Assembly (NCBI GenBank): GCA_013388925.1
Contig: JACAEJ010000073.1
Location: 1 to 38,387, forward strand
DNA from: Nitrososphaerales archaeon
GTDB taxonomy: Archaea > Thermoproteota > Nitrososphaeria > Nitrososphaerales > JACAEJ01
DNA length: 38,387 bases
Direction: 5' to 3'
The notes under the pieces: generated by a model
Database searches by the model: none
Told to the model about the DNA's origin: nothing
The model's input: only the letters and a program-made list of their open reading frames with translations
Shown: one piece after another, positions 1-38,387 of the stretch
Layout of the letters: each line of letters starts with the position of its first letter
How positions within the stretch are numbered: position 1 is the first letter of the stretch
Program-made: the position numbers and the translations under genes

Positions 1-82
1 AATTAATCCAGGAGAAGGGTGACATTTTGACATACCATGCTTTGCGATATATCTACCCTCTTACTGGACTATTATTTTGAAC

Positions 83-382
83 TTATTCACCGAAGATTTC
101 CTTTAAGATCGCCATTACGACAGCTACGCCTAAGATTATACCAAAGACAGCAAGGGCTACTTGCAGAAAATCTCTTTGATCTTTTTTGGGAGCTGAAGCA
201 TACTCTTTAGCAAGGTTCTTTAGTCTATCATACTCGGCTGCAAATCGTTCTGCTTTCATGCGATTCTCAAGGCTATCTTTACCGAAGGATTTTATCACAC
301 CCACTTTATACTTTCCATCAGGCTGTCGGATATATTCAACGATTTGTAGATAGTCTACACCACCTACCTTGATTACCCTCAC
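83..382 (-). CDS. Small membrane protein; N-terminus resembles IS1634/IS4-type transposase N-terminal region, C-terminal TM helix
   Basis: 99-aa ORF; 'KVGGVDYLQIVEYIRQPDGKYKVGVIKSFGK' pattern, then a charged linker and hydrophobic 'FLQVALAVFGIILGVAVVMAIL'. Confidence 0.65.
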   Translation of the reverse strand: MRVIKVGGVDYLQIVEYIRQPDGKYKVGVIKSFGKDSLENRMKAERFAAEYDRLKNLAKEYASAPKKDQRDFLQVALAVFGIILGVAVVMAILKEIFGE

Positions 383-512
383 AGAAGAAACCGTTAGATT
401 TTCCCCCCGCTAATTATTATGATCTCGGTAAATATTAGTCTTTGCCTAAACGGCAGATAGGACTAAAGAATTAGTTTGATATTAGAGCCAATATAATACT
501 AAAAATTTAAAT

Positions 513-965
513 ATGGGCCGAGAAATACAAAATAGAAGACACATGGTGTGGAAATCAGTAATTAGGAAGGTATCAAACCTGCCACAGCATTCAGACCTTA
601 TAATCTCTAAGAGATCCATAACTCATCCAACACAAGCAGGATTTGCCGAAAGTATAGGAGAACCTCAAGGACAGAAAGCCGACTACAGACGTACATTGAG
701 GAACGGTAAAAGCTTGCATGCTAGAGAATTTCAAGATTGTTATAAAGTTCATTGGGATAAGATAGATCCTTCGGTAGATCCGCTGGGGCATTTATTAGAG
801 GACGCTCCCCATTGGCTTTGGGTAATAGCTGGGTTATCCTTGCTGACAGTTTTGCTAATATGCTCTATGGGAGGAGGTAGGAATGACCAATCAGAGAAAA
901 GTCAAGGGGTTATAAACTCAAGTTGCGTAATAAAGCGTGGTGGATATGAGCGAGAAAGAACTTAG
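513..965 (+). CDS. Hypothetical archaeal membrane protein with 'HWDKIDPSVDPLGHLLEDAPHW' motif and one TM helix
   Basis: 150-aa ORF; AT-rich TATA-like sequence directly upstream (aaaaatttaaatATG); motif followed by hydrophobic helix. Confidence 0.65.
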   Translation: MGREIQNRRHMVWKSVIRKVSNLPQHSDLIISKRSITHPTQAGFAESIGEPQGQKADYRRTLRNGKSLHAREFQDCYKVHWDKIDPSVDPLGHLLEDAPHWLWVIAGLSLLTVLLICSMGGGRNDQSEKSQGVINSSCVIKRGGYERERT

Positions 966-1281
966 ACCAATATTATTCACAAGAACAGAATGGGCCTATC
1001 TATTAAATAAAGCAGAAGGATTAAGTCAAGGCCATCGCTATAAGATAGAGACTATGATAAGGAAGAAGGTCAAGATGCTCAAGACAGCCATTCTCCCAAT
1101 GATCCTTAACCATCCTATAACTGCACTATTGATCCAAGACCTTACCACTAATAGTAAGATTCTTACTGCTAATAGTAAGGAAGCAAAAGAAGGTCAAACT
1201 CTCCTGATAACAGCCTTTAATTCACGAAGTGAAGCGGGCCCGGCGGGATTCGAACCCACGACCTTCAGCTCCGCAGGCTGA
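946..1281 (+). CDS. Hypothetical small protein ('LFTRTEWAYLLNKAEGLS...YKIETMIRKKVK'); C-terminal end questionable because it runs antisense into the tRNA
   Basis: ORF with ATG at 946 (track start 937 is GTG); basic helical N-terminal half looks protein-like; last residues 'AGPAGFEPTTFSSAG' are the usual translation of an antisense tRNA. Confidence 0.4.
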   Translation: MSEKELRPILFTRTEWAYLLNKAEGLSQGHRYKIETMIRKKVKMLKTAILPMILNHPITALLIQDLTTNSKILTANSKEAKEGQTLLITAFNSRSEAGPAGFEPTTFSSAG

Positions 1282-1310
1282 CGCCCTGATCCATGCTAGG
1301 CTACGGGCCC
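1235..1310 (-). tRNA. tRNA-Arg (anticodon GCG)
   Basis: Cloverleaf on minus strand: acceptor GGGCCCG/CGGGCCC, anticodon stem TCAGC/GCTGA with loop CTGCGGA, T arm GTGGG-TTCGAAT-CCCGC; no encoded CCA. Confidence 0.93.
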
Positions 1311-1380
1311 TTTATATTCTGGTCTGAACGCTCGTTAAATTCTTTTCTGATGAGATGATTTTAAAAAAAGGAAAAGAGGG

Positions 1381-1599
1381 TTATGTGATAACTTTGAGTT
1401 TCTGTACGAGTTCTTGCTTCATCTTTTCGTTGACCTTGATCTCCTTGCGTGCCTTCATCCAATTCGATGAGCACTGACCATATTTCGCTTTTTCACCAAT
1501 GTATTTGCGAATTATTTCTTCAATCTTTTGCTCGTTCTTACCAGTTACTTTTACACCGGCTTCGTTCAAGACACTATTAAACCACTTCCAGCAGCCCAT
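1381..1599 (-). CDS. Conserved-looking small archaeal hypothetical protein (MGCWKWFNSVLNEAGVKVTGKNEQKIEEIIRKYIGEKAKYGQCSSNWMKARKEIK...)
   Basis: Track ORF 1381..1698; internal ATG at 1597-1599 is the likelier start; compact soluble sequence with two Cys. Confidence 0.6.
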   Translation of the reverse strand: MGCWKWFNSVLNEAGVKVTGKNEQKIEEIIRKYIGEKAKYGQCSSNWMKARKEIKVNEKMKQELVQKLKVIT

Positions 1600-1945
1600 T
1601 TTATCCCCAAGAGGGATTATCACAATAAGAATGATAAATAGTTTGGCCTTTGGCCATAAGGAAAAAATCCCTTTGAGTATTGGACTTCGTAAAATCATAA
1701 GAAATAATGTAGGTTTACTTCGAAAAGGTTAAAATTAACACGGAGGTACAATTGTGATAGAGCCTACTACCAGTTCTTGAGTCTATGCGACAGCTATTCG
1801 TCATATCTTAGCACAAGCTGGACATAGTTGTAGAGCTTTAAGATAGAGTCTATGGGCATGAAGGCTTCTGAAACCTCCACTAGATACACCTTTGATACAA
1901 GCCCCAGCCTTGCTAAACACTATCTCATATGAAAATTCAATCTTC

Positions 1946-3238
1946 TTAACAGAATTCGCTTGTTATATCTTCAAACTGATCACTTCGTTTTGTAGGGCTA
2001 GGCAATGCTCCTCTCGATATGAGTTTGTAGATAATGTATGCAGCGTAAGCAGGAGCCCCTGTAGCTCCTGGTGAATTAAAATTTGTTATGTGATACGAGT
2101 TGCAGGTTTCAAGTTCTACGGCTTCGAATAAAAAACCATTTCTATCTATTACCGAACTTCTTATCCCTGCGACTCCCTTCCTAATAAGGTGCTTTGACCT
2201 TAGCCCAGGTATGAATCGGCGTACCTTTGCGCATATCTTCTCCTTTGAAAATGAGGTGCTCCACTCCTTTGATACCATTTCGATGAAGTTCTTACTGGCG
2301 AACAAGCGTAGTATATTCAATAAAGGCCTTTCCGTCATCTTTTTTATCAGCTCGATTGGTGAAGTCGCAATACCTCGATATGTTCTTGGGCCTGCCACCA
2401 AGACTGCATTGGGCCCGATCTCGCGCTTCTGATCGACACGAATAAGAAGATGAGGATCCAAGAATGGAAATTCCTTGTATATTGGGACCGAATAGACATT
2501 CCGCTTAATAGATCCACTTAAAGATTGGTCTACAAGCCAATATTCTCCTCGAAAGTGTAGATCCGTATAATCTAGACCAACTCCCATTTTATGGGCCATT
2601 TTAAGAGACTCCCCACCAGCACAGTTTATCAAATACCTAGTGTAGAGAGGATACGATAATCCATTTATGAACAAGTCTAGCCCTCCTTTGTGTGGCCTTA
2701 TGCTTTTCACTTCAGAGTTCATGAGGAACCTAACCCCCTTAGCTTCAGCTTCTCGCTGGAGATGCTGACAGATATTACGATAGCTTACAACTGAATCTGT
2801 CTTACAGTATAAAGCCCCTTTACATTCGATATTAGGCTCCATACTCTTCACTTGAATATGGTCAAGAAGCTCTAATTCTTTGTCGCCCATTCCATTACAG
2901 AGCCCCCACTTCACGTATTCTTTGAGGACTTTAAGGTCAGACTCATGGAGTGCTACTTCGAGTGTGCCTACCTGTGCCCACGGGATTTTGTGCTCTTTTA
3001 TATATTTGATCCAAAACTTCCTGAGGGATAGCTGAGCAGTTAGGGCCGAAATCCGCTTCTTGTCCGGATGAAGGTAGAACGGTCTGTGTATTACCCCTGA
3101 ATTTCGACCTGACGTATGAGCTGCAACTTCGTTCTCTCGCTCCACTACAACTGACTTCAGATCATAGAGTTGTGATGCCCAATAAGCAAAGGATAGACCC
3201 AGTATCCCACCTCCAACGATGGTCAGATCACTTTCCAT
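1946..3238 (-). CDS. lhgO: FAD-dependent oxidoreductase, L-2-hydroxyglutarate dehydrogenase/oxidase (LhgO) family
   Basis: N-terminal 'DLTIVGGGILGLSFAYWAS' dinucleotide-binding motif; 'HTSGRNSGVIHRPFY'; C-terminal 'NFNSPGATGAPAYAAYI'. Confidence 0.85.
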   Translation of the reverse strand: MESDLTIVGGGILGLSFAYWASQLYDLKSVVVERENEVAAHTSGRNSGVIHRPFYLHPDKKRISALTAQLSLRKFWIKYIKEHKIPWAQVGTLEVALHESDLKVLKEYVKWGLCNGMGDKELELLDHIQVKSMEPNIECKGALYCKTDSVVSYRNICQHLQREAEAKGVRFLMNSEVKSIRPHKGGLDLFINGLSYPLYTRYLINCAGGESLKMAHKMGVGLDYTDLHFRGEYWLVDQSLSGSIKRNVYSVPIYKEFPFLDPHLLIRVDQKREIGPNAVLVAGPRTYRGIATSPIELIKKMTERPLLNILRLFASKNFIEMVSKEWSTSFSKEKICAKVRRFIPGLRSKHLIRKGVAGIRSSVIDRNGFLFEAVELETCNSYHITNFNSPGATGAPAYAAYIIYKLISRGALPSPTKRSDQFEDITSEFC

Positions 3239-3270
3239 ACTCTACACGACTTTTTAAGATGCTTAGAGTC

Positions 3271-4869
3271 TTATCGAACTTGCTCCAATAGAATCCTGGC
3301 CACTTCTTCCCTACCAATGTCCACTATATACCTTCCCAGCCTTGGCCCTCTTTCAGAGCCTATGAGAATCTGATAGACCGTTCTAAAAAGAATTGGTGGC
3401 TCTATTCTATGCCTTCTAGCGAGCTCAAATACCTTTGTCTGTATCTTCTCTGCATCTTCCACCTTTTTGATAAGCTCTGCCAGCTCTCTTAAGGCAATCT
3501 TTTCATCTTCTGTTAATGCTAACTTTTTCTTCTCTACAACCCTGAAATCTTCTGCCCAGTTGGATACAAATTCGATTCTCTTGACAAGGTCTGGTGTTGA
3601 TTCCTTCACCATCTTGTAGCTATAGAGTCTATTCAAGATATAATCCAGGCGACTTGTCTCGGGCGCTATGGAAGCCATCTGAACAAGCATTTTGTAAGGA
3701 ATATGAGGATCTGGCTTTTCCTTTGGCTTCAAAAGATTTACGTACTCATACAATCCCCTTAACTTCCTCAACTTAGATGGATTCTCTATCTTCACCCTGC
3801 CAAAGTACACATCCTCGAGCATATCATATTCATCCATGTAGGATGGTATATCATCTACGGACAAGTTTCTTGAGCCAGCAACCCTCTTGAACATGAGTAA
3901 TAGAAGAGATTGTGGTGAGCCATATCTTAGCCATGTCTGAGGTGTGAAAACGTTGCCAAGAGACTTGGATATCTTCTTCCCAGACTTATCAAGAAACATT
4001 TCATACTTCACGTGATATGGATGAGGGAATTTCAGGATATTATCTGATACCCAGTCGTTTACCTTGACCGAATCTGCTATATCCTTGCCGTAGGCCTCGA
4101 ACCTTATATCTAGGGCAGACCATCTTGCTGCAAACTCTACCTTCCAACTGAGCTTCCCCTCACCATTCTTCACCATTGCTTCTCCTTCATATTTGCAACC
4201 TTCGACCCGCTTGCCTCCTATCTCCGACCCGTTGCACTTGTAAAGCACCTTCTCTTCATCTTGAAGGTAGTCATAGGCCTCAGCGACGTATATCCTATTA
4301 CATCTATCACATAGAGGGAAGTAGGGCAAAGCTTTCTCAAACTTCTTCTGACCCAGCATTTCGGCTATCTTCCTTCCTATTGCATCTGATTTTTCTAGAA
4401 GAATGGTCATCTGCTCGTTCAGTAGACCACTTCTGTAGGCTTCGCTCCCTGATTGGAACCTATACTCGATGTCACACCTATCCAAGGCTTCCCTGAGCAA
4501 AGAGCTCATGTGATCACCGTAGGAGCTATGGCACTTGAAGGGATCAGGGATCATAGAAACCGGAGTTCCTATGAATCTTGAGAGATCTTCAGGAAGACCG
4601 GATGGAACCTTTCTCAAACCGTCCATATCATCAGAGAAGGCCACCAACTCAGACTTGTAATCCATATCCTCCAGAGCCAACTTCATGCCATAGGCCCTTA
4701 CAGCATCGGATAAGCTTCCTATGTGGGGGATGCCAGACGCTCCTATCCCGCTCTCAACGCGAAGAACTTCTTTGGACCTCTTTAACCTGTCCTCTCTCTC
4801 CACTATCCTCTTTGCTACGTTGTCTATCCATGTGCCCCTTCCTATAATCTCCGCTGGGCCTTTCTCCAT
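3271..4869 (-). CDS. lysS: Lysyl-tRNA synthetase, class I
   Basis: 532 aa; class I motifs 'HIGSLSD' (HIGH-like) and 'KISKSLGN' (KMSKS-like); zinc-binding Cys cluster; 'VAFSDDMDGLRKVP'. Confidence 0.95.
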   Translation of the reverse strand: MEKGPAEIIGRGTWIDNVAKRIVEREDRLKRSKEVLRVESGIGASGIPHIGSLSDAVRAYGMKLALEDMDYKSELVAFSDDMDGLRKVPSGLPEDLSRFIGTPVSMIPDPFKCHSSYGDHMSSLLREALDRCDIEYRFQSGSEAYRSGLLNEQMTILLEKSDAIGRKIAEMLGQKKFEKALPYFPLCDRCNRIYVAEAYDYLQDEEKVLYKCNGSEIGGKRVEGCKYEGEAMVKNGEGKLSWKVEFAARWSALDIRFEAYGKDIADSVKVNDWVSDNILKFPHPYHVKYEMFLDKSGKKISKSLGNVFTPQTWLRYGSPQSLLLLMFKRVAGSRNLSVDDIPSYMDEYDMLEDVYFGRVKIENPSKLRKLRGLYEYVNLLKPKEKPDPHIPYKMLVQMASIAPETSRLDYILNRLYSYKMVKESTPDLVKRIEFVSNWAEDFRVVEKKKLALTEDEKIALRELAELIKKVEDAEKIQTKVFELARRHRIEPPILFRTVYQILIGSERGPRLGRYIVDIGREEVARILLEQVR

Positions 4870-4914
4870 GATTATAGCACTTTGGGCCTTGTAATGGCTA
4901 TGGACTTAAAAACT

Positions 4915-7080
4915 CTACCTATAGTACGGCACTGCGGCCTTCTCCATGGTCTTGCCTTCTCTTGAGCTTTTTACCTTCTTTATAGCCTCTTCTATGTGTC
5001 TCATGGGTACCATGGACTCCTTCAGGTGCTTGTTGGCCTCTTCAGGATTTGGGTATTTGCTTATGAATTCCTGGATAGACAGAGAAGTGGCCGTGTTGAT
5101 TATAGCGGCTAGATCGGCACCACTGAAACCTTCCGTCGCCTCAGCGACCTTTCCTAGATCGAAGTCAATAAGAGGCTTCCCTTTCGCGTGTATCTCCAAT
5201 ATTGTCCTTCTCGCTGCTTTGTCCGGCATGGGTATGTAGACCAATTTGTCAAATCTTCCAGCCCTTAGAAGAGCAGGATCGACCATATCTATTCTGTTCG
5301 TGGCAGCCAAGACGACGACCCCTGCCAATGCCTGAATCCCGTCTAGTTCTGTAAGTAGCTGGCTCACAACCCTCTCCGTGACCATGCTATCCCCACCCAT
5401 GCCTCTCACTGGAGCTAGAGAATCCACTTCATCGAAGAATATTATGCAGGGAGCGGCCTGCCTCGCTCTTCTGAAGACTTCTCTCACTCCCCTCTCCGAT
5501 TCTCCTACCCATTTCGACAGCAACTCAGGTCCCCTTATGCTGATAAAGTTGGCCTCGCTCTCCGTAGCTACGGCCTTTGCCAGCAGGGTCTTTCCATTGC
5601 CTGATGGGCCATAAAGCAGAATGCCTTTGGGCATGCTATAGCCCATCTGCTTGTAGAGCTCTGAATACTTCAGAGGCCATTCTACAGCTTCTTGGAGCTC
5701 TTTCTTAACAGACTCCAAGCCGCCTATATCGTTCCACTTTACGTCAGGGGTCTCTAGGTAGACCTCCCTCATGGCTGATGGCATTATATCCTTCAAAGCG
5801 TTTTGAAAGTCCTCCCCATTGACTTGCAGCTTGTTCAAGACTTCAGGTGGCAGCTTCTCCTCTTCGAGCTTCAGCTCAGGGAGAACCCTCCTTAGAGCCT
5901 TCATGGCAGCCTCCTTGCAAAGGTATTCAAGGTCTGCACCGACAAAGCCATGAGTCACGGATGCCAGCTTCTCCAGGTCCACATCGTCGGTCAATGGCAT
6001 GTTCCTCGTGTGAATCTGAAGTATCTCTAGCCTTCCCTTCCTGTCTGGAACCTTTATCTCGATCTCCCTATCGAACCTCCCAGGCCTTCTCAAGGCAGGG
6101 TCTAGAGCATTGGGTCTATTCGTTGCAGCGATGACTATGACCTTGCCTCTTGCCTCCAGTCCATCCATCAAAGATAGGAGCTGGCTCACCACCCTCCTCT
6201 CTACCTCTCCTGTTACTTCCTCCCTCTTCGGTGCTATCGAATCTATTTCGTCTATAAAGACTATGCTCGGTGCCTTCTCCCTGGCCTCCTTGAAGATCTC
6301 TCTGAGCCTTGCCTCGGACTCTCCATAGAACTTGCTCATGACCTCAGGTCCACTTATACTTATGAAGTGAGCATTGCTTTCAGTGGCCACAGCCTTTGCC
6401 AAAAGAGTCTTACCAGTTCCAGGAGGACCGTAGAGGAGAACTCCTTTGGGCGCTTCTACGCCCAGCTTTTCAAAGATCTCCGGATGCCTTAGTGGGAGCT
6501 CTATCATCTCCCTGACCTTCTGAATCTCGTCCCTTAGACCTCCTATGTCTTCATAGGTAACTTGTGGAACACCCCTTAGAACCTCTCCCTTCTCAGAAAT
6601 TACAAAGATGGTCCTCTGTGTTATCAATACTGCTTCAGCCGAAGGGTTGATAGAAACTACCTGAAAGGTCAGCCTACCACCAAAGTAGGGGATCATGACG
6701 TTATCTCCCTTTGTTACCGGCACGCTCTCAAGGGCATCTGCAAGATACCTCTCATCTATTGGAGGAATAGCCTCCAAAGGTGCTACAACGACCTTCTCAG
6801 CTGGCAGAGCTTTGATCCTCCTCAGTATTACAGTATCCCCGATGGCTACGCCTGCATTGTTCCTTATGAGGCCGTCTACTCTTATCACCCCTCTTCCTTC
6901 ATCGGAAGGGTATAGAGGAAGGCATTTGGCAACGGTTCTTCTCTTCCCCCTAACTTCGACTATATCCCCAGTCGAAGCGTCAAGGGCATCCATCGTATCG
7001 TAGTCTATCCTTGCAACTCCTCTTCCTACATCTCTTGTGTAGGCCTCCAATACCTTGAGGGATATGTACTGCTGGCTCAT
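4915..7080 (-). CDS. cdc48: CDC48/VCP family AAA+ ATPase
   Basis: 721 aa; N-domain plus two AAA modules with Walker A 'GPPGTGKT' and 'GPSGNGKT', Walker B '[12 protein letters not shown]' and '[12 protein letters not shown]'. Confidence 0.97.
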
Positions 7081-7105
7081 CTATCATCCCTTACCTCATT
7101 CAGTC

Positions 7106-7184
7106 TTATAACTCTTTTTGAATTTTTCATATATGAATTTCATATTTTTACTGATTACTACATCATGAGTTTCATATAGAAGAA
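7106..7184 (-). promoter_or_regulatory. Candidate cdc48 promoter/operator: TTCATATATGAA palindrome plus TTCAAAAAGAGTTATAA block
   Basis: Perfect palindrome at 7126-7137; TATA-like TTATAA about 26 nt from the cdc48 ATG; pairs with 11174-11249. Confidence 0.55.
7126..7180. repeat. Dispersed ~55-bp imperfect repeat, copy 1 (copy 2 at 11174-11228)
   Basis: Hand alignment: 10 mismatches in 55 nt, no gaps, same-strand offset 4048. Confidence 0.65.
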
Positions 7185-8977
7185 TTTTCTTTCTTTGATA
7201 TGTAGTAGTAGGATCTTTTCTTTTTTTGCTCTCGATCCAGCTTGCTACTGGGCTTGTTGACTCTGGGTCTTCCAGTGTCTATGTCGCGTCTGTATGTTAT
7301 GTCTAGGTTCTTAAGAAAGGTGTTCATTCCATCTTCCTTCATCATAACCGACGTAGCCTCCCCTCTGACGCCTTGCTCGCCAGCAAATATCATAAGAGAG
7401 TCGGATACTATGTCTATGAGTTGAACGTCGTGATCCACGATCACGGCTGACTTGCCCTGAGCTTTGATGAATTTCTGAACCGCCTTTGCAAAGGCTATTC
7501 TGTCCTCTACATCTATAAAGGCCGATGGTTCATCCAATGCATAGACCTTTGTATCTCGTGACAAGCATGTTGCTACAGCGACTTTCTGTAACTCCCCTCC
7601 ACTAAGATCCTTTACATGTTTGTCGTAGAGTTTATGGATTCCTAGGGGGTTGATGATTGAGGACTGGACCAAGCTTGTGTTTATATTGCTCTCTGGCACC
7701 TTGTCCAAAAGGCTTTTTACGTCTCCATCAAATTCAGTGGTAAGATATTGAGGCTTATACGATACTTTTGCCATGCACTTCACTTCCCCTTCATCAGGCT
7801 TTTCCTCTCCTGCAACCATCTTCATGAATGTCGTCTTCCCCAAAGCATTTCCTCCCAATACCCCTAAGATCTCGCCTTCCTTCAAAGATCCACCAGATAC
7901 CTTCAATCTAAAACCAGGATAGGACTTGACAAGGTCTGTGTATTCTACCAAATTGGGGGTTTGCAAAGAGTCTTCCAAAAGCGCATATATATCAAATGTT
8001 ACAGGCTTTTCCCTGAACCTCACATTCTCAGCTGGAAGATATCCGTCGAGGAGGGCATTTATCCCAGCCCTTGCCGAGGTGATCCCAGACACTATGCCAT
8101 AGACTCCAGGATCGCCATAGAGTATATGTATATATTCGCTAAGATAGTCTAGAAGGGTTAGATCGTGTTCGACGAGTAGAACAGACCTCCCTTGCTCAGC
8201 CAGATCTGATATCACCCTTGCCACGCTCAACCTTTGAAATATATCATTGTATGAAGATGGTTCGTCGAAGAAGTATACGTCTGCATCCTTTGAAGCACAC
8301 GCTGCTATTGCAAGCCTTTGAAGTTCACCACCGCTAAGATCTTTGACTGGTTTATGCAGAGATTCCTTAAGGCTAAGTCTATCGATTAGATCATCTATTG
8401 ACCTTCTCTCATCAAAGAATCTTAGCAAAGAAAGTGCGTCGTCCTTCCACACTCTTACCAATTGGTACACAGCTTGAGGTTTGAGGGATACCCTCAACTT
8501 CTTTTCGTAGACCTTCTCGAAGTAATCTTTTAGTTCGGTCCCTTGGAAATGATCTATAACCAAATCCCAATCTGGAGGGCAATCCAATAGACCCATGTTT
8601 GGTTTAAGGTTGCCAGAAAGGATATTCAATGCAGTTGTCTTTCCAATTCCATTTTTTCCTACCAGCCCTACTGTCGATCCTCTTCTCAGTATTGGCAATC
8701 TGTAAAGTCTGAAACCGTTAGGACCATATTTGTGAACTACATCTGACTTTAATTCCTCTGCCAGGTTGATAATGGTAATTGAATCGAAAGAACATTTTTT
8801 GACACAGATGCCACAACCTGAACATAACTCTTCACTTATTATTGGCTTGCCATCTTCACCAAAAATGACAGTCTTATTGCCCATCTTTACCCCTGGGCAC
8901 AGTCTATAGCATTCCTTTCCACATCTCTTGGGCTGGCATCTTTCCCTATTCAATACGGCTAAGCGATGTACCAACAC
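7172..8977 (-). CDS. abce1: Ribosome recycling/biogenesis ATPase ABCE1 (RNase L inhibitor), with 4Fe-4S domain
   Basis: 601 aa; N-terminal ferredoxin-like Cys motifs (CSGCGICVKKC), two ABC NBDs with 'LSGGELQ', C-terminal 'RRDIDTGRPRVNKPSSKLD'; GTG start. Confidence 0.96.
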   Translation of the reverse strand: MLVHRLAVLNRERCQPKRCGKECYRLCPGVKMGNKTVIFGEDGKPIISEELCSGCGICVKKCSFDSITIINLAEELKSDVVHKYGPNGFRLYRLPILRRGSTVGLVGKNGIGKTTALNILSGNLKPNMGLLDCPPDWDLVIDHFQGTELKDYFEKVYEKKLRVSLKPQAVYQLVRVWKDDALSLLRFFDERRSIDDLIDRLSLKESLHKPVKDLSGGELQRLAIAACASKDADVYFFDEPSSYNDIFQRLSVARVISDLAEQGRSVLLVEHDLTLLDYLSEYIHILYGDPGVYGIVSGITSARAGINALLDGYLPAENVRFREKPVTFDIYALLEDSLQTPNLVEYTDLVKSYPGFRLKVSGGSLKEGEILGVLGGNALGKTTFMKMVAGEEKPDEGEVKCMAKVSYKPQYLTTEFDGDVKSLLDKVPESNINTSLVQSSIINPLGIHKLYDKHVKDLSGGELQKVAVATCLSRDTKVYALDEPSAFIDVEDRIAFAKAVQKFIKAQGKSAVIVDHDVQLIDIVSDSLMIFAGEQGVRGEATSVMMKEDGMNTFLKNLDITYRRDIDTGRPRVNKPSSKLDREQKKKRSYYYISKKENSSI

Positions 8978-9021
8978 TTCACCTCAACAAGGCTACAAAC
9001 AATGACTATTATGTAATCTAG

Positions 9022-9843
9022 TCAAGGAAATGCAGGTTTGCAATGCACACCTTCTCTTGAGCACATGGTTTCTATCTTCGCTCTTAATGCCTTCCAGTAT
9101 CCTGAATTGTCTGTTACATATGATGATAAAAGATCCTTAAGTCCGGGCCTCTCCTTTTCCAAAAATAAGCTCATAGAATCCAAGACCCATGGTCTTAGGT
9201 TGAGTCTATCATAAATTAGCTCGCTTTTGGTTCTTTTAGCCAAGTGGACCATTTGCAGTATGTCATCTTCGTCATCATTTACCTTAGGTATAATGGGACC
9301 AAAAAAGATCCATGTACTTACGCCTTTATTGGAGAGGTCTTCTAAGACTTGAATCAGAGAATCGGGCAGAGGAGCTCTTGGCTCCAGCATCCTACAAAGC
9401 TCCTTGTCTAATGTTGTTATAGTGACGCCCAAATCAACCCTTCTAGGTATCATAAGGTCACTGTCCCTGAATACTAAAGGAGATTTTGTTTGTATGGAAA
9501 TTGGAAAGCCGTGAGTTAATAATACTTCGATACACTTTCTTGTCAGCTGTAACCTTGCTTCTAGCGGCTGATAAGGGTCTGTTACTGTGCTTATGCCAAC
9601 TATACCTTTTGGAATCTTCTTCAATTGATTGGAGAGAGCATCGACTATGTTCATCTTTGCCTTCACGAATTTTCCCCAGTTCTTCGCAATTTTATCGTCA
9701 CGAAAGACGGAGGGGGCATAGCAGTATATGCAACCATGCTCGCAACCAAAATACGGATTCAACGAATAACTTAATCCATGTAGCTTTGTTCGTGAGACGG
9801 CATACTTACAAGTCATATAGGAATAGTCGATCATAAGCACCAT
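9022..9843 (-). CDS. Radical SAM protein, SplB-like / Rv2578c-like family
   Basis: 'YFGCEHGCIYCYAPSVFRDD' (CxxxCxxC), 'GISTVTDPYQPLEA', 'IQTKSPLVFRD'. Confidence 0.88.
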   Translation of the reverse strand: MVLMIDYSYMTCKYAVSRTKLHGLSYSLNPYFGCEHGCIYCYAPSVFRDDKIAKNWGKFVKAKMNIVDALSNQLKKIPKGIVGISTVTDPYQPLEARLQLTRKCIEVLLTHGFPISIQTKSPLVFRDSDLMIPRRVDLGVTITTLDKELCRMLEPRAPLPDSLIQVLEDLSNKGVSTWIFFGPIIPKVNDDEDDILQMVHLAKRTKSELIYDRLNLRPWVLDSMSLFLEKERPGLKDLLSSYVTDNSGYWKALRAKIETMCSREGVHCKPAFP

Positions 9844-9844
9844 C

Positions 9845-11119
9845 CTACTTGAAATCGGTGATCTTCCTTTGGAAGAAAGCCTCCTTCAATAGTGAGCTAT
9901 TCTCTATCCACTTGCTAAGAGGTATGGTGAGGAACTTGCTCACATAATTCAGAGCGGATTGTAAGTTGTCAAACTTCTTGGCCTCTTCTCTTAAAGCACT
10001 TCTCACACTTTCTCTAACATTCCAGACCCCAACAGGCAAGATGTAGCTTGGATGGATCTCCCTCAACGCCAAGACTTTTGCCTGCCTTCTTATACTTTTC
10101 AATTTCTCGACCACTGCTAGCCTTGCAGAGTAGTAGCATCCTCCTACTTCGGGATAGGTAGACCTTCCCGCATATCCTTCATGATCGCCCATCAGTGCTG
10201 GGGCTTTACCTTCTACATTCCACACAGTATTTGGAAACCATGCTTCTATCCATTCAAAGCCCCATTCTTCTGGCATAAGTATGGTGAGGAATAGGTTGCC
10301 CAAATTGCCAAAAGAGTAAACCTCATACTCATCCAGACTATCATATTGCTTTATCTCTTCTATCAATCTTAAGGAGAGCATGTTATCGACAGCGGTTATG
10401 CTCCACCTTGTCGGAACCAGTCTTCGTCTATCGCCCACCCCTAACATACCGGCACTGAAGGCACGTTGGATCCTACTGATAAGGACTCCACCACTATACA
10501 ATTCGTTTACAGCCTCAAAAGCCTTCAAATCTCTATCATAGTAGGCCTTCTCAATCTTTTCATCAACCTTTGCGCCAAAGGCCTTAAATGACTTCAACGA
10601 TGCTGAAGGACCAAAAGGCTGTGTATCCTCACTCAAAGACAATACTCCTTTGGGTCTCTCTGCGAAGAGCGCCTCGGAATCTACAGGAGATACACTCATC
10701 GACAATTCTTGCATCATATCTAGCATATGAGTACCTTTAGAGGCATCCGATATATGCATCCTAGCCTTTCCTCTGATCAAACTAAGGCGATAGTCAATAA
10801 TTTCGTCCATAGATCTGCCCACCCAAAGCTCAGGGGTATCAAGGATCGAGGTCTCTCCAAAGTATGGTGGTATCATGGGACCAACGTAGACCTTTGGGTA
10901 ACCCACGCGCCCTACAAAGACTCCTGGTGGGGTCGAGCCTTCAATGCTCTCAGACGATATGAGGAAAGAACTCTTTACCAGAGACCTAGCTCTTGCTATT
11001 ATGGGGCAGCTTACCTTTCCACATAGCATCCTACCTCCCTTGCAGATCAGACATAAGTGTGATGCCTCTCCTGCCACCTTGACCTCATCATTTAGGCAGA
11101 TCCAGTCGTATCTATTCAA
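9845..11119 (-). CDS. nreA: NreA-type DNA repair protein with N-terminal zinc finger and C-terminal PIP-like motif
   Basis: 'CLICKGGRMLCGKVSCPI'; 'STPPGVFVGRVGYPKVYVGPM'; C-terminal 'FFQRKITDF'. Confidence 0.9.
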   Translation of the reverse strand: MNRYDWICLNDEVKVAGEASHLCLICKGGRMLCGKVSCPIIARARSLVKSSFLISSESIEGSTPPGVFVGRVGYPKVYVGPMIPPYFGETSILDTPELWVGRSMDEIIDYRLSLIRGKARMHISDASKGTHMLDMMQELSMSVSPVDSEALFAERPKGVLSLSEDTQPFGPSASLKSFKAFGAKVDEKIEKAYYDRDLKAFEAVNELYSGGVLISRIQRAFSAGMLGVGDRRRLVPTRWSITAVDNMLSLRLIEEIKQYDSLDEYEVYSFGNLGNLFLTILMPEEWGFEWIEAWFPNTVWNVEGKAPALMGDHEGYAGRSTYPEVGGCYYSARLAVVEKLKSIRRQAKVLALREIHPSYILPVGVWNVRESVRSALREEAKKFDNLQSALNYVSKFLTIPLSKWIENSSLLKEAFFQRKITDFK

Positions 11120-11173
11120 TTATGCCTTAATATATGGCGAACCGATTTAAGAATTTAACCATTTCAAAATTTT

Positions 11174-11228
11174 TTCATACATGAACTTCAGATTTTTACT
11201 GACCACTATATCATAGATTTCATATAGG
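11174..11228. repeat. Dispersed ~55-bp imperfect repeat, copy 2 (copy 1 at 7126-7180)
   Basis: Hand alignment: 10 mismatches in 55 nt, no gaps. Confidence 0.65.
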
Positions 11229-11249
11229 AAGATTTCAAAAAGAGTTATA
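11174..11249 (+). promoter_or_regulatory. Candidate MFS promoter/operator: TTCATACATGAA, TTTCATATAGGAA and TTCAAAAAGAGTTATA
   Basis: Ungapped 45/55 match of 11174-11228 to 7126-7180; 16-nt block at 11234-11249 is the exact reverse complement of 7107-7122. Confidence 0.55.
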
Positions 11250-11279
11250 TCGATGCTTCCCCCAGAGCTTCCCTCCTAA

Positions 11280-12578
11280 ATGGGCGACAGTTACTATCCT
11301 GAAAGCACTATAGAATCTTCAGAGAGACTCAAGAGACGAAGGGCTAGCTGGCCCTACTCCGTAGTTCCTGTCAGCATAGCTCTTGGCCCTATCTCTACCC
11401 TAGTGCAGCTCCTTATTCTGCAACTGAATGGGACCATAATAGATGTCGGGATTGCAACCACCTTCTTCAGCGCAGTGAGCATTCCAGCCGCCATTGTTTG
11501 GGGCTTTACTACCGATCGCTTCAACATAAGGAAGATGATAATCGTTGTGAGCTACATGGGCGTAGCACTACTCCTGACTCTCTTCTTCTTTGTGGGGAAT
11601 ATCTATGAAGTTACTTTGCTTTACACTGCTTTCTCCTTTGTATCCTCTGCTTCTGTAACGCCCCTTAACCTTCTGATAATGGAGACGCAACCAAAGATAC
11701 ACTGGGCGAGTGCCTTCGCGCGCTTATCCATGATGTCAAGTGTAGGCACGACATTCGGCCTCTTGTTGAGCGTAGCCTGGTCAGACTTCTTCCCAATAAG
11801 ATTCCTCGTTATGCCTCTTGCAATCCTTACAGTATTCTCTGCAATACTTTCCTTCATCCTGATCGAGGAACCAGCCTTACTCTTCGAGCGCAGGATGCTG
11901 GTAATGCACAGGGCAAGCTTCCACGAAAGACTCAAGGTACTCCCACTTATCTTTTTCAAGATACCAGGGATTTCAGACTTCAAGAAAGTCTTCAGGAACA
12001 TAAGGAATGAGCTCACAAGGGAGCTCCCAATACTATATCTTTCTATCTTCGCCTTTTACCTATCGAGTGGCATATTCAACACTTCGCTAGCCCCTGCCCT
12101 CTACGTGAGTAACCTCCCAGATAGCCAAGTCTTCCTCGTCATTCTAATCGGCATGGTAGTACAGGCGATCTCTTTTGTTTTCAGTGGACAGCTCATAGAA
12201 AGGAGAACACTGATCGGTGTATCTCTCGTTGGCCTTGCCCTAAGGTCTATATGTTACGCAATCATAGGTATCTCAGTGCTTCTCCTTGCTGGAGTGTGGT
12301 TACTTTTGAGTGCCTTGATCTTCTATCCAATCGCAGCCGGAATTGCTTTCGCTGTGTACTATACTGCTTCTAACACCATAATCTTCAATACGATTGGGGA
12401 GAAAAGTCACGGTTCATCGCTGGGTGTGTACAGCGCAATTGTGGGTGTTGCTATCACCCTAGGTTCATTTGTCTCGGGATTCGCCTCATTTTATTTGGGG
12501 TATCATATAACATTCATCCTTGCTGCCCTCCTACTCGCATTCTCGGCCGTTCTCACTTTCATACTTAAAGGTGAGTGA
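11280..12578 (+). CDS. Major facilitator superfamily transporter
   Basis: 432 aa with about 12 hydrophobic segments; loop 'WGFTTDRFNIRKMII' matches the MFS signature loop. Confidence 0.85.
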   Translation: MGDSYYPESTIESSERLKRRRASWPYSVVPVSIALGPISTLVQLLILQLNGTIIDVGIATTFFSAVSIPAAIVWGFTTDRFNIRKMIIVVSYMGVALLLTLFFFVGNIYEVTLLYTAFSFVSSASVTPLNLLIMETQPKIHWASAFARLSMMSSVGTTFGLLLSVAWSDFFPIRFLVMPLAILTVFSAILSFILIEEPALLFERRMLVMHRASFHERLKVLPLIFFKIPGISDFKKVFRNIRNELTRELPILYLSIFAFYLSSGIFNTSLAPALYVSNLPDSQVFLVILIGMVVQAISFVFSGQLIERRTLIGVSLVGLALRSICYAIIGISVLLLAGVWLLLSALIFYPIAAGIAFAVYYTASNTIIFNTIGEKSHGSSLGVYSAIVGVAITLGSFVSGFASFYLGYHITFILAALLLAFSAVLTFILKGE

Positions 12579-12710
12579 CCCAAAGGATAGAAGATTACTA
12601 AGCTTTTGCGACCATCAGAGATAGCTGGGAGAAGCAGTGTAGCAACCTAACTCTCCAAATTTATGTCCTGTTTTCTTTGGATTTTGCGGAATTATCGAAT
12701 AAAACTCGAG

Positions 12711-13322
12711 TTAAGGAAAGTAATTTTTTACTCCATCTATTATGAAGCCAACGGCTATTGCCGCTATGAAGATTGCCATTATCCTAGCAATAACTAGGGA
12801 TCCAGTATTGCCTAGTACCCCATGAATCCTGTCTATAAAGCGCAAGACAAGCCATATTGTAAAGAAGATTATCAGAACAGATACCAAGGTAACTGGCAAC
12901 CCCGAGGTCTGCAATGATACTATGGTGGTGGTAATGGCCCCTGGGCCGACGAGGAGTGGTGTGGCAATGGGTACTGCGCCAATACTTTCAGGCGAGACCT
13001 TCTTCTCCTCCCAGCCTCCAAAGACTAGTATCTTGATGGATAGCACGAGCAGTAATGCGCCTCCAGCGATCATGAAGCTATACTGAGAGATTCTGAAAAT
13101 CTCCAATATCTGTTGCCCTATAAGAGCGAAGACCAAAAGGAGCACCAAGGATACGATGGTAGCAGTCCGAAAAGTCTTCCTTCTTTGCCCAATGTTCATG
13201 CTCTCCGTCAAGCCAATAAATATGGGCACATTTCCAAGAGGATCAACGATGATGAACAGTGCAAGTGATGCTTTTAGAATTTCGTAAACGAAATTCTCCA
13301 TCAAAGATACCAACCCTGCCAA
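12711..13322 (-). CDS. MarC family integral membrane protein
   Basis: 'FIIVDPLGNVPIFIGLTE', 'ATPLLVGPGAITTTIV', 'RIMAIFIAAIAVGFIIDGVK'. Confidence 0.92.
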   Translation of the reverse strand: MAGLVSLMENFVYEILKASLALFIIVDPLGNVPIFIGLTESMNIGQRRKTFRTATIVSLVLLLVFALIGQQILEIFRISQYSFMIAGGALLLVLSIKILVFGGWEEKKVSPESIGAVPIATPLLVGPGAITTTIVSLQTSGLPVTLVSVLIIFFTIWLVLRFIDRIHGVLGNTGSLVIARIMAIFIAAIAVGFIIDGVKNYFP

Positions 13323-13403
13323 TATTGTTGACGTTATGAATAAGTTTTACCATTTAGCGCATTAAGGTTTTAAGGAAAAGCACCTACTGTAATCTGTAGG
13401 GCC

Positions 13404-14003
13404 ATGCACGTTCATGTTGAGAAGAAAGGCATCAGAGCTCTGGGCATAGCCGAGAGCTTCAAGAAGGGTCAGAGCAAAAGATCGATATTGGCTGGAATAG
13501 TCATGAGAAGCGACATGATCGTAGATGGCTTTATCTTTGGGAGTGCCGAGATAGGCGGAGATGACGCAACAGACGAGATAGCAAACATGTTTCAGAGACT
13601 GAATAGAAACGACATAAACGTGATAATTCTGGGAGGGAGCGTAATAAGCATGTACAACATCATCGACATAGACTCTCTAGGAGCCAAAACAAATACGCCG
13701 GTGATAAGCGTAACCTTTGAAAAGTCTGAGGGCCTCGAGCCCCACATAAGGCACCATTTCCCAGATTCTTGGGAAAAGAAACTGTTGGCATATAAGAAGC
13801 TTGGAGTTAGGGATGCTATAAAACTCCATACCAATTATACTGTATACGCCAGACCGTACGGAATTTCTTTGGAGACTTCTAAAAGAATCTTAGACAAGTT
13901 CACAATACAAGGGGCTATACCAGAGCCCATAAGACTGGCCAGATTATTGGCTAGGGCGAAGATTGCGTCGAATACACTAAAACAATCAAGCCTCTTCGAT
14001 TAG
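13404..14003 (+). CDS. DUF99 family protein
   Basis: 199 aa; 'IRALGIAESF', 'GIVMRSDMIVDGFIFG', 'VIILGGSVISMYNIIDI', 'PVISVTFEKSEGLE'. Confidence 0.85.
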   Translation: MHVHVEKKGIRALGIAESFKKGQSKRSILAGIVMRSDMIVDGFIFGSAEIGGDDATDEIANMFQRLNRNDINVIILGGSVISMYNIIDIDSLGAKTNTPVISVTFEKSEGLEPHIRHHFPDSWEKKLLAYKKLGVRDAIKLHTNYTVYARPYGISLETSKRILDKFTIQGAIPEPIRLARLLARAKIASNTLKQSSLFD

Positions 14004-14684
14004 TTGCTTCAACAGATTCATGGCTTCATTCAAAGATATGACGACATAATCTGGCGATAATTGCGCTAGTTTCTCTTTGGAGTGGGGCCACCTGCCTATT
14101 GCTATTGATCGTACTTTTGCATCCTTGGCGGCGAGGACATCGTTTATGCCATCCCCTAGGTATATGGCGTTTTCATTTGATATTTTAAGGATTTTCAAAG
14201 CCAGTTCTATCCCTTCGCCATAGGGCTTCAATCGATTTACCTCGTCCCTAGTTACTATTGCATCGAAGGCTTTTCTTAGACCATGCCTTGTCAAAGCTAG
14301 CTGAAGGGCGCTTCTCCCACTGTTGCTAACCAGACCCTTTCTGATGCTTTTCTCCGATAAGAAATCGAGGATGGGCTTGGTTCCTTGCACCAGTTTAGAA
14401 TCGTTGATAGCTTCTACCTCAAATTTGTCTATGATGGGCCAGATTCTATTCTTGACCTCACATAACCCCATTTTCATATGCATTTCTCTCATCTGCTTCT
14501 CGGCCTTCTCCAGAATCGTCTGGGCAGTATCTTGCAAGGAGAAGACCGATTCTTCAAAGCCCAGTCCTTTTAAGATCTTTTTGATGGCTATACGAGATTC
14601 TGCGTACTTGAAGTTAAGATCGATAATGGTGCCATCGAAATCAAAGAGAACTGCCTTTAATGCCATTTCTTTGACTTTGTTCAC
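13986..14684 (-). CDS. HAD-superfamily hydrolase (phosphoglycolate phosphatase-like)
   Basis: 'LFDFDGTIIDL', 'GLVSNSGR', 'KPYGEGIELALK', 'YLGDGINDVLAAKDAK'. Confidence 0.88.
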   Translation of the reverse strand: MNKVKEMALKAVLFDFDGTIIDLNFKYAESRIAIKKILKGLGFEESVFSLQDTAQTILEKAEKQMREMHMKMGLCEVKNRIWPIIDKFEVEAINDSKLVQGTKPILDFLSEKSIRKGLVSNSGRSALQLALTRHGLRKAFDAIVTRDEVNRLKPYGEGIELALKILKISNENAIYLGDGINDVLAAKDAKVRSIAIGRWPHSKEKLAQLSPDYVVISLNEAMNLLKQLIEEA

Positions 14685-14692
14685 ACCTATGA

Positions 14693-15319
14693 TTAAAAGG
14701 ATTTCAAAGGATTTCTGATGATCTTCGTCGGGGTGATTATGATACCGACCCTCTTGTCGTGCTCCTCTCTCGGCACGAAGTCTACTATCTGTGCATCATG
14801 AACTGTGGTCACTACCGTGATTCTCTTCTTTGCTATATCTTCAGCCAAGGATATCTCCCTATCCCCAAAGCCCTTCCCCTTTCCCAGTCTGTATCCATCT
14901 AGGTCGACGGCCACAGAGCCTTCGACGACAAGATCTACTGGAGGAGGGGCATTAGTCAATTCTCCATACTTGAAGGCTCCTCTTATAGTGCTAGCCTCTT
15001 TCTCTTTACCCTTAACTCTCTCAGGCATTACTATCAAATAGCCAGATTTTAAACCGGGGGTAGGCATGACCAATGATTTTCCATCTAGTAAGGCTAATTT
15101 TCTAACAGGCGCTTGAGGAGAGTCTGGACCTATCATTATAGAAGAAGCATCTGTATATTCATCGACACTTCGAAGTTTTAATGCAGCAGCTTCAGCGCCC
15201 TTAAAGTTGGGTATACGTCCAAAGCATGGTAAGGGAAAGGTTGTTATGCCTTTCCTCTCCATCTCTGACCATACCTTCTCACGAACCTCCTGCTTCTTTG
15301 TGGAGATTTCTGTCTTCAT
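14693..15319 (-). CDS. 5-formyltetrahydrofolate cyclo-ligase-like protein
   Basis: 'KKQEVREKVWSEMERKGI', 'GYRLGKGKGFGDREISLA'; start placed at the internal ATG (MKTEIST, 15317-15319) rather than 15406 to avoid overlap with the LysE gene. Confidence 0.8.
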   Translation of the reverse strand: MKTEISTKKQEVREKVWSEMERKGITTFPLPCFGRIPNFKGAEAAALKLRSVDEYTDASSIMIGPDSPQAPVRKLALLDGKSLVMPTPGLKSGYLIVMPERVKGKEKEASTIRGAFKYGELTNAPPPVDLVVEGSVAVDLDGYRLGKGKGFGDREISLAEDIAKKRITVVTTVHDAQIVDFVPREEHDKRVGIIITPTKIIRNPLKSF

Positions 15320-15339
15320 AGTGGAATGCCCTCTTTGGG

Positions 15340-15984
15340 TTATGCTAAGGAGCTTAACCCGAATTCGATGAAAAATATGCTGAAAAGGATCAACATAGCT
15401 CCACATATAGCTAGGATAGTCCTATAGGCCCTGTCACTCATCAGCTTCATACCACGGGCCATGGCAAAGGCAACAAAGCTGTACCAACTCATATTGGATA
15501 GAATGTGGCCAAGGTAGAAAGCTATCACGCCTATGATGCCAAACTCGAGAGATTGAAGCAGAAGGCCTGCACCGACAGACGCCCACCAGATGAGCCAGTA
15601 GGGATTTGACAGACTCGTATAGACTCCAAGCGCCATGGAGCCCATCTTAAGACGGTTCGACCCGATATCAGGATTCAAAGATACTTTTCGCCGTACTATA
15701 TCCTTCAATATGGTGTATGCTATCCAAGACAAGAACAAGCCTCCGAAGATGCCTATGAAAGCTACGATGGGTTTTAGAGACAGCAATTCAGCCAAGCCAA
15801 AAACAAGGAAGACTATCAAGATGAGCTCGAGCAAAACATGACCAACAGGTACTAAGAAGCCGGCCTTGAAGCCCCTCCTTGTTGCTTCGTCCATGGTCAC
15901 TACGAGGACTGGGCCCGGCATCAGGGCTCCAGAGTAGCCTATGATAAGGGAGGAGACGAACAGGATTGAAAGCTCTAACAGCAT
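15340..15984 (-). CDS. LysE-family translocator
   Basis: 'GYSGALMPGPVLVVTMDEATRRGFKAGFLVPVGHVLLE', multiple TM segments, 'SNPYWLIWWASVG'. Confidence 0.88.
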   Translation of the reverse strand: MLLELSILFVSSLIIGYSGALMPGPVLVVTMDEATRRGFKAGFLVPVGHVLLELILIVFLVFGLAELLSLKPIVAFIGIFGGLFLSWIAYTILKDIVRRKVSLNPDIGSNRLKMGSMALGVYTSLSNPYWLIWWASVGAGLLLQSLEFGIIGVIAFYLGHILSNMSWYSFVAFAMARGMKLMSDRAYRTILAICGAMLILFSIFFIEFGLSSLA

Positions 15985-16074
15985 GAGTCCATTTCATTTT
16001 AATAACTAAATGGTCTTAAACTTTTTGGGCAGACGTGAGTAGGGCTATGCTACTCTCTTTTGGATTGTTCTGAT

Positions 16075-17733
16075 TTATCCCCAGTATCCAACTCCCAAGC
16101 ACTTTGCGAGTCTTATGGCGTTCTTTTCATCGTTTTCTGTCAATCTGCTAGCCTGAAACTTCTCGCTAAAGTAGAGATAATCAGCTATGCTACGCCTATC
16201 CGCCATCTTCTCAAAGACTAGCTTTGGATGCTCAAGGTCTCTGCTGTAGGCTGCGTTGGTCAAGACTATGGCCTGATCCACCCTTCCATGCTCGACTATC
16301 TCCAGGGTATCGTCTATCTCCTGTTTCGTGAGACATTCCTTCTCTGTCAGCTTCACATTAACAGCTATCTTCCTGCCATCCTTCTCCTCGAAGTATGCAT
16401 CTGCTAAGCGGAAGCTCTTCGATCCCCCTGGAGTATCTATGCGTCTTGAAGCCCCATGGGCATAGAATATGGCTTCTCTTATGAACAGGTATCGCCCCAA
16501 GTCCCTTATCGCCCTAGTAAGACCATAAGAGGTCTCTTCAAGGGTCTTCATACTCGTCCTAATGATCCTAAGGTAGTCTGGTATAGGGATGCGCATTATG
16601 CTCCCCTTCAGCTCTGCGTTGGGTCTTATTCGAATTATGGCCCCTATCAGGTGCTCATCACCTATCCTATTGGTCCCCTTGGCCAATTCTAGTGCTTCTC
16701 TTATCAGAGCAAGTAATTCTCGAATTTCGGTCATGCCCACTTCGTCGTAAGCATACCTTATGAGATTCCTTAGTGCCTCACCGTCTTCCTCCGTAATGAT
16801 GGCGCTATGGAACTTTAGATACTCTCTTATGATGTCCCAGATTTGTTCGGGATCGTCGGGCTGTGAGAGAGAGCAAGTGAAGGGTGCCTTTCTAAGGCGA
16901 TCATATAAAGAGGGGTCTGCCTCGCCTATCTCCGTCTCCACTCCCGATCTTAATATGGAAACCAGAACTACCCCTGGAAGCTTTTCGTTTATCATGGCCT
17001 TCATGCCGTCCATCAAAGGCTTGGTAGCTGAGATTTCGTCTATTTCTATAAGCAAGACTTTGCCAATGATGCATGTGATGGTAGCAAGCCCTTTCAGCTT
17101 TTCCAGAGCATCGTTAAAGTCCTTTGCCTCCAGAAACCAGAGAGAATCTTTGGATAGAATCCTGAGGGCTGATTCTAGTGCACAATTTTCAGCCAGCTCG
17201 GGCAAGGTTCCCTTAAGATATGATAAATTCATAGTCCTTCTCTTGTTGATGATGTTTTCAGCTATACTGCTGGCTCTTCTTCCCAGTATCCTATCGAATA
17301 GGCCGATCTTTAGCACTTTCATCGCGTAGTCATTTCCCTCTTCTGCTCTTTCACCCAGCTTTAGGATAAGCCCATCATGTAACTCTTGAAAGAAATCATT
17401 CCTAAGGTCCTTGACTATGGCCGAGTAGATACTTTTGAGATCCTTAGGCTCGATTCTTGTAAGGTCTACGTATGCACATTCGAACTTGTCCTTTAAAGTT
17501 TTCATGTGAAGAGCGAGATGAGTCTTCCCAGTTCCCAAGGGTCCCACTATGCTCACTATGCTGAAAACCTGCTCTCCCCTGAGCATTGCCTCTCTCAACT
17601 CATCAACACAAACTAGGATTCTATCTCTGACTTCTTTCCACCTTCTACCTCCGAGCACTTTTGCAGCAGTAAGGCTAGGAGTTGGTACATGGGAAAATGG
17701 GTTAATACTTAGCCCGTAGGGGTATTCTGCCAT
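16075..17733 (-). CDS. AAA/P-loop ATPase with putative PD-(D/E)XK-like C-terminal domain
   Basis: Walker A 'GPLGTGKTH', Walker B 'VLLIEIDEIS'; C-terminal 'RLADAYFEEKDGRKIAVNVKLTE...GRVDQAIVLTNAAYS'. Confidence 0.8.
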   Translation of the reverse strand: MAEYPYGLSINPFSHVPTPSLTAAKVLGGRRWKEVRDRILVCVDELREAMLRGEQVFSIVSIVGPLGTGKTHLALHMKTLKDKFECAYVDLTRIEPKDLKSIYSAIVKDLRNDFFQELHDGLILKLGERAEEGNDYAMKVLKIGLFDRILGRRASSIAENIINKRRTMNLSYLKGTLPELAENCALESALRILSKDSLWFLEAKDFNDALEKLKGLATITCIIGKVLLIEIDEISATKPLMDGMKAMINEKLPGVVLVSILRSGVETEIGEADPSLYDRLRKAPFTCSLSQPDDPEQIWDIIREYLKFHSAIITEEDGEALRNLIRYAYDEVGMTEIRELLALIREALELAKGTNRIGDEHLIGAIIRIRPNAELKGSIMRIPIPDYLRIIRTSMKTLEETSYGLTRAIRDLGRYLFIREAIFYAHGASRRIDTPGGSKSFRLADAYFEEKDGRKIAVNVKLTEKECLTKQEIDDTLEIVEHGRVDQAIVLTNAAYSRDLEHPKLVFEKMADRRSIADYLYFSEKFQASRLTENDEKNAIRLAKCLGVGYWG

Positions 17734-17830
17734 GGCTCACAACTTGGGATGATATTTCTTGGTTACCTCTAATGCTTAAAGCTCAACAAGTCTCAACAAC
17801 TGGGTTAAATGTGAGCCTTTCATAATTTAT

Positions 17831-18001
17831 ACAATCGATGACAACGCTGATGCTCATTTAGCATCAGCATTCATTGGACCATCAAGAGTATTTCCAGTCA
17901 AGGACGGAAGATTGGTTAGAGGGACTTGGCAGAAGGTTTTCCTCCTAGAGCTTGATGGGTCAAGAAGGAGAAAGATTATATTAGAAGTATTGGGCGAATA
18001 A
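17831..18001 (+). pseudogene. yjbQ: 3' remnant of a YjbQ/UPF0047 family gene
   Basis: Open frame reads TIDDNADAHLASAFIGPSRVFPVKDGRLVRGTWQKVFLLELDGSRRRKIILEVLGE*, the C-terminal half of YjbQ; the N-terminal ~80 residues are absent upstream. Confidence 0.8.
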
Positions 18002-18299
18002 AGCACAATCAGAAATCACGCTATTCAAGAAAGGCTCTGAAGGCTTCAAGAAAGATATTATTCAGATAAGATGAATAGTCTAGGAAAGATCAATCGGATT
18101 GAGCTTCCCTGAGCCACATACACTGTATGTTGCGAAACTTCTAGGGCATGAATAGCAAATAATCTTGTGGCAAGAACAAAGCTTGGTGCAAAATATGGAA
18201 TATTCTTACTTAACATTTTTATAAAAAATCATGGCGGAATGTTATGTGCTTCCCGCCAGGTTTTTTCGACATCGCACAAGTATACTTCCCATTAGAAGC

Positions 18300-18575
18300 T
18301 TACTCAGACTTCCCTTCCTTTTCTATGGATTCGACTATCTGGCCGTTGGCATATCTGTTTCCCATCTGAACGATCTTGATTCTTGCTTTCTGTCCAACTT
18401 TGGCTCCGGAGACGAAGATGATGAATCCCTCAACCTTCGCTATCCCATCGCCACGTCTGCTGATTTCGGTGATGGTGACATCGTACTCCTTGCCTACTTC
18501 GACAGGTGTAGGTCTGAACGACCTAGATCCACCGAAGCCGCTACGTCTATAGCCGCCTCCTTGTCCGTAACTCGT
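18300..18575 (-). CDS. TRAM-domain RNA-binding protein, apparently with a non-canonical ACG start
   Basis: Hand translation: (M)SYGQGGGYRRSGFGGSRSFRPTPVEVGKEYDVTITEISRRGDGIAKVEGFIIFVSGAKVGQKARIKIVQMGNRYANGQIVESIEKEGKSE*; missing from ORF track because no ATG/GTG/TTG; AAGGAG at 18586-18591. Confidence 0.8.
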   Translation of the reverse strand, partial: TSYGQGGGYRRSGFGGSRSFRPTPVEVGKEYDVTITEISRRGDGIAKVEGFIIFVSGAKVGQKARIKIVQMGNRYANGQIVESIEKEGKSE

Positions 18576-18637
18576 ATCTTGTCAACTCCTTGCGTTTAGT
18601 TACGCTAAATGGGAGATAGAAACACTCACATATATGT

Positions 18638-19123
18638 CTATGTATTCATATCGTATGAGTGGTGTGCTGAATTTGATCCTTCTATTTGGTTATAAGGGCT
18701 CTTTGCTCCGAATTGAAAAGGAGCATGCTCAAGATATTTGATCATGCCCTCAAGCTCTCTTTTTACTTCCCTGAGCAAAGATACTTCAACCTTTAGGTTC
18801 TCAGCCTTACCCTCAAGTCTAGTTAACACAAGGCTCTCTTCAGCCACCATCTTCTCCTGCTCCAGCTGATCTACTTTCTCCGTTAAATCCTGCTTAACCT
18901 TGCTCATCTTCTTTATTGTATCATGAAGCTCCTCTAACTTGTTGGATTCGATGAGCCTTAGACCCTGTTTACCCACCACAAATGGAAACTTTGCTTTGCA
19001 TTTTGTACACCTGTATATCCCTACTGTACTCTCCACGATCTCTCCGCTTTTTTTAGGCTCTACAATAGGCCATGTCTTAAGAGGCTCTGATACTTTCGAG
19101 CGGCAACTAGGGCAGGTGGGCAT
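18638..19123 (-). CDS. Zinc-ribbon plus coiled-coil protein
   Basis: 'MPTCPSCRSKVSEPLKTWPI...GIYRCTKCKAKFPFVVGKQG' (two CxxC) then a long heptad-like helix. Confidence 0.75.
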   Translation of the reverse strand: MPTCPSCRSKVSEPLKTWPIVEPKKSGEIVESTVGIYRCTKCKAKFPFVVGKQGLRLIESNKLEELHDTIKKMSKVKQDLTEKVDQLEQEKMVAEESLVLTRLEGKAENLKVEVSLLREVKRELEGMIKYLEHAPFQFGAKSPYNQIEGSNSAHHSYDMNT

Positions 19124-19141
19124 ACCCCGACCAATTTTGTT

Positions 19142-19507
19142 TTAGGTTAAGCTTGTTTCTTGTGGGCTGGTGTAGCTCGCAATTTCTTGCTCTAGATTGC
19201 TCCTTTCTGCCTTTAAGCTTGAGACTTCATTCTCCAATGCTTGAGCATGATGCTCTAGCTTTAGTACAGTGAGCTTCTCTCTCAGGCGTGGTATTTCCTC
19301 TTGTAGCGTAGCCTTTTCAACTTCTAAGGCCTGTATCTTCGCTTCTAACTCTATTTTCTTATCGGATAGGATTAATTCCATTCCGATTATCATTAAGCTC
19401 TTATACACTTCACCTATAGAGTTAAAAAGTATCGGCACAATGGTAAAACTCTTTAGATTCTTATAATCCCTCTTCTTGGGTGTTCTTTGGAATCCATAAA
19501 TAAACAA
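19142..19507 (-). CDS. Coiled-coil protein
   Basis: Heptad-rich 'KKIELEAKIQALEVEKATLQEEIPRLREKLTVLKLEHHAQALENEVSSLKAERSNLEQEI'; directly upstream of the zinc-ribbon gene; true start could be internal. Confidence 0.6.
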   Translation of the reverse strand: MFIYGFQRTPKKRDYKNLKSFTIVPILFNSIGEVYKSLMIIGMELILSDKKIELEAKIQALEVEKATLQEEIPRLREKLTVLKLEHHAQALENEVSSLKAERSNLEQEIASYTSPQETSLT

Positions 19508-19682
19508 GCATTTGAGGTCATCTTACTTGGTAGGGGATGAGAGAGTTCTATTTTCTATTTTGACTAGAACCAAACTAGGATTGATGTCTTTTATAGAGCC
19601 TTTCTACACATCGTTGAGACGTAGATAATTATAATAATTAGTATGTGATTACCTGACAGAAACCAGTCCTCAAGGGATACAA

Positions 19683-19892
19683 ATGTCACAAGAGATAACA
19701 TTGGAGGAATGGAAAAGAATCAAATCAGAAGACAAAAGACAACTAAGGAAAGGCAGATTCTTCTGTTTACACGATTGGGAAAAAGTTGAAGATGGCAAAG
19801 AGTTCATGGTCAAGTACCCGTATGGTGTTAGAGAACATGGGCTGGACCCGAGATATCGGTGTATTGAGTGTGGCAAAGAGAATCGATGGTGA
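19683..19892 (+). CDS. Small zinc-binding-like protein
   Basis: 69 aa; 'CLHDWEKV...RYRCIECGKENRW' resembles a one-zinc ribbon; gene spacing fits. Confidence 0.6.
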   Translation: MSQEITLEEWKRIKSEDKRQLRKGRFFCLHDWEKVEDGKEFMVKYPYGVREHGLDPRYRCIECGKENRW

Positions 19893-19956
19893 CTGGACCC
19901 AAGGTCGATTTTACAGGGAAATATATTAAACTGTTATATACATTAGCATATGAAGA

Positions 19957-20676
19957 ATGGAAAGCAAGAAAAGCGAGATCATGAAGGAACTTATGAATAT
20001 AAGTAAGGAAATAGATATCCTTTCATATAAGATCAGCAGTAGAGCCGACAAGCTAAATGCGGATACATTAACAATTAGAAGTGACCCCGTAATAAGCGGT
20101 CTTTGGCATAATCTTTGTAGATATCACAGAAAAGCCATGATATTGTACGCTGGCATGGGGGATAAGAAGCTGGAGATACTCAAAGAGCTTGAGAGAGTTC
20201 CGGCATGCATCGATGTGCTGCATCTTTCCGAAGAAGAAACCTGCTGTACTGTCTTTAGACGCAACCTAAAAACCAAGACGAAAAGGAGACGCAAGGTCAA
20301 GTACTTCATGTCGTCACCAGTAGTGACTGCAGATCCAAATTCAAGAATTATAGATGCTTTGCGAATTATGAGGCAACATGAAATAGGAAGTCTCGTTGTG
20401 GTGGATAGAGGGGAGATAAAAGGCATATTGACAGGAAAAGACCTAGTATCCAAGGTCTTTGTAAGTGCTACTGGCCCTGATGAATTGTTTGTCAGAGACG
20501 TAATGACCGTTGCTCCTTTGGTAACTATAGACCCAGAAATTGACATAAAAAAAGCAGCAGAAATAATGACTAAGAGGAACGTAAGGCATCTCCCTGTCAT
20601 AGAGAAAGAAGAACTTGTGGGAATGTTAGCGATCCCTGACTTTTACGGAGAAGAAACGAGTCAGATAGAAAAATAG
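19957..20676 (+). CDS. CBS-domain pair protein with N-terminal helical extension
   Basis: Two CBS motifs: 'MSSPVVTADPNSRIIDALRIMRQHEIGSLVVVDRGEIKGILTGKDL' and 'VRDVMTVAPLVTIDPEIDIKKAAEIMTKRNVRHLPVIEKEELVGMLAI'. Confidence 0.9.
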   Translation: MESKKSEIMKELMNISKEIDILSYKISSRADKLNADTLTIRSDPVISGLWHNLCRYHRKAMILYAGMGDKKLEILKELERVPACIDVLHLSEEETCCTVFRRNLKTKTKRRRKVKYFMSSPVVTADPNSRIIDALRIMRQHEIGSLVVVDRGEIKGILTGKDLVSKVFVSATGPDELFVRDVMTVAPLVTIDPEIDIKKAAEIMTKRNVRHLPVIEKEELVGMLAIPDFYGEETSQIEK

Positions 20677-20853
20677 CAAAACAGTTTAGGTTTGACGATA
20701 AGCTTATTGGTCCGTTGAGGCCAAGAATGGGGCTCAGAATCTCATGTGTAATTTGAGCACCTGCAACAACCAGCTAAAGGCAGAGCAAGTAAATGCCCAT
20801 GAGCCATAGTGATGCTCGCAGACCTAAGCTTAAGAACCTTAACTACCTATGTT

Positions 20854-21696
20854 TTAACATTGACTCACCAACAGGTCCAAAACCAACTGATGCCACCTTG
20901 GGCCCACTTCTCTAACTGTCCTTGATTCTAATATTGTGTAGGGTACATCCAATTTCTTTTCGAGCTCCTTCTTCGCTTTTTCTATAGGATCCTCGCCCTT
21001 CGATGCATGAGTGTGAGTATAGTAATGAATGATGCCTCGTGGCTTAAGAGCCTTGATGGCAACATCGATGTAATCTATGGCCTTCTCTGGTAAAGGCATC
21101 AGTACTCTATCTGCCTTCCCTCGAAGAGAGCCTTCTATAACGAATCTAGCATCCCCCAATAAAGGTATCACTTTATTAGAGACCTTGTTCAACCTGATAT
21201 TCTCCAACATTATATCATAAGCATCTGGGTTGATGTCTATGCTGTATGTCATGGACTCTAGTTGATGCTTGGCAATTACTATGGAAAAGGAACCAATGCC
21301 AGAGAACATATTTAAGATCACCTCTCCACGCTCTACTTTTCTTGCTACTCTAATCCTCTCTGTTGACAGTCTTGGGGAGAAGTAGACCTTGGCAAGATCA
21401 ACTTTGAACACGCATCCATGCTCCTTGTACAATGTTATAGTCTTATCCTCTCCTAATACATGCTCTAACTCTCTTGTCCTATAATCTCCCGATACAGGAG
21501 TTGCCTGCCTCAAGACTGTCTTTATCGATTTCATGTTATCAATCATCGCTTTAGCTATTATGAACTTCTTATCCAAAAGAGCGTCGGGTATCTTTATTAC
21601 AGCTATATCTCCTACTATATCGAAGCTCCCATACAGTTGCTTAATCTCATCGATTGTTAAAATATTCTCTAATGCCTTCTTTAGCATCTTTGGCAT
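20854..21696 (-). CDS. trm5: tRNA (guanine37-N1)-methyltransferase, Trm5 family
   Basis: 'VYFSPRLSTERIRVARKVERGEVILNMFSGIGSFSIVIAKH'; 'DINPDAYDIMLENIRLN'; 'LMPLPEKAIDYIDVAIKALK'. Confidence 0.9.
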   Translation of the reverse strand: MPKMLKKALENILTIDEIKQLYGSFDIVGDIAVIKIPDALLDKKFIIAKAMIDNMKSIKTVLRQATPVSGDYRTRELEHVLGEDKTITLYKEHGCVFKVDLAKVYFSPRLSTERIRVARKVERGEVILNMFSGIGSFSIVIAKHQLESMTYSIDINPDAYDIMLENIRLNKVSNKVIPLLGDARFVIEGSLRGKADRVLMPLPEKAIDYIDVAIKALKPRGIIHYYTHTHASKGEDPIEKAKKELEKKLDVPYTILESRTVREVGPRWHQLVLDLLVSQC

Positions 21697-21734
21697 TCAT
21701 AACACCTGTTTGTATGACTCAATGTCTGCCTTAT

Positions 21735-22286
21735 TCAAACAACTACCGTGCTAGCTATTCGATCAGTGTATTTTTGACGTGGATCACCACTGGTAGCTAA
21801 CCCGCCTATTACATCCAAGAGCAAAAATATCCAGTATACATTGCTGATGTTTCTTATGAAGGCTTTCTCTAAATTGGGGGTTTGACCGTTTAGCGTTACA
21901 ACTCTTAAGTTCATAAGCTTTTTGCCCACAGTATAACCATATATCGATTCAGTTATGGTGAAGTAGAAAATGTATATCAACCCCATTGCAAAGGGAAATT
22001 GAATCCAGTTCCATGGAGAAGCCCAAAAAGAGGGCCAACCAGCCGTGAAAAGAACTGGAAGGAAAAGAATGGCGTTCAATACCCAAGCAATTGCGCCTAC
22101 TATAACGCTATCGATGATTATTGCTACGATCCTTCTGATCCAATGATCCTGAAGGCCGGCTTCATAACTTATCCTCCCAAGGCCCGTCATCTCACCTTTT
22201 TCAGGTCCTGATACATTTGCTCCGCACTTTGGGCAGAACCTCGCCCCCTCAGGTAACTCTGTTCCACATCTCCAGCAGTAAGACAA
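21735..22286 (-). CDS. RDD-family membrane protein with N-terminal zinc ribbon
   Basis: 'YCWRCGTELPEGARFCPKCGANV' then 'RRIVAIIIDSVIVGAIAWVLN' and 'GYTVGKKLMNLRVV'. Confidence 0.88.
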   Translation of the reverse strand: MSYCWRCGTELPEGARFCPKCGANVSGPEKGEMTGLGRISYEAGLQDHWIRRIVAIIIDSVIVGAIAWVLNAILFLPVLFTAGWPSFWASPWNWIQFPFAMGLIYIFYFTITESIYGYTVGKKLMNLRVVTLNGQTPNLEKAFIRNISNVYWIFLLLDVIGGLATSGDPRQKYTDRIASTVVV

Positions 22287-22406
22287 TTTGATACCTCAAT
22301 TACAATCAATCGGACTCCAATTAATTATTTTCTCTGTCGAGATGTTAAGAAATGAACATTATTCACATATATTTGGGAGGATTTTTACCACACAAATAGA
22401 CTGTAG

Positions 22407-22928
22407 TCATACTGCACCATACTTATCGATAGAAAGAATCTCTCTTAGCTCTCTTCTAGTCTTCTGTAGACTGCTCTTTAGATAAGATTCTTCTGGGAAA
22501 CCTATTGAGATTATCGATAGTAACCTCTTTTCCTTAGGTATGTTGAGTATCTCCTTCACCTTCTCTTCATAGACCGACCCATAAGAACCAATCCAGCATG
22601 CACCTAATCCTAAAGCATGGGCTGCTAGAAGCATGTTTTGTGTTGTAATAGCTCCATCCTCAACGGGATGAGTGGATGCCTTAGGATCAATTACTACAGC
22701 TATACCAATCGGTGCATCGGTAAGAAATTTACCATATGTCGTAGCCTCAGCTACATCTTTTCTCACTCGATCATCTCTCAATAGTATGAAGTGCCAAGGC
22801 TGGCTATTGCCAGCTGATGGAGCCCATCTACCAGCATCAAGAATCTCAAAGATCAATCCTTCGGGGATTGGTTCTCTTTTATACTTTCTGATGCTCCTTC
22901 TGCTTTTTATTGCCTCGAGTGCGTCCAT
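22407..22928 (-). CDS. Nitroreductase-family protein
   Basis: 'MDALEAIKSRRSIRKYKREPIPEGLIFEILDAGRWAPSAGNSQPWHFI'; 'AAHALGLGACWIGS'. Confidence 0.92.
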   Translation of the reverse strand: MDALEAIKSRRSIRKYKREPIPEGLIFEILDAGRWAPSAGNSQPWHFILLRDDRVRKDVAEATTYGKFLTDAPIGIAVVIDPKASTHPVEDGAITTQNMLLAAHALGLGACWIGSYGSVYEEKVKEILNIPKEKRLLSIISIGFPEESYLKSSLQKTRRELREILSIDKYGAV

Positions 22929-23101
22929 TTAATTCATCATAGATATAAGCGAAGAAGACAGATTTATACCATTACTCTATATCAAGAGAAAATTGAAAAA
23001 ATCTTAAATATCAACAGAGTAGAAGCTTTTTAAACATAAAATGAGGAATAGAAGCAAAGCTACAGCGCCATCATTTTTATTGCTCTCTCAGGGGTGAGTT
23101 T

Positions 23102-24112
23102 TTGAAGATGAAGATCAGATGGGCTTACATAATCTTGATAGCATTACTTCTGACAATTCAAGTTCCTATCTCTGAAGCCCAGACCCAACATTCGATCGAC
23201 CTTCAAGGATTGACCTGGAACCATTCAGCACTTACAGTGCTTGTAATTCCCCAAGATGATGAAATTTGGTGGGATGATTCTTATCTTAATTCTACTCTTC
23301 GTGCCATAAATATGTGGAACAATGCGATACTGAACTTTTCATCCTATAGCCCTGAATTCTCTTATCTTTCCCAGATAAGGATGACCTATTCGATAGGTCA
23401 AATTTTGGAAAATGGTTATGATGTATATATAACTTGGCAAGAAGAGTATGCTGGGACAAATACCATAGGAACATCCCAGGCAGTATACGAACTGCCATGC
23501 ACCATTATAAACAACACTATAACCTTAGGAGTGAAGACAAAAGGATACATTCTAGATGAGATAGATATGCAGAATGTTGCCCTGCATGAGCTCGGCCATG
23601 CTCTGGGATTGAATCATAGCAGCCACTCTTGCGATATAATGTATCCAGAGTACACTTCCAGAGAGAGGATAGTAGCCCTTTCAACGCTGGACATTTACGC
23701 CGTGTCTGTAGTATTTGAATGGCTTTCTTATTACCCATATCCAGAGAGCAGGTGCCCACCGAAGTCCTCAATCATTCTACCTCAAAGTATTGAATACGAA
23801 TATTTGCCCATATCCTATAAGGATCTGCCACCCCCCTCATTAAAGAACATTCTCGATTCTATTCTTCGGCTGATCGAATCAAATCTTGGAACCTTGTTTT
23901 TGCTTTTGCTTTCCACATCCTTAATAGTCCTGCTAGTAGTCACAATAGGAGCCAAAAAGAGAAAAAGCAGCTCTGAAAGATGCTGTCATGAACCAATAGT
24001 GCCTGCTTTTACTCATAGCCCACAAAATGGAATGATGAGGATTTCGAATTATCGCATTGGAGATTACAGACACAGATTAAACGAACTTGAGCCTTTTGGA
24101 ATACTACTCTGA
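23102..24112 (+). CDS. Secreted/membrane-anchored matrixin-like zinc metalloprotease
   Basis: N-terminal signal-like helix; 'HELGHALGLNHSSHSCDIMYPEY' (HExxHxxGxxH plus Met-turn); C-terminal TM 'TLFLLLLSTSLIVLLVVTIG'. Confidence 0.85.
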   Translation: MKMKIRWAYIILIALLLTIQVPISEAQTQHSIDLQGLTWNHSALTVLVIPQDDEIWWDDSYLNSTLRAINMWNNAILNFSSYSPEFSYLSQIRMTYSIGQILENGYDVYITWQEEYAGTNTIGTSQAVYELPCTIINNTITLGVKTKGYILDEIDMQNVALHELGHALGLNHSSHSCDIMYPEYTSRERIVALSTLDIYAVSVVFEWLSYYPYPESRCPPKSSIILPQSIEYEYLPISYKDLPPPSLKNILDSILRLIESNLGTLFLLLLSTSLIVLLVVTIGAKKRKSSSERCCHEPIVPAFTHSPQNGMMRISNYRIGDYRHRLNELEPFGILL

Positions 24113-24189
24113 TCTATTCTTGCAATCTAACCTGAGATGTGATTTAATGCAAGCCAAGTCATAAAAAGAAAAAGTGATAATATTCAAAA

Positions 24190-24210
24190 ATAAAAAAGAT
24201 TCTTTTTTAT
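24190..24210. terminator. Perfect 10-bp palindrome ATAAAAAAGA-T-TCTTTTTTAT between convergent genes, possible bidirectional terminator
   Basis: Lies between the 3' ends of the metalloprotease (+) and feoB (-); gives a T tract on both strands. Confidence 0.4.
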
Positions 24211-24402
24211 GGGAAGATTTGAGCCTGTGGTACTAAATTTACGACTTAGTTAAGTATCTAAAAAGATATTCGACCATTTCTAATGAGCACTATTTTGCTG
24301 AAGGATGAGATGTCCATACTGTGCTTCCTAACCGCAAAATATTGATAAGAACGCCTTCAAAAATCACATGAGTAGGAGTTCTGATGTGTATTCATAGTAA
24401 GG

Positions 24403-26331
24403 TCAACTGATTAAGGAAAAGATCACATGAGCACTGAAGCCAATTATTACGGCTATCAAAAGGTTTATTCCAACTATGATTAGAGTTCTATTTAATCGAA
24501 ATTCCCTTAGTAAAGTAGTAAGAGTTGCGACGCAAGGGATGTAAAATAACGTGATTAATGTGAAGACGATGATCTGATTGGGAGATAAGTAGCTTAAAGG
24601 GTTGCCGTTTAAGGTCGTCATCAGAAATACTAAAGCGAATTCCTTCCTTATCGCTCCGAATAAGAGGAAACTTAATACATATCCTGGTAGACCGAATATC
24701 CCTACAAATAATGGATCAAATAGTACATTAAGATGTCTCATGATCCCTGCAATTTCTAGTATCTTTAAGAAGACAGTGCCTATAATTATGATAGGCATAG
24801 CCAGATATACAAAGTCCTTTGCCCTTGCCCAAGTCTTTCTTAGAGCATTCTTTATCAACGGGGCCCTATAAGGAGGTAAGACCATCACCAATCCAGTTGA
24901 TTCACAGTGCAAATCAACCGACCATCCAACGATCATACCAATCAAAAGAACTACAAATAGATTGAATAAGTATATCGCTAATGAGGTCACCGTTCCAATA
25001 TAAATAGCTATTAAACCACAGATTATAATCATCCTGGATGCGCAAGGGATAAGGGTGATCATCAACGCAGTTACAAATCTTTGTTTCTCTCCCTCTAAAA
25101 CCCTACAAGTCACACAAGCAGGTACATTACAACCATACCCCAAAAGAAGAGGCATGAACGCTTTGCCATTCAAACCAATCCTCCTCATAGCTTTATCGAT
25201 TAGAAAAACAGCTCTAGGCAGATAGCCACTATCATCTAAAAAAGAAAAGAAGAAATGGAATAAGAAGACCACAGGAATGATAAAGCTCAAACCTACCAAC
25301 AAAGATAGTTGAATTCCTGATAAGATAGCGCTAAGTAAAGGATTGGCTATATTGAAAGCAAAGTAATTAGATAGACCAAAGAAAAGATAGCTGATCATAT
25401 TCCTAAATAGCAATCCTACGCCAAGGGTTGCTACGAAAACTGTTGCTATGACTACTGCCAGTAAAGGATATCCGTAAGAAGAGGTAGAAAGCGAGTCTAA
25501 AGATTCGATGAGTTTACTTCTGCTTACAGGTTTAATTTTTCTAACCTCATTTACAATCCTTTCCGCAATTAAACGCCTCTTGTTGACTATCAAAAGAGAA
25601 GATTGAAAACCAGTTGACTTCTCGATAGAAGCTTTCTCTTCTTCTAAAACACTTTTCAGCGTACTTTTAACATCCAGTTCACCTATCTTTTTAGCCACCC
25701 ATGAGTCTTCTTCAAAGAGTTTCAAGGCGAACCATTCTGAGGGATAACGATCAGGCAAGAATTCCTTGATTATATCCATCACTTTGTTGATTTGTGGTCC
25801 GATATCTTCATAGACCATCATCTTTCCTTTCGACTTAGAATGAGCGAGGTCGAAGGCTTTCCCAACCAATTTATCGATCCCCTCTCCTCTTATGGCAACT
25901 GTTGGTATTACAGGCACTCCAAGAATTTCGGATAGCTTTTCAGCATCTATCTCAAATCCCTGTTTTATTGCCTCATCGAACTGATTCAATGCTACTACAA
26001 TAGGAATTCCAAGCTCTATCAATTCTAAAGTCAAGTATATGCTCCTCTCAAGGTCGATCGCACTTGCAACTTGAATTATAACATTCGGTCTATTCTCAAT
26101 CATGTACTGTCTAGCAATCTCTTCTTCCATACTTGTAGGGGTAAGAGTATGTGTGCCAGGAAAGTCTATGAGCGAAAAGTGTCTGCCTTTAAATTTTACA
26201 ACCCTTTCTACAGTTTCTACGGTCTTGCCTGGCCAATTCCCGACTATTTGATAGAATCCTGTAAGATTATTGAATATAGTGCTCTTGCCCGAGTTAGGAC
26301 TTCCTATTAGACCGATTCGAATTCCTTCCAT
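24403..26331 (-). CDS. feoB: Ferrous iron transport protein B
   Basis: 'IGLIGSPNSGKSTIFNNLTG', 'VGNWPGKTVE', 'DFPGTHTLTP', 'LLLGYGCNVPACVTCRVLE'. Confidence 0.95.
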   Translation of the reverse strand: MEGIRIGLIGSPNSGKSTIFNNLTGFYQIVGNWPGKTVETVERVVKFKGRHFSLIDFPGTHTLTPTSMEEEIARQYMIENRPNVIIQVASAIDLERSIYLTLELIELGIPIVVALNQFDEAIKQGFEIDAEKLSEILGVPVIPTVAIRGEGIDKLVGKAFDLAHSKSKGKMMVYEDIGPQINKVMDIIKEFLPDRYPSEWFALKLFEEDSWVAKKIGELDVKSTLKSVLEEEKASIEKSTGFQSSLLIVNKRRLIAERIVNEVRKIKPVSRSKLIESLDSLSTSSYGYPLLAVVIATVFVATLGVGLLFRNMISYLFFGLSNYFAFNIANPLLSAILSGIQLSLLVGLSFIIPVVFLFHFFFSFLDDSGYLPRAVFLIDKAMRRIGLNGKAFMPLLLGYGCNVPACVTCRVLEGEKQRFVTALMITLIPCASRMIIICGLIAIYIGTVTSLAIYLFNLFVVLLIGMIVGWSVDLHCESTGLVMVLPPYRAPLIKNALRKTWARAKDFVYLAMPIIIIGTVFLKILEIAGIMRHLNVLFDPLFVGIFGLPGYVLSFLLFGAIRKEFALVFLMTTLNGNPLSYLSPNQIIVFTLITLFYIPCVATLTTLLREFRLNRTLIIVGINLLIAVIIGFSAHVIFSLIS

Positions 26332-26582
26332 TCTACTTCCTCGACAGATATCTTCTCTGCCACATCGTGGCTTATGGCGAGTGGACGGCCCCCAACATCT
26401 ACTAAAATGTCTCCTTTAAAAGGAGCTATTTTTAAAACTTTCAAGCGTGAGCTTGGCAACAATCCAAGGGCCGTCAATCTTTTCTTTGTATGATTATCTA
26501 AATTTACTTTCTTTATTATTGCTACCTTTCCTTCGTCAAGGTGAGTTAGCATAATCGTATGATCCACAGTAAGTATATTCAA
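26307..26582 (-). CDS. feoA: Ferrous iron transport protein A
   Basis: 'KKRLTALGLLPSSRLKVLKIAPFKGDILVDVGGRPLAISHDVAEKI'; overlaps feoB start by 25 nt. Confidence 0.9.
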   Translation of the reverse strand: MNILTVDHTIMLTHLDEGKVAIIKKVNLDNHTKKRLTALGLLPSSRLKVLKIAPFKGDILVDVGGRPLAISHDVAEKISVEEVEWKEFESV

Positions 26583-26678
26583 AAAGGATATATATATTGA
26601 TTTTACGTAGTTGATCAGATTGTAATTAACATAATTTCCCTAGTTCTTAGGAATAGCGAGAGAATTACAATAGAACCT

Positions 26679-26843
26679 ATGGGGCAAGTGTCAGAAGAGC
26701 AAAAATATCAGGCATCTTTGATATTCTATGACTGCATCATTTCTAGGAACGAGCCACCTTCAGCAGTAATAGGTAATGGAAAACAGGTAAACCCGATCTT
26801 TGACGACTCAGTCAAATGCCTTTATCTCATTCTTTCCGATTAA
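26679..26843 (+). CDS. Candidate small ORF of unknown function (MGQVSEEQKYQASLIFYDCIISRNEPPSAVIGNGKQVNPIFDDSVKCLYLILSD)
   Basis: Open 54-aa frame in the feoA / HAD intergenic gap, below the track length cut-off; protein-like composition only. Confidence 0.25.
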   Translation: MGQVSEEQKYQASLIFYDCIISRNEPPSAVIGNGKQVNPIFDDSVKCLYLILSD

Positions 26844-26911
26844 CTCTGAGACATCATCGTCGTCTTGACTAGATTCTCCTTCCCATCTATTATACTTTGC
26901 CCCCTGTTATT

Positions 26912-27574
26912 TTATTGCCCAATCGATTCGATTAATCTCTTGATGTCTTTTAACGAGCCTATCACATAATCGGGCTTCGCTTTTACCAGATCGTCTATGC
27001 GAGATACACCAGTAGGAATAGCCACTGAGATGACCTTGGCTTTTTCTGCTGCTAAAATGTCTATTACGCCGTCCCCAACATAGATCGCTTCGCTAGAGTT
27101 TATCCCCAAGATTTCTAGGGCTCTTTCTATGCTGCCACCGTCTGGCTTCAATTCTTTAGCACCTTCTCTTGTCACTACGACGTCAAAGAAATCGTTCAGC
27201 CCAAACTTCTTTGCGACCATGTTAGTAGCCTTGCGTCCATTGTTCGTTACTATTGCCATTCTTAACCCAAGATTCTTTATACTGATAAGAGTCTGAAGGG
27301 CATCGGGCTGAAGGTCGGTCTCATCTGCAGCCCTTAGTTCTATCTTCTCCAAAATATCCCATAAGAACTTCTCCAAGTTTGAGAAGGCTTCCGCATCCAA
27401 TCGCCCTTTTACAATCTTGAGCATAGAGTACAGGCTAAGGCTTTCCGACAAATCCTTTACATCTATATCTCTCCTTCCCATCTCTGCAATGGCTTCTTTG
27501 CGTGCTCTTACGAAGTCTAGCGCAAATTTTACCACAGTCCCATCGAGATCAAAGATTACTGCCTTTATGTTCAA
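26912..27574 (-). CDS. HAD-superfamily hydrolase (phosphoglycolate phosphatase-like)
   Basis: 'KAVIFDLDGTVVKF', 'AIVTNNGRKA', 'KPDGGSIERALE', 'YVGDGVIDILAAEKAK'; similar overall to 13986..14684. Confidence 0.88.
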   Translation of the reverse strand: MNIKAVIFDLDGTVVKFALDFVRARKEAIAEMGRRDIDVKDLSESLSLYSMLKIVKGRLDAEAFSNLEKFLWDILEKIELRAADETDLQPDALQTLISIKNLGLRMAIVTNNGRKATNMVAKKFGLNDFFDVVVTREGAKELKPDGGSIERALEILGINSSEAIYVGDGVIDILAAEKAKVISVAIPTGVSRIDDLVKAKPDYVIGSLKDIKRLIESIGQ

Positions 27575-27689
27575 GCTCTCTGCCCTAGCTCAATAACTTG
27601 TCTTACTAAAATGTAACGAGAAGAAATTTCAGATAAAAAGCTTGGGAGAATATATGACGTCTTTGGCATAGATCCATTCTTCCTATGTT

Positions 27690-28136
27690 TTAACTACGGA
27701 GTTCTTCGAATACATCACTCTCTACCTTTGCCATCTGCTCCGGGTTCTGATCCCACTTATAGCCAATTCCTGTAGTTATGGTTATCCCTGGTGCATTGTC
27801 ATCCTTCACTTGTTCAACGACCAGCTCTACCAACACACAAGGCATAGGGGAGCTTTTGATAGTATCTTTTATCACCTTAGCCTTTCCTTTTACTCCATAG
27901 GCCATTCCTGGGCCTTGAACACTTATCGTCAATTTTCCATTGCTCCTAATGTTCTTTAAAGTCGTGCTCCCTTTACCTATTGCCAGTCTAACATGTTTAG
28001 AGTCTTTCGCCACTACCCATGAAAACAAAGCTGTGTGGGGTAGACCTTGCTGATCCAAAGTAGCTAAAACGGCAGTCTTCCCGCCTTGAAGGAAATTGAC
28101 CAATTGAGTAGGCATCTCATTACGAATTTCAGACAT
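27690..28136 (-). CDS. Pyridoxamine 5'-phosphate oxidase-fold protein
   Basis: 'GGKTAVLATLDQQGLPHTALFSWVVAKDSKHVRLAIGKGSTTLKNIRSNGKLTISV'. Confidence 0.8.
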   Translation of the reverse strand: MSEIRNEMPTQLVNFLQGGKTAVLATLDQQGLPHTALFSWVVAKDSKHVRLAIGKGSTTLKNIRSNGKLTISVQGPGMAYGVKGKAKVIKDTIKSSPMPCVLVELVVEQVKDDNAPGITITTGIGYKWDQNPEQMAKVESDVFEELRS

Positions 28137-28153
28137 ATTCGCTCATTTGATCG

Positions 28154-29371
28154 ATGTCATCTCCAAATATATATGCATTGAGATATATCAGGCAAGATTA
28201 TATTTTAGTAACTCATATAGGCATGTTTCTACATCGAAAAGTTATGGTAACGATCTCCGATAGAATCCTATTGCTTTTATCAATAAAAGAGGAGGGGAAG
28301 CGCATAGGTATAGACCATATATTTGAGAAGGTTCGTCGTGATATATTATTCGTAGAGAAAAAAGGGATCAGTAGAGAGGAAGTGGAGGTCGAAATAAGAA
28401 ATCTGATTTCTCAAGGACTTGTAGAGCGTTTTGGGGATGGCTTCTCTTTGAGCAAGGAAGGGGACAAGATCATGGAGAAATTAATTCTTGAAAAGGAGAA
28501 GGAATTGAACCGTTCCTACACCCTGGTCTGGTTAGCCAAGAGGTACTACCCCCATGTAGCGAGATTGATGATCCCCTTCCTTAAGGGCAGAGCGGTGTCT
28601 GCAGTCAAAATATTCTCTGGGAAAAAGGATCCTATAAAGGAGGTAGATGCCATCTTCGTCCGTTATACCAAGTACAAGCCCAAGCCAGTATTCCTGACCA
28701 TAGACTCAGAGAGTAAGCTAATGTCTCTAGTGTTCGATCATTGTGTAGACTTTATACCTTACGTGCACAAGCTCGATTCCAATGAGCCAGATTATTTTAT
28801 TCTTGATCTCGATGCTGGGTCAGAGATAATGAAAAATCCAAAAGCCTTTGATCTTATCAAGTACATTGCCTCTGAGCTTTTGATCCTTCTGACCGAGTTG
28901 GGAGTTGAAAGCGTAGCCAAGTTTAGTGGCTCAAGAGGCTTTCAGGTGTGGGCCAGCTTCGATAATAGTGAATTGAAGGATAGAGGGGACTTGTTCAAGA
29001 CATACAGAGAGATGGCAATAGTCATCCAAGGTAAGTTAGAAGATAGGCTTCAGGGGAAGATTGGCGATTTGGTTGCCATGTTCCCAAGTATGGTGCGCCG
29101 TGATAGGCAGATAACAACATCAGTTGTAGCCCATAAGGAGGAGAGAGCTTCTCAAGTACTGGTTGATTGGTCGGCACTAAAACCAATGGGAGATGTTAGG
29201 GCACCTTTTTCTATCCACTACAAGACGGGCCTGGCATCGGTTCCAATACATATAGGTGAAATTATGAGCTTTGACGTAGGAGATGCCCACCCACTAAGGG
29301 TTATTGAAGATCTTGACAGATACGAAAGAGTGGCGAAAATGGAAAGGTGTAGCCCCCCAAGGCTCCTTTGA
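28154..29371 (+). CDS. Archaeo-eukaryotic primase superfamily, LigD-type polymerase domain, with N-terminal winged-helix-like extension
   Basis: 'YYPHVARLMIPFLKGRAVSAVKIFSG', 'DSNEPDYFILDLDAGSE' (DxD), 'KFSGSRGFQVWASF', 'VDWSALKPMGDVRAPFSIHYKTGL'. Confidence 0.82.
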   Translation: MSSPNIYALRYIRQDYILVTHIGMFLHRKVMVTISDRILLLLSIKEEGKRIGIDHIFEKVRRDILFVEKKGISREEVEVEIRNLISQGLVERFGDGFSLSKEGDKIMEKLILEKEKELNRSYTLVWLAKRYYPHVARLMIPFLKGRAVSAVKIFSGKKDPIKEVDAIFVRYTKYKPKPVFLTIDSESKLMSLVFDHCVDFIPYVHKLDSNEPDYFILDLDAGSEIMKNPKAFDLIKYIASELLILLTELGVESVAKFSGSRGFQVWASFDNSELKDRGDLFKTYREMAIVIQGKLEDRLQGKIGDLVAMFPSMVRRDRQITTSVVAHKEERASQVLVDWSALKPMGDVRAPFSIHYKTGLASVPIHIGEIMSFDVGDAHPLRVIEDLDRYERVAKMERCSPPRLL

Positions 29372-29435
29372 ATCATATAGATAAACCGGCATAATTATAT
29401 TAAGAAGATGAGCAGACTCCAAAGGGATTCAAGCA

Positions 29436-30236
29436 ATGGATGCCCGCCCTATTCTTAAAATTTCAAACCTCTGGAAGAGCTATGATGGCCATCAGGCAGT
29501 AAGAGGACTAGACCTTGAGATCAAGCGAGGAGAGATCTTTGGTCTGCTGGGTCCAAACGGGGCTGGCAAGACGACTACACTGAAGATCGTTGTGGGACTC
29601 TTAAAGATGGATAAGGGGATTGTAGAGATTGATGAAAAAGACATATCTGAGGATCCCTATGAGTACAAGAGGAAGATCGGTTATTTGCCAGAGAATCCCA
29701 CCCTGCCCGAGTACTTGACGGCGGAAGAATTTCTAGGCTATGTGGCAAAGATAAGAGATCTCCCATCGAATGAGATTGGGAAGAAAGTTGACTACTATCT
29801 CGATTTCTTTGATCTTGAGAAGAGAAGAAGGGATATCATAGTATCCTTTTCAAAAGGTATGAAGCAGAAACTGGCCCTCTCAGCATCTCTCATCCACGAA
29901 CCTTCCCTCTTGATCTTGGACGAGCCTCTAATCGGCATCGATCCTACAGGGCAACACAACATCAAGAACAAGTTGAGGGAGATGGTAAAGGAAGGACGAT
30001 CGATCCTAGTTTCGACTCATATGCTCGATACAGCAGAGAGGCTCTGTGATAGGGTGAGCATAATTCATAATGGTAGAAATGTGGTCGCTGGTGATTTAGA
30101 AAAGCTAAGACGGGTTGCAGAAATGGGAGAGGACTCAACACTGGAGCAGATATTTCTGAAGCTAACGCAAGAGGCGGAAAAATATGTTGAGGAGAGGCCT
30201 GCTAAAAGAAGACTTTTTGGCTTGTTTAGAAGATAG
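29436..30236 (+). CDS. ABC transporter ATP-binding protein
   Basis: Walker A 'GPNGAGKTT', signature 'FSKGMKQKLALS', Walker B 'LLILDEPLIGIDP'. Confidence 0.95.
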   Translation: MDARPILKISNLWKSYDGHQAVRGLDLEIKRGEIFGLLGPNGAGKTTTLKIVVGLLKMDKGIVEIDEKDISEDPYEYKRKIGYLPENPTLPEYLTAEEFLGYVAKIRDLPSNEIGKKVDYYLDFFDLEKRRRDIIVSFSKGMKQKLALSASLIHEPSLLILDEPLIGIDPTGQHNIKNKLREMVKEGRSILVSTHMLDTAERLCDRVSIIHNGRNVVAGDLEKLRRVAEMGEDSTLEQIFLKLTQEAEKYVEERPAKRRLFGLFRR

Positions 30237-30313
30237 ATAATTGACAAGACCAGAACTTCTGAGCAACATTTAAACACATATATAGCCTGACAACCATGTA
30301 GGGCCGAGGAAAG

Positions 30314-30463
30314 ATGGCGAAATTTAAATGCCTAATCTGTGGAGAAGTATTTGATACAGACGCGGAAGGAAGCAAACTGCATATGCAGATGAAACATGAG
30401 ATGGGCCTATTTGAAGCGATGTGGTTGCAGAAAGTAGAAAGAATAAAAGAAGAGCAAAAGTAG
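30314..30463 (+). CDS. 49-aa C2H2-type zinc-finger protein
   Basis: Hand translation MAKFKCLICGEVFDTDAEGSKLHMQMKHEMGLFEAMWLQKVERIKEEQK*; CxxC and HxxxxH spacing; not in ORF track (<60 aa). Confidence 0.7.
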   Translation: MAKFKCLICGEVFDTDAEGSKLHMQMKHEMGLFEAMWLQKVERIKEEQK

Positions 30464-30480
30464 CAATAAAGAGAGAATAG

Positions 30481-32037
30481 TTGGGCAAGACCAGAATAAT
30501 CCTAGTATTCAAAATTAAACAGTACTTCGGCGCAGTAAGATCGTCCAAGGCCAACCTTTTTTTGGGCATCTTGGCATTTCTGGGTCTTAATTCAACAGGA
30601 TTCTTCTTTGGTACAGCACTGCCTGATACGCCCTTCTGGACAGAGCCTGATCGACTTACAGAAATCCTCTCAGCGTTCCTCTCGATCTTTTTTGCATTGA
30701 GCCTAACTTTTAGCCTAAGAGGCGGCATAACAGCCTTTCAGGCAGAGCTAGACTTCTTCTTTACCTCGTCCATAAAGCCCAGGCAATACCTTGTGTCAGA
30801 CCTGATCTTCCAACTCATAGTTCTTCACATCCTCTTTTCTCCCTTTCTTCCTTTTATTACAGGTTTAGCCGTGAGGCTGGGCATGAATCCTATAACGACA
30901 ATTATGATTGTTCTTATCTACGAGATCTATGTTCTCCTGACACTTTTGAGCATGCAATCTCTTGGCGTTCTGAATCTTGTTACACCTCACATAAGGACCA
31001 AGATCTTAATTGGAGCGGTAATGGCTATCCTTCTCTTGCCCAGTTTGAGTTTCGCAAACCTCTTCCCCTTGAAATACTCAGATCTATGGTATCCATCTAC
31101 CTTTGCAGCGAGAGAGATTGTTCGTTTGATAGAGCATGGTTCTTTTGAAGTTTTGAGCATATATCTCATCCTAGTTTTTGTGGGATTTGTTTTCGCTCTT
31201 AATTATCTTATATCAAGAAGGAACCTGTTTCACTATATCAGACCTACCGTGATGCTATCCTTCGGTGAGAGCAGACCTCAAGCTCAGGCTATTCAGCAGA
31301 GGAGAATGATTGAAAAGTTTGGTCCAATGATGACCTTCCTAAACTTGGACCCTACGAAAGGCTCCTTGACTAGCTTTCTGATAAAGAAGCATTTTATACG
31401 CATAATCAGAGATGGGAGCCTATTCGGGGTGATCATACTCTTTGCCATTTACGGGGCTGTAAGTATGCTATCATCAAGCTTTTCACCTGATACGAACGCA
31501 AGGGGAATTGAATCATCTCTCTTTATGCTGACCTTCTACAGCGCTTTGGTTCCTTCCATACTAGCCATCTCATGGAACTCTTATGAAAGAGAGAATTTAT
31601 GGCTCCCCCTGACTTCTGGTGGCCATATAATCGAGTATTTCAAGTCCTTCTTTGTAGCTTTATTGGTAGTTGCATTGATCATGCCTTTGGGGTTGATGAT
31701 CATCTCTATTCCTTTTCTCGGCTTGCCCTCTTTATGGCTCATCTTGAGTGCCCTTGCTATGGCCTCCTTCTCTTCTGCCTTTGCAACTCTCACACTAACT
31801 CTTATAAAGATGGCCCAAGAGGGTAGCATATCTGCGGGTTACCTTCTTATCATCTTCTTGCCCATAATCGGAGCTTACGTCGGATCTTCACCATTCTTAG
31901 CCATGTTGATAATGGGCCCAGAGTTTACTGCACAACTTCAGTTCTTGCTTGCTACTCTTCTTATAGGCTACTTGGTGGTGGCCCAGTTTGGATTTTTAAA
32001 GCTAATAGAAAGGAGGGTTGCAACCATTCAGGCGTAG
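30481..32037 (+). CDS. ABC transporter permease (multi-TM)
   Basis: 518 aa, multiple hydrophobic segments, downstream of the ABC ATPase; TTG start. Confidence 0.8.
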   Translation: MGKTRIILVFKIKQYFGAVRSSKANLFLGILAFLGLNSTGFFFGTALPDTPFWTEPDRLTEILSAFLSIFFALSLTFSLRGGITAFQAELDFFFTSSIKPRQYLVSDLIFQLIVLHILFSPFLPFITGLAVRLGMNPITTIMIVLIYEIYVLLTLLSMQSLGVLNLVTPHIRTKILIGAVMAILLLPSLSFANLFPLKYSDLWYPSTFAAREIVRLIEHGSFEVLSIYLILVFVGFVFALNYLISRRNLFHYIRPTVMLSFGESRPQAQAIQQRRMIEKFGPMMTFLNLDPTKGSLTSFLIKKHFIRIIRDGSLFGVIILFAIYGAVSMLSSSFSPDTNARGIESSLFMLTFYSALVPSILAISWNSYERENLWLPLTSGGHIIEYFKSFFVALLVVALIMPLGLMIISIPFLGLPSLWLILSALAMASFSSAFATLTLTLIKMAQEGSISAGYLLIIFLPIIGAYVGSSPFLAMLIMGPEFTAQLQFLLATLLIGYLVVAQFGFLKLIERRVATIQA

Positions 32038-32043
32038 TTTTCA

Positions 32044-32664
32044 TCATCTAATGATGAGAATCGTGTCCAACATACCATCAAGTTCATTAAGAAGGCCTGA
32101 AAATTTGTCTATCGGTACTACAGGCACTCCATCTAATAGGATTACCCGTTCGCTATAGAGCGTAACTATTAACGGGATTGCATAAGACATCCCAAGACGC
32201 CCAGCCTTTTCACTTTTCACAAGCTCCTCAGATCTTTTGATCTGGGCTCTAGCTACCTTAGATATGCCAGATAACCCTACTGTATGATGCCAATGCTTGC
32301 AATCTATAGCCAAACCTCTCATATCTCTAACTGCCAAGACGTCTATCTCCATCCTAGGATGCTTTAGCCGAAAGTTCCTGTAGACTCTGTAGTTATTGCT
32401 AGCCATTACAAAAGAAACGAGCTCTTCAAAATCTTTCCAGCTTAGGAATTTTGAGACTTCTTCGATGCTAGAACCCAGCTTTACAGTTAAAACGGAGGAT
32501 AATACCCTAGACCCCTTCTCGAATCTAACTTTTTTCCCATCGATTCTGGCTATATTTTCAACTTCAAGAAATCTTAAAGCTTCTAACAGTGCTTCAGGAT
32601 CCAGCCCGCACCTAGAGGCCATTTCCATAATATGGTGCTCTCCATCTGTGATGTATGGAATCAA
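32044..32664 (-). CDS. Putative PD-(D/E)XK endonuclease-fold protein with N-terminal helix-turn-helix-like region
   Basis: 'WKDFEELVSFVM..NNYRVYRNFRLKHPRMEIDVLAVRDMRGLAIDCKHWHH' matches the E...EIDVLA...xCK pattern. Confidence 0.75.
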   Translation of the reverse strand: MIPYITDGEHHIMEMASRCGLDPEALLEALRFLEVENIARIDGKKVRFEKGSRVLSSVLTVKLGSSIEEVSKFLSWKDFEELVSFVMASNNYRVYRNFRLKHPRMEIDVLAVRDMRGLAIDCKHWHHTVGLSGISKVARAQIKRSEELVKSEKAGRLGMSYAIPLIVTLYSERVILLDGVPVVPIDKFSGLLNELDGMLDTILIIR

Positions 32665-32779
32665 TTTTATTATGGTGGCAGGTCTCGTACCTTTTCTCCT
32701 CAGTAAATATGAATCCTTAATAGGAGCAACGTAAAAATGTATCTACATATCATCCAAGTGGTGGAGTCAGATCAAAGAT

Positions 32780-33382
32780 ATGGCTGAAGGAGATTCCCAG
32801 AGTATCAAGATAGACAAGAAAAAGTTGCTCAAGGCAACGGCGTATATCTTTATCGTATTGGCCATCATCAGCGCCGTTTGGCTAGTACCAAGAGTAGCTT
32901 TAGGAACATCTACACCCTTCTTCAGTGTGTCGAGTGGAAGCATGATCCCCACCCTAAACGTGGGCGACTATATAGTCGTCAAGGCCGAGTCTTTTAATAA
33001 TTTAAACGTAAGCGACATAATAGTATTTTATAGCCCTTGGGATCCCGATGAGATAATAGTGCATCGTATCTATGCCATAAATCATGAACAGGAGATCATA
33101 AGAACAAAAGGTGATAATAATGACTATGTCGATCCTTGGTCTGTTACCAAAGAAGATTACATAGGCAAATACACAGGATTCAAGATTCCATATTTAGGCT
33201 ACCTTGCTTTTCTCTTCCCCCCTCCTGTAAATTACATATTCATCATAATCATACTGCTCATAGTATTTGTCATAGAGCTACTCCCTGCCGAAAAAGAGAA
33301 GGTAGAAGCCTTGCCCACAGTTATTGTTAACATTCGAAGACGATTTGTGAGACACAAAGACTCAAGTCCATTGATTCTGTAG
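32780..33382 (+). CDS. Signal peptidase I, archaeal/ER type
   Basis: 'VSSGSMIPTLNVGDYIVVK', 'DIIVFYSPWDPDEIIVHRI', 'TKGDNNDYVDPW'; two TM segments. Confidence 0.92.
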   Translation: MAEGDSQSIKIDKKKLLKATAYIFIVLAIISAVWLVPRVALGTSTPFFSVSSGSMIPTLNVGDYIVVKAESFNNLNVSDIIVFYSPWDPDEIIVHRIYAINHEQEIIRTKGDNNDYVDPWSVTKEDYIGKYTGFKIPYLGYLAFLFPPPVNYIFIIIILLIVFVIELLPAEKEKVEALPTVIVNIRRRFVRHKDSSPLIL

Positions 33383-33405
33383 CCTTCAACCCGTCAATAC
33401 CTACA

Positions 33406-33418
33406 GTTTAAATATCGG
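33406..33418 (+). promoter_or_regulatory. Candidate tbp core promoter (TATA-like TTTAAATA)
   Basis: 'agtttaaatatcgg' about 26-33 nt upstream of the proposed tbp ATG at 33442. Confidence 0.45.
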
Positions 33419-33441
33419 TGTTATTCTTATATAGGGGGTGT

Positions 33442-34005
33442 ATGTTTTTGCCTCAGACAAAGGCTATTGTTAGTATAGAGAATGTGGTCGCTTCTGCCAC
33501 TGTCAATCAGATTGTTGATTTGAACGCCATCACAATGCTCTTCCCAGACGTCGAGTACCATCCTGACCAGTTCCCGGGGCTTGTATTCAGGCTGAAGGCC
33601 CCAAAGACTGCAACCCTCATCTTTAGCTCTGGTAAGATGGTGTGCACAGGGGCAAAGTCTGAAGATCAGGCAATGAAGGCTGTTAAAACTGTTGTGAGCA
33701 GGTTAAGGAAAGGCGGCGTGGAGATAGTCAACGAGCCTGTCATAGAGATACAGAACATAGTAGCCTCGGCCAGCCTTGGCGGCAAGGTGCACTTGGAAGA
33801 AGCTGCTAGGCAGTTGGAGAGGTCCATGTACGAGCCTGAGCAGTTTCCAGGACTGATCCATAGGATGAGTGATCCAAAGACGGTGATACTTCTTTTCGCA
33901 AGTGGGAAGCTCGTCTGTACGGGTGCCAAAAAAGAAGTCGAGGTCTACAAGGCCGTAAACAATCTTCATGGTATGCTCGAAGAGAAGGGTTTGATGATCT
34001 ACTGA
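33442..34005 (+). CDS. tbp: TATA-box binding protein
   Basis: Two direct repeats 'NVVASATVNQIVDLNAI...FPGLVFRLKAPKTATLIFSSGKMVCTGAK' / 'NIVASASLGGKVHLEEA...FPGLIHRMSDPKTVILLFASGKLVCTGAK'; start moved to internal ATG. Confidence 0.97.
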   Translation: MFLPQTKAIVSIENVVASATVNQIVDLNAITMLFPDVEYHPDQFPGLVFRLKAPKTATLIFSSGKMVCTGAKSEDQAMKAVKTVVSRLRKGGVEIVNEPVIEIQNIVASASLGGKVHLEEAARQLERSMYEPEQFPGLIHRMSDPKTVILLFASGKLVCTGAKKEVEVYKAVNNLHGMLEEKGLMIY

Positions 34006-34027
34006 ACCAATCTTACTACGAATATGG

Positions 34028-34723
34028 CTAGGAGTGCTTGCGCTTTACCATGCTGTATATCGCATTTCTTTGACCTTCATCAATTATATCCAGATCACAG
34101 AGGAAGTCTGCGAGCTCGGTTATCTTTGCAAGGGCATTAAGGTCTATATTCGAAGTTGCCAGTTTCTCTCTTCCTCCCTCCATCCTGTCTATCAACACAA
34201 GAGCATCCTCGACTACTCCTCCCTCACTCCTCACCGCTTCAGTAGCTTTGAAGATGGAGTCGCCTGTGGTTATAAGATCGTCCAAGATCACAACTCTCCA
34301 TCCAGGTCTTATTATCCCCTCGATTCTCTTTTTGGCGCCATGCTCCCTTGGTTCTTTCCTTACGTAGATGAGCGGTTTATCTAGGCTGTAGGCTACGGCG
34401 GTAGCGTATGTTAGTCCAGCGGTAGGTATCCCCCCAACAGCGTCTATCCGCTCCAGACCGACCATGTTCTTAAGACCCTCTACGAAGGCATCCACAACCT
34501 TCTTGAAGACTCCGGGAAAGCTCGGCACTATTCTAAGATCGATGTAATAAGAGCTCATCTTCCCACTGGTGAGTGTAAAAGTGCCAAATTGAAGGGCTCC
34601 TGTCTTTACAAGAACCCTCCCAAGCTCCTCGACAAGTTTAGACCTTCTTTCATTCCACCCCAAAACAATCACCTTCCCAAATCTTGGCAGGTTAAAGATA
34701 GGGCGAACCCATAGGTTCAACAC
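34028..34723 (-). CDS. pyrE: Orotate phosphoribosyltransferase (start may be internal)
   Basis: 'FTLTSGKMSSYYIDLR', 'GIPTAGLTYATAVAYSLDKPLIYVRKEPREHG', PRPP motif 'VVILDDLITTGDS'. Confidence 0.95.
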   Translation of the reverse strand: MLNLWVRPIFNLPRFGKVIVLGWNERRSKLVEELGRVLVKTGALQFGTFTLTSGKMSSYYIDLRIVPSFPGVFKKVVDAFVEGLKNMVGLERIDAVGGIPTAGLTYATAVAYSLDKPLIYVRKEPREHGAKKRIEGIIRPGWRVVILDDLITTGDSIFKATEAVRSEGGVVEDALVLIDRMEGGREKLATSNIDLNALAKITELADFLCDLDIIDEGQRNAIYSMVKRKHS

Positions 34724-35015
34724 CTGGTCGCTCAGGCACTTTGATCTCCCCTACCAACTTCTCGATCTCTTTTACATTTTTGTCCAAAAGATCTTTTAGT
34801 CGCTTTATCGCCAGTGGCGTTAGGATGACTTCTATCTGGACTTCACGAGTAGCTATGGGGGGTGTAGCTGGATCTTCTGTTTGCGTCACAAAATCGTTGA
34901 AGAAGCTAATCCTAAAGTCAAGGCCATTGAATGCACCATATGCCCCTGAACAATAAACTCTTCTAAAATCGGGTGAGTATTTGATTCTAATAGGAATTCG
35001 TGTAGGTTGATTCAT
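34692..35015 (-). CDS. DUF3467 family protein
   Basis: 'YCSGAYGAFNGLDFRISFFND...REVQIEVILTPLAIKRLKDLLDKNV'. Confidence 0.75.
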   Translation of the reverse strand: MNQPTRIPIRIKYSPDFRRVYCSGAYGAFNGLDFRISFFNDFVTQTEDPATPPIATREVQIEVILTPLAIKRLKDLLDKNVKEIEKLVGEIKVPERPGVEPMGSPYL

Positions 35016-35258
35016 AATTTTTAGTTTTATATATGGCTATTTAAGGATGATTAATTTACTTGGCTTGCCTCAAAAGAGAACGGGCAGAGGGAAAGTTGTC
35101 GACCATCTTCCACTTAGTTCAATAAAGTTAAATGTTAACCAACCTTCGAAATGAAGAACGTTAATTAAGTTAGCATACCTTTGATGTTCAATCATGGCAT
35201 CACTTGAGGCATGTGCTCCTCACAGATTTATGCTCTCAGGATAGATAGGGGAAGATGA

Positions 35259-36290
35259 GTGGTAACCATTAGATCGTTGACAAGTAGCCTTCTCATGAGG
35301 CGAAGGAAAACGGCGGTCTTCGCTCTACTGTCTACATGCAACTGTAGGTGCATAATGTGCGATATGTGGAAGCTGAAGAGGGAGCACATAAGCCTTCAAG
35401 GAGCAAAGGAAGCATTGAACTTTCTTCGTGACAATGGATTCCTCGTTGTATACTTCACTGGCGGAGAGCCAACTCTCCATCCAGACTTGATAGAGATTGT
35501 AAATTATGCAAACAAGCTCGGCTTTGTCACCTCTGTAACTACCAATGGCACATGCTCCAAAGGAGTCATATATGGGCTAAGGGAGGCTGGGCTATATCTC
35601 CTTAGCGTCTCATTGGATCACTGGGATGATGAAGTTTGTGATAAAATTCGAGGCGTGAAGGGGATCAAGCAGAAAGAGGAGGAAGTAATTAGATATGCAA
35701 AAGATGCAGGACTCAAAGTGTACGCACTAACATACTTGAACCCTCACATCGTGGGAGATGGCGTGGAGGTTTTGGTCAAGTATGTCAACCGGGAGTTAAA
35801 AGTGCCCTTTGGCTTCTGCTACCCAACCTATTGTGATGATGGCAGCTATCACTTGGGCGGTGACCTTTCTGGCAAGGAGCTTCATGAATATGTGAATGAC
35901 TCTGTTAAGAGCATCTACGAAACGAAAAAAAAGGGTGCTTCCGTAGCCAACCCTTTTCTCTACATTGAAGACGTGATACGATTCAACAACAAGGAAGTGC
36001 CCAACTATTACTGTAAGGGTGGAGAAGAAGTGGTATACGTGGACTGGAAGGGTGATGTCTATCCCTGCTTTCTGAAGCCAAAGTTATTCAACATGTTGAC
36101 AGGAGATAAGCCTCGCTTCCTTAAGAAGGTGAAGTGTAACGAATGCCTCATAAACTGCTTCCGAGAACCTTCCCTATTCCCTCAAGCTCTTAAATCTCCA
36201 AAGCTCGTGTCGAGGGAAGTCATACATTCATGGAATGATACTGTGAAGTTGATACTGCCCAAGGTTCCCAGACATTTCAAGAAGGCTTGA
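35259..36290 (+). CDS. Radical SAM protein with C-terminal Cys cluster (SPASM-like)
   Basis: 'STCNCRCIMCDMW' (CxxxCxxC), 'YFTGGEPTLHPDLIEIVNYANKLGF'; C-terminal 'CKGGEEVVYVDWKGDVYPCFLKP...CNECLINCFREP'. Confidence 0.9.
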   Translation: MVTIRSLTSSLLMRRRKTAVFALLSTCNCRCIMCDMWKLKREHISLQGAKEALNFLRDNGFLVVYFTGGEPTLHPDLIEIVNYANKLGFVTSVTTNGTCSKGVIYGLREAGLYLLSVSLDHWDDEVCDKIRGVKGIKQKEEEVIRYAKDAGLKVYALTYLNPHIVGDGVEVLVKYVNRELKVPFGFCYPTYCDDGSYHLGGDLSGKELHEYVNDSVKSIYETKKKGASVANPFLYIEDVIRFNNKEVPNYYCKGGEEVVYVDWKGDVYPCFLKPKLFNMLTGDKPRFLKKVKCNECLINCFREPSLFPQALKSPKLVSREVIHSWNDTVKLILPKVPRHFKKA

Positions 36291-36374
36291 GCAATCATAT
36301 AGTAGATGACTTTTTTCAAGAATAGTTGTCAAAAGGAAGATTACTGAGCTCTACCTAGTCGAGTTGCATGGTTC

Positions 36375-38387
36375 TTATCGTCTGATCGGAGCGAAGCGTT
36401 TGAGGCCTTCTATGCTGATGAAAGTTATCAGTACGCCTCCTGCCACCCAGATTATGTCTTCAAATGTGGGATAGAGTATGTGCATGGCTTCCCGCGCTCC
36501 AGGTATATGCAACAGTGCAGTGATTAGAAGGCTCTCCCAGATTACGGCAAATAGAAGCCATTTATGGGGTTTCGCCTTGTTTATTGTGAAGAGTAGTGAG
36601 CGGCAGTTTAATGCTATAGCCAACTCGACAAAGACGAACATAAGGAATAGCCTAGTTCTGGCAGCTTCTATTCCATAAGGCAATCCACTTATGAAAGCGA
36701 GAGTGAGAACAGGAGTTTCAACAAGTAGCGCTCTTATGAGGAATAACTTCACGTCCCATGTGAAGACAGGCTCGTCCCTGGGCCTTGGAGGTCTTTTCAT
36801 CAGATCAGGGTCGGCTGGACTGAAGCCTAAGGCCAGGGCTGGGAGGCCGTCCGTTGCTAGATTTATATAAAGAATGTGGACAGGGAGAAGTGGCAGTACA
36901 GCTTCCCCATAAAATCCCATAAAGCGCAAGATAAGCAAGGCCCCTATGCTCATCACAGCTATCTCTACCAGATTAGCTTGGAGAAGATACGCTAAGTACT
37001 TCTTTATGTTGTCATAGATCCACCGCCCAAGCTCGATGGCCTTAACTATGGTAGCGAAGTTATCATCGGTCAAGACCAAATCTGAAGCTTCCTTCGTGAC
37101 ATCCGTCCCTGAGATGCCCATCGCAATGCCTATATCTGAACGCTTCAAGGCCGGAGCATCATTTACACCGTCCCCTGTCATGGCCACTACACGACCCTTC
37201 TTCTTCCATGCCTCGACTATTCTGAGCTTATGGGAGGGGGAGACACGAGCATAAACAGTTACCTTCTCAACATACTTCTCAAATTCCTCGTCGCTTAGTC
37301 GATCCAGCTCTTCGCCTGTTAAGACAAGATCGCCTTCTTGGTATATGCCCATCTCCTTGGCTATGGCTACGGCTGTCAGCCTATGGTCCCCCGTAATCAT
37401 TATGGATCTCATACCGACCTGCTTGGCCGCCCCAACCGCCTTCACCGCCTCTGTCCTTGGAGGATCGATCATGCCCACCAGCCCGATGAATGAAAAATCT
37501 GTTTCGAGACGCTCACTGTCCAAGGGATCTAGACCTGTAGGCAGTACCCTCTCAGCTACCGCCAAGGTCCGTAGGGCACTCCTAGCCATCTCCTCATTAA
37601 CCGCCAAGATATGCCTTCTATCTTTCTCACTCATCTTCCTAAGTTGTCCATCTTCAAAGAGATAGTTACAACGCTCCAAGAGTATTTCGGGGGCACCCTT
37701 CATATAGGAAGCATAGATGCCACCTTGGGTGGGGTGGACCGTTGTCATAAGTTTCCGCTCAGAGCTGAAGGGCACCTCCGCTACCCTAGGGTGAAGCTCT
37801 CTGACTTCATTTTGTTTCAGGCCAACCTTCTCTGCCAGCACAATCAAGGCACCCTCCGTGGGATCACCCTTTACCGTCCATTTGCTACTGTCCGCCTCCA
37901 GCCTTGCGTCATTACAGAGGAGAACAGCCTTGGCGAGTCTTGCCAAAGCTCTCTCCAAGCCGGGGTCGATGGATCTTCCACCATAGAGAACCTCACCTCT
38001 TGGCTCGTAACCAACGCCGGTGACCTGTAGTTTTTTCCCATTAACATAGACCTGTCTTACGGTCATCTCTCCTTTTGTCAGCGTACCCGTTTTGTCTGAG
38101 CATATTATCTGGGTGGAGCCCAAGGTCTCAACAGCAGGCATCCTCCTGATCAAAGCGTTCCTCTTGGCCATAATGTGCATACCTATGGCCAAGCTTCCAG
38201 TTACAATGGCTGGTAGCGCTTCAGGGACAGCAGCTACGGCTAAGGCGATGCCGAACATAAGGACCTCGAGAAAGAAGTCAAGGCTAATGAATCCGAGTAT
38301 GAAATACTCTTCTGCTACTTCGACCACAGTTATCATGGATATTACTACGAGTGCTATTAATCCGAGCTTTTTACCTATCTCACTCAT
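36375..38387 (-). CDS. Cation-transporting P-type ATPase (Ca2+-type), N-terminus cut by window end
   Basis: 'ICSDKTGTLTKGEMTV', 'MITGDHRLTAVAIAKEMGI', 'AMTGDGVNDAPALKRSDIGIAMG'; ORF reaches the last base. Confidence 0.95.
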   Translation of the reverse strand: MSEIGKKLGLIALVVISMITVVEVAEEYFILGFISLDFFLEVLMFGIALAVAAVPEALPAIVTGSLAIGMHIMAKRNALIRRMPAVETLGSTQIICSDKTGTLTKGEMTVRQVYVNGKKLQVTGVGYEPRGEVLYGGRSIDPGLERALARLAKAVLLCNDARLEADSSKWTVKGDPTEGALIVLAEKVGLKQNEVRELHPRVAEVPFSSERKLMTTVHPTQGGIYASYMKGAPEILLERCNYLFEDGQLRKMSEKDRRHILAVNEEMARSALRTLAVAERVLPTGLDPLDSERLETDFSFIGLVGMIDPPRTEAVKAVGAAKQVGMRSIMITGDHRLTAVAIAKEMGIYQEGDLVLTGEELDRLSDEEFEKYVEKVTVYARVSPSHKLRIVEAWKKKGRVVAMTGDGVNDAPALKRSDIGIAMGISGTDVTKEASDLVLTDDNFATIVKAIELGRWIYDNIKKYLAYLLQANLVEIAVMSIGALLILRFMGFYGEAVLPLLPVHILYINLATDGLPALALGFSPADPDLMKRPPRPRDEPVFTWDVKLFLIRALLVETPVLTLAFISGLPYGIEAARTRLFLMFVFVELAIALNCRSLLFTINKAKPHKWLLFAVIWESLLITALLHIPGAREAMHILYPTFEDIIWVAGGVLITFISIEGLKRFAPIRR

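Follow-up and report, generated by a model that had tools for sequence, protein, structure and literature searches.

A standalone LigD-type polymerase with a winged-helix N-terminus in Nitrososphaerales belongs to a separate archaeal clade and may fill short gaps in DNA repair

How archaea that lack Ku, and in many cases also polymerases of families X and Y, fill short gaps in their DNA is poorly known. The window analyzed here, a 38,387-nucleotide contig from the metagenome-assembled genome (MAG) of a Nitrososphaerales archaeon, encodes a polymerase that raises this question. From its letters the original prediction described a standalone LigD-type polymerase/primase (AEP) with a winged-helix-like N-terminus, and considered roles in repair, primer synthesis, or a mobile element. 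At issue is whether the protein is a domain of canonical non-homologous end joining (NHEJ) that has simply been set free, and which of these roles it may serve.

The open reading frame that was first listed exists, but its start was probably placed too far upstream (Table 1). Because the alignments of most relatives begin only at residues 28–31 of the 405-aa frame, several relatives have stop codons upstream of this point, and the TATA-like sequence CCAAATATATATG falls inside the listed frame, the first ~23–30 codons are probably not translated, and the gene most probably begins at 28244 (or 28223) rather than at 28154. Residue numbers refer to the 375-aa form of the polymerase throughout, unless the longer frame is named. 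The genes closest to it in the window are not repair genes but encode an ABC transporter and a flavin-binding protein; the window also encodes TBP, a CDC48-type ATPase, and lysyl-tRNA synthetase, which is an ordinary housekeeping context. A 552-aa AAA ATPase on the reverse strand (16075–17733) has weak Pfam matches only. An Mrr-like nuclease lies close to the polymerase in 12 loci and was considered as a dedicated partner; this candidate was dropped and the nuclease regarded as a syntenic neighbor, because it is widespread (99 of 121 genomes of the order), mostly in genomes without the polymerase.

Table 1. Positions of the polymerase gene, its domains and motifs, and a conserved neighbor in the window.
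Feature	Position	Strand	Description
ORF as first listed	28154..29371	+	405 aa from first ATG; PF21686 match
Probable coding sequence	28244..29371	+	375 aa; 28223 is an alternative start; placed by the limits of relatives' alignments
TATA-like CCAAATATATATG	28163..28175	+	Read from the sequence; within the listed ORF, upstream of the probable start; putative promoter element
Winged-helix domain	28244..28504	+	Residues 1–87; AlphaFold and Foldseek; HTH_45 and MCM_C winged-helix matches in some members
LigD_Prim-Pol / AEP catalytic domain	28541..29284	+	Profile-matched residues 100–347
DFIPYVH motif	28748..28768	+	Residues 169–175; Ile171 in the column of the ribonucleotide-selecting His of LigD PolDoms
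Motif I, D188-L-D190	28805..28813	+	Catalytic metal ligands; invariant 44/44
Motif II, SGSRGFQ	28925..28945	+	Residues 228–234; Gln234 replaces the usual His
Motif III, third catalytic Asp D308	29165..29167	+	Invariant 44/44
Mrr/PD-(D/E)XK-like nuclease	32044..32664	-	Pfam Mrr_cat; conserved neighbor in Nitrososphaeria; also in polymerase-less genomes

The LigD-type pattern is not due to chance, as the reading frame matches the Pfam profile LigD_Prim-Pol (PF21686) well over its cut-off (67.8 bits against 27.4; E 1.4e-18) across residues 130–377 of the 405-aa frame. The same profile matches every one of the 44 members of the family alignment, which were drawn from Nitrososphaeria, other Thermoproteota, Njordarchaeota, Hadesarchaea, Aenigmarchaeota, and one Methanocellales MAG. 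The PriS profile (PF01896) stays below its cut-off (21.5 versus 26.8 bits), and the NCBIfam equivalog model ligD_pol gives 50.5 bits against an equivalog cut-off of 214.7, a wide shortfall that first hinted at a relative diverged from ordinary LigD domains. A PF21686 match was also seen in a Methanocaldococcus control genome.

An AlphaFold model based on the 44-member alignment (mean pLDDT 95, pTM 0.92) predicts an AEP fold with the third catalytic aspartate, D308, in the sequence, so that the original assignment to this superfamily stands. The best Foldseek match of the whole model is the Pseudomonas aeruginosa LigD PolDom (2fao, E 5e-12), and all 16 top PDB matches are LigD PolDom, Prim-PolC, or the Methanocella Pol (5dmu), ahead of any PriS. 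The N-terminal part is modeled as an H-H-H-beta-beta-H arrangement (pLDDT about 93–95), and when folded alone it best matches the winged helices of MotA, MarR, and PadR, with E-values of 0.003 and weaker that are consistent as to fold class. The winged-helix (wHTH) character proposed for the N-terminus was thereby confirmed in the model.

The DxD...D triad (D188, D190, D308) is invariant among the 44 members, and the motifs quoted in the original prediction, among them DLDAG and KFSGSRGFQVW, are all present and are kept in relatives at 50–76% identity. Motif II has the consensus SGSRG[FIM]Q, in which Gln234 occurs in all 44 members and aligns with the invariant His of canonical LigDs (SGxxGxH). 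This Gln is not an artefact of the search, since 11 members from one Thermoproteota family, which were recovered by profile and not by the GFQ pattern, also have it. A His in motif II was seen solely in one partial homologue (G446), which is located at a contig edge, has no visible wHTH, and lies outside the alignment. Residue 171 is Ile in 39 members and Val in 5, and Ile171 aligns with the His (P. aeruginosa His651, Mycobacterium tuberculosis His111) that touches the ribose 2'-OH and causes the ribonucleotide preference of LigD PolDoms (PMC7072297); this correspondence was obtained by hhalign against canonical LigDs (probability 99.5) and by HMM alignment to 2fao. In the profile alignment, Asp317 (Asp in 40 of 44 members, Leu in 4) aligns with the Ser/Thr that forms another 2'-OH contact in LigD PolDoms. 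The mapped residues suggest that the preference for ribonucleotides may be weakened in the polymerase. In Prim-PolC, the segment before the YY helix bears phosphate-pocket residues (PMC7442782). The profile alignment of the archaeal family to canonical LigDs starts only at the YY helix, and the preceding segment is without a counterpart and has the winged helix in its place; the canonical 5'-phosphate pocket may be absent.

A scan of contigs located 35 loci in Nitrososphaeria, Thermoprotei, other Thermoproteota MAGs, Bathyarchaeota, Njordarchaeota/Asgard, Hadesarchaea, a Methanocellales MAG, and Aenigmarchaeota. Occurrence is patchy, with the gene in 13 of 121 genomes of the same order, and in a sample of the phylum strong matches (>200 bits) were found in 18 of 398 genomes, 14 of which belong to the Thermoproteota family f20. 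The window's own family within Nitrososphaerales includes Candidatus Methylarchaceae, as shown by one of its loci (L075, genome G004). A carrier labeled 'Deltaproteobacteria' was rejected, as its 3.5 kb contig (L099) has Aenigmarchaeota synteny and is probably a mis-binned archaeal contig. The phylogenetic tree splits in two: the wHTH sequences group with a few divergent AEPs (support 95), and bacterial LigDs group with the LigDs of family f8 (Nitrososphaeraceae-type, judging by gene content), the Methanocella Pol, and Prim-PolC (support 100). Only this split between wHTH and canonical sequences was used, because the PriS outgroup and one LigD (L217) suffered from poor alignment or wrong boundaries and the PDB sequences had been pieced together from alignment blocks. 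As far as alignment and phylogeny can tell, the polymerase is not a canonical NHEJ domain simply set free, and instead represents a separate archaeal clade outside canonical LigD, Methanocella Pol, and Prim-PolC with altered active-site and DNA-end-binding features. No earlier description of this family was found in open-access text. In another Thermoproteota family (f38), two divergent AEP-like proteins of ~300 aa (L185:5103-6011 and L186:3268-4182) have a weak profile match; the one in L185 has no Pfam match, and because by eye it has DIK in place of DxD at motif I and a degenerate motif II, these proteins may be inactive relatives.

The claim that no Ku or ligase is nearby is correct for the window, and the polymerase indeed stands outside any NHEJ operon, as none was found in the host genome. 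For the genome as a whole it holds only in part. Ku was not detected by profile search in this MAG, but the genome encodes a LigD-type 3'-phosphoesterase (contig C21) and two ATP-dependent ligases (C2 and C53), neither of them a dedicated LigD-type ligase fused to the polymerase or in its operon. The C53 ligase bears the ligase N-terminal domain of replicative-type ligases, and the C2 ligase is 55% identical to a ligase of the Methanocellales MAG (L091) that also has this domain. An intein that contains a LAGLIDADG homing endonuclease (TIGR01445, PF03161) interrupts the phosphoesterase gene (L105:4157-5581); in relatives the gene is continuous at the same site. In the relative G012, a standalone phosphoesterase sits beside an Lhr-type helicase and an ERCC4 (XPF-like) nuclease (L109:2891-6490), possibly as an excision-repair cluster.

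Within the order, a second ligase accompanies the polymerase in 12 of 13 carriers compared with 46 of 108 non-carriers (Fisher p 6e-4, uncorrected for shared ancestry), and the phosphoesterase occurs in 10 of 13 versus 42 of 108 (p 0.01, likewise uncorrected). The second ligase as a specific partner was not upheld, and its co-occurrence with the polymerase is at most suggestive, because 58 of the 121 genomes have a second ligase and phylogeny was not corrected for. Repair genes neighbor the polymerase in several other lineages: endonuclease V is near the polymerase in eight Hadesarchaea-clade loci, an EndoIII/HhH-GPD-type glycosylase in eight loci of family f20, and in the Methanocellales MAG an ATP-dependent DNA ligase gene overlaps the polymerase gene. 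As loci within a lineage share ancestry, these contexts amount to about three independent associations, and about half of the lineages have no repair neighbor. The operon downstream of the polymerase in Aenigmarchaeota was also considered as a set of repair genes and was rejected, being a cluster for a type II/IV secretion or pilus ATPase.

Since the polymerase is standalone, carries an extra DNA-binding module, and comes from a genome in which no Ku was found, it probably fills short gaps in other kinds of repair. We therefore consider it moderately likely that it is a chromosomal archaeal AEP repair polymerase that fills short gaps independently of Ku in this lineage, a reading drawn from homology, alignment-mapped residues, and genome context. 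The winged helix would bind duplex DNA, its putative substrate, beside a gap or end derived from damage, and the AEP domain would extend the 3' end by one or a few nucleotides through two-metal catalysis with D188, D190, and D308. A separately encoded ATP-dependent ligase would then seal the nick, and the standalone LigD-type 3'-phosphoesterase may serve as an end-cleaner. By analogy to mycobacterial Prim-PolC, the pathway would most likely be Ku-independent excision or short-gap repair, for which Prim-PolC/LigC in base excision repair offers a precedent (PMC5663958).

Alternatively, the enzyme may serve as the polymerase of archaeal end joining, together with Ku in some lineages and through a Ku-less or microhomology-mediated route in the host. 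Four Ku-bearing genomes among the carriers, two of the Hadesarchaea clade (G493, G498) and two Aenigmarchaeota (G499, G500), have the wHTH polymerase as their sole PolDom over cut-off, which makes an end-joining role plausible there; a LigD-type ligase gene adjoins Ku in three of the four, and the ligase tested from these carriers scored 281.7 against an NHEJ-ligase cut-off of 227.75. The phosphoesterase of the host genome would also suit end joining. However, these four are the only Ku-bearing genomes among 33 carriers checked from several lineages, none of the sampled members of the window's family has Ku, and the polymerase was not adjacent to Ku in the loci read. The N-terminal segment that binds 5'-phosphate in canonical enzymes has no counterpart, and f8, a sister family within the order, relies on a canonical NHEJ system, with a full-length LigD (phosphoesterase-ligase-polymerase) in six loci read and Ku beside it in two of them (L205, 2-637; L209, 4348-5208). 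The end-joining reading as a whole is rather unlikely, though worth keeping in view.

Primer synthesis, the other role raised originally alongside repair, would make the protein a PrimPol-like enzyme for repriming or lesion bypass at stalled replication forks, which we regard as improbable. Such a role would fit the AEP fold and the likeness of a C-terminal stretch (VRAPFSIHYKTG) to replicative primase small subunits, and loss of the ribonucleotide-selecting His could favor dNTPs, as in PrimPol and PriS (PMC7072297). Nevertheless, the nearest folds and profiles are repair PolDoms and not PriS or PrimPol, no zinc-finger domain was found in the polymerase, the neighbors that show a pattern are excision-repair genes, and the patchy distribution within the order also argues against it.

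That Ku-dependent NHEJ operates in the host and the Ku gene is merely missing from an incomplete MAG (94% complete, 89 contigs) is very unlikely, as Ku is also absent from six other sampled members of the family (93–96% complete) and from the carriers G012, G018, and G031 (98–99% complete). Among 34 further relatives beyond the family, the only hit was a weak Ku-like match of about 24–27 bits in a distant family of the order (L015, G016), which leaves the host and 40 relatives without Ku apart from this one match. Although numerous AEPs of archaea reside on mobile elements (PMC5862659), it is hardly credible that this one is the primase of such an element or of a phage, given that no relative was found in 50,697 phage records or in viral contigs, that the window has a housekeeping context, and that synteny around the gene is conserved between genera.

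The short-gap repair reading may be extended, tentatively and with more doubt than for the host lineage, to the family as a whole. A widespread archaeal Prim-Pol family would have given up ribonucleotide selection and the N-terminus with which NHEJ polymerases bind 5'-phosphate, gaining a winged helix in exchange, and would act as the short-gap polymerase of a dispersed Ku-independent excision repair with EndoV, an EndoIII-like glycosylase, a LigD-type phosphoesterase, and ATP-dependent ligases, being used also for end joining in Ku-bearing Hadesarchaea and Aenigmarchaeota. A conserved archaeal wHTH Prim-Pol clade near excision-repair genes would be a candidate for gap filling in Ku-less archaea, and its conserved Gln and Ile, each in the place of a His of repair Prim-Pols, offer a handle on sugar choice and end binding in the superfamily. 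The gene is also a starting point for the study of DNA repair in those Nitrososphaerales that are not ammonia oxidizers.

Among known systems, Prim-PolC (PolD1, LigC-associated; M. smegmatis 5op0, 6sa0, and 6sa1) was the second-best Foldseek match and is likewise an AEP repair polymerase unfused to a ligase, which acts in Ku-independent excision repair and whose gene lies beside a glycosylase gene in some mycobacteria (PMC5663958). It differs in having no winged helix, in its 5'-phosphate pocket, 2'-OH-contacting His122/Thr240, and motif II His, in its preference for ribonucleotides, and in being operonic with LigC (PMC7442782, PMC5663958). The NHEJ polymerase of Methanocella paludicola (5dmu) is also encoded by a standalone archaeal LigD-type gene with a separate phosphoesterase, but its gene shares an operon with those for phosphoesterase and ligase (PMC4797286), and the protein has the N-terminus and His residues of canonical enzymes and groups with bacterial LigD PolDoms. 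The bacterial PolDoms themselves (M. tuberculosis 2iru, P. aeruginosa 2fao) have PF21686 and the catalytic Asp triad in common with the archaeal polymerase, whereas they are fused to ligase and phosphoesterase, recruited by Ku, without a wHTH, and equipped with the motif II His and His111/His651. Archaeal and eukaryotic PriS share the AEP superfamily and the C-terminal APFSxHxKTG motif with the polymerase, but differ in their profile, which the polymerase matches only below cut-off, and the host encodes a separate PriS on another contig (C70).
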